Below are positions 1-64,000 of a DNA stretch of 64,000 nt, piece after piece (the first letter of the stretch is position 1; every line of letters starts with the position of its first letter). Where the stretch lies: IMG/VR virus record IMGVR_UViG_3300050121_000032, positions 1 to 64,000 of that record. One strand, given 5' to 3'. The position numbers and the translations under genes are program-made. The notes under the pieces are model-generated. The model was not told the origin of the DNA, made no database searches, and worked only from the letters and a program-made list of their open reading frames with translations. This DNA comes from a virus.

Positions 1-2
1 CT

Positions 3-1184
3 CGGCAGCTATGGAAGGGTCCGGTGGGGGTCGGCGGCCCTTTGCAGTACGCCAACGGAGTGTGGAATAGCGCGCCGCGTCAGACGCTGCTCTCGACCGA
101 CATCTCGGACAGCACCACAATTGGGCGCGGGCTGCTCACCGCCGCCTCGGATGTGATCGCACGGCCTCTGGTCTACGCCGCACCGTTCGATGCGCTCGCC
201 TACAACAACATCCTCATCAACGGCTCGATGGAAGTAGACCAAGAGCACGTGGGGGCGCCTTCGACGGTGGGGGTGGGGTCTGGGTATGCTATAGACGGCT
301 GGGCCGCGTCCAAAAGCGGCACGATGGTCTGCACCATGCAGCAAGTTGCTGACGCTCCAGCAGGCTTCACGAACTCTTTGAAGCTCACGGTCGGAACGGC
401 GGAGGTGTCCATCGCGGCCGGTGATTACACGATCATCTACCAGAAGATCGAGGGCTATCGCAGTTCCCGCCTTGGATGGGGTGCCGCTGGGGCGCAGTCT
501 ATTACGCTTGCCTTCTGGACGAAAATTCATCGCACCGGGGTGTATTCCGGTTGCGTGCAGAACGCTGCGCACACTCGCTCCTTCCCATTCACCTTCGTCC
601 AGAACATCGCTGATACCTGGGAATACAAAACTGTCACGATCCCCGGCGACGCTGTAGGCGCGTGGGTCGGCAACACCAACACCGCGTCTTTGTATGTTAT
701 ATTCACGGTGGTTATAGGTTCAACATTCGCCGGAACCGCTAACACTTGGGCCGCAACAAACTATATTGGTGTCACAGGTAGCATCAACGGTGTAGCCGCA
801 ACGTCCGACACCTTCCAGATCACCGGCGTCATCGTTCTCCCCGGCATCGAACTTCCTTCAGCGGCGCGTGCGCCACTGATCATGCGTCCGTTCACTCAAG
901 AGTTGACGCTTTGCCAGCGATACTTCGAAATCATCGGTCCTCAAACTCATATTTTCTCAGGGGACACTACTTCCGGCCAGCAATACTACCGCGGGAGCCC
1001 TTTCTCCGTGACAAAGCGCGCCGCTCCAACCGTGTCCGGCGTAAGTCTCAGCGGCTACGGCTTTGCCAATACCGTTGGGACGTTTAGTTCAGAGGTTGGC
1101 GGCTTTGCGGAAGGACGGATCGCGACCGCCACACAAGTCGCGAGCTATTTTCAAACCACAGTTACCGCTGACGCGAGGCTTTAA
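3..1184 (+). CDS. tail fibre / receptor-binding protein, 5'-truncated
   Basis: The reading frame is open to the window edge, so the true start lies outside; the GTG at 24 is not convincing. The visible 393 codons include a NILINGSMEV motif, typical of phage fibre domains that bind cell-surface glycans, followed by a beta-rich region (QSITLAFWTKI) that reads like a carbohydrate-binding-module jelly roll. It probably recognises the host surface. The stop overlaps the next ATG (TAATG), and a fibre accessory gene and lysis genes follow. The gene starting at 63968 could be its 5' end if the genome is circularly permuted and slightly longer than the window (inference). Family match is by eye only. 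Confidence 0.75.
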   Translation, partial: RQLWKGPVGVGGPLQYANGVWNSAPRQTLLSTDISDSTTIGRGLLTAASDVIARPLVYAAPFDALAYNNILINGSMEVDQEHVGAPSTVGVGSGYAIDGWAASKSGTMVCTMQQVADAPAGFTNSLKLTVGTAEVSIAAGDYTIIYQKIEGYRSSRLGWGAAGAQSITLAFWTKIHRTGVYSGCVQNAAHTRSFPFTFVQNIADTWEYKTVTIPGDAVGAWVGNTNTASLYVIFTVVIGSTFAGTANTWAATNYIGVTGSINGVAATSDTFQITGVIVLPGIELPSAARAPLIMRPFTQELTLCQRYFEIIGPQTHIFSGDTTSGQQYYRGSPFSVTKRAAPTVSGVSLSGYGFANTVGTFSSEVGGFAEGRIATATQVASYFQTTVTADARL

Positions 1185-1579
1185 TGACTGATTACCAACT
1201 CACCGCGGCAACCGTGATCATCCGCACCAGCGATGGCGCGAGTATTCCCGTCGATCCCGACAACCGTGATTACGCCGAATATCAGGTATGGCTCGCGGCT
1301 GGCGGCGTGCCTGATCCGTATGTCACGCCACCCGCGCCGCCTGCCCAAATCTTGTCGCAAGACTTGATGGCGCAATTCACAGCCGCCGACGCGGCACTGA
1401 TCCAGGCAGCGGTCTCTGGCAACGTGCAGTTCTGGCTCCTGTGGTCCTCGATGCAGGCGCAGAAAGACCCGATGATCGTCACCAACGCGCGGTTTCTTGC
1501 GGGGTGGGCGGCGCTTATATCAGTGCTCGGCGCAACTCGCATGACGGCGATTGCGCTTGCCCTTGGCGTGACGATCTGA
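1184..1579 (+). CDS. small tail-fibre accessory protein
   Basis: 131 aa, translationally coupled to the fibre gene through TAATG. The N-terminus has the YQVWLAAGGVPDPY pattern found in small proteins that follow phage fibre genes, and a Pro-rich linker (TPPAPPAQ) leads to a helical C-terminus ending in a hydrophobic segment of about 25 residues. It may be a fibre chaperone or a fibre-associated protein; position is the main argument. No enzyme motif is visible. Confidence 0.6.
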   Translation: MTDYQLTAATVIIRTSDGASIPVDPDNRDYAEYQVWLAAGGVPDPYVTPPAPPAQILSQDLMAQFTAADAALIQAAVSGNVQFWLLWSSMQAQKDPMIVTNARFLAGWAALISVLGATRMTAIALALGVTI

Positions 1580-1596
1580 ACTCAAAGGAGATTACG

Positions 1597-1899
1597 ATGG
1601 CTTTGCTCGGACAAAAATCCCTCACCGCGGGAAACAAGCGGCGCTTCGTGATCGGCTACAGCGATTGGCTTGACGAGGGCGTCACGCTATCCGCGGCGAC
1701 CGTCGTGCTCGATCCGGCGTTTACCGCCACGGTAACCGACGTCGTGATCTCGGGCGTCACCATGCAGTACGGTAACAAGGTCGTGTTCTTCGTGACGGCC
1801 ACGGTCGTTAACGAGACCTTTACCCTCGACGTGCAAGTTACCGACACCCGCACCGAGATCAAGAACGACACGATGAAGTTCACGGTGCTCGCGCCCTAA
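1597..1899 (+). CDS. Ig-like fibre-tail adaptor-type protein
   Basis: 100 aa from an ATG preceded by AAAGGAG. An N-terminal segment (RFVIGYSDWLDEG) and seven or so predicted beta strands recall the small beta-sandwich fibre-tail adaptor proteins of short-tailed phages. Longer upstream starts would overlap the previous gene in another frame and lack a ribosome site. The gene carries a copy of the dispersed dyad at 1721, read in frame as FTATVT, so part of the protein sequence is dictated by that DNA site. Confidence 0.6.
   Translation: MALLGQKSLTAGNKRRFVIGYSDWLDEGVTLSAATVVLDPAFTATVTDVVISGVTMQYGNKVVFFVTATVVNETFTLDVQVTDTRTEIKNDTMKFTVLAP
1721..1735. promoter_or_regulatory. dispersed dyad TTACCG-CCA-CGGTAA, intragenic
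   Basis: Perfect 6-bp arms around a 3-base centre. This is the first of 26 copies in the window (21 perfect). The shared pattern is TTACCGYNRCGGTAA. It lies inside the Ig-like adaptor gene and reads as T-A-T-V. Function unknown: a dimeric DNA-binding protein site or an RNA hairpin are the two simplest readings. Confidence 0.85.
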
Positions 1900-1911
1900 C
1901 GGAGCCCCCTC

Positions 1912-2187
1912 ATGCCGTCCATCCTCGCCTACGTCGATCTGACGCTCGCTGGCTATGTCGCCGTGTTCGTAGCCACGCTGGTCTTCAGCCAGAAGATCAA
2001 GGACTTCTTTGCCGGCGTCCCGGCGGACATGCGCACTGGCTTGAAGTCGGTCGAGACGAGTTTGCTCGCGGACGTCAAGACCTATCAGGCGTCCCTGATC
2101 CAGAAGCTCGCGCCCGTCCCCACCCCCGTGGTCGCCGCTGCACCCACCCCCGTGGTTGCCGCTGCACCCACCCCGCCGGCGGCGTAA
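1912..2187 (+). CDS. small membrane protein of the lysis cassette
   Basis: 91 aa. One transmembrane helix near residues 10-27 (LTLAGYVAVFVATLVF) is followed by a short amphipathic stretch and a Pro/Ala tail made of an eight-residue PTPVVAAA repeat, encoded by a 24-base tandem repeat at about 2118-2175. It directly precedes the muralytic enzyme and two more membrane proteins, so a holin, antiholin or spanin-like role is plausible. Sequence alone cannot choose between them. Confidence 0.65.
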   Translation: MPSILAYVDLTLAGYVAVFVATLVFSQKIKDFFAGVPADMRTGLKSVETSLLADVKTYQASLIQKLAPVPTPVVAAAPTPVVAAAPTPPAA

Positions 2188-2191
2188 TCCC

Positions 2192-2842
2192 ATGGAGCCA
2201 GCCTCGATCCGCACCAAGAACCCCGGCGCCATGTGGGGTAGTCCGCTCGCGAAGAAGTGGGGCTCGACCGAGACCATCGTGCTCCACGACGGGCTGGGTC
2301 AGGGCAACAACATCGCGGTCTTCCCGACCTATGTGGACGGCATCTGCGCACAGCTCGATCTATGGCGCAGCTCGCCGCGCTACAAGAACAAGCGCTTCGG
2401 CGAAGCGATCGACACTTGGGATGGACACAACAATACGCCGAGCTATATCGCCTACGTGCTTGCTCGCGTGCCGGGGATGACGCGCGACACCGTCATGGAC
2501 GACGACTTCTGGCGCGGACCGATGGGCATCGGCTTCCTCAAGGCGCAGGCCGGGCATGAAGCCGGCAAGACCTACCCCGCGCCCGACGCGGACTGGATCG
2601 AGGCGCAGCGCCGGGTTTTCGCCGGCTTCGTCTACGCTGGCGTCCCTGCTGCTCCCGCTCCCGCGCCGCCGATCGTTCACCCGGTCCACAAGAAGACCGC
2701 GGCCGTTGTTACCTCCGCCGGCGCCGCCGGTGCTGCAGCTCACGCTGCCGGTGCGAACCACAGCACGGTAGCGATCATCGTCATCGTCGTGGCCGTCGTG
2801 GCCATCGTCGGCTTCGTTATCCACAGCAGGGCGACTTCGTGA
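2192..2842 (+). CDS. endolysin-like muramidase with C-terminal membrane anchor
   Basis: 216 aa from the ATG at 2192; the upstream in-frame codons are proline/arginine readthrough and are rejected. The N-terminus, RTKNPGAMWGS, matches the NNPGN-type opening of phage lysozyme-like transglycosylases, and the body (residues 20-135) fits that fold. An Ala/Pro linker leads to a C-terminal transmembrane helix (IVIVVAVVAIVGFVI, about residues 193-210). It would cut peptidoglycan, either from the virion or at lysis, tethered to the membrane. The neighbours are small membrane proteins, which supports a lysis role. The stop overlaps the next ATG. Confidence 0.75.
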   Translation: MEPASIRTKNPGAMWGSPLAKKWGSTETIVLHDGLGQGNNIAVFPTYVDGICAQLDLWRSSPRYKNKRFGEAIDTWDGHNNTPSYIAYVLARVPGMTRDTVMDDDFWRGPMGIGFLKAQAGHEAGKTYPAPDADWIEAQRRVFAGFVYAGVPAAPAPAPPIVHPVHKKTAAVVTSAGAAGAAAHAAGANHSTVAIIVIVVAVVAIVGFVIHSRATS

Positions 2843-3087
2843 TGTTGGACTGGATCAAACAGGCATACGCCTACCTCCACGGCACTTTCCATGACAGCTC
2901 CGTGATCGTCTGGTCGCGCGTGCAGGTCATCGCCATGTCGGTCTGGCTTGGGCTGCAGGGCGTCGACCTGTCCCCGGCGATCCATGATCCGAAGTGGATG
3001 ATGTACTACGTCATCTTCTCCAACGTCGTGAACGAGCTTCTGCGCCGCCGCGGTGCAGAGTATCACGAGGACGGGAGCCTCAAGTGA
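2842..3087 (+). CDS. small membrane protein, holin-like
   Basis: 81 aa, starting at the ATG inside the upstream stop (TGATG). Hydrophobic segments near residues 22-40 and 50-65 are followed by a basic RRRGAEY motif, a layout seen in small phage lysis membrane proteins. It sits between the endolysin and a second three-helix membrane protein. Confidence 0.65.
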   Translation: MLDWIKQAYAYLHGTFHDSSVIVWSRVQVIAMSVWLGLQGVDLSPAIHDPKWMMYYVIFSNVVNELLRRRGAEYHEDGSLK

Positions 3088-3524
3088 TCACTGCCATCCT
3101 CGCGTTTCTGCAGGCGATCCCCGCACTGGTCAACGGCGTCAACTCGTTCGCCGCGAAATACTATGACAGCAAGGTCAAGATCACCACGGCCCTGATCGGC
3201 GGCAACGTCGATGTGGCCAAACAGATGGTGAGCGGTATCGTGGCCGAAGGGCAGGTGCGCGTAAGTTTTCTGCAGACGGTGTCGCACAGCCCGTTCCTGA
3301 TGTACCTCGTGGGCGGCTTCGCCACCCCGTGGATCGTCTACGAGTGGAAGGTCGTCGTCTGGGACAACATCATTTGCAAGTTCCTGTACGGCGTCTACGG
3401 CTTCACACCCCCGATCGAGGGCACCGTAGGCACATGGGCTGGCGTCATCATCGCCGGCATCTTCGGGACCGGCTCAGTCATGGCCGTCGGCCAGATGTAC
3501 TTCAATCGCAAAGTAGGCGAGTGA
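3084..3524 (+). CDS. three-helix holin-like protein
   Basis: 146 aa from a GTG that overlaps the preceding stop (GTGA). An N-terminal hydrophobic segment, a central helix (FLMYLVGGFATPWIVYEW), a KVVVWDN motif and a C-terminal helix (WAGVIIAGIFGTGSVM) match the layout of gene-transfer-agent-type three-transmembrane holins. It would form the membrane lesion that releases or activates the endolysin. The two small membrane proteins beside it make assignment of holin versus partner uncertain. Confidence 0.65.
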   Translation: MITAILAFLQAIPALVNGVNSFAAKYYDSKVKITTALIGGNVDVAKQMVSGIVAEGQVRVSFLQTVSHSPFLMYLVGGFATPWIVYEWKVVVWDNIICKFLYGVYGFTPPIEGTVGTWAGVIIAGIFGTGSVMAVGQMYFNRKVGE

Positions 3525-3536
3525 GTAGGAAATCAA

Positions 3537-4118
3537 ATGGGCAAGAACAAACACCGCGCCTCTCGCGCGGCCGAACTGAGCGCGCTGATCACGGCGCCAA
3601 CAAGTCCGCCTCCACAGGAGGCACTTCAGGAGAAGACCATGGAAGCATCTCAGGAGAAAGCCCCGGAAATGGAAGCGCCAGCGGAGCAGAGCGGCCCTAC
3701 GGCCAAGGAAATGGCTAAGGCCGAAGAGGTCAATCAGCTGCGCATGCGGGCGCTGGCAGAGCAGGCCGACAAGCCGCCGGCGGAACCCGACGTCAATGTC
3801 ATCGAAGTCGCCGCGCGCGGCTACGACGCCCTGCAGGAGGCCTTCGCCAAGCACAACGCGAAGAAGCCGCCCGAGTACATCCCCCCGCCGCGCACCGCCC
3901 GCCAGATGTCCGCCCTCGAAGAGGAGCTGGAAGCCGGCCGCCGGTCCCAGCAACGTGCCGAAGCCCAGAAGGCCGCGGCGCCGGCGAACCCCACCGATAC
4001 CCGTAAGGAAGGGTTCTCGACGCCCGTGTTCAGGCCCGGCGACGTAGTCCCCGACCCGACCATCCCCGCCGCCGGCGGGTTCGCAGCCGGCAACCGTGTC
4101 TACGGGTCCGATGCCTAA
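3537..4118 (+). CDS. hydrophilic Ala/Glu/Pro-rich protein, unknown
   Basis: 193 aa, highly charged, without membrane segments or signal peptide. It has helical Glu/Ala-rich stretches (residues 30-75 and 120-150) and a Gly-rich end. It lies between lysis genes and the tail protein, with an endonuclease gene starting eight bases before its stop. It could be a minor virion protein. Nothing in it identifies a function. Confidence 0.65.
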   Translation: MGKNKHRASRAAELSALITAPTSPPPQEALQEKTMEASQEKAPEMEAPAEQSGPTAKEMAKAEEVNQLRMRALAEQADKPPAEPDVNVIEVAARGYDALQEAFAKHNAKKPPEYIPPPRTARQMSALEEELEAGRRSQQRAEAQKAAAPANPTDTRKEGFSTPVFRPGDVVPDPTIPAAGGFAAGNRVYGSDA

Positions 4119-4503
4119 GCCGCGTTCAGTCGTCCAGAGGCGTTACCACCAGACGGAGAAAGGGCGAGCATCCCTTCTCCGCTATCAACAGTCTGACAAA
4201 GGTAAGGCGATGCTGCGGCGTAAGGCATTGCGGAAGATTGGCCTGACCCCAGAGGACTGGCAGACTTTATTTACCTCTCAGGGTTATTGCTGTGTGGTGT
4301 GTAAGGCGCCCACGCCCGGCCGAAAGACCGGACACTGGGCGACAGACCACGATCACGTAACCAACGCGGTGCGCGGGATTTTGTGTTGCGGGTGCAATCT
4401 AGCGCTCGGGCACGCAAGGGATAACCCGCTTCTGCTGCGGCAACTGGCCGACTATCTGGAGCGATTTAATGCCGGCGCAGCAGACCCAAACCTCCCCAGA
4501 TAG
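4111..4503 (+). CDS. endonuclease VII-type HNH nuclease, probable homing gene
   Basis: 130 aa. The C-terminal half has the recombination endonuclease VII signature: CxxC at 61-64, DHDH at 79-82, and a second CxxC at 92-95 in LCCGCN, followed by LG..D and a C-terminal helix. The N-terminus has two TEKG/SDKG repeat units. The gene overlaps its upstream neighbour by 8 bases and its downstream neighbour by 35, as expected for an inserted selfish nuclease. It cuts DNA, either branched junctions or a homing target. Two related genes lie at 21904 and 57434. Confidence 0.88.
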   Translation: MPKPRSVVQRRYHQTEKGRASLLRYQQSDKGKAMLRRKALRKIGLTPEDWQTLFTSQGYCCVVCKAPTPGRKTGHWATDHDHVTNAVRGILCCGCNLALGHARDNPLLLRQLADYLERFNAGAADPNLPR

Positions 4504-7201
4504 TCTGAAGCTCGAAAAATTTGGCGGGTCTTTGCCGGCATGGGATGACCACCTGCTGCCAGACGGGCAGGCGGCCAGTAATCTCAATGGATACTTGTTT
4601 TCCGGCTCGCTCCAAGGATGGCGCAAGCCGAAGCTGCTCTACACCATGCAGAGCAACGCCTCGCAGTTCGCCTATCGCCTACCGATCCGCAGCCAGAACA
4701 TCGCGAGCGCGATTGCGAACTTCCTCGTTAATCCGCTCGACGGCGACCAGATCACGCTGGGCGAGGAGGTCTACACCTTCCGCAACGCGATCACGCAGGC
4801 CTACGATGTGGCGATCGGAGTTACCGCCGCGGTAACCGCGACGAATTTCTTCGAGGCCATCACGATCGACAACGGCAAGAGCACAAACGCGGGGACCGCA
4901 TATGGTACTGCTACCGTCGCTAATCCTGCTATCAACCAGCACACTCCGGTTACTACGAACATCCTCGCAACGGATCAGCCTCGCGTGCAGGTATTTGCAC
5001 CGACCTCTGGAGCTGCCTATAACTCAACGCTTGTCGGAGAGACCACTAATGCTGCGCGCATCAACTGGACGTACAATGGAACGACTACGACAACGCTCCA
5101 AGGCGGCACCAATCTATCCTTCGATGCCTCCATTACAGGAGCTTCAACATGGCTGGAGTTCGCTGATCCAGACACAGATGTCATGCGCTCACCAGTTGTC
5201 GATGACAGCTTTGACCGCTTTTATTTTGCCTGCCCATCTGTGGCTCCAACTTATAACACCCGAGACCGGATCGAAGCCGGCCAAGCCGCTTGGCTGCTCG
5301 GCGTCCCCGCTCCCGGATGCACGCCCGGCGTCACCGTCACGGGCGGCGGATCGAGCGTAACACTCGGCTTCCCGACCTCGACCTCGGCGAACTCCGCCGC
5401 GGTTGGCGCCAACACCATCTACCTCGTCCCGATCACGCCGACTGGCGCAATGATCCTGAACGACGTCACGTTCATGCCGGCGGCTGACAGCGCCACCGCG
5501 CGCTATGCTGCCGTGCTCTACGACGATCTCAACGGCTCTCCGCACACGCTGCTGAACACCGGCACCATCACGACGGCCGTGACCGCCGGCACTGCTGCCG
5601 CGAGCCCGTTCGTCAACCCGACCGGGCTGCTGATGAACGTCCAATACTGGATTGGCATCATGATCGACAGCGGGGTGCCGGTACAATACGCCGACGACAC
5701 GGGCTCGAATGGTATCGTTAGCCTCAACACCTTCTCGAACGGCCCCGAGCCCGTCGTCAACAACCTCACGACTGGCTATGCCGACCTGCAAGTGTGGGGT
5801 GACCTGACCTCCTCTGCCGTGCAGGAAGCGCGCAGCTACGTCTACACGTACATCACGGAGTACGGCGAAGAGAGCCCGCCCTCGCCGGCCACCGTCGTTA
5901 CCGGGTGGAGCAACGGGACGTGGACGATCGACCTGTTCACGCCGCCCCCCGACCAGATGGGCGTCACCCGCAACCTCGTCAGCATCCGGCTCTACCGGTC
6001 CGTGACGGCTACCGCGGGCTCGACGACCTACTTCCAAGTCACGCCGGTGGGCGGCGATCTGCCGATCACCACGGCTGTCTACTCGGACATCATCACCGAT
6101 GACGTGATCGTGTCCAACAACCAGCTGCAGAGCCAGCTCTGGACCCCGCCTCCGGAAGACCTGCAGGGCATCATCGCGATGCCAAACGGTATGGCCGTGG
6201 GATGGCGCGCGAACGAGATGTGGTTTTGCGAGCCCTACCGCCCGCATGCGTGGCCGTCCTCCTACACGCTCACCACCGAGTACCCAATCGTCGGGCTTGG
6301 CGTCAGCGGCAACTCGGTTGTCGCCTGCACCAGTGGCTCGCCCTACATCGCCACCGGCACCTCGCCGGGCTCCATGACCGCGACCAAGACCCAGATTAGC
6401 GAACCGTGCCACTCGCGCGGCTCCATCTGGGGCAACACCGATGGCGTTTATTATGCCTCGCCGAACGGGCTGATCCTCGTGACGCAATCCGGCTCCGTGA
6501 CCAACACCTCCGAACTCTGGATCACGCGCGAGAAGTGGCAGCAGCAGACGCCGCAGAAGAACGTGCGCTGCGTGCCGCTGGTGTCATCTTATTTCGCACT
6601 AGGATGCGTTCGCAATGGCGACGCATCCGCTGCGCAAGAAGGCTTCACGATTGAACTCAACGCCGCTGACGCGCAGTCGTTCTCGATCTGGCCGCAGCCC
6701 GGTGGTCACCGTCTGGGCTTCGCTCAGCTCAATGGTCCGAACGGGTTTGACGTGGTCAATCTTCGCATCGACCCATGGTCTTCTGTTTGTCTCGTCATGC
6801 AGAACCACGCGGTCTATTACTACGACTTCTCCGACCCGGCCCCGGTCATGCAGACCTACAAGTGGCGCTCGAAACTCTTCCAGCAAAAGAGCAAGAAGAA
6901 CTTCGCAGCCATGCGCATCTGGTTCGACGTCCCGCCGGGAACGCCGGCACAGAACGCCGTGCGCAACACCGCGGCGCATACGGACCCGAGCTGGAGCGCT
7001 CTAGCCGCGGGCCAGTATGGCATCGTGCGCGTCTACGCCGGCGGTGTGCTGGTTACCGCGCGCGAGATTTGGAAGACGCAGGAGCTGCTCCGGATCGAGT
7101 GCGGCTTCAAGCACGAGACATGGCAGTTCGAGTTTGAGGCCCGCGTGCCGATCTCGAACATTCAGATCGCAACCTCCGTCAAGGCATTGGCCCAGACATA
7201 A
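4469..7201 (+). CDS. P22 gp10-like beta-propeller tail protein
   Basis: 910 aa. The ATG lies inside the end of the HNH gene. The N-terminal 450 residues are beta-rich and Thr/Ala-rich. The region of about residues 560-760 has propeller-like repeats (NGMAVGWRANEMWFCEP, GSPYIATG, NTDGVYYASPNGL) as in short-tail stabilisation or hub proteins. It probably closes the head-tail channel or forms the tail hub. Downstream genes (7214, 7602) look like its small partners. Alternative names in other phages include tail tubular protein B. Length is on the long side for P22 gp10. A dyad copy lies at 4821. Confidence 0.65.
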   Translation: MPAQQTQTSPDSLKLEKFGGSLPAWDDHLLPDGQAASNLNGYLFSGSLQGWRKPKLLYTMQSNASQFAYRLPIRSQNIASAIANFLVNPLDGDQITLGEEVYTFRNAITQAYDVAIGVTAAVTATNFFEAITIDNGKSTNAGTAYGTATVANPAINQHTPVTTNILATDQPRVQVFAPTSGAAYNSTLVGETTNAARINWTYNGTTTTTLQGGTNLSFDASITGASTWLEFADPDTDVMRSPVVDDSFDRFYFACPSVAPTYNTRDRIEAGQAAWLLGVPAPGCTPGVTVTGGGSSVTLGFPTSTSANSAAVGANTIYLVPITPTGAMILNDVTFMPAADSATARYAAVLYDDLNGSPHTLLNTGTITTAVTAGTAAASPFVNPTGLLMNVQYWIGIMIDSGVPVQYADDTGSNGIVSLNTFSNGPEPVVNNLTTGYADLQVWGDLTSSAVQEARSYVYTYITEYGEESPPSPATVVTGWSNGTWTIDLFTPPPDQMGVTRNLVSIRLYRSVTATAGSTTYFQVTPVGGDLPITTAVYSDIITDDVIVSNNQLQSQLWTPPPEDLQGIIAMPNGMAVGWRANEMWFCEPYRPHAWPSSYTLTTEYPIVGLGVSGNSVVACTSGSPYIATGTSPGSMTATKTQISEPCHSRGSIWGNTDGVYYASPNGLILVTQSGSVTNTSELWITREKWQQQTPQKNVRCVPLVSSYFALGCVRNGDASAAQEGFTIELNAADAQSFSIWPQPGGHRLGFAQLNGPNGFDVVNLRIDPWSSVCLVMQNHAVYYYDFSDPAPVMQTYKWRSKLFQQKSKKNFAAMRIWFDVPPGTPAQNAVRNTAAHTDPSWSALAAGQYGIVRVYAGGVLVTAREIWKTQELLRIECGFKHETWQFEFEARVPISNIQIATSVKALAQT
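4821..4835. promoter_or_regulatory. dispersed dyad, spacer CCG, intragenic
   Basis: Perfect arms; read in frame in the tail protein as V-T-A-A-V-T. The flanks extend the match by one pair (GTTACCG...CGGTAAC). Confidence 0.85.
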
Positions 7202-7213
7202 GGAGAAACGCCA

Positions 7214-7591
7214 GTGACCACCGTCGGACCCGTTTGTCACATCCCGCCGAAGAACAACATCAATCAGCCGGCACCGCAGAACCTGCCGGCGATCCCGCCT
7301 GCACAGCCTAACATCCAGTCGCTGATGAACACCGTCAACGCGCTGCGCCAAGTCGTGAACCAGCTTACCGGGCGTCAAGGGTCGCAAGGTCCAGCCGGGC
7401 AAGCTGGGGCGCAAGGTACGCCGGGCACGAGCGCCAAGGGGACATGGAGCGAACAGAACCGTCAAGAGGAGACGGTCAAAATCTACCAGAACAACGATCC
7501 CTCCACCGGCAACTATGTCGAGGTGAAGCAGATCAACAAGCTGGTGATGGAGAACAAGGACACCGGCCAGACGTGGACGTGGAATAGGTAA
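7214..7591 (+). CDS. small virion protein with short collagen-like stretch
   Basis: 125 aa from GTG with AAGGAG eight bases upstream. Pro/Asn-rich N-terminus, then six G-x-y triplets (about residues 55-74, GSQGPAGQAGAQGTPG) and a polar C-terminus. It follows the tail protein directly and is likely a small tail or fibre component. It is the fifth gene in the window with collagen-type triplets. Confidence 0.6.
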   Translation: MTTVGPVCHIPPKNNINQPAPQNLPAIPPAQPNIQSLMNTVNALRQVVNQLTGRQGSQGPAGQAGAQGTPGTSAKGTWSEQNRQEETVKIYQNNDPSTGNYVEVKQINKLVMENKDTGQTWTWNR

Positions 7592-7601
7592 AGGGACGCC
7601 A

Positions 7602-8198
7602 GTGACCGATAAAGCCTATGGCCTCGACTTCTTTCACAAGATCACGGACGTCCATTTCGCCAGCGGGAACTGGCTGTGGGTCGAGACGTTCGGCGCGACC
7701 AACTCGTTCTTCCCCGTCATCATGCAAACGGACTTCACCGACCAAGCTGGCGGCACGCCGGGCATCAAGACCTATGACGGGCTTACCCCCACCTCCGCGA
7801 TGCACATCATCCCGTTCGCCCAGCTCCCGTTCGGCAACCTGCTGCCGCAGCTTCTGAAGGCCACAATTCGGACCGGCGCAGGCTCGACGCTGGACGGGTT
7901 CGGTGTGTCAGGTGATCCGGCAGAGTTCCCCGTCCCGGATACGTCGATCTACATCCGGCTGGATAATAAGATGCCGGCCACCACGTTCGGGATCAAGGTC
8001 TCGATCCAGTTCCAGTTCGACCGCGGCCCCAGCACCGCGCAGGACATGGTCGTGAAGACCCTGAAGGCGACGAAGGGGACGACCGACCCGAGCAAGATGG
8101 ACGTGGCGTCGTTCAAGTTTGCCTCCGCCCCTCACTTCGGCGCCACCCGCAACTTCCGGATCAACCCGCACACCCTAGAGGTCACCGGGCCGTTCTGA
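7602..8198 (+). CDS. predicted beta-rich virion protein, unknown
   Basis: 198 aa from GTG with AAAGGGACG upstream. Mostly beta pattern and no enzyme motif. Its place between the tail protein and the Gly-rich ejection protein suggests a tail-associated structural protein. Confidence 0.6.
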   Translation: MTDKAYGLDFFHKITDVHFASGNWLWVETFGATNSFFPVIMQTDFTDQAGGTPGIKTYDGLTPTSAMHIIPFAQLPFGNLLPQLLKATIRTGAGSTLDGFGVSGDPAEFPVPDTSIYIRLDNKMPATTFGIKVSIQFQFDRGPSTAQDMVVKTLKATKGTTDPSKMDVASFKFASAPHFGATRNFRINPHTLEVTGPF

Positions 8199-8264
8199 CC
8201 CCGGTTAACGACCCTTTAAGCTGCTGCTGGTAGGGCTGAAGGGCCAATGTAAGGGGCCTGCCCT

Positions 8265-9902
8265 ATGTCCATGTCCATCTCGAACAGCAACTCGACCTCG
8301 ACCCCGGTCGTCACCCAGACGCCGCAAAATGCGATCCTTGACCAGATCGCCGGATACGCGCAGGGGCTGGCAGGCCAGATGTACAGCTGGGCGCAGAGCA
8401 CCTTCGCTCACACCTCGCAGATCACCGATCAGGCCGTCGGCAACTTCTTCAACGTCAGCCAGAAGATGCAGGGGCTCTCGGACAACCTCACTGGCCAGTA
8501 CAACAACCTCTTCGCCCCCGAGAACGCGCAGCTCGTAGCTGACGCGAACAGCTATGCCTCGCCGTCGCGCATGGCCGTCGACATGGGGCAGGCCGGTGCG
8601 ACACAGGCGCAGGCGGGCGAGAACCAGCTGGCGAAGACCCAGCAGGACCTTCAGTCGTACGGCATCGACCCGTCGTCGGGCCGCTACGCCGCGCTCGACA
8701 AGGCCGCGGCCGTGCAGAATTCCGCCAACATCGCCGGTGCCGAGAACACCCAGCGCAACGCGGACATCGCCACGGGCCAGAAGCTGCGCAGCGAAGCCGT
8801 GCAAGTGGGCGCGCAGCTCCCTGCCGCCATCGCGAACGTCAACAACACCATGATCCAAGCCAACACCGGCGCGGCCAACGCGACCGATGCCAACGCCAAC
8901 ACCGGCGCCAACCTCATGAAGGTGCCGAACGACTACCTCAACACGGCGATGGCGCTCAAGCTGCCCCTGCAGGGGCAGAACTCCCAATCGACCAGCCAAG
9001 GCTCTTCCAGCAGCCCCAACAACGGCGGTTCCAAGGGTGGCGGCTCCGGTGGGGGCGGTGGCTCACCCGGGGGCGGTGGTTCCGGCAGCGGTGGACCCGC
9101 TTGGGGTATGAACATGCCGACCGGAAACGGTAATGGCGGTGGCGGCGGTGGGGGTAACTTTCAGGGCGGCTCCTCGGTCATGCAGACCGGCTGGGGTAAC
9201 GGCCAGCCCGACAGCGGCGTCATCACCGGTGCCGACAACCCGATGGGCGGCGCCAATGAGTTCGGCAACAGCTTCGGTCAGGACTGGGGCAACGGCAACA
9301 CGGCCGACCCCAACACGTTCGGCGGCGGCAACACCAGCGGCTACAACGGCATGGACTTCACCGGTGGTGGCACCAGCGGCGGCAGCGGCTCGGACATGTC
9401 GGGTCTCGGCTCCTACGGCTACGATCCGAACGCCAACACGTTCGACCCGAACTCCACGGGCGGCTGGCAGGACCCGGCGACCCAGACCTCTGACCCGAGC
9501 GTGTTCAGCTCGGGCTCGGGCGTGGACATGTCGGGATACGGATCGAGCCCCGGGCTGCAGAGCGACCCGTTCACCTCGGGCGGCGGCGTCGATCTGTCCG
9601 GTGGCAGCTTCGATCCCAGTCAGATGACGGACCTCTCGGGCGGCGGCTACGCGCGCGGCGGAGCGATCTCCCCTGCCGGCCAGCAAATCCCGTCGCAGCT
9701 CAGTCCGTCCGGTGGCAAGCAAGTCGACGACATCCCGGCGCAGGGCCCCGGCGGCCAGCAGCTCCGGATGAACGCCAACGAGTTCGTCATCCCGCAGGAC
9801 GTTGCCCTGTGGAAGGGGCAGGAGTTTTTCCAGAACCTGATCGACCAGTCGCGCAAGCGGCGCGTCACCGCGTCTGCCCAGCCCACCCCCATGAGGACGT
9901 AA
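8265..9902 (+). CDS. Gly-rich internal virion or ejection protein
   Basis: 545 aa; the ATG at 8265 has AAGGGG upstream. Residues 1-220 are helical and Ala/Gln-rich, residues 235-460 are extreme low-complexity Gly/Ser/Asn, and the C-terminal 75 residues hold a conserved module: YARGGAI, then DDIPAQGPGG, then NANEFVIPQDV and WKGQEFFQNLI. That C-terminal module recurs in phage internal virion proteins. The short form of the GGAI motif is repeated in the next two genes. Likely packaged in the head and ejected with DNA. Confidence 0.65.
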   Translation: MSMSISNSNSTSTPVVTQTPQNAILDQIAGYAQGLAGQMYSWAQSTFAHTSQITDQAVGNFFNVSQKMQGLSDNLTGQYNNLFAPENAQLVADANSYASPSRMAVDMGQAGATQAQAGENQLAKTQQDLQSYGIDPSSGRYAALDKAAAVQNSANIAGAENTQRNADIATGQKLRSEAVQVGAQLPAAIANVNNTMIQANTGAANATDANANTGANLMKVPNDYLNTAMALKLPLQGQNSQSTSQGSSSSPNNGGSKGGGSGGGGGSPGGGGSGSGGPAWGMNMPTGNGNGGGGGGGNFQGGSSVMQTGWGNGQPDSGVITGADNPMGGANEFGNSFGQDWGNGNTADPNTFGGGNTSGYNGMDFTGGGTSGGSGSDMSGLGSYGYDPNANTFDPNSTGGWQDPATQTSDPSVFSSGSGVDMSGYGSSPGLQSDPFTSGGGVDLSGGSFDPSQMTDLSGGGYARGGAISPAGQQIPSQLSPSGGKQVDDIPAQGPGGQQLRMNANEFVIPQDVALWKGQEFFQNLIDQSRKRRVTASAQPTPMRT

Positions 9903-9903
9903 G

Positions 9904-10365
9904 ATGTCAGACCAGTTTGATCATCAGGACCTCGGTGGCCCCGGTAACCCGCAGCCGAACGCACCGTCCCCCGACCAGTTCATGTCGCAGGCCGGCTCGC
10001 TCGGTTTCTCGGACGGCGGAGCTATTTCCGACAGCGAGAGCGGCGAGGGTTCGCCCGAGCAGGACCAGATCAGCAAGGCGTTGGAGAGCGTCGATCAGGT
10101 GCTGGCGTTCGGCCGCAAGCTCCACGGTCTAGGCGGAGGGGATAACGAGGGCGCCATTCAAACCGCCGATGCCCGCATCCCGTCGATCCCGGGCACCCAG
10201 TCCAACAGCGGCGTCAAACCGATCCAGCCGATGCCCGGTCCTCTGCCGCCCACTGCCAACCCATTCGGCAAGCGCGCCGATGCGACGGGCAGTGATCCGG
10301 ATCAGGACGGCGACAACGACAGCGGCAGCGCTGGTGCAATCGACACAGACGAGGATGCTGCGTGA
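9904..10365 (+). CDS. acidic Pro/Gly-rich virion-associated protein
   Basis: 153 aa. It carries a GFSDGGAIS motif (about residues 34-42) like the YARGGAI and GFAEGGAI motifs of its neighbours, a short helix (residues 60-85) and a disordered acidic tail. It is sandwiched between two ejection-type proteins and overlaps the next ATG (TGATG). Probably part of the same internal complex. Confidence 0.6.
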   Translation: MSDQFDHQDLGGPGNPQPNAPSPDQFMSQAGSLGFSDGGAISDSESGEGSPEQDQISKALESVDQVLAFGRKLHGLGGGDNEGAIQTADARIPSIPGTQSNSGVKPIQPMPGPLPPTANPFGKRADATGSDPDQDGDNDSGSAGAIDTDEDAA

Positions 10366-12200
10366 TGGCTATGGCTCCTAAATCATTTTCCGAAGACGGC
10401 GCGTTCGGTGGTAGCTCGCCGGGACAACAGCAGGACTGGGCGGGCAGCGGCAGCTCATCTTCGTCGGACCCGTTCGCAGCGTACAGCGGTGACAGCAGCC
10501 TGTCCTACGGCGGCGTCTCCAACAGCTCGATGTCCCCGTGGGGCTCCGACCTGCAGCCGGGTCAGGTTACCAAGGGACCGAACGGACAGATTTACGGCAA
10601 CATGAGCAACGGTCCCGGTGCGGTTGATCCGGGCAACGGCGCCGGCGGCTTCCGGCTGGACGCCTCCCCGTGGAACCCGTCGACCGATCCGTTCATCACC
10701 CACAGCGGTGGTATGGGCTTCGCCGAGGGCGGTGCCATCCCGGAAGACGACAGCGACACCGGCACGCCCATGCAGCCCGCAGAGGACGATGCCACCGGCG
10801 TGAATGAACAGGTCGCCAGCCAGAGCCAGCCGCAGCAGCCCCAGCAGGGACAGCAGTCGCCGGGCTCGGATGGTGGACCGCTCAACCCGGTACCCGCGGC
10901 CAAGAAGATCATCGCCTACCTGATGGGCGCCGGTGCCGCACACCCGCAGAGCATCGACCAAGTTGGCCAGCAGGTCGACCCGGAAGGCAAGATGCCCCCC
11001 TCGGATCGCAACGTGCTGGCCATCGACAAGGTGCGCGAGACCCACGGCGATAATGCCGCGTGGTCGCTGATGCAGGCCAACCGCGTCGCCTACAACGCCA
11101 AAGCCGCGTTCGCCAAGACCGCGCTCGATGGCACGCCGCAGAAGCCGGCTGACCTCAACGCGGCGGTCGACGCTGCCAATCAGGCGCAGACCCATGTGCT
11201 CGACGGCTCGAACGTGCTGTTCCAGCCCGCGCAGGGCGGAGTTACCGCCACGGTAAAGCTGCCCGGCAACTCGGAGCCGCAGCAGATCGCGCTCTCGCCG
11301 CAGGCCTTCAAGTCGTTCCTCGACGTCGGCGGCGACGGCCAGTGGGACAAGGTCGTGGATCACAGCGCGCCCGCCACGCTGGAGCGTCTCGCCAAGCAGT
11401 ACCCGATCCAGCAGGGCCAGCCTCAGCAAGGATCACCGCAGCAGGGCCAGCCTCAGCCGGGAGCCCAGCCGCGCCCGCCGGTGCGCAATCCCGTGCCGGC
11501 TCCGAACCAGCCGGTCTTCTCGCGCGGTCCGACCACGTTCGGCAAGACGCCGTCGACGCTCAACCTCTCGGGCAGCGACGAGCGTGGCGAGGACATCAAG
11601 GCGCCGAACACCGACATCAGCCCGGAGATCGAGGCCCGCGCGCGGCAGCTGTACCCCAGCGCTTCGCAGAGCGCCGAGCGTAACAAGTACATCGCCGGCG
11701 AGGTGACCAACGAAGCCAGCAACGAGAACAAGATCGACGTGCAGAACGCCAAGGGCGACTTCGGCCTCAAGATCGCAGGCGTCAAGACGGAAGGGGCCAA
11801 GGCCGTCGGTGCCGGCCACGACACCGCGAAGGTCCAGTCGTCGCAGAACTTCAGTCAGGCGCGCATCGAAGCGGCCAAGCAGAAGTTGCAGTCGGCCGCG
11901 CTGCACGAGGAAGCCGTCAACGGCCGCAACGCGATCACGCAGTCGATGCGCGGGCTCGTCGCCAAGGTGAATGCGGGCCAGAAGCTGAACCCGAACGAGC
12001 AGGGTATCTGGGATCGCGTCGTGCAGCACACGCCCGACCCGTCAGCAGCTGCGCCCCAACAGGCTCAGCCTCAGCAGCAGAATAACTCCTTCCCGGCGGC
12101 GCCGCCTGATCCGGCACAGCGCAAGGTCGGTCAGGTCTATTCGTCGCCCACCGGCAAGCGTGGGAAGTGGATGGGTAACGGCTGGCAAGCGGTGCAGTAA
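10365..12200 (+). CDS. Gln-rich ejection-type virion protein
   Basis: 611 aa. N-terminal disordered Ser/Gly region with GMGFAEGGAIPEDD (about residues 115-128), a middle helical domain (residues 190-335), a Gln/Pro linker (about 345-375) and a long helical C-terminal part rich in Ala/Lys. No catalytic motif is recognised. Context between two other large internal proteins suggests an ejectosome component. It carries a dyad at 11242 read as VTATVK. Confidence 0.65.
   Translation: MAMAPKSFSEDGAFGGSSPGQQQDWAGSGSSSSSDPFAAYSGDSSLSYGGVSNSSMSPWGSDLQPGQVTKGPNGQIYGNMSNGPGAVDPGNGAGGFRLDASPWNPSTDPFITHSGGMGFAEGGAIPEDDSDTGTPMQPAEDDATGVNEQVASQSQPQQPQQGQQSPGSDGGPLNPVPAAKKIIAYLMGAGAAHPQSIDQVGQQVDPEGKMPPSDRNVLAIDKVRETHGDNAAWSLMQANRVAYNAKAAFAKTALDGTPQKPADLNAAVDAANQAQTHVLDGSNVLFQPAQGGVTATVKLPGNSEPQQIALSPQAFKSFLDVGGDGQWDKVVDHSAPATLERLAKQYPIQQGQPQQGSPQQGQPQPGAQPRPPVRNPVPAPNQPVFSRGPTTFGKTPSTLNLSGSDERGEDIKAPNTDISPEIEARARQLYPSASQSAERNKYIAGEVTNEASNENKIDVQNAKGDFGLKIAGVKTEGAKAVGAGHDTAKVQSSQNFSQARIEAAKQKLQSAALHEEAVNGRNAITQSMRGLVAKVNAGQKLNPNEQGIWDRVVQHTPDPSAAAPQQAQPQQQNNSFPAAPPDPAQRKVGQVYSSPTGKRGKWMGNGWQAVQ
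11242..11256. promoter_or_regulatory. dispersed dyad, spacer CCA, intragenic
   Basis: Perfect arms, in frame as G-V-T-A-T-V-K within the Gln-rich virion protein. Confidence 0.85.
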
Positions 12201-15200
12201 TGGCTGACGACTTGATGTCTGACAGCGACTTCGGCTTGCAGTCCGACGAGCAGTTCATGGGCTCGCAATCGGCTGGCGGGAACACTATGTCCGACAAAGA
12301 GTTCGGACTGATGTCTGATGACGACTTCATGGGAGGCCCGAATGGCGCTTCTGCAGCAGCCCCTGACCAAGGAAATGGCCAAGCAAATGGAGCACAGCCT
12401 TCAGGTGTGGCGCCTGAAGGTCCTGTTGCACGAGGAGTTCGCAACGTCGCCCACGGCGTTGCTCCCGCCGTGGGGGGATACATGGGCGCCGTTCCCGGAG
12501 CAGAAATCGGAGCAAGTATCGGTGCAGCTGCCGGTCCGATCGGTGCCGCAGTCGGCGGTGTTGCAGGCGGATTGGTCGGTGCATTCGCGGGTGGTTTCGC
12601 CGGCGAAAAGGTAGCGCACGTAGTTCAGGACGCCACGGGCTTCAACGACGACGAGCAGATGGCGGCCAACGTCGAGGCCCACCCGACCGAGGCCGCGATC
12701 GAGGGCGCCATCCCCGCGTTCGCCGGCATGCGCTTCGACAAGGGCGCAACTGCGCTGGCGCGCGCCGGCTCCGCAGCTCTACAGGGCGGCATCGACGTCG
12801 CACAGCAGGCACAGAACAAGGGCTGGAGCAACATCGACCCGGCCGAGGTGCTGGCGGTCTCCGCTGCCGGCGCTGTGCTGCCGTCAACAAATCGCCTTGG
12901 TGAAGCCGTAAGCAACGTCGGTCGTCGCATGGTACCGGGACGCCCCGGGCGCGCGGCGAACCCCGCAGCTGAGGTCGCACATCAGGATGTCGGTGATGAC
13001 AGTGTCGAGACTGCGGTCGGTGATAGCGTTCTTGCGGAGAGCCCACCCCATGCCTCTGGAGAAACGATCGGCGCCGCGGTGGAGAACCGCCCGACTAATT
13101 CGCGTGGCGAAGTCGCGACCGGCAAGGCCGACGGCAGCTATGCCAAAGGCGGTGCGCCGGCGGACACCAGCCAAGTCACGTCCGGAGATGTGGACCCAGC
13201 AACGGCGGCTGCACTGGACGCAGCTAATCCCTCCCCGGCTCCGCAAGCACAACCAGCGCCGCAAGCCCCTGCACAAGCCCAGCCGCCGACCCAACGCCCG
13301 CTAGGGATGCCGGCGCGGAATTTCCGCGTCCCGACGCCAGACGACGTTCAGGCGGCGCTCGATCGGCATACGGCCGCCACCGAAGGCAAGGGCCCCGAGC
13401 CCGTCGTCGAGGCAGGCTTCCCGGAAGAAGGTGCCCCGGTCGCAGCCGGAGCCAACGACGTCGCTCCCATGCCGCACGATATGGCCGATCAGGTGCAGGC
13501 GGCGATCGAGCGCCACACTGCCGCAACTGAAGCGCCGAAGCCCGAGACCGAGGCCCCGCCGATCGTCGGCCGTGCTGCTGACCCTACCGAGGCCCAGAAG
13601 GAAGCCGGCAACTACACGCTTGCCCGCATTCCGAAGAATGACTTCGGCAAGCCGCAGGCCGTCGAGACGCATCAGGGTCAGGTCCGCAGTGGCAAGGATG
13701 CCAACGGCGAGCCGTGGGAGAACACGTCGCCCTATCACTATGGCTACTTCAACAAGACGAAGGGGCCCGATGGGGACCACATCGACTTCGCGCGGCCCGA
13801 CGAGAGCGATCCCGCGTTCGGCAGCAAGCACTTCATCATCGACCAGAAGGACCCGGCCACCGGCAAGTACGACGAGCCGAAGGTGTTCACCTATGTCAAG
13901 GACAAGGACGCCGCGATCGACCTCTACAACCGCAGCTTCTCCGACGGCAAGGGGCCGGAGCGCATGCACGACATCACTGAGGTCGAGCGGCCGCAGCTGG
14001 TGAAGTATCTCGCCAAGCACACCAACAACCCGCCGAAGGGTCCCTACGGCGAGCCAATCCAGAAGGCCCCCAAGTCCGTCAAGGACAAGGCCGTCTTCAA
14101 GGACCTTGTCGCCAAGAAGCCCGAGCTGGCCGAGGCGTTGCAGAACGCCCCTGACGATGTCGTGGCCAAGGCGATCGAGGGCAAGCGGCTGCGCAAGTAC
14201 GGCGTGGCCACTGGCAGCTCGAACGGTTATCCGGTCGAGGGCATCCTCAACTCCGAGGGCAAGCTGATCACCGCCAACACCAAGGCGAAGGCGGCCGAGC
14301 GCACTGCTGCGCACAAGGCGCAGGTGGACTGGTTCAACAAGAGCGCCCCCAAGGGTGATCCTGCCGTCGAGAGCAACGGCGATCTGCTTCAGCGGCTCAA
14401 GGGCGCCAACGTCGAAGGATGGCAACCCTCGTTCAAGCCGAAGGAGTGGATGCTGGCGCGCGAGGCCAAGAAGGTGATGGTCAAGCCGACGCCGGGCAAC
14501 ATCGCGAAGTACCGCGAGGCCGAGCGGCTGCTCCGCGGCGGCGACGAAGCCGTGCAGAATTACCGTGACAGTAACCGCACCGAGGCCGACATCGCGATGT
14601 CGAAGCGATCGGGTGATGACGCGGTCGCCGGCGCCGAGGCCAAGAACGTCGACCTCGGGCGCAACACCGAAGAGGACAAGCTGATCGAGGCGATCGACGC
14701 CAAGCGCGGCGGCCGGTTCGACGTGCCGCATGAAGAGGCCGAGGGGATGGTGAAGCCGCGCCAGATCAAGACGGCTGCGGACATTAAGGAAGCGCCTCAG
14801 AAGGAAGTCCACGTCAACGACAGCGAGCTGGCCAAGATCGACCTCAAGAAGGTCGACGAGAGCGCGGCCGCGAAGCGTCGTGCCGAGGCTGCAGCGTTGG
14901 TCGGTAAGAAGACCAAGCAGGCCGACATCCCCTCCGAGGACCGCAGGACCAAGGGCATCTCCGTCAAGGATAAGTTCAACGACCCCGAGGTGCTCGCCAA
15001 GATGATCGAGGCGTCGAACAAGGCCGCCAAGAAGGGCGCTGCGCACGAGGAGGACCTCAACCGCGAGGACCTGACCAAGCAGGCCAGCGGCCGGCCGCGC
15101 TTCAACGAAGTGGCGCGTCTGTTCGGCGACTTCGCCAACGACGAGGGCGGGGCCCTTCACGTCGGCAAGATTGCGGCTGACATCAAGAAGGCGATGGGCA

Positions 15201-17506
15201 GCGCTCGCGCGGCTGTGGGCAACAAGCTAGGTGCCCAGCTCAAGCACACGCCGGTGGACAACTTCAGCGCCCGCAAGCCCAACCCGGTATGGGAGCCGAA
15301 CGCGAAGTACACCCGGCAGGCGTCGGACGAGCTGCACACGTTGGAGAACAAGAACACCCTGCACGAGCAGCACATCCTGCACGACTTCCTGCAGAAGCTG
15401 CCCAAGGAGGCGCTGGAGAACGACAGCGCGCCGCTGACGCGCATCCACAACGCGATGGAAGCCGACAGCGCCCGTAAGCCGGTGCCGGCTGGTGCGACCA
15501 GCCACATGGACGCCCTCTCGCCAGGCGACAAGAAAATCTGGAACGACCACCTCAAGCCGTTCTACGACGAGGCGGACAGCTTCCACCAGCTGCTCAAGAA
15601 CATCGACCCGGAGCGCGCCGGTCCCGATGTCGAGAATTACATGGCTCGCATCACCAAGGGCAACACCGCCGAGTTCAACGCGCTGAAGCGGAGCGACGAC
15701 CCTGTTGCGCGCCGTAACGGCTTCGCCATGAACGCCAGCATGGCAAACGAGCGCCCGTTCGTGGCACTGGAGAACGTCAAGACCGGTGAGCGCCATGTGA
15801 TCCAGAACCGTCCCGAGGGCGGCTTCACGCTGTGGAAGAACCAGAAGGCGACACGCATCAAGGACCCGAACTATGAGTTCGAGGCCAACGCGCCCTACAC
15901 CGTCAAGGGCAAGGGTGGCAACGTCGACTACATCATGCGTCACGCCACCACCGACGAGGTCATGAAGAGCGGCGCACGGTTCGACCTTGGCAAAGACAAG
16001 ACCGGTAAGAAGGTCACGATGCCGGCGAAGTACCACCAGAACGCCGCGCTCTCGATCGCGCTGTCCCACGCCAAGCTGGGCGCGATGACGCGCAACATCG
16101 TCGAGCTGGCCCGCATCTCTTCCACGCCCGAGTTCAGGGCGCTGACGACCACGCGCCCGACCAAGGAGCAGATCGCCGCCGGCTGGAAAGAGGGCACCAT
16201 GCCGAACTTCAAGGGCACCAGCATGGCCCCGGAGCTGCGCGAGGTGTTCGATGACTTCGCTGGCCCCGCCGGCGACGGCTGGGATGGCCTGCGCAACCTC
16301 AACTCTGCAGTGACCAAGCTGCTGTTCTGGACCCCGACCGCGCACATCATGAACGTGGGCGCGCACTGGTTCGTCGGCCGCGGCTGGGACAACCTCAACC
16401 TCAAGCGCGGCTTTGATACCAGCATGCGCGCTGCACAGAGCGTGTGGAAGCAGGACCACATCCAGAAGGAGATGATGGAGAACGGTGCCAGCCTGATCTA
16501 CCCGTCGGTGCAGACCCGCGACATGATTGGCCAGATCGCCAAGATGGTTGGCGAGAAGATGGACGACGGCCCAAAGAGCCCAATCCGTGCCGCGGCGGAA
16601 GCCGCCGGCGTGCCGGTGAAGGCGGTCCACGACTGGATTTACAACAACTCCTCGAAGGTGATGTGGGCGGCGAACGACATGTTCCTGACCCAGCGCTATC
16701 TCGAACTAAAGCAGAAGGGCTACAGCCCAAAGGAAGCTATTGCGCGTGCCGAACGGGACATCCCGAACTATCGCATCCCAACCCGCATCGGCACGGGGGG
16801 CGGCTTCGGCCGCACGCTCTCGCTCGCCATGCAGGACAACCGCCTGCTGGCATTCAGCCGCTACCACGTCGGCATGCTCAACGCCTACCGGGACATCCTG
16901 CGCAACGGTAACCCATTCAATGACGCCACCGTCGCCGACCGGGTCGAGGCGCTGGGCAAGGTCTTCTCGCTCGGCCTGCTCGCTGCCGCCTACCCGCTGG
17001 CGGACAAGGCAGCTCAGCTGATCACCGGCAACGACGAGGCCACCCAGAACCGGCGCGGCCCGCTGGCGATCCCGTCGCACCTCTACGCCGCATCACAGGG
17101 CAAGGAGGACATGATGTCGGCCGCCCGCACCACCATGGTGCTGCAGCCGCTGGTCTCCACGTTCTGGGAGACGGTTAACAACAAGGACTTCCGGGGCAAG
17201 AACATCGTCGAGCCGGATGACCTCGCCGCCGGCGCTCACGGTGATGTGAAGCGAGCGGCCAAGACGGCTACCCAGTTTGGGGAGCACGCCGCGCGCGGCC
17301 TGATCAGCCCGCTGGGCACCCTCGAAAGCGCCGCCAAAAAGGGCCTCAACCCGGCCACCGCGGTCCGGGATCAAGTGCTGGACGAGAAGAACCCGTCGGA
17401 CGCCGCCAAGCGGTTCGCCGCCAAGCAGCCGATTATTAACCACAAGAACTCGGTCGCCCGGGACAAAAAGGGCGGCGCCGGTATCTTGGAGGGGCTCTTC
17501 GACTAA
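12200..17506 (+). CDS. giant polyvalent protein with pyrophosphatase-like domain
   Basis: 1768 aa. Residues 1-45 hold two copies of a MSD..FGL.SD..FMG motif. Residues 85-135 are a Gly-zipper hydrophobic region that could enter membranes. Residues 467-615 match the inorganic-pyrophosphatase-like domain of phage polyvalent proteins: an EAGNYTLA opening, YHYGYFNKT, GPDGDHIDF and FIIDQKD. The rest is helical and charged, and the C-terminal 500 residues (from about TPTAHIMNVGAHW) resemble large-polyvalent-protein C-terminal domains. It is probably packaged in the head and ejected into the host, where the domain could act on nucleotides or diphosphates. Known of the family: multi-domain ejected proteins. 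Inferred: its exact substrate. Confidence 0.7.
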   Translation: MADDLMSDSDFGLQSDEQFMGSQSAGGNTMSDKEFGLMSDDDFMGGPNGASAAAPDQGNGQANGAQPSGVAPEGPVARGVRNVAHGVAPAVGGYMGAVPGAEIGASIGAAAGPIGAAVGGVAGGLVGAFAGGFAGEKVAHVVQDATGFNDDEQMAANVEAHPTEAAIEGAIPAFAGMRFDKGATALARAGSAALQGGIDVAQQAQNKGWSNIDPAEVLAVSAAGAVLPSTNRLGEAVSNVGRRMVPGRPGRAANPAAEVAHQDVGDDSVETAVGDSVLAESPPHASGETIGAAVENRPTNSRGEVATGKADGSYAKGGAPADTSQVTSGDVDPATAAALDAANPSPAPQAQPAPQAPAQAQPPTQRPLGMPARNFRVPTPDDVQAALDRHTAATEGKGPEPVVEAGFPEEGAPVAAGANDVAPMPHDMADQVQAAIERHTAATEAPKPETEAPPIVGRAADPTEAQKEAGNYTLARIPKNDFGKPQAVETHQGQVRSGKDANGEPWENTSPYHYGYFNKTKGPDGDHIDFARPDESDPAFGSKHFIIDQKDPATGKYDEPKVFTYVKDKDAAIDLYNRSFSDGKGPERMHDITEVERPQLVKYLAKHTNNPPKGPYGEPIQKAPKSVKDKAVFKDLVAKKPELAEALQNAPDDVVAKAIEGKRLRKYGVATGSSNGYPVEGILNSEGKLITANTKAKAAERTAAHKAQVDWFNKSAPKGDPAVESNGDLLQRLKGANVEGWQPSFKPKEWMLAREAKKVMVKPTPGNIAKYREAERLLRGGDEAVQNYRDSNRTEADIAMSKRSGDDAVAGAEAKNVDLGRNTEEDKLIEAIDAKRGGRFDVPHEEAEGMVKPRQIKTAADIKEAPQKEVHVNDSELAKIDLKKVDESAAAKRRAEAAALVGKKTKQADIPSEDRRTKGISVKDKFNDPEVLAKMIEASNKAAKKGAAHEEDLNREDLTKQASGRPRFNEVARLFGDFANDEGGALHVGKIAADIKKAMGSARAAVGNKLGAQLKHTPVDNFSARKPNPVWEPNAKYTRQASDELHTLENKNTLHEQHILHDFLQKLPKEALENDSAPLTRIHNAMEADSARKPVPAGATSHMDALSPGDKKIWNDHLKPFYDEADSFHQLLKNIDPERAGPDVENYMARITKGNTAEFNALKRSDDPVARRNGFAMNASMANERPFVALENVKTGERHVIQNRPEGGFTLWKNQKATRIKDPNYEFEANAPYTVKGKGGNVDYIMRHATTDEVMKSGARFDLGKDKTGKKVTMPAKYHQNAALSIALSHAKLGAMTRNIVELARISSTPEFRALTTTRPTKEQIAAGWKEGTMPNFKGTSMAPELREVFDDFAGPAGDGWDGLRNLNSAVTKLLFWTPTAHIMNVGAHWFVGRGWDNLNLKRGFDTSMRAAQSVWKQDHIQKEMMENGASLIYPSVQTRDMIGQIAKMVGEKMDDGPKSPIRAAAEAAGVPVKAVHDWIYNNSSKVMWAANDMFLTQRYLELKQKGYSPKEAIARAERDIPNYRIPTRIGTGGGFGRTLSLAMQDNRLLAFSRYHVGMLNAYRDILRNGNPFNDATVADRVEALGKVFSLGLLAAAYPLADKAAQLITGNDEATQNRRGPLAIPSHLYAASQGKEDMMSAARTTMVLQPLVSTFWETVNNKDFRGKNIVEPDDLAAGAHGDVKRAAKTATQFGEHAARGLISPLGTLESAAKKGLNPATAVRDQVLDEKNPSDAAKRFAAKQPIINHKNSVARDKKGGAGILEGLFD
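14560..14574. promoter_or_regulatory. dispersed dyad with one mismatch (CAGTAA)
   Basis: TTACCG-TGA-CAGTAA inside the polyvalent protein gene, in the Y-R-D reading frame. One base off in the right arm, so possibly a decayed copy. Confidence 0.55.
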
Positions 17507-17535
17507 TCCGATAGGCATTTTTTAACCCGCCGCAC

Positions 17536-17550
17536 TTACCGTGGCGGTAA
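17536..17550. promoter_or_regulatory. dispersed dyad, spacer TGG, intergenic
   Basis: Perfect arms, 16 bases before the ATG at 17567 and just upstream of its AAGGAG. It is the only rightward-arm copy in an intergenic gap. A T6 run (17517-17522) lies upstream, after the polyvalent gene, without a clear stem. Confidence 0.85.
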
Positions 17551-17566
17551 ATCAAGGAGCACGACC

Positions 17567-17824
17567 ATGGAAGCCAAATACGCCAAGGGCGAGAAGCCTC
17601 GCGATCTCGACGCCGCCAAGGGTGGGCTCGTGCTCGATCGTGTCCGATCCTTCATCAAGGACCCGGATGACTTTCATCCCCTCGGGACCGGCATGAACGG
17701 TCCAGAGAACTGCCAGAGCTACGCGAAGGGTGGAGCGAACACGGCCGACAACGACGGCGACGAGCCCAAGCGGAAGGGCGACACCAAGTCGCTCCCCATG
17801 AAGGGTCTGACGGCGCGCAAATGA
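17567..17824 (+). CDS. small hydrophilic protein with AKGG motifs
   Basis: 85 aa with a strong AAGGAG site. YAKGE and YAKGG motifs recall the FAKGG motifs of the small proteins at 58415 near the capsid genes, so it may be a minor virion or morphogenesis protein. Its stop overlaps the next ATG (ATGA). Confidence 0.65.
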   Translation: MEAKYAKGEKPRDLDAAKGGLVLDRVRSFIKDPDDFHPLGTGMNGPENCQSYAKGGANTADNDGDEPKRKGDTKSLPMKGLTARK

Positions 17825-17979
17825 CCGACTGCCGGCATCTCGTCCCCGAGTTCCTGTGTCGCCGCTGTCACCCGGAGTTGAACCATGAGCGCCAAGCCAA
17901 AGATCGCCCCGCCGAAAAGCCAGCGCAAGAAGAACACCACGATCGCTCCGCACAGGAGCCGGCGCTATCACACCGTTGA
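17821..17979 (+). CDS. small Cys/His protein, tentative
   Basis: 52 aa, ATGA-coupled to the previous gene. CRHL and CRRCH near the N-terminus suggest a metal knuckle; the rest is polar. It overlaps the 17885 frame by 95 bases, so at most one may be fully functional, or both are expressed. Confidence 0.4.
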   Translation: MTDCRHLVPEFLCRRCHPELNHERQAKDRPAEKPAQEEHHDRSAQEPALSHR

Positions 17980-18037
17980 CGATGACGCTACCGTGTTCGA
18001 CTACGAGCTTCCCGACTGGCTTGTGGGGGCGAACTGA
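17885..18037 (+). CDS. small basic protein, tentative
   Basis: 50 aa, ATG with GGAG upstream, basic N-terminus (KSQRKKNTT) and acidic C-terminus (DDDATVFDYELPDW). Ends in TGATG, coupling it to the next gene, which favours this frame over the overlapping one at 17821. Confidence 0.5.
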   Translation: MSAKPKIAPPKSQRKKNTTIAPHRSRRYHTVDDDATVFDYELPDWLVGAN

Positions 18038-18204
18038 TGGCCGCCAAGAAGAAGCCAGTGGTGCATATAGACGATGGCGAGTGGGTCACCGTCGCGTGGT
18101 CAGGCCAGCACGAAGAGTGCTGCGAGTGTGGCCTGAAGCACCGTGTGGACTTCCGGGTTGCCGATGGTGGCAAGCTGCAGTTCAGAGCAACGAGGGTCAA
18201 ATGA
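18037..18204 (+). CDS. small zinc-ribbon-like protein
   Basis: 55 aa. A CCECGLKH motif (residues 28-35) with upstream His could bind zinc. Coupled at both ends by overlapping start and stop codons. Function unknown. Confidence 0.6.
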   Translation: MAAKKKPVVHIDDGEWVTVAWSGQHEECCECGLKHRVDFRVADGGKLQFRATRVK

Positions 18205-18416
18205 CATACCTCGCACCGATACTGGTCGTCTTCAGTCTGGTGTGCCTAACGGCACCGGACGGCAACCCCGTCTGGGTCACCCGCGAGGCCGTCATCTCGG
18301 TCGGTAATGCGGCGGACTGCGCCAAGGGCTCCAACGCCAAGATCGGTCTCAACCAAGGCACCATGTGCGTGCAGGAGACCCCGCAGCAGGTCCTCAAGAA
18401 GCTGGAAGAGAAGTGA
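18201..18416 (+). CDS. small secreted or membrane-tethered protein
   Basis: 71 aa from ATGA overlap. The N-terminus (MTYLAPILVVFSLVCLTA) is a signal peptide or anchor; two later Cys residues could form a disulfide in the periplasm. Its layout is like the 44138 gene. Candidate superinfection or lysis accessory factor, on layout alone. Confidence 0.55.
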   Translation: MTYLAPILVVFSLVCLTAPDGNPVWVTREAVISVGNAADCAKGSNAKIGLNQGTMCVQETPQQVLKKLEEK

Positions 18417-18568
18417 CCTCGTCGTGGATCATCGCGCTGGTGGGGCTGCTCTATGCGGCTACAGTGGTCTCATTGATGCGGGAGCACGAGCCGTGGAAAG
18501 CGCTGATCTTCACTGGATACACGATCGGACAGATCGGATTTTATTTCGACATCACGCGGGGCGTTTAG
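18413..18568 (+). CDS. small two-helix membrane protein
   Basis: 51 aa from GTG overlapping the upstream stop (GTGA). Two hydrophobic stretches (WIIALVGLLYAATVV and LIFTGYTIGQIGFYF). It is the last rightward gene and overlaps the leftward gene end by 17 bases, so the two arms converge here. Confidence 0.6.
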   Translation: MTSSWIIALVGLLYAATVVSLMREHEPWKALIFTGYTIGQIGFYFDITRGV

Positions 18569-18779
18569 GGCGCGGCGTCGGCCACGCCTCCTCGGCCTTG
18601 TAAGGTCCTTTTTGGATCGTGATCCGCATGCCGGGCGTGATCTGTACCAGCACCTCATCCCACGACTTCCCTGCCGCCTGCACCATCTTGTTGGCCGCCC
18701 TGATACACGACAGGGCCTCCGCGTCGTTGTCGGACTGGCTCAAGGCCAGCAGCTTCGCCAGTCGGGCCCGGTCAATCAC
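18552..18779 (-). CDS. DUF2786-like small protein
   Basis: 75 aa from GTG that overlaps the primase stop (GTGA). The core LAKLLALSQSDNDAEAL matches the DUF2786 helix pattern. Such proteins often accompany phage replication or modification genes; no reaction is known. It is the last gene of the leftward arm. Confidence 0.65.
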   Translation of the reverse strand: MIDRARLAKLLALSQSDNDAEALSCIRAANKMVQAAGKSWDEVLVQITPGMRITIQKGPYKAEEAWPTPRPKRPA

Positions 18780-21700
18780 CGCACAGCTCCCTGTACGAAC
18801 GCCGCGACACTCGCCGCGGTCGCGAGCCCGTTACCGTCCACGGTAAGTCCGGTCTCGATCTGCTCGTCGACGATCTCGACGCCAGCCTCGATCTTCACCT
18901 TCTCCTCGGGCGCGGTGAAGTTGATCATGTATTCCCACAGCGGCGTGTTGGGCTTGATGTTCAGCACGAGGCAGTGCTCACGCAGCGGCGGGTGGGACGT
19001 GCCCGACAACAACTGCAGCTTCTGCTGGGTCATGCCGAACTCCTGACGCATCGAAGCGAAGACCTGCGCGTCGGAGAACTTCATCTTGACCAGCCAGTCG
19101 CTGAAGTCGCGCGAGGCGATCACCAGCTGGTGATTGGCGATGGCGAACCGGAACTCGATGCCGCCCTGCATGTTGGTGGGTTGGGTCGGACCCCGGATGA
19201 TCTGCACGGGCTTGGGCGGCCGGCCCTTCTCGTTGTGCATGTAGTTCGTCCAGATGCCGCGCGCCGCCGCCTCACGTTCTTTAAGGTAGCGGGCCAGCAC
19301 GTCCTCACTGTTGTCGATCTCGCCGCCCTGTGCGTACTGCTCGCGCGCCACGATGTTCTCGTTGTAGACCTTGTACATGAAGTCCTCGGTCTGGTCGGGG
19401 TCGACATCGAGCCCCAGCTGCTTGGCGTACTTCGCCGCCAGCGTCATGATGGCCACGGTCGTGATCCAGTAGCGCTCCGACTTCTTGCCACCAGACTTGG
19501 ACTGCACCTCGTTGCATTTCAGCCGGAACTCCTCGGCAATCGCCGCATGGTTCTGGGCCAAGAATTTCGCATACAGAAGCCCCATGTGGCCGAAGTTGCG
19601 GTTGGTGCCCGACAGCAGCATCTCGGCGTCGGCATCGTTCAGCTGGCCGGGGCCACCGTTGATCCGCTTCACCTCCCACTCCAGCACCCGCATCTGCGAG
19701 GCGGTCGTGTTGAGGTTGTCCTTGCGCAGGAAACTGACGAGGCTGTCATTGGCGAGGTAGTGCAGCATCAGCTGGAACATGCCGACTTCCTGATGCTGTT
19801 TGCCGTCCTTCATGCGCGACTTCTCTTTGCCGCCATCCAGCTCGTGCATCACCGTCTTGAACTTCTTCCGCATCTCGTCGTCGGTGATCTCGTCCCAGTA
19901 GAAGGGGAGATGCCGCAGTGTCTTCATCATGCTGGCGATGCTGTTGGGTGTCGCACGCTCGGTGATCTTGGTCGCGAGAGGATGGCCCCAGACAGAGAGC
20001 CCGATACGGCTCGCCGATGACTTGCCGGCGCCGCTGTCACGCCCGTAGGCGGAGAGCACCGCGGTGTTCTTGCCGTTGAGGTACAGCAGCGGCGAGGCGA
20101 AGGCCATGAGCAGGATCGTGTTCAGCTCGGCGCGCTTCTGCCCGGTGATGACCGTCGTCGCCTTCATCCAGTCTTCCATGGTGCCGGTCGGTGTGTACAT
20201 CTGGACGAAGGTGGGGTCGACTGCGCCGCATGGGCGCTCGGTCCCGTCGTCCATGAAGATTTTGCCGCCGTAGGCGAAGCCTCGTACCTTGCCATCTTCC
20301 TCGTGCCAACCGAATGGGATCGTCTGTTGTGCTGCCGCGTGGGCTCGCAATTTGCCGATGGTGCTCAAGAAAAACTCCTTCAGGAACCGTTCGCCTCTGA
20401 TGTCGATCAGGACCCGCTTCTGGCTGAGGTACGCCGAGAAGCCCTGCTTGCAAACTTCGCCCATGTCCACCGACACCTGATCCTCAAACCCCTTGTCCAT
20501 GGACGCGGTGAAGTTCAGGTGCTCGCCGGGGTGCTTCTGCAGCCAGAACCCTTTGAGCTGGCATTGGAACAGCGGGATCATCGCGGTGTTGAGTTCACCG
20601 TCCTTCTCGATCTCGATCACTTTACAGATCAGACCGTCGTCATTCAACTCGAAGCTGGCGGGCAGCATCGAGGCAGCGGCCGCCGGCGACTGCACCGCGG
20701 GGCTTACCGTCGCGGTAACCGGCGTCGGTCTTATGTTGAGCGGTGATTTGCCCTTCGCGAAGAGCGGGCACGACGCGCACGATTTGCAGCCAGCGCCCTG
20801 AATGGTTGCACAAGAGGGATATCCAATTCCGCGATCATGTCGCTCAGCCATCTTGCGATCGTAGAGCGCCTGTGTGTCAGCCGCGGAATACGATGGGTGT
20901 CCCTGTGATATCCGGTGCGCGATGTCATTGCCGTTCTCCATGAAGGTGCTGCAGAGCACGGAGTACATCCACAGCGGCTGGTCGTAGTCCCGGCCTCCGG
21001 TGGTCAGGGCTTCGCGCAGGAAGCCGCACTGGCGGAAGATCGGGAACGGGTCGAGCAGGTTGTCGGCGTTCTTGTTGATGCCGGCGTCGAGGCCGGGCTC
21101 ACCCTTGAGGGCAGCGAATAGCGGGTGCGGCTTGCCGAAGGTGGCGAGCGTCACACCCTCGGCGAAGATCGAGGGAGCCGATGACTGCACATGTGCAGGA
21201 CCGGCAACGGCGAACTGCTTCAGAAAATCCAGCTGGGCGAAGTCGTACATAGCCAGCGGCAGCGGGGCGAGCGTCACCTCGCGCGGCGGGTCGTACTTGT
21301 GATTGAGGGTGCCCGGCACCCGCAGGATGCGGGCGATGTCGGTGGTCAGGCCAGTGTCGCACTTGATGGCGTTAGCGAGGAGCAGCTGCTTCAACCCGCT
21401 GGCGTATGGGAGCCACTCTGCTGGCTGCAGGGGCGTCTTGCTGATCCAGTAGATGTGGAGCCCGCCGCCAGAGCGCACGATGGCGCTGGGCGTTGGCAGC
21501 TTCACGGTCTTGGCAAACAACAGGATGCTCTTAAGAGCATCCTCCTCGGTGCCGTAATGCTTGGGGTCGTTGGCCTTGACGTCGCAGTCGATCCAGATCG
21601 CCTTCTGGGCGATGGCGTTGGATGCGAGCCGCACCGCCTTCGGCTTGCCCTTTTTGTTGACGCCGGCCGTTGACTGCAGCGATGTGCAGAACCAGACGTC

Positions 21701-21907
21701 CTTGAACTTGTTGCCGGCGACGATCCAGCCAGCTCGGTTGACGAACTCGGTGACGTCCCGGAACGGCCAGCCCATGCCCTTCGTCAGCCCGGTCTTGGGG
21801 GGCTGCGCGGGCATGGAATAGTGGAGATTTACATACCCGACATCATTAGGACCGGGCCACGCAACCACATTCGCCAAGAAGGCTGATACGGCGTTCCAGT
21901 CAGTCAT
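18776..21907 (-). CDS. primase-helicase fusion (RepB/prim-pol-like N-terminus, DUF927-type ATPase)
   Basis: 1043 aa from the ATG at 21907, coupled to the HNH gene by ATGA. The N-terminal half has archaeo-eukaryotic-type primase signs: WIDCDV (metal-binding D-x-D about 107-109), SGGGLHIYW (146-154) and ILRVPGTLNHK. A Cys-rich linker (CKSCASCP) follows. The C-terminal half is a DUF927/D5-like helicase: Walker A GRDSGAGKSS (about 620) and Walker B YWDEITDD (about 668). It would unwind and prime at phage forks with the PolA at 31500. It carries two dyads and a long perfect palindrome at 21522. Confidence 0.82.
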   Translation of the reverse strand: MTDWNAVSAFLANVVAWPGPNDVGYVNLHYSMPAQPPKTGLTKGMGWPFRDVTEFVNRAGWIVAGNKFKDVWFCTSLQSTAGVNKKGKPKAVRLASNAIAQKAIWIDCDVKANDPKHYGTEEDALKSILLFAKTVKLPTPSAIVRSGGGLHIYWISKTPLQPAEWLPYASGLKQLLLANAIKCDTGLTTDIARILRVPGTLNHKYDPPREVTLAPLPLAMYDFAQLDFLKQFAVAGPAHVQSSAPSIFAEGVTLATFGKPHPLFAALKGEPGLDAGINKNADNLLDPFPIFRQCGFLREALTTGGRDYDQPLWMYSVLCSTFMENGNDIAHRISQGHPSYSAADTQALYDRKMAERHDRGIGYPSCATIQGAGCKSCASCPLFAKGKSPLNIRPTPVTATVSPAVQSPAAAASMLPASFELNDDGLICKVIEIEKDGELNTAMIPLFQCQLKGFWLQKHPGEHLNFTASMDKGFEDQVSVDMGEVCKQGFSAYLSQKRVLIDIRGERFLKEFFLSTIGKLRAHAAAQQTIPFGWHEEDGKVRGFAYGGKIFMDDGTERPCGAVDPTFVQMYTPTGTMEDWMKATTVITGQKRAELNTILLMAFASPLLYLNGKNTAVLSAYGRDSGAGKSSASRIGLSVWGHPLATKITERATPNSIASMMKTLRHLPFYWDEITDDEMRKKFKTVMHELDGGKEKSRMKDGKQHQEVGMFQLMLHYLANDSLVSFLRKDNLNTTASQMRVLEWEVKRINGGPGQLNDADAEMLLSGTNRNFGHMGLLYAKFLAQNHAAIAEEFRLKCNEVQSKSGGKKSERYWITTVAIMTLAAKYAKQLGLDVDPDQTEDFMYKVYNENIVAREQYAQGGEIDNSEDVLARYLKEREAAARGIWTNYMHNEKGRPPKPVQIIRGPTQPTNMQGGIEFRFAIANHQLVIASRDFSDWLVKMKFSDAQVFASMRQEFGMTQQKLQLLSGTSHPPLREHCLVLNIKPNTPLWEYMINFTAPEEKVKIEAGVEIVDEQIETGLTVDGNGLATAASVAAFVQGAVR
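18831..18846. promoter_or_regulatory. dispersed dyad variant with 4-base spacer
   Basis: TTACCG-TCCA-CGGTAA: both arms perfect but one base longer in the centre than all other copies, near the 3' end of the primase-helicase gene and 52 bases before the GTG at 18779. Confidence 0.6.
20704..20718. promoter_or_regulatory. dispersed dyad, spacer TCG, intragenic
   Basis: Perfect arms inside the primase-helicase linker; read on the minus strand as V-T-A-T-V. Confidence 0.85.
21522..21543. repeat. perfect 22-bp palindrome in primase gene
   Basis: Left arm AGGATGCTCTT and its exact reverse complement with no spacer. It lies in codons for EDALKSILL of the primase domain. Arms this long are not expected by chance in 64 kb and differ from the TTACCG family. 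Confidence 0.7.
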
Positions 21908-22296
21908 TTGGAAAACCACTCTGCGGCCTGACGTAAAAGGCGTGGGTCGTCTCTAAAGCGCCCGCCACCGTTGTTGCAGTTGAGACATAGGATGCCGCGC
22001 ACATAGCCGGGATCGCCCTTCTTTTTCTTGTGGTTGTGGTCTACGTGCCAGTGCTTGCTGACTGGGTCGGGGGATCGGCATATACCACAGCGGTGTTGCT
22101 GCTCCATTAAGAGGATATCGTACTGATCCTGAGTTAGCCCATACACACGCAGAACCCGGAGCGCCTTCTTACGCCCCGGAAATTTCGCGTAAGCAACCTT
22201 CTGCTCTCGACAGGCTCTCGCGATGGCCGCCGCACGGAAGTCTGGGTCCGTGCGGTACCGTTCTTTCCACCGCGAATATTTAGCGGCGTTCGGCAT
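21904..22296 (-). CDS. endonuclease VII-type HNH nuclease, probable homing gene
   Basis: 130 aa. CxxC in CGICRSPD, DHNH in WHVDHNH, a second CxxC in LCLNCN and the RDDPRLLRQAAEW tail are the endonuclease VII pattern. It sits between the primase and the Cys-cluster gene with an ATGA overlap downstream and a 1-base gap upstream, so its insertion preserved translation of the neighbours. Same family as 4111 and 57434 but divergent. Confidence 0.88.
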   Translation of the reverse strand: MPNAAKYSRWKERYRTDPDFRAAAIARACREQKVAYAKFPGRKKALRVLRVYGLTQDQYDILLMEQQHRCGICRSPDPVSKHWHVDHNHKKKKGDPGYVRGILCLNCNNGGGRFRDDPRLLRQAAEWFSK

Positions 22297-22297
22297 C

Positions 22298-23467
22298 TTA
22301 AGCCTTCGGCAGGAGGGCCGCTACGCGCGCATCGAGCAGAGCATCCGTCTCCTCGGGCTCGCCGGTGTCGGCGACCGTGTTCAGCTCCGCAGCTGCTACG
22401 GTCTGGACGGGCTGCTCCACACCGAACCCGGTGTCGATCGCGGCGCCAGCCGATGCAACAGGCCCAGCACTTACCGTCCCGGTAAGCGCGCCGAACCCGG
22501 TGTCGACATGAGCGGCCGCGGCAGCTTCCTCGGCGGCCTTGCGGGCAGCTTCGGCTTTGGCAGCAGCTTCAGCAGCAGCAGCCTTGGCGGCAGCTTCAGC
22601 AGCGAGCTTCGCAGCAGCGTCAGACGCAGCCTTGGCCACACGAGCAGCTTCGACAGCGGCAGCGTCCACCACGTTGCCAGCGGGCGTGGCAGCGGTCGCA
22701 GCAGCAGCCGGGCGGTGCGCCCCGATCTCGGTCTCGCCGGTGATGCGCAGCGACAGCGGGTCGTCACGCATGGGCAGGACCAGCGGGGCTTCCTTGTCCG
22801 TCAACGCCTGCAGGGCCCGGAAGGTCATCTGCGGGTGCGGCTTCTCGGGGTTGAACCCGATCCGCGTGATGAAGGACGCGAAGTGGAAGCCCTGTGCCGC
22901 CATGCCTTCACCCAGCAGGGCAAGGTCGTTGAGCGATGCAGCGGGCACGCGCAGGAAGACGGGCTCCATGAGCGGGGCGCCCAGCAGACGCGCGGTCAGG
23001 CTCGGCAGGACCAGCACAGCCAGACGCTTGTAGTCGGAGCAGTCGCGGGTCTTGCGGCCGTCCGGGTTCACCTTGAACACGTTCTTGGGGCAGATCGCGC
23101 AGGCCGTGGACTGCGGCGTGGCGATGTCGGCGTCGGGCGTGACACCGTCGAGCGCCGCGCAAACCGGGCGCGTACCGATAGCGCCGTCGGAGTACGTGCC
23201 CGGCGGGTAGTAGCTCTTCGACTTGTTCGGTAATTGTCTCAAGACAATTACGTCTAAAAAAGCAGCCGGCGAGCCGTCATCGGGGCGGGTGAAGGTATAG
23301 GTCTCACCGCGCAGGCGGAGCGTCCAGACTTTGCCCTTATAGCCGATGATGCCGTAGCTCGAACCGATACCATCGGCCAAGCTCTCGGAGTGCGGGTCCA
23401 GTGCAGCGAACGCTGCAGCGGGCGCCATGCCTTTGAACGCGGAGATGTTCATCATATCAGTAGACAT
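22298..23467 (-). CDS. Cys-cluster protein with Ala-rich coiled coil, candidate ssDNA-binding
   Basis: 389 aa. Residues 1-240 hold a globular domain with CAICPKNVF...CSDYKRL, a cysteine cluster typical of a phage protein family found beside helicases. Residues about 255-325 are an Ala/Lys/Glu coiled coil. The C-terminus is acidic (EPEETDALLDARV), as in single-strand binding proteins that recruit partners. Location between helicase and primase fits ssDNA binding or recombination, but this is inference. Starts at ATG with GAAGGA upstream, 23 bases after the dyad at 23490. Confidence 0.55.
   Translation of the reverse strand: MSTDMMNISAFKGMAPAAAFAALDPHSESLADGIGSSYGIIGYKGKVWTLRLRGETYTFTRPDDGSPAAFLDVIVLRQLPNKSKSYYPPGTYSDGAIGTRPVCAALDGVTPDADIATPQSTACAICPKNVFKVNPDGRKTRDCSDYKRLAVLVLPSLTARLLGAPLMEPVFLRVPAASLNDLALLGEGMAAQGFHFASFITRIGFNPEKPHPQMTFRALQALTDKEAPLVLPMRDDPLSLRITGETEIGAHRPAAAATAATPAGNVVDAAAVEAARVAKAASDAAAKLAAEAAAKAAAAEAAAKAEAARKAAEEAAAAAHVDTGFGALTGTVSAGPVASAGAAIDTGFGVEQPVQTVAAAELNTVADTGEPEETDALLDARVAALLPKA
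22471..22485. promoter_or_regulatory. dispersed dyad, spacer TCC, intragenic
   Basis: Perfect arms in the Cys-cluster gene, read as L-T-G-T-V. It is the only perfect copy whose third spacer base is not a purine. Confidence 0.75.
23230..23251. repeat. AT-rich inverted repeat, 10-bp arms
   Basis: GTAATTGTCT, two bases, then its exact reverse complement, inside the Cys-cluster gene. It is much more AT-rich than the surrounding coding sequence, and could be a regulatory site or hairpin. Confidence 0.6.
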
Positions 23468-23489
23468 AGAAGTGGTTCCTTCGTTGGGT

Positions 23490-23504
23490 TTACCGCGGCG
23501 GTAA
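23490..23504. promoter_or_regulatory. dispersed dyad, spacer CGG, intergenic
   Basis: Perfect arms in the 38-base gap between two leftward genes, 22 bases upstream of the ATG at 23467 and next to its ribosome site. Confidence 0.85.
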
Positions 23505-23505
23505 C

Positions 23506-23940
23506 TTAGGTGCCGGAAGCGCGGCGCACTCCGACAGTGCTGATCGCACTCAGATTGACCCCGGGGGGTAGGGTTCCATGCTCGGAAACATAGTCACGGA
23601 CGGAGGTCACGTTGGCCTTGCGGTCGAGGAGGTCGTAGCTCTCGGTGTCTTTGACGAACTTCATGAAGGCTTCCGGGTCCGCGAGCGAGGCACTGTACCG
23701 GGTCGTGGTGTAACAGGTGCCGTAGGTGGTCTTGACGCTGTCAGCGCCAGCGGTCTCCATGAACTCTTGCAGCCATCCGGTTAACATATTCTGAAGTTCG
23801 ACGAGCGGCTTGATCTGCAAATCGTGCTTGTCGTTCGCAGCTTTGATCGCGTCACGCACGCGAATGTACTCACTGATGCGCTGTTCGACCTTCACCTTTA
23901 CAGCCGTGTCCGTGTCCGGGGCCGGTGCAGTTTCAGACAT
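23506..23940 (-). CDS. coiled-coil phage protein, unknown (Gp157/Gam-like layout)
   Basis: 144 aa; ATG with AAAGGAG upstream. An N-terminal coiled coil (about 15-65) is followed by a small alpha/beta part with YGTCYTTTRYSASLADP and ERK-like DLLDRKANVTSV. Similar proteins precede phage helicases and single-strand binding proteins, and the layout resembles Gp157 or Gam-like nuclease inhibitors. No function is proven. Confidence 0.6.
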   Translation of the reverse strand: MSETAPAPDTDTAVKVKVEQRISEYIRVRDAIKAANDKHDLQIKPLVELQNMLTGWLQEFMETAGADSVKTTYGTCYTTTRYSASLADPEAFMKFVKDTESYDLLDRKANVTSVRDYVSEHGTLPPGVNLSAISTVGVRRASGT

Positions 23941-23992
23941 GTAAGTTCTCCTTTGTTTGCAGGGGTTATTGTGATCTGGCGCGTCGGGCAAA

Positions 23993-25540
23993 CTACGCTG
24001 CGCCGGTGGCTTCTCCCAACATCTCCAGCAGCATGTTCTGGACCTTCTCTTTTCGCTGCAGGAGGGCGTATATTTTCTTCTCCACTGGTGTGGACTGGAG
24101 GTGGAGGATTTTCTGTTTGTAGCGTTGCCCGACGCGCGTGATGCGGGCGTTAGCCTGCTCGTAGATTTCGAGGCTCGTGATCGGGAGATACCAGATGATG
24201 GTGTCGGCGGCCGTCAGCGTCAGACCGTGGGCCACACAAACCGGATGCGCCAGCAGCACCTTGTATTTGGTCGTGTGCTGGAACAGGTTGAACAGCTCGC
24301 CGCGTCCGGACACATCTCCGTGAACGATAGCGTGCTCGATCCCGGCGGCTTCAAGAATTGGTGATAGGCCTTCGATGGCATGGCGGAAGGGGACATAGAC
24401 GATCACCTTGCGCTCGTTTTCGTTGATCAGGTCGACCAGCATCTGGTGGCGTGGCATCGGCTCGTCTGGCTTGAAGACTGGGATCGCCCCGAGTGGATTG
24501 GCGTAGACCCAGCCGCCGCTCACCTGCAGCAACTTGCCCATCGCCACGGCCGCATTGACTGCCGTGACTTGCCCGCCAGCCACATCGGCTTTGAACTCGG
24601 TCGCCAGCGTCTTGTAGACCTTGCTCTGCAGTGGGGTCATCGGCACGTCGATGGTGCGCGAGATTACCTCGGGCAGCTCCACCACGGCATCCAGATCGAA
24701 CCGCACGTTTGGCTGCAGCATGCGCATGGCACGCTCGATCGCCTCAGGCTTCGGCACCCACTTAAAATTGTTGATCTTGTTCATCAGCATTTCCTGCGCC
24801 TGCCGGAAATACTTTGGTGCGGTGTTGGGCGTCACGATCTTGGCCTGCGCCCAGACGTCGGTAGGTTCGTTGGGCATCGGTCTTCCAGTGAGGCCCCAAA
24901 CAATCTTGAAGCGTTCGGCGAATTTTCGCATATGCTTGGAACGATCCGAATTATTGCGGTAAACAGCAAGCTCATCAAGACAAAGCACGTCAATGTCAGT
25001 GCGGAGGCTAAGCTCGGCCGCGATCGTCTTGAGCCCGTCGTGGTTGATGACGTAGATGTCGGCGTCGGAGGCGAGGGCTTCGAGCCGCTTTGCTTTTGTG
25101 CCATGGAGGATTGCTACCTTTATATTGGGCAGGGTCGAGAACGCCTCGGCCTGCCATACGAACCGGAGCGTCGAGAGGGTGGCCACAACGAGCATCTTGC
25201 CGCAGTAGCCCTTACCGTGAAGGTAATCCCAAGCCCACAGCGTGCTCTTCGTCTTGCCGGTCCCCATCGAGTTGAGGACGTAGCTGCGCGGCGCGGTCGT
25301 CATCATGTCCATCGTGCGCCGCTGCACGGCGAACGGCTTGACGTGTCCGAAGTCGTAGTAGCACAGCATCGGGTTCGGCACCTTGTGCCCCAGATGCCGC
25401 AGCATGATGGTCTCTTGCAGGCCGTGCGGCACCACCAGAGCAGCATCGTCCAACGACAACGCACTCGGGAACATGTTCTCGGTCTTCGGATCGCGTGGGA
25501 TCACGAGGGCTTGGTTGGGCCGGGAGATTTTGATACTCAT
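23993..25540 (-). CDS. SNF2-like superfamily 2 DNA helicase/translocase
   Basis: 515 aa. Walker A MGTGKTKST (92-100), motif II CLDEL (188-192), motif III-like GLTGRP, and motif VI ANARITRVGQ place it with SF2 SNF2-like enzymes. It would move along duplex DNA using ATP during replication or recombination. The start at 25540 is coupled to the zinc-ribbon gene by ATGA and has AGAGAAAAG upstream. Neighbouring genes are replication and repair functions. Confidence 0.85.
   Translation of the reverse strand: MSIKISRPNQALVIPRDPKTENMFPSALSLDDAALVVPHGLQETIMLRHLGHKVPNPMLCYYDFGHVKPFAVQRRTMDMMTTAPRSYVLNSMGTGKTKSTLWAWDYLHGKGYCGKMLVVATLSTLRFVWQAEAFSTLPNIKVAILHGTKAKRLEALASDADIYVINHDGLKTIAAELSLRTDIDVLCLDELAVYRNNSDRSKHMRKFAERFKIVWGLTGRPMPNEPTDVWAQAKIVTPNTAPKYFRQAQEMLMNKINNFKWVPKPEAIERAMRMLQPNVRFDLDAVVELPEVISRTIDVPMTPLQSKVYKTLATEFKADVAGGQVTAVNAAVAMGKLLQVSGGWVYANPLGAIPVFKPDEPMPRHQMLVDLINENERKVIVYVPFRHAIEGLSPILEAAGIEHAIVHGDVSGRGELFNLFQHTTKYKVLLAHPVCVAHGLTLTAADTIIWYLPITSLEIYEQANARITRVGQRYKQKILHLQSTPVEKKIYALLQRKEKVQNMLLEMLGEATGAA
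25212..25226. promoter_or_regulatory. dispersed dyad with one mismatch (AGGTAA)
   Basis: TTACCG-TGA-AGGTAA in the helicase gene close to the Walker A codons. One arm base differs. Confidence 0.5.
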
Positions 25541-25842
25541 CTGACTTTTCTCTTGGAGCGCAACACGGGGGTCGTCGGCGGATAGAGTTTCTGCTCGCAA
25601 GCCGGGCACCATACTAGCTCGGCCCGGTAGGATCGTTCGCAGTTGATGCAGAAGAGCAGGTCCCCGAACTGGTGGTGGAGGAAGCGGCCGGCGTCTTCCT
25701 CCTCACTCAGCCCGGTCTGTATTGGCGCGGCCCGGTTCTCGGGCTGGGGGTCGGTCACCTCAGCGAGGTGCCAATCTTCCAGCCCCAACGGGTCGCTATA
25801 GCTTGTCGGCTCGGGCAATGGCGGCCGTTTTTGAAAAGCCAT
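25537..25842 (-). CDS. small zinc-ribbon protein
   Basis: 101 aa. Two CxxC knuckles (CINC and CPAC, about residues 65-83) form a likely zinc ribbon at the C-terminal third; the N-terminal part is acidic and disordered. It overlaps the MazG gene by 47 bases and the helicase start by 4. May be a protein or DNA adaptor. Confidence 0.65.
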   Translation of the reverse strand: MAFQKRPPLPEPTSYSDPLGLEDWHLAEVTDPQPENRAAPIQTGLSEEEDAGRFLHHQFGDLLFCINCERSYRAELVWCPACEQKLYPPTTPVLRSKRKVR

Positions 25843-26143
25843 CGGGGTATCTCTTCTGCAGTTTGGTGATGTTGCCTGCGATCACGTCAGCGAACGACAC
25901 GTCCATCTTGATGCACAGCATCGTGAAGTAGTGCAGCACGTCGCCCATCTCTTCGAGCACCTTCTCGCGGTCGATGTGCTTGTCGTAGACCCACATCTTC
26001 TTCATGTGGTCGAGCACCTCCGCACTCTCGCCGGCGAGCCCTACGGCTGCGTGCAGGAAGCCGTCAGCGCCGGTGCGCTTGGACTGGAAGAGGCCGTCGA
26101 CGAACTCTCGGAAGTTAGCTTCTGTTGGGGCGATGAAGGGCAT
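25796..26143 (-). CDS. mazG: MazG-like nucleotide pyrophosphohydrolase
   Basis: 115 aa from the ATG at 26143 with GAGGAAA upstream. The pattern GLAGESAEVLDHMKK...KVLEEMGDVLHYF...AGNITKLQKRYP is the MazG fold: EExxE/ExxD metal-binding residues and the ending N...KL..R(Y/F). It hydrolyses NTP or dNTP to the monophosphate and diphosphate, possibly trimming host or modified nucleotides or lowering ppGpp. It forms a nucleotide-pool set with 30585 and 31051. Confidence 0.85.
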   Translation of the reverse strand: MPFIAPTEANFREFVDGLFQSKRTGADGFLHAAVGLAGESAEVLDHMKKMWVYDKHIDREKVLEEMGDVLHYFTMLCIKMDVSFADVIAGNITKLQKRYPDGFSKTAAIARADKL

Positions 26144-26361
26144 GGTTTGCTTTCCTCGTAAGTGATATGGGCGCGATGTCGAATTGCGGCGCTGCGCTTG
26201 GGGTCGTTGTGGTAGCGTAGCCGCTCGTAGGCGGCCCTGCACTGTTTGCACCGTCGCACGCGATACTTCTTACCGTTCTGCGGCGTGACGGTCGTGTGGC
26301 CGGTATTCGGCACGGTGAACTTGTGCCCGCGATCACAGTGGGTCTTGAGTTGGGGGGCCAT
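26041..26361 (-). CDS. small zinc-finger protein related to HNH N-termini
   Basis: 106 aa; ATG inside the end of the VRR-NUC gene. CDRGHKF and RRCKQCRAAYERLRYHNDPKR match the Cys/His N-terminal finger of phage HNH nucleases, but no nuclease core follows. The last third overlaps the MazG start region out of frame and may be readthrough of a decayed gene. The near-match dyad at 26368 lies seven bases before the start. Confidence 0.5.
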   Translation of the reverse strand: MAPQLKTHCDRGHKFTVPNTGHTTVTPQNGKKYRVRRCKQCRAAYERLRYHNDPKRSAAIRHRAHITYEESKPCPSSPQQKLTSESSSTASSSPSAPALTASCTQP

Positions 26362-26911
26362 TCTCAGTTACCGCCGCAGTAACTGCTCGATCGTCGCCAC
26401 CCGCTGCCGGCTTAGCGCGTCGTTGGGATTTTTTACGAGGTGCGCCATGATCCCCGCCAGTTGCTGCGTTAGCCGCTTTGTCTTGCTGCTCGTGGCGCAA
26501 GTGTTGTTCGTAATACCTTTGCGTTTCCGCGGGGGTTGCGTTACCTGCCCAGTTGGCGAGGGATCGTGCGAGGCCATTGTCTGCAAACTCCAGTGCGAGG
26601 ATGATCTTCATTGCGATGGCGAGCGAGCCCTCGTCCCAGACGACAAGCACAATGCCACCAGCGGCCTCCATTGCCGCCTTGGTACCTTCCTGCATCGGGG
26701 TTAATTTTTTCCCCGGTGCCTTGGTCTCGATGGCGACAAAGCGCCCGCGTATGCACAGCAGATAGTCGAGGGCCGGCACTCCGAAGCCGGTTTGGACGGG
26801 CATAAAGCGCCAGCAGTCTGGTCCCAGACTGTCCAGCGCCTTCTTCACCAGTCGTTTTACTTTTGCTTCGGGAGTAGTTCCCACGTTCGCCCCCTTTCCA
26901 GCGTTCCCCAT
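26333..26911 (-). CDS. VRR-NUC domain nuclease
   Basis: 192 aa from the ATG at 26911. An N-terminal PEAKVKRLVKKAL helix, then GVPALDYLLCIRGRFVAIETKAPGKKLTPMQ holds the PD-(D/E)xK catalytic set D49, E62, K64 and the trailing Q. Such stand-alone VRR-NUC proteins cut structured DNA, including junctions, and are common next to phage replication genes. The C-terminal third is Ala/Lys-rich. Its gene overlaps the HNH-like gene upstream by 55 bases. Confidence 0.8.
   Translation of the reverse strand: MGNAGKGANVGTTPEAKVKRLVKKALDSLGPDCWRFMPVQTGFGVPALDYLLCIRGRFVAIETKAPGKKLTPMQEGTKAAMEAAGGIVLVVWDEGSLAIAMKIILALEFADNGLARSLANWAGNATPAETQRYYEQHLRHEQQDKAANAATGGDHGAPRKKSQRRAKPAAGGDDRAVTAAVTENGPPTQDPL
26368..26382. 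promoter_or_regulatory. dispersed dyad with one mismatch (CAGTAA)
   Basis: Seven bases upstream of the ATG at 26361 and inside the end of the VRR-NUC gene, where it reads V-T-A-A-V. Confidence 0.55.
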
Positions 26912-27318
26912 GTCTTCCAACGCCACGAAGCAAGAGCAACGCTTATGCCGAGGGCAGAGGCCCATTCGCCTAGTGTCTTCGTTTGCCCATGATGCAGCCA
27001 GCGTTTTGTAGCCCGTTTGTTTTTCTCTTGGTCGCTGGCAGTCGCCCAGCGCACGTTTCCCGGCCTGTAGTCGCCAGTTGTATCGGGGTAGCGATCAATA
27101 GACATCCCTCTGGGGCGGGAGCCAACATGTTCAAGGAACGCCGGAAAGCTCTCCCTCCATACGGCACACACCTGCACACCGAGGCCGCCGTAGCGAGGAT
27201 AATCTTTGGCGTTGGGGTTGTGGCAGCGCTGTATCATACCCCGCCAGATCGCGTGCTCGCTGGTTTCACGATTGCCAACATAGGCACCATGACTAACAGC
27301 TATTCCCTTGGAAGCCAT
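26857..27318 (-). CDS. AP2/HNH-like putative homing endonuclease
   Basis: 153 aa from the ATG at 27318 with GAGGAA upstream. It has the pattern H.IW.GMIQRCHN, Y.RYGG.GVQVC..W, SIDRYPDTTGDYRPGNVRWAT and DQEKNKRA, typical of phage HNH/AP2-like homing proteins, and a C-terminal helix-turn-helix (TKTLGEWASALGIS) for DNA recognition. It probably moves itself between phages. It is flanked by a DnaQ-like exonuclease and the VRR-NUC gene. Confidence 0.75.
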   Translation of the reverse strand: MASKGIAVSHGAYVGNRETSEHAIWRGMIQRCHNPNAKDYPRYGGLGVQVCAVWRESFPAFLEHVGSRPRGMSIDRYPDTTGDYRPGNVRWATASDQEKNKRATKRWLHHGQTKTLGEWASALGISVALASWRWKTWGTLERGRTWELLPKQK

Positions 27319-27322
27319 TTGC

Positions 27323-27868
27323 TCACTTCCTCCACCCATGCTCCCACAGCCGCTCGATCTGCATTTTGCAATCGCCAAGCGGGTGGTGGGCGAGATAGTC
27401 CTCGGTGCTCCCCAGATGCGTGACTTCGGGGTTGGTATCGTAGAAAGTCCTCGCGTCACGAGGAGCGCTGTACTTCCACGGCGGCTCCATGTTGTTGGCC
27501 CGGTAGAGGCTCTCCATGATGCCGATATCGAACACGATGCCGTTAGCCCAGACGCGGGGGGCGTCCTTTACGAACTCGGCCAGCCCCATGAGCGCTTCAC
27601 GCACGGACTTGTAGTCGACGTTGGGGCCGTGCCAGTGATCGGATGCGCTGAGCGGTTGCTTCTGCCAGAACTCCTGCGTCTTCTGGTCGATGTGCCGACC
27701 GGTCATGATCTGCTCCATCAAGCTCGGCACCGCGAAGAACGTCGCCTGAAAGACAGGTCCGTCGTCGCCACAGCTGAAGCGTACGGCGCCGATCGACAGC
27801 ACCAGAGCATTGGGTCGGGTCGACAGCGTTTCGATGTCGAGCATCACGTCTAGGCCTTCGGTAGCCAT
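27323..27868 (-). CDS. DnaQ-like 3'-5' exonuclease (Rv2179c-type)
   Basis: 181 aa. The opening MLDIETLSTRPNALVLSIGAVRF gives the exonuclease I motif D-x-E (11 and 13); VFDIGIM supplies motif II and HHPLGDC the C-terminal H..D. It removes nucleotides from 3' ends, either DNA proofreading or RNA. The polymerase at 31500 has its own exonuclease domain, so this may act in RNA turnover or repair. Confidence 0.8.
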   Translation of the reverse strand: MATEGLDVMLDIETLSTRPNALVLSIGAVRFSCGDDGPVFQATFFAVPSLMEQIMTGRHIDQKTQEFWQKQPLSASDHWHGPNVDYKSVREALMGLAEFVKDAPRVWANGIVFDIGIMESLYRANNMEPPWKYSAPRDARTFYDTNPEVTHLGSTEDYLAHHPLGDCKMQIERLWEHGWRK

Positions 27869-28158
27869 GTTTCGATGTCCTCCTGTTGGGGTTTTACCGT
27901 GGCGGTAACTTCGTGGTCGGCGAGCGGCGGGTTCGTCGGTGCGGCTCGGCGGGGCGCCTTGGGCAGTGCCTTGAGGACTGCGGCCAGCGCTTCCGCCGGG
28001 TCGGTGGTCGTCACCTGCACGTAGGAGTGCGCCGACGAGGGCGTCGCCTTGGCGTGCCAGTAGGTCGTCTTGCGGTCTTCGCTCTCAACCGGGTACAGGG
28101 TGAGATGCGTCAGGCCCTTCGCTGCCGCTTCGCGCAGGGCCTCTTCGAGCGTGCTCAT
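27850..28158 (-). CDS. small alpha/beta protein, unknown
   Basis: 102 aa, coupled upstream by ATGA and overlapping the exonuclease start by 19 bases. An N-terminal helix (EEALREAAAKGL), a beta pattern and a C-terminal polar tail carrying the dyad at 27894 as VTATVK. No family recognised. Confidence 0.6.
   Translation of the reverse strand: MSTLEEALREAAAKGLTHLTLYPVESEDRKTTYWHAKATPSSAHSYVQVTTTDPAEALAAVLKALPKAPRRAAPTNPPLADHEVTATVKPQQEDIETWLPKA
27894..27908. promoter_or_regulatory. dispersed dyad, spacer TGG, end of gene
   Basis: Perfect arms, 25 bases upstream of the exonuclease ATG at 27868, within the last codons of the previous gene. Confidence 0.85.
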
Positions 28159-28316
28159 CGCAGCAGCCACACGCCGATCACTGCGATGGTCAGCACCACG
28201 ATGGCGAGCACGCGCAGGTCGATCTCGATAACTGTCTGTGCCCCCGGGGGCAGGTCTTCTTTTTTCAAAGGGTCTCTCCCATTCCATGCGCGGTCCCACC
28301 CGCGACGTTGTTTCAT
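28155..28316 (-). CDS. small single-pass membrane protein
   Basis: 53 aa, ATGA overlaps at both ends. Basic N-terminus then a C-terminal transmembrane helix (VLAIVVLTIAVIGVWLL). Function unknown. Confidence 0.6.
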   Translation of the reverse strand: MKQRRGWDRAWNGRDPLKKEDLPPGAQTVIEIDLRVLAIVVLTIAVIGVWLLR

Positions 28317-28465
28317 TGTCCCGCCAGCTTGGCGGTGTGGGACTTCCCGATCCACTCGGGACCGGTATAGACCGGCGGCTTGTAGGGGCCGCGCTTCTTG
28401 CCGCGTCGGGCAGGCGGCTTTTTAGCTGAAGATGGTGAGGGGTTGTCCTGCTTCTTCTTGGCCAT
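28313..28465 (-). CDS. small basic protein
   Basis: 50 aa, found by reading the minus strand between its neighbours. ATG at 28465 follows GGAGGAG at seven bases, the best ribosome site in this stretch. Lys/Arg-rich first half (AKKPPARRGKKRG) suggests nucleic-acid binding. Coupled to the next gene by ATGA. Confidence 0.6.
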   Translation of the reverse strand: MAKKKQDNPSPSSAKKPPARRGKKRGPYKPPVYTGPEWIGKSHTAKLAGQ

Positions 28466-28742
28466 AATGCTCCTCCAGTGATTGCCGTGCTCTCTGCTTG
28501 TGGGTCTGGTATTCCCAGCGCAGGTCGACGCCGGTGTATGTGTTGTCGTCGTAGGTCGGGCGGCGCCAGCGGTGTCCGAACCAGTAGCGAGGATGCCACT
28601 TCGGGGTCTGTTGCCAATCGTTGTGCAGGAGCTTGTCCACTGTTTTCTGCAGCACCTTGTTGACTTCGTCGTCCCACTTCTTCTTTACCGCCGCGGTAAG
28701 ATAGAACTGGGCCTGCTGCATGCGAACCCTGATCTCAGTCAC
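28422..28742 (-). CDS. small helical protein, unknown
   Basis: 106 aa from the GTG at 28742, two bases downstream of the Cas4-like stop. Helical N-half with the dyad at 28685 read as LTAAVK; Trp/Tyr-rich middle (KWHPRYWFGHRWRRP). The longer frame upstream is antisense-like readthrough and rejected. Confidence 0.6.
   Translation of the reverse strand: MTEIRVRMQQAQFYLTAAVKKKWDDEVNKVLQKTVDKLLHNDWQQTPKWHPRYWFGHRWRRPTYDDNTYTGVDLRWEYQTHKQRARQSLEEHYGQEEAGQPLTIFS
28685..28699. promoter_or_regulatory. dispersed dyad, spacer CCG, intragenic
   Basis: Perfect arms near the start of the 106-aa gene; not near a downstream start codon. Confidence 0.85.
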
Positions 28743-28744
28743 CG

Positions 28745-29467
28745 TTATTTGGCGCCTTTCTTCCAGAACGGGCAGCTCGCCACAGGACAGTAGCTCTTGC
28801 ATAGCCTGCCGGGCTTCGGCGGATAGGTCAGCGTCTTCGATGCGTTCTCCAAGGCGTTGACACGCTCCATCAGGTGGACCCATTGGTTCGCTACCTCCTG
28901 CCGTGTGAATAGCTCGGGCGTCTGGGCGTCGAACTTGAGCCAGACGAACTCGCTGCGGACATATTTGAGTTGCGGGTAATGGCTGAACAGACACTGCGCC
29001 ATCAGCATCAGCTGCACGCTGTCCTCGACGATCTTGCCGGTCTTCCAATCCAGCACCAGCGCCAGATCGCTGTCCAGCCGCACCACGTCGCCAATGCCGC
29101 GGTACCATGCGTCGGGTGCGAAGTAGGCGGTCTTCTGGAAGTCGCGATTGATGGCGTACTTCTGCTCGACCAGCAGCTGGCCGGGGCCAGCTCGCACGCG
29201 GTCTACCCAACCCTGATACGCCGCCATCTCGGGCGGCATCTTGTGCGGCGGGTTTATGAGGGTGTGCTTGAAGGCATCGTGAACACGGTTGCCCCAGTTG
29301 AGCGCGCTGTCAGGGTCGTCGCTCTGCGTCTCGACATGACTCTTGGCGATGTCGACCTCGTAGTGCTTCTTCGGGCACTCCTCGAAATTCTTCAGCTTGC
29401 TGTAGCTCCAGCTCCAGTCCTTGCCGATCCGTGGTGCCGCTATCGTGTCGCCGGTAATCTTCGCCAT
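28745..29467 (-). CDS. Cas4/RecB-like PD-(D/E)xK nuclease
   Basis: 240 aa; ATG with GGGAG upstream. YSKLKNFEECPKKHYE (22-37), a following GNRVHDAF, then GIGDVVRL and LVLDWKTGK supply the catalytic D and E/D-x-K, and QLMLMAQC the helix Q. C31 plus the C-terminal C223, C227 and C232 form the iron-sulfur-type cluster of Cas4 and AddB-like nucleases. Phage Cas4-like proteins process DNA ends in recombination and replication. No CRISPR locus is present. Confidence 0.85.
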   Translation of the reverse strand: MAKITGDTIAAPRIGKDWSWSYSKLKNFEECPKKHYEVDIAKSHVETQSDDPDSALNWGNRVHDAFKHTLINPPHKMPPEMAAYQGWVDRVRAGPGQLLVEQKYAINRDFQKTAYFAPDAWYRGIGDVVRLDSDLALVLDWKTGKIVEDSVQLMLMAQCLFSHYPQLKYVRSEFVWLKFDAQTPELFTRQEVANQWVHLMERVNALENASKTLTYPPKPGRLCKSYCPVASCPFWKKGAK

Positions 29468-29922
29468 TATCTGCTCCCGCTCGGGTGATGTTGCTCCCAC
29501 AGGGCCAGCTGCGCCATCAGCGCGTCGGATGGGAAAATAAGTGCGTCGTCCTGTATCTGGAACGGCTCGTAGTTGGAGTTGGTCGGGTGGAGCGACACCC
29601 ATACCTTGTCACCGTGCTGGCTTGCCAGCAGCTTGAACGGTAGCTCGTAGCCGAAGTCGCGATGGCCCTCCTTTACCGCCTTGGTGCGATACCAGCGGTC
29701 CCAGATCGCGTCTTCCAGTGACTGGATGGACTGGATGCGCGTCTCGGGGACCATCACCGGCGGGGGATCGCACACTGGCACCACGTTGCCGATATTGATG
29801 GCCACGCCGGCTTTGGCGAGGCGCTCGATGTCGGACACCGGCAGTTGGTGCATGAACTGCGGCTGCGAGTTCACGTGGTCGACGAACCCATAGCGCGGGT
29901 CGTAGTCTTTTCCAACAGCCAT
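29467..29922 (-). CDS. unknown protein upstream of the Cas4-like nuclease
   Basis: 151 aa from the ATG overlapping the upstream stop (TGATG). No motif recognised. Its stop overlaps the nuclease start, so the pair is likely co-translated. Confidence 0.6.
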   Translation of the reverse strand: MAVGKDYDPRYGFVDHVNSQPQFMHQLPVSDIERLAKAGVAINIGNVVPVCDPPPVMVPETRIQSIQSLEDAIWDRWYRTKAVKEGHRDFGYELPFKLLASQHGDKVWVSLHPTNSNYEPFQIQDDALIFPSDALMAQLALWEQHHPSGSR

Positions 29923-30344
29923 CACTTCCTCCGCTTCTTTACCGTCGCGGTAATCCGCGCCACGTTGTGGTAGCCGACTTCGAGCAGCGCCGATCGTTCA
30001 AAGTTGCGTTTCCATGCCACCGGTCGGGCGTACTCCAACGGGTCGCTATCCTTGTAGTCGTTTATCCGAACCCGGTTTCGCTCCGACATTCCGGAGTGGA
30101 TGGCCAGTGCGATGCCCGCCACGAGCTGTTCGCTCGGAAAGTCCTTGCGCGCCTCGGCAAATATCTGGTCCTCGATCTGCAGCCTCAACGCGTCGGGGTC
30201 GTTGTCCTCGAGCACGCGCAGGTGGCCGGCGTTGATCCAGCCACCGATCCGGTTGACGCGCTCTTGGTGCAGGTGGGCGCGCATCAGCACATCCGCATCC
30301 CGCTCGAAATTGTCGTCGTCTGCGACCACCACGATCCGGCTCAC
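29922..30344 (-). CDS. unknown protein with C-terminal dyad
   Basis: 140 aa, ATGA-coupled to the upstream gene. Beta-start IVVVADDDNFER then a helical region. The C-terminus reads ITATVKKRRK over the dyad at 29939. No family recognised. Confidence 0.6.
   Translation of the reverse strand: MSRIVVVADDDNFERDADVLMRAHLHQERVNRIGGWINAGHLRVLEDNDPDALRLQIEDQIFAEARKDFPSEQLVAGIALAIHSGMSERNRVRINDYKDSDPLEYARPVAWKRNFERSALLEVGYHNVARITATVKKRRK
29939..29953. promoter_or_regulatory. dispersed dyad, spacer TCG, end of gene
   Basis: Perfect arms, 16 bases upstream of the ATG at 29922, overlapping the place where its ribosome site must be. Confidence 0.85.
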
Positions 30345-30556
30345 TTGAAGCGCTCCTTGTTCTGCTCGCGCAGGCGTCGGTTATATTCCTTGGCGCTGAC
30401 ATGGTGCGTCGGCGTCGGGGGCTCGTAATTCGGGTCGAACTGGCGGGCCAGCAGGTCCTGCAGGGCTCCGTACTTTTGGTTGGTAACCTCGGCGCCACGG
30501 TTCATCTCCGCGTCTCGGATTTGCTCGGGTGTCAGGCCGGTCCGCCAGTCGCTCAT
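30341..30556 (-). CDS. small protein, unknown
   Basis: 71 aa, polar, helical. ATG at 30556 lies 13 bases after the dyad at 30570. Ends in ATGA. Confidence 0.6.
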   Translation of the reverse strand: MSDWRTGLTPEQIRDAEMNRGAEVTNQKYGALQDLLARQFDPNYEPPTPTHHVSAKEYNRRLREQNKERFK

Positions 30557-30569
30557 TGCATGCTCTGTT

Positions 30570-30584
30570 TTACCGTCGCGGTAA
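30570..30584. promoter_or_regulatory. dispersed dyad, spacer TCG, intergenic
   Basis: Perfect arms filling almost the whole gap between the diphosphohydrolase stop (30585) and the next ATG (30556). Confidence 0.85.
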
Positions 30585-31058
30585 CTATGCCTTCGCGCCT
30601 CGCGGCAGCGGGAGACCGTGCTCTTTCTCCAGCTCCTCCTGCAGCAGAGCCATCGCGCGCCACGCCAGCGCTGCGGTGTGGCGGATATCACCGTCAAAGC
30701 CGCCGCGCTCGGTCAGGTGCCGCATGATGCAGTCCGCGTGATCCATGCTCTTGCCTCGGGCATGGTGCATCGGTTCACCGGGGTTATGCTTCTGGTTGCC
30801 CTTGAAGCTCACCTCGGCCACTGCAGCACAGGCGTCGGGGAAATAATCCAGCAGGCCCGTGGTCAACGGGAAGCGTTTGCGGTGAGCGCTGTCGCCCTCG
30901 ATCAGTCGCTGTCGCTTCATGATCTCAGGGGCGGGCGCCCAACTCGCGAGGCCCGGCGCCCAACTCGCGAGGCCCGGCGCCCAACTCGCGAGGCCCGGCG
31001 CGGCCGATTTTAAAGAACGCGCGCGGTGGGCAGTCTTTTGCTTGCTGGTCTTACGCAC
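30585..31058 (-). CDS. dATP/dGTP diphosphohydrolase-like (DUF5664/MazZ family)
   Basis: 157 aa from the GTG at 31058, which has GGAGAAGG upstream and overlaps the previous stop by 8 bases. The core KRFPLTTGLLDYFPDACAAV, HNPGEPMHHARGKSMDH and DIRHTAALAWRAMALLQEEL matches the DUF5664 family, whose founder in cyanophage S-2L converts dATP/dGTP to monophosphate. The N-terminus carries a Gly-Leu-Ala-Ser-Trp-Ala-Pro unit repeated three times. An internal ATG (MKRQRL) lacks a ribosome site. Together with MazG and DUF4406 it suggests active remodelling of the dNTP pool. Confidence 0.75.
   Translation of the reverse strand: MRKTSKQKTAHRARSLKSAAPGLASWAPGLASWAPGLASWAPAPEIMKRQRLIEGDSAHRKRFPLTTGLLDYFPDACAAVAEVSFKGNQKHNPGEPMHHARGKSMDHADCIMRHLTERGGFDGDIRHTAALAWRAMALLQEELEKEHGLPLPRGAKA
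30934..30996. repeat. 21-bp tandem repeat, three perfect copies
   Basis: Unit begins GGCGCCCAACTCGCG and encodes a seven-residue repeat at the N-terminus of the diphosphohydrolase. A partial fourth unit follows. Perfect copies point to recent expansion. Confidence 0.85.
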
Positions 31059-31500
31059 TGGCCTTCTCCCCAATGGAGGCAGCAAGCTCCATCATCTCGC
31101 ACAGCTCGTCTGCGATATAGACGATTTCCATGCCTTCGGATTGGAGGGCCACTGCAGTGCGATGCTCAGCCTGCGCACCATTGCTCTTCTCCCAACCGGG
31201 GAGCATCACGATGGTGTTGGCTTCAGCACAGATGTAGTGGAGGTCTTCGGCCAGCGCTCGGCGGAGCGAGAAGCCATGCTGCACCTTGGAGGCTTCAAGA
31301 TTGCCCGTGGGGTTGTCAGCGGAGATATCCACGCCGTCATGGCGCTCGATATCTTTTTCGGCGGGGTTGAACACTTCGTGGCCGCCTTGTCGAAGCGCCT
31401 TGGTGACGGCATTGAAGCGGGGGAAGTTGAATTGCGGATAGCCCTGCATGGGGCCGGCGAGATAGATACGCTTTTTTGGGGATGGGCTTGGTGACGACAT
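31051..31500 (-). CDS. DUF4406, nucleoside deoxyribosyltransferase-like
   Basis: 149 aa; TAATG overlap with the polymerase stop. IYLAGPMQGYPQFNFPRF, then EVFNPAEKD and the RRALAEDLHYICAEANTIVMLPGWEKSNGAQAEHRTA motif form the DUF4406 pattern, related to nucleoside 2-deoxyribosyltransferases and nucleotide hydrolases. It is likely to act on nucleotide glycosidic bonds or as a nucleotide sensor; substrate unknown. It sits between PolA and the diphosphohydrolase. Confidence 0.8.
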   Translation of the reverse strand: MSSPSPSPKKRIYLAGPMQGYPQFNFPRFNAVTKALRQGGHEVFNPAEKDIERHDGVDISADNPTGNLEASKVQHGFSLRRALAEDLHYICAEANTIVMLPGWEKSNGAQAEHRTAVALQSEGMEIVYIADELCEMMELAASIGEKASA

Positions 31501-33506
31501 TATTTTGCTTCTCCGTATGATGCGCCTTCGCCAAGCTCAGCATCTATGGGCGCGTCTTTTGCCCACGAGGGTCGGCGCGTCATCTCTTCTAGAATAATCT
31601 TTTTGGCGCTGTCAAGTTGCGCCGTCTTGACGATGAAAACTAATTCATCGTGCGCTTGCAAAACGAACAGGTAGTCCCGCGGGCTAACCGTATAGAGACC
31701 ACGATCACGAATGCGCAGTGCAGCGTTCATCACCACGATACGCGCGAGGGCCTGCACTATGTTCTCCAAGAACTTAGCACCATAGAGCGTGTGCCAAAAT
31801 TTACCGTAGCGGTAACGATACTCGGTGCGGCCGTCTTCGCCCATGCGTTGCAACGGCTCGGCATAGCGCAGGCTCAGTCCGCTCGGCAACAACACATTGC
31901 CGTGACTGATCTCCACCGGGCCGAACTTGATGGTGTGGCCGCCAGACAACCACGCAGTGCGAACTGCATGATCCAGCGTGCGCCAGCCCTGCGGGATTTC
32001 GTGGTAGCGCAAACGGTAGCGATCCACAGCCTTGTCGCCAAGGTCGCGGTTGTAAATCTGCGAGATGTCCAGTCCGTCCTTACGGGCGCTCTGTATCACC
32101 ATGGTGTCGAAGCGCTCCTTGCCCGCGCCATAGCCCAGCCCCAGAATGCCGGTCTTGCCAATGAAGCCTTCGATCGGAAACACCAGCGTTCCGTCGGGGT
32201 GCTTGAGCTTGCGGTTGACCGGGTAGCCGAAGATGTCGGTCGCCAGCTGTGAGTACGGGTCCAGCTTGTTGGCGAACTCAGTGACTAGCCGTGTGCAGCC
32301 ACATATCCACGCGCTCAGTCGCGCTTCGATCTGCGACAAGTCGCACGTCACGATGGTCTCGTCGGGGCCACAGATCAGGCTCTGGCGTAGTTTGCTTTTA
32401 CCTTTTGACCCTCGAACGGTCGGCATGTTCTGCATGTTCATCTTCCACTCGCCAGACAGGCGGTGGGTATGCGCACCGCCATACCGGAGGGGCACGGGCA
32501 TTAAGGGCGCGGTCGGCCACGGCAGAGCGGCGATGCTCAGCAGCTTCTCCGTCCGCGTCTCTTCAAGCGTAGACTTGAAGCCCAGCCGTGCAGCAGCCAT
32601 CGCAGCCACCACGGGATCGGGATGGTCCTGCAGCTTCTCCATGAACTCGTCGGTCTTGGCGAACGCGGGTGTTTCCTTGCCGGTCGTGGGGGAGACCTTC
32701 ATCTCCACCTCCACGCCGTACTTCTCCAGCTCCGTTTTGAACTTCGGAGTGGACATGATGATCTTGGGGCTGATGCCGTTGGCGTCCTGAAGGAGCAGCT
32801 CCTTTGCAGCCTGCACGTCGATCAGGTGCTGGCTCAGCATGGGCACGTCGACTTGGAAGCGCGGCTCTACGCAACAGCGGAGCACCATGTCCATGAGGCG
32901 GCGTTCGGAGCGGGGGAATTTCGGATACAGCTGCAGGAAGATTTGCTCCTGCAAATAGTTGTCCTGTAGTGCGTAGACGCAGAACTCGTCCCACAGGCCC
33001 ATGGAGACGATCTGTTCGCGGGTCAGGCCGTCCATCTTGGCCAGCGCGGTGCCCTTGGCGCCTAGCCCCATATAGTCGGCGATGTCGCGCAGGGAGTGGC
33101 CACGCAGCTGGTGGCCCAGCAAGGCGCGCGCCATGCCCATGATGTCGATCATGGTGTGCGGCACGAAGCCGTGGCGCCACGCGAGGATGGAATTGTCGAA
33201 GAGGGAGTTGAAAGTTACCGTGGTGGTAAGCGCGGGATCGAACTGCGAGAGCCAATGCGGGAAGTCCGGGCCGGCGATAATCTGGTGTTCTTCGGTCGGG
33301 GCTGGGTTGAATTTGGAATTTAGCGCCGCGGTCGCCATCGCTGGCTGGCTCAAGTCCATGGCTTTGACAGCCCACATGATCTCCTCGAACCGTGGATCGA
33401 GGATGTAGTTCGGTGTCGGCATCTTCCTCAACGAGTAGCCGTTCTTGCTATCGTAGAACGTCTCCGCGTCGAGGAAGAGCAGATGCTGTTTGGGTGGGGA
33501 TGGCAC
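31500..33506 (-). CDS. polA: DNA polymerase I (family A) with 3'-5' exonuclease
   Basis: 668 aa from a GTG overlapping the preceding stop (TAGTG). The N-terminal exonuclease shows D-x-E in LFLDAETF, N...FD in TFNSLFDNS and Y...D in YALQDNYL. The polymerase half shows motif A DLSQIEARL (389-397), motif B KTGILGLGYG (about 450) and motif C HDELVF (about 617). It is the replicative polymerase of the phage. Dyads at 31801 and 33215 lie within. Whether it tolerates modified bases cannot be read from sequence. Confidence 0.93.
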   Translation of the reverse strand: MPSPPKQHLLFLDAETFYDSKNGYSLRKMPTPNYILDPRFEEIMWAVKAMDLSQPAMATAALNSKFNPAPTEEHQIIAGPDFPHWLSQFDPALTTTVTFNSLFDNSILAWRHGFVPHTMIDIMGMARALLGHQLRGHSLRDIADYMGLGAKGTALAKMDGLTREQIVSMGLWDEFCVYALQDNYLQEQIFLQLYPKFPRSERRLMDMVLRCCVEPRFQVDVPMLSQHLIDVQAAKELLLQDANGISPKIIMSTPKFKTELEKYGVEVEMKVSPTTGKETPAFAKTDEFMEKLQDHPDPVVAAMAAARLGFKSTLEETRTEKLLSIAALPWPTAPLMPVPLRYGGAHTHRLSGEWKMNMQNMPTVRGSKGKSKLRQSLICGPDETIVTCDLSQIEARLSAWICGCTRLVTEFANKLDPYSQLATDIFGYPVNRKLKHPDGTLVFPIEGFIGKTGILGLGYGAGKERFDTMVIQSARKDGLDISQIYNRDLGDKAVDRYRLRYHEIPQGWRTLDHAVRTAWLSGGHTIKFGPVEISHGNVLLPSGLSLRYAEPLQRMGEDGRTEYRYRYGKFWHTLYGAKFLENIVQALARIVVMNAALRIRDRGLYTVSPRDYLFVLQAHDELVFIVKTAQLDSAKKIILEEMTRRPSWAKDAPIDAELGEGASYGEAK
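31801..31815. promoter_or_regulatory. dispersed dyad, spacer TAG, intragenic
   Basis: Perfect arms in the polymerase gene, read as Y-R-Y-G-K, the alternative open frame. Confidence 0.8.
33215..33229. promoter_or_regulatory. dispersed dyad with one mismatch (TGGTAA)
   Basis: TTACCG-TGG-TGGTAA in the exonuclease part of the polymerase gene, read as L-T-T-T-V. Confidence 0.5.
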
Positions 33507-34204
33507 TAGATATACGCGCTCACTTGGTCGGTTGAATGTCGGCCATCTCCGACCGTAATATGTCGCGTGTTGAAGGTCAACAGCAGGCTGCTGTGCCCGC
33601 GACCCACAGCGCCGTCGCTCAGCAGCTTGGCTGACGCCATCGTGGTTGCGGTGTCACGGAACAGCTGGCTCATGGTCTCGATCTTGTTGGGCTCAGCAAA
33701 GCGCTGGGGGCACTCTTGGTACTCGGCGAACTCGCTCGGCAGGAGTTGCAGGATCGTCGGCCAGTAGTAGCGTATCGCGGCTTTGGTTGCGTTTTTATTA
33801 AGCCAGCGCAGCGCTACCTTCACATGCTCAAACTTGAGGTAGATTTCTTCCATCTGGTCAACCACGCCCCGCAGGGGTCCGATCAGGTGCTGCTGCTGCA
33901 TGTAGAGCGCCGGCTTGATCGGCAGGCACTGCGCGCCGTCATAACTCAGGTTCAGCACTACATAGTCCTTGATGGTGTAGGGCAGCGTCATCATGGGGTC
34001 ACGCACGACGCCCTTCGCTGCAGTCGCTCTGGCGATGACGTCGGGGTCGAACAGCATCGCTATGGTCTGGTCGACCGTCGGCGTGTATTCGGTCAGCACG
34101 TTGAAGCTGACTTCCATCAGCTTGTTGATCTGCTTGATGGCTTTCTCCATCGCGCCAGTGCCGATGTAGTCGCCCGTCTTTGGGCCTCCATAACGTCTAC
34201 CCAT
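33506..34204 (-). CDS. unknown protein between polymerase and VWA gene
   Basis: 232 aa; ATG with GAGGAGA upstream. No catalytic motif; a RYYWPTILQLLP segment and long helices are visible. Such genes often accompany the MoxR-VWA pair or polymerase in phages, so a replication accessory role is possible. Its leader contains a long hairpin and a dyad. Confidence 0.6.
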   Translation of the reverse strand: MGRRYGGPKTGDYIGTGAMEKAIKQINKLMEVSFNVLTEYTPTVDQTIAMLFDPDVIARATAAKGVVRDPMMTLPYTIKDYVVLNLSYDGAQCLPIKPALYMQQQHLIGPLRGVVDQMEEIYLKFEHVKVALRWLNKNATKAAIRYYWPTILQLLPSEFAEYQECPQRFAEPNKIETMSQLFRDTATTMASAKLLSDGAVGRGHSSLLLTFNTRHITVGDGRHSTDQVSAYI

Positions 34205-34238
34205 GTTTGGTTCTCCTCTGGTTTGACAAATTAATCTT

Positions 34239-34284
34239 CAGCCCCTAAAATTGCTGAACCACAGTGACGCAATTCTAGGGGCTG
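34239..34284. promoter_or_regulatory. long inverted repeat next to dyad
   Basis: 16-base arms (34239-34254 and 34269-34284) differ by one base and enclose 14 bases. On the plus strand a T5 run follows, so it resembles a terminator for rightward transcripts, or an attenuator in the leader of the leftward gene. The dyad at 34288 is adjacent. Confidence 0.6.
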
Positions 34285-34287
34285 TTT

Positions 34288-34302
34288 TTACCGCGACGGT
34301 AA
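34288..34302. promoter_or_regulatory. dispersed dyad, spacer CGA, intergenic
   Basis: Perfect arms, two bases beyond the VWA stop codon (34305) and next to the inverted repeat at 34239; 83 bases before the ATG at 34204. Confidence 0.85.
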
Positions 34303-34304
34303 CC

Positions 34305-35612
34305 TCAGTCGTTCTTCGGGTTGATGCGCACCGTGTCACCATAGGGCGCGTCTTGCTCCGTCGTCATCGCCCAGATCATCACCGGGATCGGGGGCACGTC
34401 GGTCGGGTACGACACATAGCCGTCGGTGAAGCCGATGAACACTTCGGGCACTTCGGTCTGCTCGTTGATCCAGTCGAACACCGGCGTGCAGTCCGTACCG
34501 CCGCCGCCCTTCACGCCACCATACTTGATGGCTTCCAGATCGCAGGCTTCCTCCACCTCGTCGATGGTGGGCGAGCCATCGTCGCGGACACCGATGCCGT
34601 CGTCACACCACACGATGGTGATGCGGGTCGGTTGACAGTCGTCGATGATGCCAGACAGCTCGGCGAGATACCGGCACATCTCGTCTTCGCCGATCGAGCC
34701 AGAGGTGTCACCCCAGCACACGATCCAGCCAGCACCGTTGCCAGAACGTGAGGGATAGTAGACGTCCCGCACGATGTGGCGCCGGTCAGGCCGCTTCCAG
34801 TTGTAGCTGCCCGTTCCTACCTTGCGATTGAAGATGCCGCGAATGTGATCGGTCCACGGCACCACGGGGTTGAGCACCTTGTTGAAGAAGCGATCCAGCG
34901 CTCCGTTGCCCTTGCCCTGCGACTTCATGGCTTCCAGCGTCTGCGCTGCTGCCACCTCCACCGCCCACTGCTGCCCGTTGCGCGGCGTCGAGCTGCCGTT
35001 GCTCACGCCGGGCTTGAGCACGATGTCGAAAGACTGGTGCTTGCCGGTCTTGCTGCCGCCGCTCTCCTCGTCTTCGTACACCTTCTTGTAGGCCGACACT
35101 GCGCTGTCCTGCGCCGTGGCGATCTCGTCGTCCAGACACACACCGGAAGGCGGTGTACCGATCTTGCTGTCGCGCAGTAAGGCGTTGATGCGGTAGTCCA
35201 TCGCCTTCTGCATGGTCTCGTTGCGGAACGGCAGGGTGGTGCCGTCATCCATGGGCACCGTGCCGCTGGCGCTGCATCTTTTCAGCCACTCCACATCGCC
35301 ATAGACGTTGTGAACCACCTCGTGGCCCAGCACGAACACGCGCTCCCTCAGATTGAATTTGAAGAACGTATCCGGGTTGATGATGATGTTCTTGGCGTCG
35401 GTCGCCGCGAACGGCACGCTCCGCGAAGGAACGGCGCCATACTGCCCGTCGTTGTTGGACAGCAGCTTATAGAACAGATGGCGGAAGCCCGGACAATTCC
35501 ACGCCATCAGCGACATGGTGTCCTGCCACTGGTTATTCTGCTGTGGCGTCAGCCCGGTCGGAGTGATCTTCTCGATCTCCTCCAGCGGGTCTGGGAGTGT
35601 ACTTGCGGTCAT
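34305..35612 (-). CDS. VWA-domain protein with zinc metallopeptidase motif (DUF2201-type)
   Basis: 435 aa; ATG with GAGGAGA. HEVVH (about 96-100) in FVLGHEVVHNVYGDV is a zinc metallopeptidase motif in the N-terminal domain; DTSGSI (about 299-304) is the MIDAS metal site of the C-terminal VWA domain. Together they match the DUF2201 pair. Such proteins work with MoxR-type ATPases, here at 36632, to remodel or mature target complexes. Target unknown. Confidence 0.82.
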   Translation of the reverse strand: MTASTLPDPLEEIEKITPTGLTPQQNNQWQDTMSLMAWNCPGFRHLFYKLLSNNDGQYGAVPSRSVPFAATDAKNIIINPDTFFKFNLRERVFVLGHEVVHNVYGDVEWLKRCSASGTVPMDDGTTLPFRNETMQKAMDYRINALLRDSKIGTPPSGVCLDDEIATAQDSAVSAYKKVYEDEESGGSKTGKHQSFDIVLKPGVSNGSSTPRNGQQWAVEVAAAQTLEAMKSQGKGNGALDRFFNKVLNPVVPWTDHIRGIFNRKVGTGSYNWKRPDRRHIVRDVYYPSRSGNGAGWIVCWGDTSGSIGEDEMCRYLAELSGIIDDCQPTRITIVWCDDGIGVRDDGSPTIDEVEEACDLEAIKYGGVKGGGGTDCTPVFDWINEQTEVPEVFIGFTDGYVSYPTDVPPIPVMIWAMTTEQDAPYGDTVRINPKND

Positions 35613-35862
35613 CAGCTTTTCTCCTCTGGTTGTATCGCTTCTCTTCCGTCGCCGCACGAATTTCGGCGTCGAACATGGCCCGTCGGGCATTAACCCAATC
35701 GCGCCATGCCATCCATTGGATGTAGCATGCTCCTTTTGGGACACCCTTCCGCTCGATGTAGTACTTGTAACGCTGCCGAGCCGCGATCAGGCGTGCCAGT
35801 CTTGTCGCGGGAATGTTACCGTACCCTCGCGATGGGGCTCCTGTAGGTCCCGTCCCACTCAT
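35533..35862 (-). CDS. basic helical protein, unknown
   Basis: 109 aa; TAATG overlap with upstream gene, and its last 80 bases overlap the VWA start out of frame. Rich in Arg/Lys/Trp (RQRYKYYIERKG, WMAWRDW). Possibly nucleic-acid binding; no family recognised. Confidence 0.55.
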   Translation of the reverse strand: MSGTGPTGAPSRGYGNIPATRLARLIAARQRYKYYIERKGVPKGACYIQWMAWRDWVNARRAMFDAEIRAATEEKRYNQRRKADDRKYTPRPAGGDREDHSDRADATAE

Positions 35863-36104
35863 TAGTCGTCCTGCACGTTGATGCCGACTTCACCAATGAG
35901 CTTGTAGACGCGCTTGGCATCCAGCACGCACTTCCAGATGTCCTCCTGCAGCCCGGCCTCGTCCTGCCTGAAGAACGCTGACCGGGTGACGAGATAGCGC
36001 TCCGCAAAGGAGCGGAAGCGCATGTTGCTGCTGCGACGTTGCTCGCCGATCGGATTGGACGCTGGCCACGGCGGCGTGGCTGGGTGGATGGGGTTAGATG
36101 CCAT
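35862..36104 (-). CDS. small protein, unknown
   Basis: 80 aa; ATG overlaps the upstream gene's end. Helical C-terminal half (FRSFAERYLVTRSAFF). No motif. Confidence 0.55.
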   Translation of the reverse strand: MASNPIHPATPPWPASNPIGEQRRSSNMRFRSFAERYLVTRSAFFRQDEAGLQEDIWKCVLDAKRVYKLIGEVGINVQDD

Positions 36105-36546
36105 CGCTCACCGCCGACATCAGATCACTGGACACGTTGTCGCTGCCGGTCTCGTTGCCGGTGGCATCCAGCCCCTCTTGGATCACATCCGTCATGATCT
36201 CGATCTGCTGGTGGCCGGCGAAGAAGTCGTCGGAGTACACCACGATCTGGGTGCTCTTGGGGTTGTCGCTGATCAGGCGTGCCGTAGCGAGGCAGTGCCG
36301 TGCAGCCTGCTGCAGCGTCTGCGTCAGCGGTTCCAGCTTGTCCGCATCTGCGAAGTCGACGCGCAGCTCAATCGTAAACTGTCGTTGCATGTGTGCTCCT
36401 CTCGTTATCGTGTCCATCTTGTAGTGCTTCAGCACCGCGATGCTGCCGGCTCTCCACTCGATCAGCTGATCGAGGTCTTCGAAAGAACCGGCGAATGCCT
36501 CGACGTTCTTGAACTGCATCATGCGTTTTTTGACGAAATGGGGCAT
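36094..36546 (-). CDS. unknown protein with strong internal start
   Basis: 150 aa from the ATG at 36546, 17 bases after the dyad at 36564 but with a weak ribosome site. A second in-frame ATG at 36390 has GAGAGGAG at a good distance and would give 98 aa (MQRQFTIELRVDF). Both forms may be made, or only the short one. No function recognised. Confidence 0.55.
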   Translation of the reverse strand: MPHFVKKRMMQFKNVEAFAGSFEDLDQLIEWRAGSIAVLKHYKMDTITRGAHMQRQFTIELRVDFADADKLEPLTQTLQQAARHCLATARLISDNPKSTQIVVYSDDFFAGHQQIEIMTDVIQEGLDATGNETGSDNVSSDLMSAVSDGI

Positions 36547-36563
36547 TCGTTGGTTCTACCTTT

Positions 36564-36578
36564 TTACCGTGGCGGTAA
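36564..36578. promoter_or_regulatory. dispersed dyad, spacer TGG, intergenic
   Basis: Perfect arms between the ATPase stop (36632) and the next ATG (36546). Confidence 0.85.
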
Positions 36579-36580
36579 GC

Positions 36581-36618
36581 GGGGCCTGACGCCGGTATTC
36601 GCCGGATCGTCAGGCCCC
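36581..36618. promoter_or_regulatory. hairpin beside dyad, composite element 1
   Basis: Perfect 11-bp arms GGGGCCTGACG and reverse complement, two bases from the dyad, followed by TACCCGGCCGGGGTT up to the ATPase stop. The same layout recurs at 41896-41982. No U-run on the leftward transcript, so not a standard intrinsic terminator. Confidence 0.65.
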
Positions 36619-36631
36619 TACCCGGCCGGGG

Positions 36632-37780
36632 TTACTGCGAAAGCGAGCTGATCACAGAGACCAGAGCCGCGTTCTTGTTGATCCACGCCTGCATCGCAGG
36701 CTGGTTGATGATGCCTTTGTAATCCCGCCGCAACAAGGCCGAGATGTACGTGACCCCCATGTCCTTGGGCAGTCGTTGGATATACTGGATGCACGGCGGC
36801 AGATCGGGCACCTGAGTGTATGCAGCCAGCTGATACGCCATCAGCATCTGCAGATCGGCCTTGACAGGCAGATCGCAATTCGCGGGGTCTGCGATGACGT
36901 CCTGATAGGACGGCAGTTGCAGGAGGAACTGGAAGTGGCCCAACATGGACTGCGCCCCTCCCATGCCGATCGTGCCGGCGATCACGCTGGTCATTTCGGG
37001 CGTGATCTCTTGGTTGCCAGCGATCTCCCAGCTGGTCTGGATGTAGCGATCCACAGCGCACAGCTGCCGCGGGTTACACCACGGTCCCTGCTCTTTGGGC
37101 TCCTGCTCGAACACGCTCTCGGGATGCTGCGCAGCCCACGCCTTGACGACGGGCAGGGTCTGCCACTGCTTGCCCTGATGATAGTAGGGCTTGTCGAGGT
37201 AGTTCATCGTGACGTTGATGTCCCCGTCGATGTGGATCGTGGTGCGGCGTGCGATGGCGAAGTCGAAGTCTTTCGACACGCCATAGCGGGGACCGGCGTT
37301 GGTGCACGCGAGACGGACACTGCCGGCCGGCAGATACCACGGCGGGGTGCCACCGTTGAGGAAGATTTCAGCGATGGAGCGCTTCACCTCGCCGTCGCCC
37401 TGACCGTACTCGTCGATCAGGAGGAACACCTTGTCGTACATGAAGGCAGGCAGGCCTTCGCTCGACATCATCCACAATGGGATGGCCGGGTCGGTGACGG
37501 TAATCTTCTTGGTCTCGGGCTGGCCCGATACCGGGTTGGTGAAGTTGTACTCGCGTTCACCCTTGAACTCCAAGCCGATCAAACTGCCGGGGTTCTGGGT
37601 TGCAGCGAAGAACGAACAGAAGCCCCAACGAATGCCTTTCGGAGCGTCGCGATCACGCAGCTCCTCGAACATGTTGTAGGCCACGGTGCTCTTGCCGAGA
37701 CCGGAGCCACTCTCCCAGATCACGGCATTGCCGGCGGCCAACAGCGCCATGGTCTCACGTTTTGCTTGCAGAATGTTCAT
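36632..37780 (-). CDS. MoxR-type AAA ATPase
   Basis: 382 aa; ATG with GAGGAG. Walker A ESGSGLGKST (23-32), Walker B VFLLIDEYGQ (about 118-127), sensor LACTN (about 157-161) and a pair of arginines after. It matches MoxR/RavA-like ATPases, which act as chaperones with VWA partners. The VWA-metallopeptidase gene lies 1 kb downstream in the same arm. Role in this phage unknown; DNA replication or protein maturation are options. Confidence 0.85.
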   Translation of the reverse strand: MNILQAKRETMALLAAGNAVIWESGSGLGKSTVAYNMFEELRDRDAPKGIRWGFCSFFAATQNPGSLIGLEFKGEREYNFTNPVSGQPETKKITVTDPAIPLWMMSSEGLPAFMYDKVFLLIDEYGQGDGEVKRSIAEIFLNGGTPPWYLPAGSVRLACTNAGPRYGVSKDFDFAIARRTTIHIDGDINVTMNYLDKPYYHQGKQWQTLPVVKAWAAQHPESVFEQEPKEQGPWCNPRQLCAVDRYIQTSWEIAGNQEITPEMTSVIAGTIGMGGAQSMLGHFQFLLQLPSYQDVIADPANCDLPVKADLQMLMAYQLAAYTQVPDLPPCIQYIQRLPKDMGVTYISALLRRDYKGIINQPAMQAWINKNAALVSVISSLSQ

Positions 37781-37841
37781 GCAAACTCCTCAGTTTGTGT
37801 GGTCTGACGGGCATCGTCAGGTGCAGTCTCACTGCACGAGG

Positions 37842-37856
37842 TTACCGTGACGGTAA
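37842..37856. promoter_or_regulatory. dispersed dyad, spacer TGA, intergenic
   Basis: Perfect arms with three further matching pairs outside (AGG...CCT). It lies 61 bases before the ATPase ATG, beside a small hairpin GTGCAGT-CTC-ACTGCAC. Confidence 0.85.
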
Positions 37857-37877
37857 CCTTTCGCCCTTGAGGTCAGA

Positions 37878-38459
37878 CTAGGCTGCGATGCCCAGCATCT
37901 TGTTGAGGTCCGCCATCGCAATCGCAGGCAGGCCGGGAGGTGTCGGCACTGCGGCCTTGGCACCTTTGTAGAACTTGTGGCCCTCGGGCCAGACGTCCTT
38001 GAGCTGCTCCAGCGTGCGCACACCCTTGAGCAACGCCATCAGGGTCTTCTCCGCCTTATCACGCTCTGCAGCGAGCGTCTTCTTGTCGTGCTGGTAGTCG
38101 TGCCCACTCCCACGAGCGATCAACGCACGGTGCTTGTCCATCGTCAATGTGCCGATGCCCGTCCACGTATCAGCCGGCAGGCGTAGCGTGTTGGTAACGG
38201 GGCCACCAGTGCTGCCGTCGCCATTGAAAGCCCAGTCGTGACGTTCGCCGCCCATATTGAAGCGGTGACTTGTGCCCGTGGTGTAGAAACACTTTGGCAG
38301 GGCGTTGATGTGCTCCTGCTGCGTCTTGGTGAAGAGGGCATCGTAGATTGCCTTGGCGATGCGATCGTACTCCACATCGAGCGCGAGCTTGCGCTTGCCG
38401 AATGCGCTTTCCAGCGCGGTGTTGAGAATGAACTGCCGGGAAGCTGAGTTGAGTAACAT
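37878..38459 (-). CDS. unknown protein, 193 aa
   Basis: ATG preceded by GGAGACC. N-terminal helix (RQFILNTALESAFG), then a beta-rich region with HRFNMGGERHDW and a helical C-terminus (DKKTLAAERDKAEKTL). The opening weakly recalls putative nucleotide-modification proteins in other phages, but no catalytic motif supports that. Left unassigned. Confidence 0.55.
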   Translation of the reverse strand: MLLNSASRQFILNTALESAFGKRKLALDVEYDRIAKAIYDALFTKTQQEHINALPKCFYTTGTSHRFNMGGERHDWAFNGDGSTGGPVTNTLRLPADTWTGIGTLTMDKHRALIARGSGHDYQHDKKTLAAERDKAEKTLMALLKGVRTLEQLKDVWPEGHKFYKGAKAAVPTPPGLPAIAMADLNKMLGIAA

Positions 38460-38576
38460 GTTGGGGTCTCCGTCTCCTCACTGTGAAAGTATGGGTGGCA
38501 AGGCGCTGAGGAGCAACCACCTTGCCACCCTCACTGCGGCTAGTACGTGAACTCTAGGCGCGCAGCGAAACTCGTA

Positions 38577-38693
38577 TCACCAACACTTGGTGATGACATG
38601 AAGTGCGATGTAACCCGCACCACCGAAGATCACGGCCATGCACGTGAGATAGGCGATGGTGGCCGCAATGAACACTTTGTCGTCCCCAATCAC
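38577..38693 (-). CDS. 38-aa membrane peptide
   Basis: GTG at 38693 overlaps the stop of the preceding gene (GTGA). The peptide has a charged start (IGDDK) and one long hydrophobic stretch (VFIAATIAYLTCMAVIFGGA). Too short for most gene finders, but start coupling and composition support it. Confidence 0.5.
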   Translation of the reverse strand: MIGDDKVFIAATIAYLTCMAVIFGGAGYIALHVITKCW

Positions 38694-39406
38694 GGGCTAA
38701 CTCCCGCTTGAGCGGCGGGCTGGGTGGCGCCGTTACCCTTGGCAGCGCCACGGGTCGTGGCGATCGAGGACAGCTCCTTGCGCAGCGCCTGCCGTGCGTT
38801 GAGCACGTTCGGGCTGTTGCACTGGGCGTTACCGCCGGCAGCGCTGCCGTCGATCAGCTTGTCCAGCTTCTTGGTCAGCGCTTCGATGATCTCTTCAGCT
38901 GTTGCCGGCTCAGGCGTCTTGCGGAAGCACAGATCACGCAGCTCGTCGTCACCCATCAGCGTGTCGCGCTTGAGCTGGGCACGCGCATACTTCATCAGGG
39001 TGTTGGCTGCGTCGTCCAGCTTCTTCGCAGTAGCCGGGTTCTTCTTCAGCCCCTGACGGATCGTCATCAGGTTGTTGACGGTGGCCAGCGGCTCGCCATT
39101 GCCACCCTTGGGCCATGCGCCCAGCCTGATCGAAGTTCTCACTGTGCTCATCAGCTTCTGCTGATTGTCGGCCTTGGCGTCGAAAATCACGGAGCCAGTG
39201 CGAGCCTTGTAGTAGACTTCAGCCAGCTTGCGGGCATCGTCCATGTCGGTGCCGTGCTTGTTCTTGGCGAGGTCCACTGCGCCGTGGTAGCCGCCCTCGA
39301 CGGCAGCGAGCAGGAACTTGACCTGTGTATCGGCGCCCTTGCCGGCTTGCTCGCCCAGCTCGGTTGCCTTCTGCAGCAGGTCAGTGAACGTTGGTTGGTT
39401 GGCCAT
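38690..39406 (-). CDS. helical Ala/Lys-rich protein, unknown
   Basis: 238 aa from the ATG at 39406, with GAGGAG upstream; a GTG at 39418 would add four residues. Mostly helical with a disordered Gln/Ala tail. Could be a DNA-binding or recombination accessory; no motif. Confidence 0.6.
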   Translation of the reverse strand: MANQPTFTDLLQKATELGEQAGKGADTQVKFLLAAVEGGYHGAVDLAKNKHGTDMDDARKLAEVYYKARTGSVIFDAKADNQQKLMSTVRTSIRLGAWPKGGNGEPLATVNNLMTIRQGLKKNPATAKKLDDAANTLMKYARAQLKRDTLMGDDELRDLCFRKTPEPATAEEIIEALTKKLDKLIDGSAAGGNAQCNSPNVLNARQALRKELSSIATTRGAAKGNGATQPAAQAGVSP

Positions 39407-39453
39407 GATGTTGAACACTCCTCAGTGCTTTTGCCAGATAGGCTGGCGCCTTT

Positions 39454-39468
39454 TTACCGTGGCGGTAA
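39454..39468. promoter_or_regulatory. dispersed dyad, spacer TGG, supplies a stop codon
   Basis: Perfect arms. Read TTA-CCG-CCA-CGG-TAA on the minus strand, it provides the last four codons and the TAA stop of the gene at 39454-39801. It lies 47 bases before the ATG at 39406. Confidence 0.85.
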
Positions 39469-39801
39469 ATAGTTAGCGATGTGGTCGTCCCCATAGACGA
39501 CGCGGCCGGTCGGCGAAGCGGTCGCGATCGCCCCGTCGGGCAAAACGTCGGGCTCGCCCGTGGCTGCTATGCCGAGATTGCTACAGGCACGCTCAACAGC
39601 CTCATGTTTGGTGTGGTATGGGCCAGAGATATAGCCGGCCTTGAAGTGGTCGGGCATCGTGTAGTACCAACGCTTAGTTAACGACGGCGCTTGTGACGCA
39701 GAGCCATGCCACTCCCAGCGGAACGTGACGCCAATCAGCACGCACTGTGCGTGCATCAGCTCGCGAGCATTGCGCTCTCTTACCTTTTTAACTTTCTGCA
39801 T
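39454..39801 (-). CDS. small protein of a tandem family (member 1)
   Basis: 115 aa from the ATG at 39801. Pattern QCVLIGVTF, then W and Y residues, SGPYHTKHEAVERACSNLGI. It resembles the neighbours at 39788 and 40285 in the (A/V)LIGV.F core. Function unknown. Confidence 0.55.
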   Translation of the reverse strand: MQKVKKVRERNARELMHAQCVLIGVTFRWEWHGSASQAPSLTKRWYYTMPDHFKAGYISGPYHTKHEAVERACSNLGIAATGEPDVLPDGAIATASPTGRVVYGDDHIANYLPPR

Positions 39802-40057
39802 AGTCGACCTCGCACTCTTGCACACCGCCGCAGTCGGTGCGCAATTGGTAGTCGCGCATCTCTTCGTCCGAGATCAATCCAAGACGATGCAGCGCTATGC
39901 AGGCGGCCCGTCCAATCGTGTATTTGGCGATCGTTGATCGGCCTTCAAAATCAGGGTGTGTTGCAGTCCAGCATTCATTCATGGTGACGCGGCCGAACTT
40001 GACGCCTATCAGCGCTGCCCGCGCCACAAGGTTTTGATCCTCCTCAGTGAGCTTCAT
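39788..40057 (-). CDS. small protein of a tandem family (member 2)
   Basis: 89 aa. AALIGVKFGRV near residue 15, then W.A..PDFEGRSTIAKYTIGRAACIALHRLGL. Similar spacing to its neighbours, suggesting local duplication. Confidence 0.55.
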   Translation of the reverse strand: MKLTEEDQNLVARAALIGVKFGRVTMNECWTATHPDFEGRSTIAKYTIGRAACIALHRLGLISDEEMRDYQLRTDCGGVQECEVDYAES

Positions 40058-40292
40058 AGGGTACTCCCTGCCACACGACGTCGTAGCCCACCAAATCCTC
40101 CAGCAGTAGCAGCAGCGTGTTGGACACGCGGCTGGCATGTCTCGGGACAGTATCGGGAGCCCATGCTCGCCAGTTGTGGGCGCCGTCTATAAATTCCCTG
40201 CGCTCAAAGCGCCAGCCCTTCAGCACGAGCATCGCCATGCGCTGCTGCAGCTTAGGCGGCAAGCTCAGCACACTGCGCTCTTCCTCACTCAT
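40044..40292 (-). CDS. small protein of a tandem family (member 3, divergent)
   Basis: 82 aa. MLVLKGWRFERREFIDG and NWRAWAPD partly match the family core. Overlaps both neighbours by about 10 bases. Confidence 0.5.
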   Translation of the reverse strand: MSEEERSVLSLPPKLQQRMAMLVLKGWRFERREFIDGAHNWRAWAPDTVPRHASRVSNTLLLLLEDLVGYDVVWQGVPYEAH

Positions 40293-40515
40293 GGGTGGCC
40301 ACGTTCGCACGATCCAATTCCTCCAATGCCCGCTTTGCGGTCGCGAATTTCGATGATCCCTCAACCCAGCCATGCTCGGCGGGGAGGAACGCAACCCAGA
40401 TGCATAGTTTCGTATAGCGCGTGTTGCGTCCAGCACGCTTGTGGAACGTGACGCCAGCGAGTGATGCCGTAGCAATCACTCGCTGCCACTCTTTGCTGTG
40501 CCGGCTGATCGCCAC
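40285..40515 (-). CDS. small protein of a tandem family (member 4)
   Basis: 76 aa from GTG overlapping the upstream stop (TAGTG). ATASLAGVTFHKRAG and W.AFLPAEHGWVEGSS..FATAKRALEEL match member 2 spacing. Confidence 0.5.
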   Translation of the reverse strand: MAISRHSKEWQRVIATASLAGVTFHKRAGRNTRYTKLCIWVAFLPAEHGWVEGSSKFATAKRALEELDRANVATHE

Positions 40516-40946
40516 TAGTCGCGTATCCCCATGATCGCCTGAGTGTGGTAGGCGCGCAGCTCTTCCCGCACCTTGGGCTCGGACGCTACCCAAATCTCGT
40601 GGATGCGGTCAAGATGATCCTGATCGAGCAGCGACCACGGCGATGCGCTGACACGCTCTATTTTGGTACCGTCTTGCGTGATGAACGCCTCGGGAGCGGG
40701 CACGCCTTGCTCCTCCAGCATGTCGTTGATCCGTGCATCCATGGCACGGTTCATCTGCCCGTAGTCGAAGGGCGTGTCCACCATCGCCGACGAGATGCCG
40801 TAGATGTGATGGCGCAGATCGTAGTTGGCGCAGTGCCCAGAGCGCGGACATTGATCTTCCGGACGACAACCGCAGCACGGTGCCGTGTAGTCGACGAAGC
40901 CTTCGCTGTCGAGCTGTGGGTCTCGCAGAAACTTAGTCTTGTCCAT
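40515..40946 (-). CDS. Cys-rich protein, unknown
   Basis: 143 aa; GAGGAG site. CCGCRPEDQCPRSGHC near residues 24-39 may bind zinc; the rest is helical and acidic. No family recognised. Confidence 0.6.
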   Translation of the reverse strand: MDKTKFLRDPQLDSEGFVDYTAPCCGCRPEDQCPRSGHCANYDLRHHIYGISSAMVDTPFDYGQMNRAMDARINDMLEEQGVPAPEAFITQDGTKIERVSASPWSLLDQDHLDRIHEIWVASEPKVREELRAYHTQAIMGIRD

Positions 40947-40951
40947 AGTGG

Positions 40952-41146
40952 CTACTCCTCAGTTGCCTTGTTGTAAGCGTTGAACTTGGCCACTGCCTGC
41001 TTGTGTGTGCAGTGGTTCGACGCTGCTCGAATGAGAAGCGCAACGGTGGCTCGCACCATGTTGCCCTTGGCATGTTCTAGCTCCGCCCTTGCCACCTTCA
41101 GGCGAAGGCGAAGCAGGTCTTCGTAGTGGTTATCCAGCCGTCGCAT
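40952..41146 (-). CDS. small helical protein
   Basis: 64 aa from the ATG at 41146 with GAGGAGG upstream; overlaps the next gene's end. Basic helices. Unknown. Confidence 0.5.
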   Translation of the reverse strand: MRRLDNHYEDLLRLRLKVARAELEHAKGNMVRATVALLIRAASNHCTHKQAVAKFNAYNKATEE

Positions 41147-41453
41147 CGCCCTCGTCCTCCTCTTCGAGTGCTCTCTCACGATCCTCGGCCTCGAACTCTT
41201 CGATGCCTTGGGCTGTCTCAGGCGTCAGCTCGCCGTGCAGGAAGTGCTCAGCCAGCGCCTTCTGGTGCTCCACATTGGGCACACCCTCGTCGTATTGCAT
41301 GATCACGCCGTTCTCGGGCTTGATGGTCTCGTGCACCATGGCGCTGACGCGCCTCGCCTTCTCACGTTCACCTTGGCCCTTGGCCCGATAGGTGAGCGCC
41401 TTGATCTCGCGCTTCAGCAGGCGAGCATCTTTCTTACTGATCTTCTGTCGCAT
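41130..41453 (-). CDS. acidic coiled-coil-like protein
   Basis: 107 aa; AGGAGGAG site. Lys/Arg-rich start and strongly acidic end (EEFEAEDRERALEEEDEGD). Unknown. Confidence 0.6.
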   Translation of the reverse strand: MRQKISKKDARLLKREIKALTYRAKGQGEREKARRVSAMVHETIKPENGVIMQYDEGVPNVEHQKALAEHFLHGELTPETAQGIEEFEAEDRERALEEEDEGDATAG

Positions 41454-41631
41454 GTGGCTCCTCCTGATGGGTGTACGGCAGGTGCAGCCCGTACTCGTTA
41501 AGTATTTCCCTGATCTCGTTCAGCGTGACCCTGCCCAGATTGGGGACGCCTCGAAATGGTGCTGGCCTACAATGCCGACCAGCGGGCGGGCTTGCGCCCT
41601 TGGTATCTTCACGAATGGGTGTAGCCGTCGG
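41434..41631 (-). CDS. RNA polymerase alpha-CTD-like helix-hairpin segment, start uncertain
   Basis: The frame ends in VPNLGRVTLNEIREILNEYG, close to the TPNLGRKSLNEIKEVL helix-hairpin-helix of the bacterial RNA polymerase alpha C-terminal domain. Only the second half of that fold is present and no ATG or GTG with a ribosome site precedes it. It may be made by frameshift from the 41609 gene, use a rare start, or be a remnant. The coordinates mark the plausible coding part. Confidence 0.4.
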   Translation of the reverse strand, partial: PTATPIREDTKGASPPAGRHCRPAPFRGVPNLGRVTLNEIREILNEYGLHLPYTHQEEPHATEDQ

Positions 41632-41857
41632 GTTCGATGCCCAGCCACATGCCCGACCACGGCAGCATGACGCAACCCGGTCCGGGTTGCACCCTCTTGC
41701 GGAACCGCCGATACTGGATCGTCGGCACCTTGACGATGCTGTCCCTGCCACTCCCCGGCCACATGATCGCTCGTTTGCCGGGTGACAGCCATCGTGGGAA
41801 GTCCCGCTGGAACACCCTGAAGATCGCTTCACGCTGTAACCTTGTTGTCTTGACCAT
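41609..41857 (-). CDS. small basic protein
   Basis: 82 aa; ATG at 41857 (or GTG at 41860) with GAGGAG. Basic first half (TTRLQREAIFRVFQRDF) then VPTIQYRRFRKRV. Possible nucleic-acid contact. It ends where the alpha-CTD-like frame begins. Confidence 0.6.
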   Translation of the reverse strand: MVKTTRLQREAIFRVFQRDFPRWLSPGKRAIMWPGSGRDSIVKVPTIQYRRFRKRVQPGPGCVMLPWSGMWLGIEPDGYTHS

Positions 41858-41895
41858 CACCGTGCTCCTCAGCCGGTTCGAGAGGTGGGAAGGGT

Positions 41896-41910
41896 TTACC
41901 GCGGCGGTAA
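41896..41910. promoter_or_regulatory. dispersed dyad, spacer CGG, intergenic
   Basis: Perfect arms, the copy nearest to the control region on the leftward side, 38 bases before the ATG at 41857. Confidence 0.85.
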
Positions 41911-41912
41911 GT

Positions 41913-41967
41913 GGGGCGGCGAGTTAGCGTTTGCACCCTTGCGGAGTGTGCTTGTTCTCGCCGCCCC
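41913..41967. promoter_or_regulatory. hairpin beside dyad, composite element 2
   Basis: Perfect 11-bp arms GGGGCGGCGAG and reverse complement, two bases from the dyad, then TACCCGGCCGGGGTT just before the stop of the next gene. Layout identical to 36564-36632. Confidence 0.65.
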
Positions 41968-41983
41968 TACCCGGCCGGGGTTC

Positions 41984-42232
41984 CTAGTCGAAGCGGCCGA
42001 CGAGGGTGCAGCCATTGGTGCAGGCCGGATGACCACACGATGCAGCGCACACCTGATGCGGGGCGAGGTGCCTTTTGCCGAACACAGGGCGCAGCCCGTT
42101 GTGGCTCGGGGTGAAGCAGGCCAGAGTGGGCGTCTTGCCGTACACGATCTGGCGCTCGAACTGCTGTGCCTTATAGAAGGCAGCGGCGGCGGCGGGGTCA
42201 CGATTGTACAACTTGCGGGAGAATGAGGTCAT
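41984..42232 (-). CDS. first leftward gene, small Cys/His protein
   Basis: 82 aa; ATG with GAGGAG. C-terminus has CAASCGHPACTNGC, likely zinc binding. It is the first gene transcribed leftward from the control region, so an early host-takeover or regulatory role is possible. Confidence 0.6.
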   Translation of the reverse strand: MTSFSRKLYNRDPAAAAAFYKAQQFERQIVYGKTPTLACFTPSHNGLRPVFGKRHLAPHQVCAASCGHPACTNGCTLVGRFD

Positions 42233-42416
42233 TGGATGCTCCTCAGCGATCCGGGTTTGTGCCCTGCACCCCCTGATGGGGATCGACGCCAGTTGGGGCG
42301 CGAGGGTCGCATTTGGCCCGTCGGGCCGGCCTCGCGCGCGCAGAAGCATCGCCCGCGCGTTGGTTCACTGGTGGCTGGCGCCACCCTTTTTAGGCTCTGC
42401 AGGAGGGGATTTTATA

Positions 42417-42440
42417 GCTGCAGCGCTGGCGCGCTGCAGC
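42417..42440. repeat. inverted repeat, 10-bp arms
   Basis: GCTGCAGCGC, four bases, reverse complement. On the leftward strand it is followed by TATAAAAT. Confidence 0.6.
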
Positions 42441-42465
42441 CGCTGGCGCTCCTTTACGTTTTTCT

Positions 42466-43041
42466 GGACATTTAGCCTAATCGTTAACGTATGGGGGTTC
42501 CATCACTCGTCTGTGATTGGCCATTTATCGGACATTTAGCGATGTGGTTAACGTATGGGGGTTCCATCACGGGTTTGTGTTGGGACATTTATGGGGCTGG
42601 AGCGAGCCATGTCATTTTGTGGGTCTACCTTGGCACCTTCTCGAATAAATGGCCTAAATGTCCAAATGTCCCAGCATACCCTCGGACCGGTTGGTACCAC
42701 CCACTTAAAGAAAGGTAAATGCGAAGGTGTACCCACTTAAGAAAGGGTAAAGATCGGCTAAGTCACTCGAAAATATGGTGAAAAGGCCACGAACCCCCTA
42801 TTTGTTCTTTTAAGATAGACATTTGGACATTTAGGATTTTCCTGCCGTTGTTAACCTACGGTTTTGCCCCAAATCGCCTGCCTACCCAAAATGGGTATGG
42901 GGGGTATGGGGGGTACGACCGGTGGGGGGGAGTATGCTGGACATTTGGACATTTGGACATTTAAGAAAAGGTTAAGATGAAAAGGTAGCAAGATCAAACA
43001 CTTAGCTATTATAGCGTAAAAGTCGGCTGATTTGGACATAT
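42466..43041. repeat. GGACATTT iteron-like repeats
   Basis: Direct copies at 42466, 42530, 42583, 42825, 42939, 42947 and 42955 (the last three in perfect tandem), inverted copies at 42655 and 42664, and near matches at 42519, 42817 and 43034. Many end in A (GGACATTTA). Clustered only in the control region as far as seen, as expected for an initiator-binding origin. Confidence 0.75.
42483..42570. repeat. 24-bp direct repeat, 64-bp period
   Basis: Identical copies at 42483-42506 and 42547-42570, each beginning GTTAACGTATGGGGG and followed by a GGACATTT iteron. Could be duplicated promoter or initiator sites. Confidence 0.8.
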
Positions 43042-43151
43042 AGTCTTACTCTGATACCGTCGAGCTATGCGTTTTGCGCAATGGTCTTTTTGAGGTTACA
43101 TTCTCGTAAGGTACTACCTTGATACCTTGAAACCGCTCAGCAGCTTCTCTT

Positions 43152-43182
43152 CCAGCCTTGGGCTGGCAGGCTGGCGCCAGCC
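43152..43182. repeat. paired palindromes in rightward leader
   Basis: CCAGCC-TTG-GGCTGG at 43152 and a perfect 14-bp palindrome GGCTGGCGCCAGCC at 43169, in the GC-rich leader before the first rightward gene. Confidence 0.6.
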
Positions 43183-43319
43183 TTCCCGCGCGCGGATGTG
43201 AAGAACGCGCGCATCACGCGCGTGTGGTCTGTCCTGCCGTGAAAGCCGGCGACGCCGTTTGCCCGACGGGCCAAAGGCATCGGCCAACCGGTCGACAACC
43301 CAACGTTGAGGAGCGTAAA

Positions 43320-43502
43320 ATGGATATCAAGGTACAGGGCGACAAGCTGGTTATCACCATTGACATTTCGGCTGAAGCCTTCAAGGGCGCACTGCCCTCT
43401 TCCAGCGGCAAAACCCGGGTGGTCGCTTCCACCCATGGTTTCGCCAACTATGTGACGCCCAACGGTTCGCTGGGCCTTTCCCTGAATGCCACCACGAAGT
43501 GA
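43320..43502 (+). CDS. first rightward gene, small beta-strand protein
   Basis: 60 aa; GAGGAG site. MDIKVQGDKLVITIDI opens a beta pattern followed by KTRVVASTHG, a layout found in small early proteins of many phages. Function unknown. It is the first gene on the rightward arm. Confidence 0.65.
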   Translation: MDIKVQGDKLVITIDISAEAFKGALPSSSGKTRVVASTHGFANYVTPNGSLGLSLNATTK

Positions 43503-43509
43503 GGTTTCC

Positions 43510-43607
43510 CCTGCCCGGCTAGCGTCGGGCAGGCACTCCACCGCCCGGCCCTTGCTGGTATCCCCCCACCAGCATGGACCGGGCGGCCCCATCTCACTGC
43601 GTGAGAC
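43510..43607 (+). other. run of three hairpins after the first rightward gene
   Basis: CCTGCCCG stem (43510-43533), a nested CCGCCCGG and TGCTGGT stem (43541-43586), and TCTCAC-TGC-GTGAGA. The 43503-43810 gap holds no gene; besides these it has AT-rich AAGGTA-type palindromes and the terminator at 43749. May stabilise the early mRNA or be a small RNA. Confidence 0.5.
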
Positions 43608-43748
43608 GTACCCTGAAAATATATTTTGGTCCAAAAGGTATATTAACCTTTTGTTAAGGTACCACCCCCTAAAACACTCAGACGACATGGTTGCGGGCAC
43701 AGGTTGCCCAAAGGCGTTGTGCTTACCGGGAGCGATACCCCGACGAAG

Positions 43749-43785
43749 AGGCCCCCGAGACCACAGGGGGCCTTTACCTTTTATA
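43749..43785 (+). terminator. intrinsic terminator
   Basis: AGGCCCCC stem with its complement GGGGGCCT and a U-rich tail (TTACCTTTT). It ends the first rightward transcript. Confidence 0.7.
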
Positions 43786-43810
43786 AAGGTACCGCCCCCA
43801 AAATCCCCCC

Positions 43811-44020
43811 ATGTCCGAAGCCCTTAAACGCCTCACCAGATGTGGCCGCTGCGGCGACTGGTTCTATCGCTGCCCGCACATCGGAGTGCCGGTGAAAATG
43901 GCCGACGAAGAAGCCGAGCGCGTCCGGGCCCGCTACGCGATCGGCCGGCGGCTCAATCCGGAGCATGACGTGACCAGTTACCGTGACGGTAAAGACATAG
44001 GAGACCCCAATGTGGTTTGA
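43811..44020 (+). CDS. small zinc-knuckle protein
   Basis: 69 aa. CGRCGDWFYRCPH is a likely zinc knuckle. No clear ribosome site; the start is the first ATG after the terminator. The dyad at 43978 is read as Y-R-D-G-K. Confidence 0.55.
   Translation: MSEALKRLTRCGRCGDWFYRCPHIGVPVKMADEEAERVRARYAIGRRLNPEHDVTSYRDGKDIGDPNVV
43978..43992. promoter_or_regulatory. dispersed dyad, spacer TGA, before a small gene
   Basis: Perfect arms, 17 bases before the ATG at 44010 and next to its AGGAG. Confidence 0.85.
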
Positions 44021-44141
44021 AGCTGGAGAGTACGCATGGCCCGGAGTGAACTTCCTTCTCCACTGCGGGGGTATCGCCCTTTTGATTGGCGCGCTCACCC
44101 TCGCCTATAACGTTCACCGATCGTGGAGCGCGCCATCATGA
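44010..44141 (+). CDS. small membrane protein
   Basis: 43 aa; TAGGAG site. One transmembrane helix (GVNFLLHCGGIALLIGALTL). Coupled to the next gene by ATGA. Confidence 0.6.
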   Translation: MWFEAGEYAWPGVNFLLHCGGIALLIGALTLAYNVHRSWSAPS

Positions 44142-44416
44142 TCCTCTCGATCGTAGTCACCGTCTGCCATATGGCACTCAGCGCGCCACCCGACCAAGGC
44201 TACCTGATCGAGCCCGAGCGGATGCGCCCTGCCAGCTTTATGGACCTATGTCACGATGATGTGCTCGCCGAGGAAGATATGCCCATGCAGACCTGCATGC
44301 TCAGCGAGCCGCAGATCGCCTACTGGAAAGAGCACAGTGTCTACGCCGCGTCGGGCTGGACGGTAAAAAAGTGGAGGTGCATCCCCGGTCACTATGTCGT
44401 GAAGGATGCGATCTAG
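44138..44416 (+). CDS. small secreted protein
   Basis: 92 aa. Signal-like start (MILSIVVTVCHMALSAP), then an acidic Cys-containing domain (C..., C, C) likely periplasmic. Similar layout to the 18201 gene. Possible superinfection or lysis accessory. Confidence 0.55.
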   Translation: MILSIVVTVCHMALSAPPDQGYLIEPERMRPASFMDLCHDDVLAEEDMPMQTCMLSEPQIAYWKEHSVYAASGWTVKKWRCIPGHYVVKDAI

Positions 44417-44801
44417 CAAAGCTCCTGCTTCTTGTGCTGCGCGCGCCACCGACCCGGTGCCATTAAGGTTCTATTAAGGTGTCACGGGCAAGGATTTGTC
44501 GCGGGCAAAAGCCCTACCAGGATAATGGTGGTGCCGGGCCTGATGTCCAGAGACCGGGTGGGCGTTGGAACTCACGCCTGATCTCTGGTGGGAAACTTGG
44601 TGGCGGCATCGTCGCTGCCTCCGTTACAGCTCGCCGGCAGTACGCGCCGGGGAGCATCAATACATTAAGACTTCCTTAAGGGGAGTAACAGGGTCGAGCG
44701 GAAATCGTTCGATCACGTTGTGGTGAAGCGCGTCGGACCCTACGGATGTACTAGGGGACCACCCGACTACCTTCCCACCTTGATGTCGAGAAGGATGCGC
44801 G
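44417..44801 (+). other. 385-base gap with structured element
   Basis: No convincing gene; a 66-codon frame at 44479 has no ribosome site or sensible composition. At 44547-44588 nested stems (CCAGAGA with TCTCTGG, GGCGT with ACGCC) could form an RNA. Repeated TTAAGGT-like words occur at 44463-44482 and 44663-44681. Confidence 0.45.
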
Positions 44802-45113
44802 ATGGCGGCCAGCTTCGACGAACATATCTTCCGGGAAGCCCGGGTCATTGCGCTCTGCTGCACGCTCCCGAGCAAGGCGGCCGCGCTCGAGGAGGCCTCC
44901 GGTGCGTGCCGGGAAGTTTTCGATCGCTTCAATATATCGGCGAGCCGCACGGACTTTCAGCTGCTGGTGGGTCTCTGGACCCGCATGCTCCTCGCGATGG
45001 ACGACTGCGGCCCGTGGCTCGGCAAGGGTCCTCCTGATCCTGATCGACTGGCTCACTCAGATCAGGCCGTTGCCAAGGACGTGGCGGCAGTTCTGGCGTC
45101 GGATCGGAGCTAA
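44802..45113 (+). CDS. small helical protein, unknown
   Basis: 103 aa; GAGAAGGA site. Two Cys in LCCTLPSKAAALEEASGAC and a hydrophobic core. No family recognised. Confidence 0.55.
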   Translation: MAASFDEHIFREARVIALCCTLPSKAAALEEASGACREVFDRFNISASRTDFQLLVGLWTRMLLAMDDCGPWLGKGPPDPDRLAHSDQAVAKDVAAVLASDRS

Positions 45114-45136
45114 CAAATCGTAAAGGACCACCCGGT

Positions 45137-45406
45137 ATGTTCGACTTCTCTGCGATCTTCGGCAAGGGGCTCGACGCCACCACCGATAGAGAACTTCTTC
45201 ATCACATCATAAAGGAACTTCACACCATGGCAGTCGATGTCTCCAAGCTCTCCGCTGCAGTCGCCAAGCTCTCCACCGACGTGGACACGCTCGTCGCTGC
45301 GCATACCGATCCGGCCGCGCAGAACGCGGTCGATGCAGCCACCGCGGCCGTCGAAGGTCTCTCCGTCAAGGTCGAGGCCGCACTGGCGCCGGCGCCCGCG
45401 GCTTAA
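45137..45406 (+). CDS. coiled-coil protein
   Basis: 89 aa from ATG with AAAGGA. The C-terminal part (VDVSKLSAAVAKLSTDVDTLV) is a coiled coil like small phage accessory proteins. An internal ATG at 45227 also has AAAGGA and may give a shorter form. Confidence 0.6.
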   Translation: MFDFSAIFGKGLDATTDRELLHHIIKELHTMAVDVSKLSAAVAKLSTDVDTLVAAHTDPAAQNAVDAATAAVEGLSVKVEAALAPAPAA

Positions 45407-45417
45407 CCATCCTTCAA

Positions 45418-45444
45418 CCCGCTCCCCGATATAAAGGGAGCGGG
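45418..45444 (+). terminator. terminator-like hairpin
   Basis: Perfect 9-bp stem CCCGCTCCC with complement, after the coiled-coil gene, but no U-run follows. Confidence 0.4.
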
Positions 45445-45530
45445 CCCGCGCCGCGCGCGATCGGATCAATCTCCGCCGGTCACCGTTGGGGGTGTTGCGA
45501 TGCGGGCCCACTCTCTCCCGGAGAATACCA

Positions 45531-45647
45531 ATGCTGATCGCGGCAATCGCCATCCTCTACATCATCCTCGGGCTCGGGCTCGCCGCCGCTGTTGTCGCCG
45601 GATATTTCTACTGGCTCTCCGCCAACGGCAAGAACCCGTTCCAGTAA
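45531..45647 (+). CDS. 38-aa membrane peptide
   Basis: ATG with CGGAGAA. One long transmembrane helix (LIAAIAILYIILGLGLAAAVV) then YFYWLSANGKNPFQ. Too short for usual gene finders; clear ribosome site and composition support it. Confidence 0.6.
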   Translation: MLIAAIAILYIILGLGLAAAVVAGYFYWLSANGKNPFQ

Positions 45648-45668
45648 TTCAATTCAATGTGAGGTTCG

Positions 45669-45866
45669 ATGCTGTTGACAATCACGCTTGCGTGGTCACT
45701 GGCCAAGTGTTGCCCCATCGTGGATCACTACCGGCAACAAGGTTTCACGGACGCGCAGATCGAAGAAGGCGCCCGCGCGCAGGGTGTTCCGTCTTGGATC
45801 ATCGCGCTGGCGAAGCGACATTGCAAAGCGCAAGTCCCGAACAGCTCACTTCGTAAAGATAGTTGA
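45669..45866 (+). CDS. small protein with membrane-like start
   Basis: 65 aa; GAGG site. Hydrophobic N-terminus with CC, then a helix (QQGFTDAQIEEGARAQG). Its stop lies within the -35 of the next promoter. Confidence 0.55.
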   Translation: MLLTITLAWSLAKCCPIVDHYRQQGFTDAQIEEGARAQGVPSWIIALAKRHCKAQVPNSSLRKDS

Positions 45867-45891
45867 CACCGGACAAAACGTCGCATCTATT
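45863..45891 (+). promoter_or_regulatory. sigma70-like promoter of the regulator gene
   Basis: TTGACA (45863-45868), 17-base spacer, TCTATT (45886-45891), 35 bases before the ATG of the winged-helix gene. The -35 is consensus. Confidence 0.55.
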
Positions 45892-45925
45892 CGAGAGGCA
45901 GTCGCGTCACGGGGAAAAAACAAAA

Positions 45926-46507
45926 ATGAATGCGCTCACCGTCGTTGAACAAGACCCAAGCCTCAAGCCCTTCGCCGACGCCATCGCGATCCGCATGGCC
46001 GACGAAGGGATACCAGTCCGGGCTATCGCGCGCTCGGTGAGACTTCCATCAGAAGACGTCTACGAAATTCTCAAGGAAGCAATTGGCCGCGGCTCACTCG
46101 TCGAGCTACCAAAAGATGACTGGCCGGCCGGGACTACACGGGGCTCACGCAGTGCATTCAACAGGACATCAGTCGAAACCGACGAAGCTCTCAAAGCCGC
46201 ATGCGCAAGGGTGTTTCGTGCCACCCCACTGGAAGCCGCATTGCTGGCCGTCCTGCTAAGGCGGGGCCAAGTAACCAAGACACAGCTGCACATCGTCATC
46301 GAGCAGAACCGCCCGAGTGAAAACCGGGAGGAGACCGACCCCAAGATGGTCGACGTGATGATCTGCCACCTCCGCAAAAAACTGAAGCCGCACAAGATCG
46401 AGATCACGACGATGTGGGGCCTCGGCTACCTTATCGAGACGTCGCACCGCACGAAAGCGGTCGCGCTGCTGCAACCGCCGGAAGAGCTAAAGGTGATCTG
46501 TGGCTGA
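45926..46507 (+). CDS. OmpR/PhoB-type winged-helix regulator without receiver domain
   Basis: 193 aa from ATG with GGGGA. Residues 15-55 form a helix-turn-helix-like N-terminal part (PVRAIARSVRLPSEDVYEIL). Residues 100-171 match the Trans_Reg_C winged helix (VDVMICHLRKKLKPHKIEI, GLGYLIE). The response-regulator receiver domain is absent, so it is not controlled by phosphorylation in the usual way. It probably controls rightward middle/late genes and is the best candidate in the window for a dyad-binding protein, though that is untested. It has its own promoter at 45863. Confidence 0.75.
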   Translation: MNALTVVEQDPSLKPFADAIAIRMADEGIPVRAIARSVRLPSEDVYEILKEAIGRGSLVELPKDDWPAGTTRGSRSAFNRTSVETDEALKAACARVFRATPLEAALLAVLLRRGQVTKTQLHIVIEQNRPSENREETDPKMVDVMICHLRKKLKPHKIEITTMWGLGYLIETSHRTKAVALLQPPEELKVICG

Positions 46508-46865
46508 CCCGATCTTTGACGAAGCGTACATCATGCACCTGCTCAACGCGCCGCCCTCGCTGGAGAACTGTGAGTTCCACCAGACCGGCGCCGCGCAAGC
46601 ACTGGTCGATCTCTACGATCGCAAGGTGACACGGGAGGAGTTTATCGCTGCCGCCTCGCAGTGCCTCTCGCTCTACAGCACGACGTCGAAGCTGCGCATG
46701 GTTCACGCCATCAGGGATACCTTCGACACCGACGGGCTCAGCAAGGAGAAGTTCGACAAGGCCGACCACGACTGCCGCGAGGTGATCACCAAGCAAGCGG
46801 GCGTACTGATCGCCACGGTGAAGCGCCTGATGCAGTGTCCGCTGTCCGAGGACAAAGTCCATTGA
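46500..46865 (+). CDS. small helical protein, unknown
   Basis: 121 aa from GTG overlapping the regulator stop. Acidic helices; no motif. Coupled to the next gene. Confidence 0.55.
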   Translation: MADPIFDEAYIMHLLNAPPSLENCEFHQTGAAQALVDLYDRKVTREEFIAAASQCLSLYSTTSKLRMVHAIRDTFDTDGLSKEKFDKADHDCREVITKQAGVLIATVKRLMQCPLSEDKVH

Positions 46866-47029
46866 AGAGGATCATCTCCAGCGAGGGCGTTCTGCCGGCT
46901 GGCCTGTTCATCACGAACGGCCCAACCTACGGCCTCGGCTATAACGGCGCGGGAACGGGCTGCTACCGCTGGCTCCTCGGCTGGTCGCCGTGGGTTGGTT
47001 GGCGCCGCTGCTGGGAGCGGATCACATGA
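46862..47029 (+). CDS. small Gly/Trp-rich protein, tentative
   Basis: 55 aa from TTG overlapping the upstream stop (TTGA). GPTYGLGYNGAGTGCYRWLLGW is membrane-active-like. Ends in ATGA, coupling the terminase-like gene. Confidence 0.4.
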   Translation: MKRIISSEGVLPAGLFITNGPTYGLGYNGAGTGCYRWLLGWSPWVGWRRCWERIT

Positions 47030-47751
47030 CCGACCACGTCGACACAGGCTTCGACGCAGTGCTCGCCGGCGAGGTGTGGACCCCGCCGGAAGAGCCGCAA
47101 CCAACCATCACCATATCTGAAGCGCCACCGCAGGAGCCGCACACCTGCGCGAACGCGCATGGCGGCACCACCTGCGACGTCTGCTTCGGCCCAGTTACCG
47201 CGACGGTAACTCCCGGCCTCACCCCCGCCGGCGTGCAGGCCGCGAAGGCACTCGTCCAGCTGCCGCCCTTGTCGCCACCCGATCTGGCGAAGCTCGCGCG
47301 CGAGATGGCGATGGACATCAAGGAGCGCTCCGCGATCCTCACCGAGTTCAAGCTTAGCGAGACCCAGTATGACTTCCTCGAAGCGAACAACGAGTTCTAC
47401 AAGGCCGCGCTCCACGCCGCCTGCATCGAGTGGCACGCTCCTCTCTCCACTCAGGAGAGGATTAAGGTTGAGGCTGCAGCGATCCTCGAAGACAGCCTCC
47501 CCGGTCTGGGCGCTCGAATGCAGAACAAAGGGGAAGGCCTACCCGGGGTTATCGAAGCTGCTAAGCTATTTGCAAAAGTCGCCGGTGTTGGTGAGCGAGA
47601 AGTTGGGCCGGGAAATTCTGGCGAACGTTTCGTTATTAACATTGACCTCGGCGGAGACCAAAAAATTACCGTTGAAACGGCGCCAGCTCCGACAGCGGCT
47701 GTTCAATCGGATCATGTGCGCGCGCTTCCGAAGGACGGAGGCACGTCGTGA
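47026..47751 (+). CDS. terS: terminase small subunit-like protein
   Basis: 241 aa; ATGA overlap and GGGAG. The central block (FKLSETQYDFLEANNEFYKAAL, EWHAPLSTQERIKVEAAAILEDSLP, AAKLFAKVAGVGE) is the conserved part of a phage protein found before the large terminase. Its position two genes before TerL supports a DNA-recognition packaging role. The Cys-rich N-terminal part carries a dyad at 47195 read as VTATVT. Confidence 0.6.
   Translation: MTDHVDTGFDAVLAGEVWTPPEEPQPTITISEAPPQEPHTCANAHGGTTCDVCFGPVTATVTPGLTPAGVQAAKALVQLPPLSPPDLAKLAREMAMDIKERSAILTEFKLSETQYDFLEANNEFYKAALHAACIEWHAPLSTQERIKVEAAAILEDSLPGLGARMQNKGEGLPGVIEAAKLFAKVAGVGEREVGPGNSGERFVINIDLGGDQKITVETAPAPTAAVQSDHVRALPKDGGTS
47195..47209. 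promoter_or_regulatory. dispersed dyad, spacer CGA, intragenic
   Basis: Perfect arms in the terminase-small-like gene, read as P-V-T-A-T-V-T. Confidence 0.85.
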
Positions 47752-48040
47752 GCAGAGCAACCGCTACGCCGCCAGCCCCAAGGGCAGGCGCCGCAATAGG
47801 GCCTTCAAGGCCTCCCCGAAAGGGCTGGAGTGCCAGCGCCGCTACGATAATTCATTATTAGGACTTGAGCGCTACCGTCGGGCTGGATCATCACCGGCCG
47901 GGCTTGAGCGTCGACGCAGGTTCAACAACTCGCCCAAGGGCATCGAGAACATCTGGAGATACAGGAATGGCATCCAGCGAACGCAAGACCGACCAAGAGA
48001 AGCTGGCGGACGCGATGGTGATCATCCGCGAAAAAAATAA
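47714..48040 (+). CDS. N-terminal repeat remnant of an endonuclease VII-type gene
   Basis: 108 aa, ATG at 47714 inside the upstream gene. Four to five units of the form SPKG..R.R.(F/Y).N (SPKGRRRNRAF, SPKGLECQRRY, LGLERYRRA, SPAGLERRRRF, SPKGIENIWRY). The same unit opens the HNH gene at 4111, but no HNH or zinc core follows. It overlaps the next gene by 74 bases. Likely a decayed or truncated homing gene, or a DNA-binding peptide. Confidence 0.5.
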   Translation: MCARFRRTEARREQSNRYAASPKGRRRNRAFKASPKGLECQRRYDNSLLGLERYRRAGSSPAGLERRRRFNNSPKGIENIWRYRNGIQRTQDRPREAGGRDGDHPRKK

Positions 48041-49100
48041 GGTGCTCAACGAACAGAAGAAGCGGATCGAGCTGCTGACACAGGAGGGTGACAATGCAAA
48101 AACCGTCCGAGAAAACATTTATCGTATCGCAGCCTACGATCCTACCCCTCCCGAATGGACTGTCCGAGAAGGCCGAGCGGGCGCTCGCGGCGTACCGGCT
48201 ACGATCTGGAGCGACTGGCACTACGGCGAAGTCGTCCGAATGCCCGGCATCAACAACTACGACAAGCACGTCGCCAAGCGACGCATCAAGCACCTCTGCG
48301 AGACCACCGTCGATCTCGCCTACAACCACATGGGCCGAGCGAAGATTACCTATCCGGGCTGTATTGTGGCACTGGGCGGTGACATGCTGGGAGGCGATAT
48401 TCATGAGGAGCTGATGAAGACGAACGACCGCACCACGCAGCAGTCGATCGAGGACCTCATCGACCTGATCTGCGGCGGCCTCGACATGATGGCCGGGGCG
48501 TTCGGAAAGCTCTTCGTTCCATGCGTCGTGGGCAACCACGGACGCTCTACCCGCAAAATGCAAGCCAAGGAGCGCGTGTTCACCTCGCACGAGTGGAACG
48601 TGTACTGCGGTGTTGCTCGCCACTTCCGGAGGAGCAAACATGTCCAGTTCGCGATACCCGAGACTGCAGATTGCGCTTTCAATATTTTTGGCCACCGTTA
48701 TCTTCTTACTCATGGTGACAGTCTTGGTACTAAGGGTGGCGATGGGATTATCGGCGCTCTGGGCCCGATCATGCGGGGCACTCTCAAGACGCATCGCTCT
48801 GAGGCTCAGATTGGTCGAGATTTCGACACGCTACTCATTGGGCACTGGCACCAGTACATCACGCTCCCCGGACTTATCTGCAACAACAGCCTCAAGGGTT
48901 ACGACGAGTTCGCCCACCTGTTCCTGCGGGCGCCATACAGTCGACCATCACAGGCACTTTGGTTTACCCACCCCGAACACGGGCTCACTGCCCACTGGCA
49001 AGTCTACCTCGAAAAGCAGCTGACCCCGCTGACACAGGCCAAGCCATGGGTGTCATGGCAGGACTTCGCGGACAGCCGACTGGACAACAATGCAGCTTAA
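47967..49100 (+). CDS. calcineurin-like metallophosphoesterase
   Basis: 377 aa from the ATG at 47967 with GGAG. Coiled start (residues 10-55), then WSDWHYGE (D83, H85), ALGGDML (D139), VVGNHGR (N190, H191), a later LTHGDS and LLIGHWHQ (about 290-296) give the five metal-binding blocks. It would hydrolyse phosphodiesters, possibly nucleic-acid ends or cyclic nucleotides. It lies between the terminase genes, as in several phages where it may aid packaging or DNA-end repair. Confidence 0.85.
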   Translation: MASSERKTDQEKLADAMVIIREKNKVLNEQKKRIELLTQEGDNAKTVRENIYRIAAYDPTPPEWTVREGRAGARGVPATIWSDWHYGEVVRMPGINNYDKHVAKRRIKHLCETTVDLAYNHMGRAKITYPGCIVALGGDMLGGDIHEELMKTNDRTTQQSIEDLIDLICGGLDMMAGAFGKLFVPCVVGNHGRSTRKMQAKERVFTSHEWNVYCGVARHFRRSKHVQFAIPETADCAFNIFGHRYLLTHGDSLGTKGGDGIIGALGPIMRGTLKTHRSEAQIGRDFDTLLIGHWHQYITLPGLICNNSLKGYDEFAHLFLRAPYSRPSQALWFTHPEHGLTAHWQVYLEKQLTPLTQAKPWVSWQDFADSRLDNNAA

Positions 49101-50541
49101 CTATTCCGCCCCTCCGACCGGTGCGCGCTTCATGAAGAGCGCCGCGTTCGGCCGTCTCATTGCCGGCCCCGTGGGCTCTGGCAAGACGGTCGCGTGCGTG
49201 ATCGAGCTGCTGCGCCGGGCAGTAGGGCAGAGCAAGGGCAAGGACGGCTACCGGCACACACGCTTCGCCGTAGTCCGCCAGACCCTCAAGCAACTCAAGG
49301 ACACCGTCCTGAAGGACTGCCAGCAGTGGCTGCAGGGCCTCGGATCGTGGAAGGTTTCGGAAAACACTTTTCATTTGGAGTTCGGCGATGTCAGATCGGA
49401 GTGGGTCTTCATCCCGCTGGAAAACGCTGAGGACCAAGCTCGCCTCCTGTCTATGCAGCTCACCGGCGGTTGGCTCTCGGAGTGCATCGAAATGGACCTC
49501 GATGTTCTTGGTCCCCTATCGGGCCGACTGGGACGCTATCCTTCGGGAGAGCAAGGCTCACCGACGTGGTTCGGATGGATTGCGGACACGAACTTCCCCA
49601 CGGAGATGACGCCATGGCACACGTTCATGGAGAACCCTCCCATGGGCGTGCAGATATTCAAGCAGCCGTCGGGGCTGTCCCCAGAGGCCGAGAACCTCAA
49701 CTGGCTGGTGCAGACCGAAGAGACCGTTAAGCTGCCGACTGACCACCCAGACCGGATCAAGCAGGGCCGCCGCTACTACGAACGCTTCGTCGAGATGTAC
49801 GGCGAAGAGAGCGACTGGGTGAGGCGCTACGTCAAGGCCGAGTATGGCGACGACCCGAGCGGCGCCGCGGTCTTCAAGAACACCTTCATCTCCAACTTCC
49901 ACATCGTCGAGGACACGCTGCTGATCCCCGGCTACCCGCTGCTGATCGGGCAGGACTTCGGGCGCAACCCGTGGAGCCTGATCGCGCAGATGGATCACAT
50001 GGGCCGCCTGCTCGTGCATCAGGAAGTGCCGGGCACCAACGTCGGGCTGGAGAAGCACGTCTTCCAGAACCTCAAGCCGGTGCTCTACAGCCAGAAGTAC
50101 ATGGGCTTCCGGGTCGCCGCGGTGGGCGATCCCAGCGGCGTGGCCAAGGGCAATGTCGCCGAAGAGAGCTGCGTCGAAGCCATGACGCGCCTCGGGGTGC
50201 CGTGCTTCCCGGCGCCGACTAACGACATCGAGCCGCGGCTGCGCGCCGTCGAGGCATTGCTGGGCAGGCAGATCAATGGCGGACCCGCGCTGATGATCTC
50301 ACGCGCCGGTTGTCCGCACCTGTGCCGCGCCATGAGCGGCGGCTATCGGTTCACGAAGTTCAAGACTGGGGCGCTGCGTACCAAACCCGACAAGGATGAC
50401 AAGGATGGCTTCTCGCATGTTGCAGACGATCTCCAATATCTGTCACTCTGCGTTCACGGGGGGATCGTCCCCGAGATCACCCGACGCATTCAGCCCCGCA
50501 CAAAAAAACGAGCCGCTGTCTCTGCTGCTGGGTGGACTTAA
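49090..50541 (+). CDS. terL: terminase large subunit
   Basis: 483 aa. Walker A GPVGSGKT (26-33) in the ATPase half; nuclease blocks QDFGRNPW (about 287), GDPSG and DGFSHVADDLQYL (about 437-450) with acidic residues. It powers DNA translocation and cuts the concatemer. The start overlaps the phosphoesterase end by 11 bases. Confidence 0.92.
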   Translation: MQLNYSAPPTGARFMKSAAFGRLIAGPVGSGKTVACVIELLRRAVGQSKGKDGYRHTRFAVVRQTLKQLKDTVLKDCQQWLQGLGSWKVSENTFHLEFGDVRSEWVFIPLENAEDQARLLSMQLTGGWLSECIEMDLDVLGPLSGRLGRYPSGEQGSPTWFGWIADTNFPTEMTPWHTFMENPPMGVQIFKQPSGLSPEAENLNWLVQTEETVKLPTDHPDRIKQGRRYYERFVEMYGEESDWVRRYVKAEYGDDPSGAAVFKNTFISNFHIVEDTLLIPGYPLLIGQDFGRNPWSLIAQMDHMGRLLVHQEVPGTNVGLEKHVFQNLKPVLYSQKYMGFRVAAVGDPSGVAKGNVAEESCVEAMTRLGVPCFPAPTNDIEPRLRAVEALLGRQINGGPALMISRAGCPHLCRAMSGGYRFTKFKTGALRTKPDKDDKDGFSHVADDLQYLSLCVHGGIVPEITRRIQPRTKKRAAVSAAGWT

Positions 50542-50798
50542 TCGTCCTCGGCCTCAGTTTTCACGACGAGAGATGGAAGCCGGGTTATCGCTTCCAGCAT
50601 TACGACTTTCGCCCGGAGCGCCGCAATCTTGCGCAGGCGCCGAGACGTCAACCAACGTTGTACCGTTTCGCTCTCGTAAATCTGGATCACATACCAGCAC
50701 AGCGCGACCCCGGCCGCTATAATCGGAAACCAGCCGAAGATCGTGCCGAGGACGGCCGACCCGGCGATCCACTGGTTGAAGTGATCATTGTGATCCAT
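50538..50798 (-). CDS. antisense small membrane protein, holin-like
   Basis: 86 aa on the minus strand between terminase and portal. ATG at 50798 with GGGAG. Hydrophobic segment (VLGTIFGWFPIIAAGVALCWYVIQIYES) then an amphipathic basic tail (RWLTSRRLRKIAALRAKV), a pattern known from small phage holin-like proteins. It is the only leftward gene seen in the rightward arm. The plus-strand frame across it has no ribosome site. Confidence 0.65.
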   Translation of the reverse strand: MDHNDHFNQWIAGSAVLGTIFGWFPIIAAGVALCWYVIQIYESETVQRWLTSRRLRKIAALRAKVVMLEAITRLPSLVVKTEAEDD

Positions 50799-50827
50799 GG
50801 TAGTGCTCCCGCTGCGGTGGCACTACC
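50799..50827. terminator. hairpin at the start of the antisense gene
   Basis: GGTAGTGC with reverse complement around 13 bases, at the junction of the antisense gene and the portal leader. Could terminate rightward transcription or form the leader of the antisense gene. No U-run on either strand. Confidence 0.4.
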
Positions 50828-50922
50828 CATGGCACGTACGGGTTAAGAATTTGGATCGTTAAGGAGTTTTTAGGCCCTGCCATGCGAGGTGGTTATACGC
50901 AACCCGCGGGAATGCTATAACC

Positions 50923-53241
50923 ATGGCTGATCAACTCGGACAGAACGGCGTCATCCAGTTCACGGCACCGGACCAACTGGAGAAGCAGCTCGATGCCGCT
51001 GCCGCCCAGAAGGCGTCCGCCGCGCAGGCTGCGCAGCAGACACAGCAGCCGCAATTCCCCCAGCTCGCCGGCTACGTCAAAGGCCAGTTCGAGATTTTCC
51101 GCAACCACCGCAACACGGTAGCAGGGTGGAGCAATCGCATGCTCGCCGCGCTCCGATCGTTCAACGGTCAGTACGACCCCACCAAGCTCGCCGAGGTGAC
51201 GAAGTTCGGTGGCTCGACTGTGTTCGCCCGCCTCACCGCGCAGAAGTGCCGCGCCGCCTCCTCGCTGCTCCGCGACATCTATCTCGGGCAGGATATCCCG
51301 TGGGCGCTGCAGCCGCCGAAGAACCCCGAAATTCCTCCCGAGATCAAGTCCAAGATCGACCAGCTGATCCAAGCCGAGGCCCAGCAGGTCGCCCAGCAGC
51401 TGGGTCAGCCGCCGGCGGCCGCCGATCTGGCCGAGCGCAAGCGCGCGCTGCTGGAGAGTGCCTCCGACGCCGCCAAGAAGAAAGCGGCTCAGCAGGCTCG
51501 CGACAGCTCCGACAAGATCGAGGACATGCTGCGGCAGGGCGGCTACTACCATGCGCTCGCCGAGTTCCTCGTTGACCTGCCGATCTTCCCGTTCGCCTGC
51601 ATCAAGGGCCCCGTCGTCAAGGTGATCCCCACCGTGATCTGGCCCCCGGGCGGCGGCCGGCCGACTGTCAAGCAGGTTCCGACGCTGACATGGAACCGGG
51701 TCTCGCCGTTCGACATCTGGTTCACCCCCGGCGTGGCCGACATCGAAAACGCCAACGTGATCGAGAAGCTGCGCGTCACCCGCGCCGAGCTGAACGATCT
51801 GCTCGACCTGCCCGGCTACAACACCGACGAGATCAGGGCGGTGCTCGACGAGTACGGCCGCGGCGGCCTCTACGACAACTGGGACACCACCGACGCCGAG
51901 CGCAGCGTGCTCGAGCAGCGGGAGAACCCGGCGTGGAACCGATCGGGCATGATCTCGATGATGGAGTTCAACGGCAACGTCCAAGGCCGCCTCCTGCAGG
52001 ATTACGGCATGCCGGTCGACGACGAACTGCGCGACTACCACGTTCAAATTTGGGTGATCGGCTCGCACGTCATCAAGTGCCACCAGTCGCCGTCGCCGCG
52101 GCAGCGCCACCCCTACTTCATCACCTCGTTCGAGAAGGTGCCCGGCACGCCAGTCGGAAATGGGCTTTCCGACCTGCTCGCCGACATGCAGGAGAGCGCG
52201 AATGCGACCTTGCGGTCGCTTATCAACAACCTCTCGATCTCCTCGGGGCCGCAAGTCGTCATCAACGACGACATGCTCGCGCCCGGCGAAAACGGCGAGG
52301 ACATGTACCCATGGAAGCGCTGGCACACCAAGAACGATCCCATGACGAGCGCCGGCAAGCAGCCGATCAGCTTCTTCATGCCGGCCTCGAACGCGCAGTC
52401 GCTGATCGAGTGCTACTCGAAGTTTGTGGACATTGCGGACGACGTATCGGCCATCCCGAAGTATGTGGGTGGACAGGCTGGTGGTGGTGCGGGTCGGACA
52501 GCGTCTGGCCTCGCGATGCTGATGGGCAACGCAAGCAAAATCCTCCAGACCGTGTCCGCGAATATTGACCGCGACATCATCGAAGGCTCGATGCAGCAGC
52601 TGCAGGACTTGCTCCTGCTCACCGATACGAGCGGCCTGCTCACCGGTGAAGAGCGGCTGACCGTGCAGGGTGTCAACGTGGCGATCCAGCGCGAGACGCT
52701 GCGCCAGCGCCAGATCGAGTTCCTGACTGCGACGAACAACCCGACCGACATGCACATCATGGGCATCAAGGGCCGCGCCACCGTGCTGCGCTCCGTGTCC
52801 TCGACGATCGGCATGCCGGGCGACGAGATCGTGCCGAACGAACAGCAGATCGAGCGCATGGCGATGGACGAGCAGAAGTCGCAGCAGTCCGGTCCGATCG
52901 ACCAGATGATCCAGAAGGCCGTCGACGAGGGTGTCGCCGCCGGTGTCAAGCGCATCACCACGGAGCTGACGGCCGGCCGCATCGCGCCGACCGAAGGCAT
53001 GGCCGAAGGGCCGCCCGCGCACATCGGTACCCCCGGTTCGCCCGGAGGTAGTACGCCGCAAACAAACAACCCGGGGATGGACCTCGGCCAGCAGCATCCG
53101 AACGACGGCACCACGGAGCGCGCGCAGGCTGCACAGGGCAACCAGCCCTCGCCGCTCTCGCGCAGCATGGGACCGCAGACGCATCTTGTGGGCAATCAGC
53201 CCGGCCGCGGCGCCATGCCGGTTAGCGGAGGCGTCGGATGA
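50923..53241 (+). CDS. portal protein
   Basis: 772 aa; ATG at 50923. N-terminal helical Gln-rich start, then TVFARLTAQKCRAASSLLRDIY, LPIFPFACIKGP and SPFDIWFTPG (about 260-275), and NGLSDLLADMQESANATLRSLINN, a portal stem-like region. A Gly/Pro-rich C-terminus follows. Size and sequence fit podovirus portals. It forms the DNA channel at the head vertex and the terminase docking ring. Confidence 0.88.
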   Translation: MADQLGQNGVIQFTAPDQLEKQLDAAAAQKASAAQAAQQTQQPQFPQLAGYVKGQFEIFRNHRNTVAGWSNRMLAALRSFNGQYDPTKLAEVTKFGGSTVFARLTAQKCRAASSLLRDIYLGQDIPWALQPPKNPEIPPEIKSKIDQLIQAEAQQVAQQLGQPPAAADLAERKRALLESASDAAKKKAAQQARDSSDKIEDMLRQGGYYHALAEFLVDLPIFPFACIKGPVVKVIPTVIWPPGGGRPTVKQVPTLTWNRVSPFDIWFTPGVADIENANVIEKLRVTRAELNDLLDLPGYNTDEIRAVLDEYGRGGLYDNWDTTDAERSVLEQRENPAWNRSGMISMMEFNGNVQGRLLQDYGMPVDDELRDYHVQIWVIGSHVIKCHQSPSPRQRHPYFITSFEKVPGTPVGNGLSDLLADMQESANATLRSLINNLSISSGPQVVINDDMLAPGENGEDMYPWKRWHTKNDPMTSAGKQPISFFMPASNAQSLIECYSKFVDIADDVSAIPKYVGGQAGGGAGRTASGLAMLMGNASKILQTVSANIDRDIIEGSMQQLQDLLLLTDTSGLLTGEERLTVQGVNVAIQRETLRQRQIEFLTATNNPTDMHIMGIKGRATVLRSVSSTIGMPGDEIVPNEQQIERMAMDEQKSQQSGPIDQMIQKAVDEGVAAGVKRITTELTAGRIAPTEGMAEGPPAHIGTPGSPGGSTPQTNNPGMDLGQQHPNDGTTERAQAAQGNQPSPLSRSMGPQTHLVGNQPGRGAMPVSGGVG

Positions 53242-53495
53242 CCGCCAACACGCAGAAGCTCGTGCGCGTGCTCGCCGGCCCCACGGGACCGACCGGCACC
53301 GTGCGTGGCGTACGCATCCTCTCGACGTTCACCGGACCGACCGGGACCTTCCCGGTGTGGGGACAGATCAACGCTGCGCAGCAGGCCAGTGGCCCGAGCG
53401 GCACGTTCAAGGAAGTCTATCCGGTCTCCGGAGCCACCGGTGCCGCGCACGATATCAAGACCGTGATCATCCTCGGCTACACGGGGCCCGCTTAA
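53238..53495 (+). CDS. small GPTG-containing virion protein
   Basis: 85 aa, ATGA overlap with portal. Four short GPTG/GPSG runs in a beta-rich frame. It may bridge portal and collagen-like fibres. First of the collagen-type cluster. Confidence 0.6.
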   Translation: MTANTQKLVRVLAGPTGPTGTVRGVRILSTFTGPTGTFPVWGQINAAQQASGPSGTFKEVYPVSGATGAAHDIKTVIILGYTGPA

Positions 53496-53577
53496 GGAAC
53501 TCGTAAGGGTTTCGACCTAGACACGATGGCATGTTCGGCGATGCCGAGGCCAAGGACAACCTTGACAGGGGACTACC

Positions 53578-54087
53578 ATGACAATTCTTTCGAGCCGCAA
53601 CTACGACCGGAATATTCTCGGCAGCATCCTCAAGCAGGTTGTCGACGTCCTCAACGGCGGCTCGGTGGGTGGACCCACGGGCGTTACCGGACCTGTTGGT
53701 CCGACTGGCTCTTCGACTGGCGCAACCGGCCCGACCGGTGCCGCCGGCGCAACCGGCCCGACCGGCTCTTCGGTTGGCACTCAGGGTCCCGCGGGACCGC
53801 AGGGTGCCATAGGCAACACTGGCCCGACCGGCGCGACTGGTCAGGGCGCAACCGGACCCGCTGGCCCCATCGGCGCGACCGGCCCGACCCCGGGATCAAC
53901 TGGCGTCACCGGCCCCACGGGCGCGGGCGTCACCGGACCGACCGGCGCTGCAGGCCCCACGGGCGCTGCGGGCGCGACCGGCCCGACTGGCACCATCGGT
54001 GTCGTCATCGTTCCGCCGGCCTCCGACCCGCACGTCAGCGGACAGGTCTGGAATAACGCGGGCGTCCTCACCGTTTCGGCCGGCTAA
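53578..54087 (+). CDS. collagen-like virion protein 1
   Basis: 169 aa; ATG at 53578 with GGGG. N-terminal 35-residue head ([20 protein letters not shown]) followed by about 30 G-x-y triplets (residues 38-143), most with Pro at x and Thr at y ([10 protein letters not shown]), and a C-terminal globular part ([13 protein letters not shown]). Similar head to the next gene. Collagen-like domains trimerise and form fibres. No Lys/Pro hydroxylase was seen, but Thr residues could be glycosylated by the adjacent transferases (inference). Confidence 0.85.
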
Positions 54088-54099
54088 TAGGGGGCTGAC

Positions 54100-54705
54100 A
54101 TGGCAGTAGGCAACAGCGTCATCGGTGTTCCGATCACTCCCGATCCCTCCGCGACCGGGAAGAACACCTATGACGACAACCGCATCCCGGCTATCCTCAA
54201 GGAAGTCGTGGACCTGATCAACACCAAGAACATCCCCGGACCGGTTGGCCCGGCGGGTGCGAAGGGACCGCTTGCCACCGGTGCCAGCTCGACTGGCCCG
54301 ACTGGTGCGGCCGGCGCAAGCCCGACAGGACCGATCAACTCTGCGCTGATCGGCGTCACTGGAAACACAGGCTATCAGGGCCCGCTTGGCCCGATCGGCC
54401 CGCTTGCCGGTGCCGGCCAGAACAGCAACGCCACCGGACCGACCGGCTATACCGGACCGACCGGCTCTTCGACGGGACCTGCTGGTCCCACCGGAGCGGC
54501 CTCAGCAACTGGCAACACCGGACCCGCCGGCGTTACCGGCCCGCGTAATCCAACCGTCGGGACCCCGGGTCCGCTGAACTCCACGGGTGGTGTTGTGTGG
54601 ATACCGCCAACGGTCGATCCCGGCATTGCCGGCGCCGTGTGGAACCCCCGAGGCCAGACTGGCGTCGGCGTCCTCAAAATCTCGACGGGTGGCTCCCGAC
54701 CGTAA
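54100..54705 (+). CDS. collagen-like virion protein 2
   Basis: 201 aa. Head ([17 protein letters not shown]) like the previous protein, about 35 imperfect G-x-y triplets with [14 protein letters not shown] runs, and a C-terminal part ([16 protein letters not shown]) resembling that of protein 1. Probably a paralogue made by duplication. Twelve bases after the first collagen gene. Confidence 0.85.
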
Positions 54706-54742
54706 GGAGCCACCTCCCATAACCCTGAACCCCAACGTCAGG

Positions 54743-56788
54743 ATGTCTCTTATGCCGAAGCCATCGGTCTGTCTGAACATGATCGTCAAGAACGAGAGCG
54801 CCCGCATCGAGCGGGCCCTCGCCTCGGTTACCGCCACGGTAAAAGTCATCTTCCTCCACGACACCGGATCGACTGACGACACCATCGCCAAGGCCTACGA
54901 GTTCGCCGACGCGCACAACATCCCGATCCACGTCTCGTGCGGGACCTTCGAGAATTTCTCGCAAGCGCGCAACGAAGCCTTCCGGATAGCCAAGACCATG
55001 AACGGCGCCGGTGATCTGCCGTGGTGCCAGTTCGCGCTGCTGATGGACGCCGACATGGAGCTGGTGGTCGAGGCGCCCTCGGTCTTCCACAAGCTCAAGG
55101 CTACCGCCGTCAGCTATGACATGATGCAGAAGGGCGGCACGGTCTCCTACATGAACCGCCGGCTCGTCAACCTGCAGACCGGCAAGGACGACATCTATGT
55201 CGGCGTGACGCACGAATACATCGACCTGCCGGCTTACGGCCTGATCAGCGGCGCCATGTTCGTCGACCACGCCGACGGCGCCAACCGGACCGAGAAATAC
55301 AAGCGCGATGCCCAGCTGCTGGAGGAAGACCTCCGCACCAACCCGAACAACGGCCGCTCGCTGTTCTATCTCGGCAACTCCTATGCCGACTGGGGCCTAG
55401 CTGACAGCACTGTGCTGCCGTATGCGATCGACGCCTACACCAAGCGGATCACGCTGGGAGGCTGGGACGAGGAGACGCATCAGGCGATGATCAGCCGGGC
55501 TTCGTGCGAGCTGCGGCGTGACAATCCAGCCCGTTTCGTGCAGGGTATGGTCGAAGCCTACAACTTCCGGCCATCCCGGGCCGAGCCGCTCTATGAGCTG
55601 GCGAAATACTATCGCGAGAGGGGCGACCACGCCGCGTCCCTGCTGTTCTCCAAAGCCGGCGTCAACATCCCAAGACCCAACGATGTCCTTTTTGTTAACG
55701 ACTTTGTCTACTCTCACGGTCTGCGTTATGAGTACGCTGTTGAGGGATACTACGACGAGGCGGAGCGCAATCGCGCGTTTCAGGTTACGGATGACCTCGC
55801 ACTCGATCCAACATGCCCGGCGGACCTCCGCTGGAGCGCGCGCTCGAACCTCTACTGGTTCACGAAGCCGCTGAGCCACTACTGCGGCAGCTTCAAGGAT
55901 CGACAGATCAACTTCCTGCCGCCCCGCGGCTACACCGCGATGAACCCTTCGATCGAGGTCTGCAACGGCAAGATCAAATGCAACGTGCGCGCGGTCAACT
56001 ACAAGATCGACGAGCACGGCCGCTACATGATCGGTGACAAGGGGTGCCAAGAAGCCCCGATCGACACCCGAAATTTCGTGCTGACGCTGGACGACAGTCT
56101 CGATACGCAGAAGGTGAGCGAGGTGATCTGGCACCGCCCCGAGGCCACGTTCCCGCTGGTCACCGGGCTCGAAGATATCCGGCTGTGGCGCTTCCACGGC
56201 GAGATGTACTTCACCGCCACCGTGCGTGAGCAGAACTATCACGGCCATTGCCAGATGGTGCAGGGCAAGCTCGTCCACGACATCGACGACAAGTACATGA
56301 TGGTCGATGACTGGAAGGTCATCTCCGACGGCGACAAGCCAGAGAAGAACTGGATGCCCATGCCGGCCAACGGCGGCGCTCCGCGCTTCATGTATCGCTG
56401 CGACACCGTGACCATCCCAGAGGGTCTCAAGCGCGTGGCGACGGTCCATCCGGTCAAGATCGACGTCAACAACATCAGCGGCTCTTCGCAGCTGATCGAG
56501 TTCAAGAGCGGCCTGCTGGGCATCGTCCACGAGGCCGCCACCGGACCCGACGGCAAGCGCACCTATTGGCATCGCTTCGCATGGTTCGAGAAGGACGGCA
56601 TGTTGCGCCGGCTCTCGCTGCCGTTCGTGTTCCTCGATCGGCAGATCGAGTTCTGCGCCGGCCTCGCGTACCACCCCAACCGCAACGACCTGATCATCTC
56701 ATTCGGCGTGCGCGATGCCGAGGCCCATCTGGCCACCGTGTCGATCGAGGAAGTTGCAATGATGTGCTGGAAGTTCCATGAAAACTAA
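54743..56788 (+). CDS. GT2 glycosyltransferase fused to TPR-like and propeller-like domains
   Basis: 681 aa; ATG at 54743 (a second at 54752). N-terminal GT-A domain: CLNMIVKNESARI (10-22), HDTGSTDDT (39-47), FSQARNEAF (72-80) and DxD-type DAD (102-104), as in WaaE/KdtX-like transferases. Residues 190-330 have TPR-like LFYLGNSYADWG and EPLYELAKYYRERGDH helices. Residues 390-681 have repeated beta motifs (TGLEDIRLWRFHGEMYFTAT) like five-bladed GH130-type propellers. It would transfer a sugar to a virion protein, probably the collagen-like fibres. Dyad at 54828. Confidence 0.78.
   Translation: MSLMPKPSVCLNMIVKNESARIERALASVTATVKVIFLHDTGSTDDTIAKAYEFADAHNIPIHVSCGTFENFSQARNEAFRIAKTMNGAGDLPWCQFALLMDADMELVVEAPSVFHKLKATAVSYDMMQKGGTVSYMNRRLVNLQTGKDDIYVGVTHEYIDLPAYGLISGAMFVDHADGANRTEKYKRDAQLLEEDLRTNPNNGRSLFYLGNSYADWGLADSTVLPYAIDAYTKRITLGGWDEETHQAMISRASCELRRDNPARFVQGMVEAYNFRPSRAEPLYELAKYYRERGDHAASLLFSKAGVNIPRPNDVLFVNDFVYSHGLRYEYAVEGYYDEAERNRAFQVTDDLALDPTCPADLRWSARSNLYWFTKPLSHYCGSFKDRQINFLPPRGYTAMNPSIEVCNGKIKCNVRAVNYKIDEHGRYMIGDKGCQEAPIDTRNFVLTLDDSLDTQKVSEVIWHRPEATFPLVTGLEDIRLWRFHGEMYFTATVREQNYHGHCQMVQGKLVHDIDDKYMMVDDWKVISDGDKPEKNWMPMPANGGAPRFMYRCDTVTIPEGLKRVATVHPVKIDVNNISGSSQLIEFKSGLLGIVHEAATGPDGKRTYWHRFAWFEKDGMLRRLSLPFVFLDRQIEFCAGLAYHPNRNDLIISFGVRDAEAHLATVSIEEVAMMCWKFHEN
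54828..54842. promoter_or_regulatory. dispersed dyad, spacer CCA, intragenic
   Basis: Perfect arms near the start of the glycosyltransferase gene, read as S-V-T-A-T-V-K. Confidence 0.85.
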
Positions 56789-57437
56789 ACTGGTCACGGC
56801 CTACGTCCCGATCCCAAACCACCCACGCACGCCGAAGGAATACGGCGATCTCGGCGAACAGCTGGGAGGCGTCCCGGTGCGCAAGAAGTGCTTCTACAAC
56901 AAGCTCGACGAGCTGTGGATGACGAAGTACGTCGCCAAGCTGCCGTTCACGCCGCGCGCGTCGGAGCACGACAACCCGCTCAAGAACACGCTGGCCTACC
57001 ACGCCGTCAACCACCAGAAGACCTCGTGGCTGGTGCAGGCCGCAGATGAAGACCCGGATGCCGACGTGCTGGTCTGGGTCGACTACGGCATCTTCCGCCT
57101 GCCCGGGGTCAACAACCAAGCGATCTACGAGTTCATGGAGAAGCTCGACGACCGCGCGATCTACGCGCCCGGCTGTTGGCAGAAGCCGCAGGTGGTCGAG
57201 GCCGCCTATCCGAACTGGCGCTTCTGCGGCTCTGTGCTCGCTGTGCCGCGCAAGATGGTCGACCAGCTCGACTACGAATGCCGCGTGGCTGCGCGCCACC
57301 ACATCTCCTCGACCAAGAATGTCGAGTTTGAGGTGAATACATGGGCTAGAGTAGAAGCCCGGACTAAGCTCCCTTTCCACTGGTACAAGGCTGACCACGA
57401 TGTCTCAATGTTCACAAATCTGGAGCTGAAGCCGTGA
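56778..57437 (+). CDS. HtrL/YibB-like putative glycosyltransferase
   Basis: 219 aa; overlaps the previous gene by 11 bases. LVTAYVPIPNHPRTP, VLVWVDYGIFRL and PNWRFCGSVLAVPRKMVDQLDYEC recall the HtrL/YibB family, whose members accompany surface glycan genes. WVDYG could provide a metal D. The exact donor is unknown. Confidence 0.6.
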   Translation: MKTKLVTAYVPIPNHPRTPKEYGDLGEQLGGVPVRKKCFYNKLDELWMTKYVAKLPFTPRASEHDNPLKNTLAYHAVNHQKTSWLVQAADEDPDADVLVWVDYGIFRLPGVNNQAIYEFMEKLDDRAIYAPGCWQKPQVVEAAYPNWRFCGSVLAVPRKMVDQLDYECRVAARHHISSTKNVEFEVNTWARVEARTKLPFHWYKADHDVSMFTNLELKP

Positions 57438-57799
57438 CGCCGGAGTATCATCGAAACTACCTCAACCAAGGGGATAATCGCGACCGTCACAACCAACGGG
57501 TCCGCTCTGCGTATGCAAAGAACCCCCGCGGATATAAGGCTGCGAAACATAAATATCGATATGGCGAAAGTCTTGAAGAGACCGAAGCTCGTTTCGTGAA
57601 CCAAGGATTGATTTGCGCTGCTTGCGGTGCGGACGATCCGGGATCGAAGACTGGGTGGCATACGGACCATAACCATAAGACAAAGACCGTGCGCGGCGTT
57701 CTTTGTTCTCCTTGCAACCGCGCACTCGGCTACGCGAAGGAAGACCCGCGACGTTTGCGGCTCCTCGCCAGCTATTTGGAGAAGCACAATGGCATTTAG
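57434..57799 (+). CDS. endonuclease VII-type HNH nuclease, probable homing gene
   Basis: 121 aa from GTG overlapping the previous stop. CxxC at 61-64, DHNH (78-81), CxxC at 91-94 in LCSPCNRALG, ending LLASYLEKH. It sits inside the glycosylation block and overlaps the methyltransferase start by 11 bases, so it was inserted there without breaking its neighbours. Confidence 0.88.
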   Translation: MTPEYHRNYLNQGDNRDRHNQRVRSAYAKNPRGYKAAKHKYRYGESLEETEARFVNQGLICAACGADDPGSKTGWHTDHNHKTKTVRGVLCSPCNRALGYAKEDPRRLRLLASYLEKHNGI

Positions 57800-58355
57800 C
57801 TTCGGACCGCTGTTTACTACCTTTGGAACCGACAAAGGGACGTGGGGGTACACACCGTTCTACGACGCGATCATGGGCCCCCGACGTTTCGAAGTGGAGC
57901 GAGTGTTGGAGATTGGGATTTGTGGGTACCGCGATATCCCGGGGAATGTGGTCGGCGCATCGTTGTTTGTCTGGCGCGATGCATTTCCCAATGCTGAGAT
58001 ATACGGCGTTGACATCGACGGGCGGTTCATCTTCAACGACCAGCCGCGTATCCACACTGTGCAGTGTGATGCTTACGACGCCGACGCGCTCCACGCCGCA
58101 CTCGTGCGGTTCGGCGGTCTGCCGTTCGATATGATTGTCGACGACGCTGTGCACGATCCGGAGCCGCAGATTGGCCTGATGAACATGCTGCAGCCGTGGA
58201 TGGCTGACGGTGGCAATTATTTTGTCGAGGATGTCGGTCCTTACAAATGCCCCAACGGTCTCGACGCCGACATGATCGAAAAGATCAAGGGCTATGGGGC
58301 CGTCACCGTCGGCCGGGTCCACAAGCCGGAAGTGCTGGTGATCGGGATTAAGTAG
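57789..58355 (+). CDS. class I SAM-dependent methyltransferase
   Basis: 188 aa from the ATG inside the HNH gene end. GTDKGTWGYTPFYD opening, motif I VLEIGICGYRDIPG (39-52), acidic motif II GVDIDG (73-78), motif III-like DMIVDDAVH. The pattern is closest to cephalosporin-hydroxylase/macrocin-O-methyltransferase-like enzymes that act on sugars. It may methylate the added sugar. A small hairpin spans its stop (58344-58366). Confidence 0.75.
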   Translation: MAFSFGPLFTTFGTDKGTWGYTPFYDAIMGPRRFEVERVLEIGICGYRDIPGNVVGASLFVWRDAFPNAEIYGVDIDGRFIFNDQPRIHTVQCDAYDADALHAALVRFGGLPFDMIVDDAVHDPEPQIGLMNMLQPWMADGGNYFVEDVGPYKCPNGLDADMIEKIKGYGAVTVGRVHKPEVLVIGIK

Positions 58356-58414
58356 TTTTTAATCCCTCGGCGATATCGGTGGGTCTCAGGACTTTTCCTC
58401 AAGGAGCGATAATC

Positions 58415-58636
58415 ATGGCTGGCTTCCTCAAGAAGAACGAGAAGAGCGCCGACTTCGCCAAGGGCGGCAACACCCACATGTTCGGCGAACAGGCCGCGGC
58501 CGAGATGCCCTCGGGCACCACGGACAAGGGCGACAAGGGCGGTCCGGGCGAGAAGTTCGCCAAGGGCGGCTCCGGGAAGATGTTCGGCTATGCCGGCTCC
58601 GTCTCCGCCACCGCCGGCCAGACCGGCGCGCGCTGA
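58415..58636 (+). CDS. small protein with FAKGG and MFG motifs
   Basis: 73 aa; AAGGAG. Repeated FAKGG..(H/K)MFG units (NTHMFGEQ, SGKMFGYAG), seen in small proteins near coat genes of several phages. Probably a minor capsid or assembly factor. Confidence 0.65.
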   Translation: MAGFLKKNEKSADFAKGGNTHMFGEQAAAEMPSGTTDKGDKGGPGEKFAKGGSGKMFGYAGSVSATAGQTGAR

Positions 58637-58637
58637 C

Positions 58638-58856
58638 ATGCAGCGCCAGAGCATCAAGCCCATGGGTACCGGTGCCCCGAAGACCGTACCCACTCCGGGC
58701 GCGGTCTCCTCGGTCGGTCCCTCGGGCGCGGCTCCCAAGCCCCGGATGAAGAACACCCGGGACTACGGCAAGCAGGCTCCGGCGGCGCAGCCGCTGGCAC
58801 CCTCCCCGAACCCGTTCGGTCCGACCGAAGGTGGCTCGCGGATCGGAGGAATTTGA
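58638..58856 (+). CDS. small Pro-rich protein, unknown
   Basis: 72 aa, disordered Pro/Ser/Gly composition. ATG two bases after the previous stop. Probably a minor virion or assembly protein. Confidence 0.55.
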   Translation: MQRQSIKPMGTGAPKTVPTPGAVSSVGPSGAAPKPRMKNTRDYGKQAPAAQPLAPSPNPFGPTEGGSRIGGI

Positions 58857-58857
58857 G

Positions 58858-59076
58858 ATGTTCAAGAAGCACATGACGCCGATCGGCATCCACAAGAAGG
58901 GCACGCTGGACAACACCCCGGATAAGGGCTCGTCCCAGCGCGACCTCCCCGCAGCGGCCACCGGCGGCGGCCCGTCCAGTTTTCAATCCTACGGCAAGGC
59001 AACCCCAATGGCCCAGCCGGCACCCGCCCCTGACGGGCTCGGGTCCGGAAGCTGGCCCGGAAACGCAATCGCTTGA
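58858..59076 (+). CDS. small protein, unknown, capsid-region
   Basis: 72 aa; GGAGGAA site. Basic start (FKKHMTPIGIHKKG), disordered. Overlaps the next TTG start. Confidence 0.55.
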   Translation: MFKKHMTPIGIHKKGTLDNTPDKGSSQRDLPAAATGGGPSSFQSYGKATPMAQPAPAPDGLGSGSWPGNAIA

Positions 59077-59327
59077 CAGCCCCAATTCACCTCATAACGG
59101 CCCACTACCTGCAGTCCCTCCGCGTTGCGGCGCCCAAGGAATACGAGGCGTTCGTCGAGGCGTTTGACGCATGGGCGACCGAAGTTACCGTGGCGGTAAC
59201 CACCGCCCCGCAGGATCAGGTCCTGCAGCAGCAGGGCCGCGCGCAGGCCTACCTGCACCTGCTCAAGATGTTCCGAGACCCAACCAACCATCTCCAACAG
59301 CAGCAGTCCAACCCGCCCTCGGCCTGA
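59073..59327 (+). CDS. small helical protein before the scaffold
   Basis: 84 aa from TTG overlapping the previous stop (TTGA). Helical, with the dyad at 59185 read as V-T-V-A-V-T. Possibly a scaffold or capsid accessory. Confidence 0.55.
   Translation: MTAPIHLITAHYLQSLRVAAPKEYEAFVEAFDAWATEVTVAVTTAPQDQVLQQQGRAQAYLHLLKMFRDPTNHLQQQQSNPPSA
59185..59199. promoter_or_regulatory. dispersed dyad, spacer TGG, intragenic
   Basis: Perfect arms in the gene before the scaffold. Confidence 0.85.
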
Positions 59328-59357
59328 TGAAGCCCGAGCGCAAAAGGAGCTACCTCT

Positions 59358-60461
59358 ATGGCCGTCAATGAAGGCTTGAAGCCAGTCGACCCCACCGCCG
59401 CCGTCCCCACCGATCCGAATGTCAAGGTACCCGATCACGTCCGCCGCGCCGCCGAAGAGGCGGAGGCGATCTACAAGCGGGCTTACCCGACTGAGGTGCC
59501 TGCCGAAGTTAAGCCCGAGCCGGCCGCCCCTGCCCCGGTAGCGCAGGAGCAACCGGCCCCCGCCGCGGAAGCACAGCCTGAACAGGTCCCGCAGCAGGCC
59601 CAGCCCGAGCACACGCCGCTCAAGCCGGGCGAAGAGAATATCAGCGCCGAGGAATGGCGCCATCGCTTTCTCTCGATGCAGGGCCGCTATAACTCCGCGG
59701 CCAAGCAGATCGGCTCCATGGAGCAGCAGATGCAGGAGCTGGGTCAGGAGCTGGTCCGCACCCAGAACATGATCGCTCACGCACAGGCCCAGCCCCAGCA
59801 GCAGGCGGCCCCGCAGCGTCCCGCTCACGGAAACTTGATCACGGACGAGGACCGCCAGAACTATGGCGACGACCTGATCGACCTCGCTCGCCGCGCCGCG
59901 ATGGACAGCGTGCAGCCGCAGTTGTCGCATCTCGAAGAAGAGAACAAGCGCCTGACAAATCAAGTGCGTAACACAGCCAAGCGCGAGCTGTTCATCACCT
60001 TGGACGGCAAGCTCCCGAACTGGCGCGCGATCAACAACTCGATCCAGTTCAAATCGTGGCTGCGTTTACCAAATCTTTATACTGGTCGTATTAGAGGTCA
60101 GATGCTTCAGGATGGCGTCGCCGGCGCTAACGCCCCGGTAGTCATCCAGTTGTTCAAAGACTTCCTCGCGGAAGCAAACGCCACGGGCCAGATGGTTCCG
60201 GCACCGCAGATAGAGCAGACCGCCCCCCTCGCGTCTCCTCGTGCCCCTGCAGTCGCTCTGGAAACACTCGCAGCTCCCGGCAGGGCCAGACCGCCGTCAG
60301 GTGACAGCCAGACGTCCGTCGACAAGCCGATCTACACACGCGCCCAAATCTCCAAGTTCTATGAGGACAGCCGCAAAGGGCTCTACGCCGGCCGACAGGC
60401 CGACTACGACGCGATGCAGGCCGATCTCACAGCAGCCCAGAGGGAAGGACGCATTCGGTAA
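59358..60461 (+). CDS. capsid scaffolding protein
   Basis: 367 aa; AAAGGAG. Disordered Pro/Ala/Glu N-terminus, coiled coil around residues 115-150 (QIGSMEQQMQELGQELV) and a mixed C-terminal half with a basic helix. It precedes the coat gene, as scaffold genes do. It would guide capsid assembly and then leave or be degraded. Confidence 0.75.
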   Translation: MAVNEGLKPVDPTAAVPTDPNVKVPDHVRRAAEEAEAIYKRAYPTEVPAEVKPEPAAPAPVAQEQPAPAAEAQPEQVPQQAQPEHTPLKPGEENISAEEWRHRFLSMQGRYNSAAKQIGSMEQQMQELGQELVRTQNMIAHAQAQPQQQAAPQRPAHGNLITDEDRQNYGDDLIDLARRAAMDSVQPQLSHLEEENKRLTNQVRNTAKRELFITLDGKLPNWRAINNSIQFKSWLRLPNLYTGRIRGQMLQDGVAGANAPVVIQLFKDFLAEANATGQMVPAPQIEQTAPLASPRAPAVALETLAAPGRARPPSGDSQTSVDKPIYTRAQISKFYEDSRKGLYAGRQADYDAMQADLTAAQREGRIR

Positions 60462-60465
60462 ACCC

Positions 60466-60515
60466 GGGGGCTTCTGTGTCACACATGTGCCAAGCCCCCT
60501 AGCATAAGGGGGCTT
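60466..60515 (+). promoter_or_regulatory. alternative hairpins before the coat gene
   Basis: GGGGGCTT (60466-60473) and AGGGGGCTT (60507-60515) can each pair with the same AAGCCCCCT (60492-60500). The second stem is perfect over nine pairs with a short U tail and ends six bases before the coat ATG, covering part of its ribosome site. Looks like a terminator or attenuator. Confidence 0.55.
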
Positions 60516-60520
60516 TGGCT

Positions 60521-61531
60521 ATGGCCATTCCCAGTTCAGGCTTTCCCGGCGCAACGTCCGGTTCAACTCCGGCGATCTACCCCACCGGTAGCTCGGGCAA
60601 CTCCCTGCAGTCGACCGGTTTCATTCCCGAAATCTGGTCGGGCAAGCTCGTCGAGAAGTTCTACGCCTCGACCGTCCTCGCCGCGATCTCGAACACCGAC
60701 TACGAAGGCGAGATCAAGAACAAGGGCGACCGCGTCAAAATCCGCACGAAGCCGACGATCACGATCCACAACTACCAGTCCGACGGTCTGCTCGGTCTGG
60801 ACCGCCCGACCGGCGGCACCGTGGAGCTGTACATCGGCAACGGCAAATACTTCTCGCTGATCCTCGACGACGTGATGGAAATTCAGAGCGATCTGAACGT
60901 CCTCTCCATGTGGTCGGACGATGCGGCGCAGCAGCTGAAGATCACCGTGGACAGCGATGTCCTCGACGGCATCGTCGGCCAGATGGTGGCGGCCAACCGC
61001 GGCACGTCCGCCGGCGTCATCACCGGCAACATCAACCTCGGCGTCAAGGGTACCCCGCTCTCGGTGGTCTCCAAGAACCCGGGCGTGGGTGACATCGAAC
61101 TGCTCGACGTCCTGATGCGTATGGGTCAGGTGCTCGACGAGCAGAACATTCCGGAGGTCGGCCGTTGGGTCGTCATGCCGGCGTGGGCGGGCCGCATGAT
61201 CAAGCAGTCCGAACTGCGTCAGGCGTACCTCTCGGGCGACAGCGTCTCGATGCTGCGGAACGGCCGGCTGGGCATGGTTGATCGGTTCACGATCTACATC
61301 TCCAACCTCCTGCCGAACAACAGCACCGACAGCACGAACTTCAACGCCGGTGAATGGCCGATCTTCGCGGGCCACGCGCACGGTCTGACGTTCGCCTCGC
61401 AGATCAGCAAGGTGGAAACGTTGCGTTCCGAGCTTACATTTGGCCAAATCCTGCGCGGCCTGCAGGTCTACGGCTATCAGGTCGTGGACGGGAAGGCCTT
61501 GGTCCAGGCCCAGGTGACCCCGAACTCCTGA
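60521..61531 (+). CDS. major capsid protein
   Basis: 336 aa from the ATG at 60521; the TTG at 60515 is rejected. FIPEIWSGKLVEKFYASTVLAAISNTDYEGEI is the conserved opening of P22/T7-type coats, followed by GDRVKIRTKP and a C-terminal VETLRSELTFGQILRGLQVYGYQV. It builds the icosahedral shell. Flanked by hairpins on both sides, consistent with separate high-level expression. Confidence 0.92.
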   Translation: MAIPSSGFPGATSGSTPAIYPTGSSGNSLQSTGFIPEIWSGKLVEKFYASTVLAAISNTDYEGEIKNKGDRVKIRTKPTITIHNYQSDGLLGLDRPTGGTVELYIGNGKYFSLILDDVMEIQSDLNVLSMWSDDAAQQLKITVDSDVLDGIVGQMVAANRGTSAGVITGNINLGVKGTPLSVVSKNPGVGDIELLDVLMRMGQVLDEQNIPEVGRWVVMPAWAGRMIKQSELRQAYLSGDSVSMLRNGRLGMVDRFTIYISNLLPNNSTDSTNFNAGEWPIFAGHAHGLTFASQISKVETLRSELTFGQILRGLQVYGYQVVDGKALVQAQVTPNS

Positions 61532-61557
61532 TCCGGGGCTATCTAAACCAAAGATTA

Positions 61558-61592
61558 AGAGCCCCGGGGGTAATGCTCCGGGGCTCTCTTTG
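61558..61592 (+). terminator. intrinsic terminator after the coat gene
   Basis: Perfect 10-bp stem AGAGCCCCGG with complement, 10-base loop, then CTTT. It lies 26 bases after the coat stop and before the connector gene. Confidence 0.7.
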
Positions 61593-61605
61593 TGTGGGTG
61601 GCCGC

Positions 61606-62004
61606 ATGTCCTCAGCGCTCGAAACGATCACAGACTACATCAACGACGCGCGCACCCTGCTGCAGGACACGCTCGCGCCGTATCGCTACGACGACCCCAG
61701 TCTGGTTACCGCGATGAACGTGACGCTGCTGGAGGGCCGCCGTATCCGCCCCGACCTGTTCATCTACCGGCGCTGCAAGCCCGGCGAGAGCCTCGTGCAG
61801 AGCTTCCAAGCCAACGATGGCACCAAGCTGGATATGGAAGAGCAGTTCCGGCTCGCCTTCCTCCACGGCATGTGTGCGCACGCGCTGGAGCGGGATCAGG
61901 AAGACCTTCAGGATCAGCGCGCCACCATGTTCTTCAACATCTTTAACGAGCTGCTGCTCGGCGTCCGAGTGGCCGGTGTTCGTTCGCCTCCGGTGCCGAC
62001 ATGA
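61606..62004 (+). CDS. head-tail connector-like protein
   Basis: 132 aa from the ATG at 61606. Helical, with RRIRPDLFIYRRCK and a GMCAHALERDQEDLQDQRA segment, as in short-tail adaptor proteins. Position between coat and the next connector supports this. It overlaps the next start. Confidence 0.65.
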   Translation: MSSALETITDYINDARTLLQDTLAPYRYDDPSLVTAMNVTLLEGRRIRPDLFIYRRCKPGESLVQSFQANDGTKLDMEEQFRLAFLHGMCAHALERDQEDLQDQRATMFFNIFNELLLGVRVAGVRSPPVPT

Positions 62005-62681
62005 TCGCAAAGCATGACCTCGATCAGCTGCTGAACCAAGCCCGCGTGTACTGCGTCGGCGCGTCTGACGCCGGCCTGAAGGCGGAGCTGTACGACGTGC
62101 TCACGGAGTTCTGCCGCGACAGCGGCGTGTGGACGCAGGACATTGTGGTGGCCTACCAGCCCAACGTGCAGACCTATCCGCTGTTCGTGCCGTCGGGACA
62201 GATTTACGATCTCGTCGGGGTCAGTGATTGGGGCACCACCGTGCCCACTCCCACGACGTCGACCCCGGCTAACGCTTCGTTCGTCCCGGCGTTGATGCCC
62301 GACTTCGACACGCTGGTGGTGAAGAACAAGCCGCAGCTCGCAGGCTACTTCGTCGTCACCGTGCGCACCAACGTGGTGCTGCCGACCGACCGCAACATGG
62401 TCACCGACGCGCCTGACTGGATGCTGCCGCGCTATCATCTCGGCATTCTCGATGGGCTGATCGCGAAGATGATGTCGCAGCCCAGCAAGAGCTACTCCAA
62501 CACGGAGCGCGGGGTCTACCACCTCAAGCGTTTCCGTGACGCCATCGCGCAGGCTCGCGTGCAGAAGCTGCGCGCCAACACACTGGGGGGCACCGCGTGG
62601 CGCTTCCCGCAGAACTATCGCTCCGTCAGCCAACAGAGCGGCGTGCCGGCGATCGGCAGCGCCAATGAGAGGAGCTTCTGA
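62001..62681 (+). CDS. tail tubular A-like connector protein
   Basis: 226 aa, ATGA overlap. HDLDQLLNQARVYC start, then FCRDSGVWTQDI and MLPRYHLGILDGLIAKMM patterns resemble gp11/tail tubular A-type proteins that join portal to tail. A beta region (about 60-110) is followed by a helical end. Probably binds the portal ring. Confidence 0.65.
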   Translation: MIAKHDLDQLLNQARVYCVGASDAGLKAELYDVLTEFCRDSGVWTQDIVVAYQPNVQTYPLFVPSGQIYDLVGVSDWGTTVPTPTTSTPANASFVPALMPDFDTLVVKNKPQLAGYFVVTVRTNVVLPTDRNMVTDAPDWMLPRYHLGILDGLIAKMMSQPSKSYSNTERGVYHLKRFRDAIAQARVQKLRANTLGGTAWRFPQNYRSVSQQSGVPAIGSANERSF

Positions 62682-63055
62682 TGTGGGGCCCGTCAACAGC
62701 ATCTGAAGTCGACATCGTCGCCGCGAACACCGTGACGTGTCAGGAGGCGTTCCAGTTCGGGCTCTCGACCGACACATGGAATTTCACTGGCCAGAATTTC
62801 AAGATGGAGATCAAGGCCGATCGAGCGGACAGCGCCGCGATCGTCGCCTTCACCAGCGGCGCCGGCAGCATCGTTGTCGACGACGTGACCAATCGTATCC
62901 TGCACCTCAACGTTCCGGAGGCTACCTTCACTGCGTCCCTGCCGCCCGGTGAATACGTCTACGACCTCGTCATGTACGACGCCTCCTCGCCGCCGATCCG
63001 CACGATGCTGATGTACGGCAAGTTCTGTGTCACCCAAGGCGTCACGGAGAGCTAA
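62681..63055 (+). CDS. small beta-rich virion protein
   Basis: 124 aa, coupled by TGATG. Beta-rich, ending [12 protein letters not shown], a sandwich-like fold common in fibre-base proteins. It precedes the third collagen-like gene. Confidence 0.6.
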
Positions 63056-63056
63056 C

Positions 63057-63968
63057 ATGGTAACCATCGTCTCCCCCGCTCCAATCTACGCGCGCCCCGT
63101 CGTGGTCGTTGTTGGGCCTACCGGCCCCGCCGGCGGCGCCACTGGCGGTGCTGGTTCAACCGGCCCGACCGGTGCCGCGGCCGCAACCGGCCCGACTGGA
63201 TCAACGGGCCCGACCGGGCTCGGCGCGACCGGCGCGACCGGCGTTACCGGACCGCGTGGTCTGACTGGCTACACCGGTCCTCCGGGAAACTCGTTCACCG
63301 GCCCGACTGGTCTTGCCGCTACGGGTGTGACCGGTTCGACTGGCCCCCAAGGCGTGACCGGAGCCACGGGCAACACGGGCCCTCAAGGCGTGACTGGCCC
63401 GACCGGCAACACCGGTCCGACGGGCGTCCCCGGCTCGGCAACGAACACCGGCGCCACTGGCCCCACGGGCTTCAATGGCACCACTGGCGGCACCGGACCG
63501 ACCGGTCCGACCGGTCCGACCGGTGTCACCGGCGCTGCCGGTACGGCAACGAACACCGGCTCGACCGGGCCCACCGGCGCCACGGGGCCGTCGCAGATTT
63601 GCGATCTCGCCTTCGTCATCGACGGCGGCGGGTCAGTGCTGACCACCGGCGTGAAGGGATACATCACCGTCGACTTCGCCGGCACGATCCAGCAGAGCAC
63701 CCTGCTTGCCGATCAGTCGGGCTCGATCGTGATTGACATCTGGAAGTGTACCTACGCGCAGTTCGACGCGGGCGCCACGCACCCGGTTGCGGCCGACAAG
63801 ATCACTGCATCGGCCCCGCCGACGATCTCGACCGCGACCAAGGCACAGGACAGCACGCTCACCGGCTGGACGAAGACCTTCTCTGCCGGCGACATCTTCG
63901 CCTTCAGCATCACCAGTGTGACGACCATCCAGCGCGCCACCATCGCCCTTAAAGCGCTGAGGTCGTAA
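63057..63968 (+). CDS. collagen-like virion protein 3
   Basis: 303 aa; ATG with GGAGA. A short head ([17 protein letters not shown]), about 55 G-x-y triplets (residues 19-178) rich in GPTG and GATG, and a C-terminal beta domain (about 183-303; [18 protein letters not shown]) shared with phage fibre heads. Likely a collagen-stalked fibre with a C-terminal binding knob. Separate from the first two collagen genes but of the same Thr-rich type. Confidence 0.85.
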
Positions 63969-64000
63969 TGGGTACAATCTTCAACCCAGCTGACATCAAT
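63968..64000 (+). CDS. start of a fibre-region gene, 3'-truncated
   Basis: ATG overlaps the collagen gene's stop region (TAATG). Only [11 protein letters not shown] is visible before the window ends. It probably belongs to the tail-fibre gene. Confidence 0.5.
   Translation, partial: MGTIFNPADIN

What the first reader, a model, noticed from the sequence alone, without database searches (positions are those of the whole stretch)
42466..43041. Iteron-like GGACATTT array in the divergent gap, candidate replication origin
About ten copies of an 8-9-mer in both orientations, three of them in perfect tandem, fall within 600 bases of AT-richer noncoding DNA between the two transcription arms. Iterons plus an AT-rich stretch at the divergence point are typical of replication origins bound by an initiator. 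No initiator of a known type is obvious in the window other than the primase-helicase.
Basis: partly seen in the sequence, partly recalled or inferred. Interest (0 to 1): 0.7.

Follow-up and report, generated by a model that had tools for sequence, protein, structure and literature searches.

The report
Swappable phage replication origin with iterons
The repeats mark the most likely place where this environmental phage starts copying its DNA, and its relatives keep the same layout while each lineage spells the repeats differently, apparently in step with the DNA-reading end of the helicase that would start replication.

Summary
The array is real: 9 exact GGACATTT copies in the 64-kb window, all within 42466-42962 (1.2 expected; 0.04 in shuffles of the gap), plus 4 one-mismatch copies to 43042. 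The core is two tandem 8-bp groups in opposite orientation, 42656-42671 (-) and 42939-42962 (+), about 270 bp apart, in the lowest-GC stretch of the genome. About 20 relatives carry the same kind of array in the same gap, but the word differs: GGACATTT, GGACACTT, CCACCATTTTCC, TAATATG, TATTAGC, TAGACAG, GAAATGCT, TGCTATGC, ACCGTG, GACCAATTA. In 13 of 14 genomes this is the lowest-GC window (second in the other). Words track the C-terminal part of the DUF927 primase-helicase (18776-21919), encoded more than 20 kb away, and not its primase part or the wHTH regulator. Its nearest solved structures are SCCmec Cch and SaPIbov1 Rep, self-loading initiator helicases; SaPI Reps read iterons with their C-terminus. 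Best reading: a bidirectional origin read by that protein, with lineage-specific iterons. No replication or binding data exist. One distant relative (G001) shares the word without C-terminal similarity. Novelty: a new variant of a known kind.

The parts
42233..43319 (.). Divergent non-coding gap holding the proposed origin
   Evidence: GC 0.53
42656..42671 (-). Left iteron group: two GGACATTT in perfect 8-bp tandem, pointing left
42939..42962 (+). Right iteron group: three GGACATTT in perfect 8-bp tandem, pointing right
42817..42832 (+). Further tandem pair AGACATTT-GGACATTT
42466..42593 (+). Two copies of a 64-bp direct repeat, each starting with GGACATTTAG; they hold three outlying exact iterons (42466, 42530, 42583) and one imperfect (42519)
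43034..43042 (+). Outlying imperfect iteron GGACATATA
42701..43100 (.). Lowest-GC stretch of the genome (300-bp windows 0.43-0.44), proposed unwinding element
18776..21919 (-). Primase-helicase, 1047 aa, DUF927; proposed initiator; residues about 860-1010 are the proposed iteron-reading part
42627..42639 (-). AAGGTNNNAAGGT tandem motif flanking the iterons
43116..43128 (-). AAGGTNNNAAGGT tandem motif, other flank
41984..42232 (-). First gene of the minus arm, 82 aa, unknown
43320..43502 (+). First gene of the plus arm, 60 aa, unknown

Best explanation
The array is the phage's replication origin. Two groups of 8-bp tandem iterons in opposite orientation lie on either side of AT-rich DNA. The phage's DUF927 primase-helicase probably reads them with its C-terminal domain, loads one ring at each group, melts the DNA between them and starts two divergent forks, priming with its own N-terminal primase. 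Lineages differ in the iteron word and in the matching C-terminal part, so origin specificity behaves as a swappable or fast-evolving module. Shown by sequence: the array, its architecture, its conservation, the lowest-GC position and the co-variation. Inferred: binding, ring loading, melting and bidirectional replication.
For: Not chance. Inverted pairs of 8-12 bp tandem repeats occur at one locus only in 12 of 15 genomes scanned whole, and that locus is the array. In all seven GGACATTT carriers the left group points left and the right group right. The array region is the lowest-GC 300-bp window of the genome in 13 of 14 and second in the other. Among 40 protein families or segments the helicase C-terminus (860-1010) has the largest excess identity for same-word pairs: +26%, 4.1 SD without G001; permutation p 0.0015 without and 0.027 with G001; the N-terminal primase gives p 0.80 and the wHTH regulator 0.39. 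WIN and G002 (same word) share 43% in the C-terminus against 20% for WIN and G019 (other word), although backbone identity is 58% and 61%. In the helicase plus C-terminal tree the four same-word phages are one clade, support 100, on a stem of 1.05 changes per site. The protein matches SCCmec Cch and SaPIbov1 Rep by profile (E 2e-18, 2e-13) and by fold (Z 27.9, 24.0). SaPI Rep uses its C-terminus to recognise an iteron origin (PMC7581432).
Against: No replication, binding or read-depth data. GC skew shows no origin signature independent of transcription. G001 has 11 GGACATTT copies but its helicase C-terminus is no closer to the same-word group than to others. A second protein, 46990-47751, also co-varies with the word (p 0.0005). 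In G013 the array is weak (p 0.08 and 0.03); none was found in G021 or in the isolate RHph_TM3_14A. Same-word pairs are few and related. Here the origin is more than 20 kb from the initiator gene, whereas SaPI origins lie directly downstream of rep.
Confidence: 0.77

Rival explanations
1. The repeats are operators: a phage transcription regulator, such as the OmpR-like winged-helix protein at 45926-46507, binds them to switch the two divergent arms.
For: The array sits between two divergent arms, and a conserved regulator with an OmpR-type C-terminal domain is encoded 3 kb away. In the GGACATTT carriers the tandem groups point outward, along transcription.
Against: The regulator's DNA-reading parts are conserved across phages with different words and show no co-variation (p 0.39). 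In G001 the array appears to lie between two minus-strand ORFs, not at a divergent gap (the right-hand ORF has no homologue). An operator array does not by itself explain why the array region is the lowest-GC window of nearly every genome.
Confidence: 0.13
2. The repeats are a packaging (pac) site bound by a small terminase subunit, possibly the 253-aa protein at 46990-47751 encoded just upstream of the exonuclease-like and terminase large subunit genes.
For: That protein co-varies with the word (permutation p 0.0005, excess 5-7%).
Against: The protein is not identified as a terminase by any search, its excess identity is much smaller than that of the helicase C-terminus, and the array is about 4 kb upstream of it, whereas pac sites usually lie in or near the small terminase gene (general knowledge).
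Confidence: 0.06
3. The array is a partition or incompatibility locus of a plasmid-like phage.
For: Tandem 8-bp repeats in both orientations also suit ribbon-helix-helix or ParB-type proteins (general knowledge).
Against: No ParA, ParB or integrase-like gene was found among the proteins scanned (not every gene was scanned), and no homologue of the wHTH gene was found in cellular genomes.
Confidence: 0.03

Closest known systems
SaPIbov1 Rep and its iteron origin (Staphylococcus pathogenicity islands)
   Same: Initiator helicase of the DUF927 type, best-matching fold together with SCCmec Cch (Z 24.0, E 2e-13); origin of multiple short iterons; [quoted passage not shown]
   Different: Here primase and helicase are one protein, the element is a phage of about 66 kb, and the origin is more than 20 kb from the initiator gene rather than directly downstream.
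SCCmec Cch and Cch2
   Same: Cch is the closest solved structure (Z 27.9, E 2e-18); Cch2 binds direct repeats of a 5-nt iteron through its C-terminal domain (PMC7581432).
   Different: SCCmec replication is not shown in vivo; Cch2 belongs to another helicase family and has only three iterons.
PLE RepA and origin of Vibrio cholerae phage satellites
   Same: [quoted passage not shown] an origin-directed nuclease of the helper phage may select for this (PMC8263062).
   Different: RepA_N-type initiator without helicase or primase, iterons of about 30 bp, a satellite and not a phage.
Phage P4 alpha protein and ori
   Same: Primase-helicase fusion that initiates at short iterons (fusion stated in PMC7145576; iterons from general knowledge).
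   Different: Not compared by sequence here.

Membership tests
DUF927 self-loading initiator helicases (SaPIbov1 Rep / SCCmec Cch) | DUF927 domain | tested here: met
   PF06048 E 7e-14, 52.6 bits against a cut-off of 22.6
DUF927 self-loading initiator helicases (SaPIbov1 Rep / SCCmec Cch) | Helicase fold of Cch and Rep | tested here: met
   Profile E 2e-18 and 2e-13; Z 27.9 and 24.0 over 391 and 362 residues, next entries Z 11.6 and below
DUF927 self-loading initiator helicases (SaPIbov1 Rep / SCCmec Cch) | C-terminal domain that binds origin DNA | tested here: inconclusive
   The fold alignment runs into the C-terminal domain (model residues to 513-517) and this part co-varies with the word, but the C-terminus alone finds no solved relative by sequence and binding was not measured
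SaPI-type replicon | Origin made of multiple short iterons | tested here: met
SaPI-type replicon | Origin directly downstream of the rep gene | tested here: not met
   The rep-like gene spans 18776-21919 (-), iterons start at 42466
DnaA-dependent origin | Cluster of DnaA boxes | tested here: not met
   TTATNCACA with up to one mismatch: 16 in the window, 16.9 expected, one in the iteron region and one near 43200
Autonomous origin | Replication starts here in vivo | not testable with these tools
   No reads or infection data available

The most novel reading that the evidence does not exclude
These phages carry about ten mutually different origin specificities on a common backbone, kept diverse because a shared word is a liability: satellites, rival phages or origin-cutting nucleases could exploit it. 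Iteron word and helicase C-terminus would then change together as a compatibility module, as reported for PLE satellites but here in the phages themselves.
Probability: 0.35. Interest if true: 0.8.

Novelty: new variant of a known kind. Interest (0 to 1): 0.64.

Why it matters
If right, it gives a natural series of related phages whose origins differ mainly in an 8-12 bp word and in the matching DNA-reading part of one helicase: a ready system for working out how a self-loading helicase recognises iterons, how origin specificity evolves, and whether satellites or origin-directed nucleases drive it. It also gives a sequence-only way to find origins in uncultured phages: look for inverted tandem repeats at the lowest-GC window.

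Tried and rejected
Chance and composition: rejected by whole-window and gap-only shuffles. GC skew as an origin signal: follows transcription, uninformative. DnaA boxes: not enriched. Known RNA families in 40000-46000: none. Sigma-70 and terminator scans: about background. Similar DNA in the phage collection: none; cellular genomes with the wHTH gene: none. The wHTH regulator as reader of the word: no co-variation. Unrelated viral contigs with the 16-mer GGACATTTGGACATTT: of 19 such records searched, only G001 has a DUF927 protein; the 18 others have no DUF927, DUF3987 or VapE-like match, though several are fragments. The hypothesis that G001's helicase C-terminus resembles the same-word group: not supported. 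Clear topology conflict between primase and helicase halves for G002: not established in the N-terminal tree (AU p 0.115), although the C-terminal tree strongly rejects grouping WIN, G004 and G005 with G019 and G020 without G002 (p 2e-9). Two SaPI origin papers (PMC3804134, PMC1964853) are not held.

Full report
Observation. The window holds nine exact GGACATTT, all between 42466 and 42962, against 1.17 expected; with one mismatch four more lie in the same stretch up to 43042. The core is two perfect 8-bp tandems on opposite strands, 42656-42671 (-) and 42939-42962 (+). Shuffling the gap alone (42233-43319) gives 0.04 copies on average and never an inverted pair of tandem groups. The 16-mer occurs nowhere else in the 66,029-bp virus record.

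Context. The minus arm (from 42232 leftwards) carries replication genes: an HNH/VWA-type protein, an ATPase, a DNA polymerase, an SNF2-type helicase and a DUF927 primase-helicase; the plus arm carries an OmpR-like winged-helix protein, terminase, portal and other structural genes. The nearest isolates found by the primase-helicase are Rhizobium phages (31% identity).

Relatives. Loci found by the ATPase and by the winged-helix protein show a repeat array in the same gap. The same word GGACATTT occurs in G004, G005, G002, L025 and L033 and in the distant G001. Other lineages have other words: GGACACTT, CCACCATTTTCC, TAATATG, TATTAGC, TAGACAG, GAAATGCT, TGCTATGC, ACCGTG, and in G019 GACCAATTA. 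Each array except G013's clearly beats shuffles of its own gap (L074 at p 0.007-0.017). The layout recurs: tandem groups with 8-12 bp period in opposite orientations, about 120-310 bp apart; L064 is mixed. A scan of 15 genomes for inverted pairs of tandem repeats found exactly one locus in each of 12 genomes, always the array, and none in G013, G019 and G021 at that stringency.

Unwinding element. In 13 of 14 genomes with a located array the lowest-GC 300-bp window of the whole record lies at the array; in the other it ranks second. Low GC was not used to find the arrays, except as a cross-check in G013, G019 and G021.

Reader of the word. For 40 protein families or segments I compared pairwise identity, corrected for backbone identity, between same-word and different-word pairs. 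Without the very distant G001 the helicase C-terminus (860-1010) leads with +26% (4.1 SD), followed by the two helicase segments; the primase N-terminus shows +0.3%. Label permutations with near-duplicate G005 removed give p 0.0015 for the C-terminus without G001 and 0.027 with it; 0.80 for the primase part and 0.39 for the winged-helix regulator. These p values are not corrected for the 40 families tested. One other protein, 46990-47751, also passes (p 0.0005, but only 5-7%). The initiator gene lies more than 20 kb from the array, so linkage does not explain its signal. In the tree of residues 500-1010 the four same-word phages form a clade (support 100) on a long stem; grouping WIN, G004 and G005 with G019 and G020 without G002 is rejected (p 2e-9); in the N-terminal tree G002 is a long branch and its place is unresolved. 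G001 is an exception that I cannot explain: same word, no C-terminal similarity. It may be convergence, retention of an ancestral word, or a different reader.

Nature of the initiator. PF06048 (DUF927) is met. The profile finds SCCmec Cch (E 2e-18) and SaPIbov1 Rep (E 2e-13). A model of residues 490-1047 (mean pLDDT 79.7) matches the same two structures at Z 27.9 and 24.0, far above the next entries at about 11. According to PMC7581432, SaPI Rep helicases recognise their iteron origins with their C-terminal domain and appear to bind as two hexamers, and Cch is the DUF927 relative of SaPIbov1 Rep. PMC5862659 describes AEP primases fused to DUF927 in mobile elements. In PMC8263062 PLE origins co-vary with the DNA-binding domain of RepA, and a phage nuclease aimed at the iterons is proposed to select for swapping.

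Mechanism. Two opposed iteron groups would place two helicase rings facing each other across AT-rich DNA, giving two divergent forks. The array, its symmetry, its GC minimum and the co-variation are shown; binding, loading and melting are inferred.

Limits. There is no experiment; the same-word pairs are few; several relatives are fragments; no array was found in G021 or in the isolate RHph_TM3_14A; record completeness is unknown.

Noticed in passing
42627-42639, 43116-43128, 44769-44781 (-): AAGGTNNNAAGGT, an 8-bp-period motif, occurs only here in the window and is concentrated within 2.5 kb of the array in most relatives regardless of their iteron word; reader unknown.
   Followed up: partly
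42961-42975, 43643-43657, 44463-44477, 44665-44679: TTAA-N7-TTAA, the spacing of CtrA boxes: 6 in the window against 0.05 expected, 4 of them here; not consistent across relatives.
   Followed up: partly
45926-46507 (+): Conserved two-domain regulator: an N-terminal helical domain and an OmpR-type winged helix (Pfam E 4e-9; SaeR-like by profile), found in 59 viral loci, not found in cellular genomes.
   Followed up: partly
42309-42326 and 43261-43278: Both arms begin with mirrored leaders sharing an 18-nt GCCCGACGGGCCAAA-type element (94% complementary), followed by a GAGGAGC ribosome site.
   Followed up: no
46990-47751 (+): 253-aa protein of unknown family that co-varies with the iteron word (p 0.0005); possibly a small terminase subunit by position.
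   Followed up: partly
37878-38459 (-): Nmad5 domain (nucleotide modification associated, E 1e-18): the phage may carry modified DNA.
   Followed up: no
L118 and L123 (primases of G014 and G011): Same iteron class; primase N-terminal parts 94% identical while the helicase part is only 49% identical: a likely domain exchange.
   Followed up: partly
L007, L008, L014, L016, L028-L030, L036: A 43%-GC group of viral contigs has one GGACATTT tandem with GTCC repeats; in L016 it overlaps the start of a tyrosine-recombinase-like gene. No DUF927 in the three records searched, L007, L008 and L016.
   Followed up: partly
63151-63589 (+): Collagen-like short tandem repeats (ACCGGTCCG-type), probably in a tail fibre gene.
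   Followed up: no
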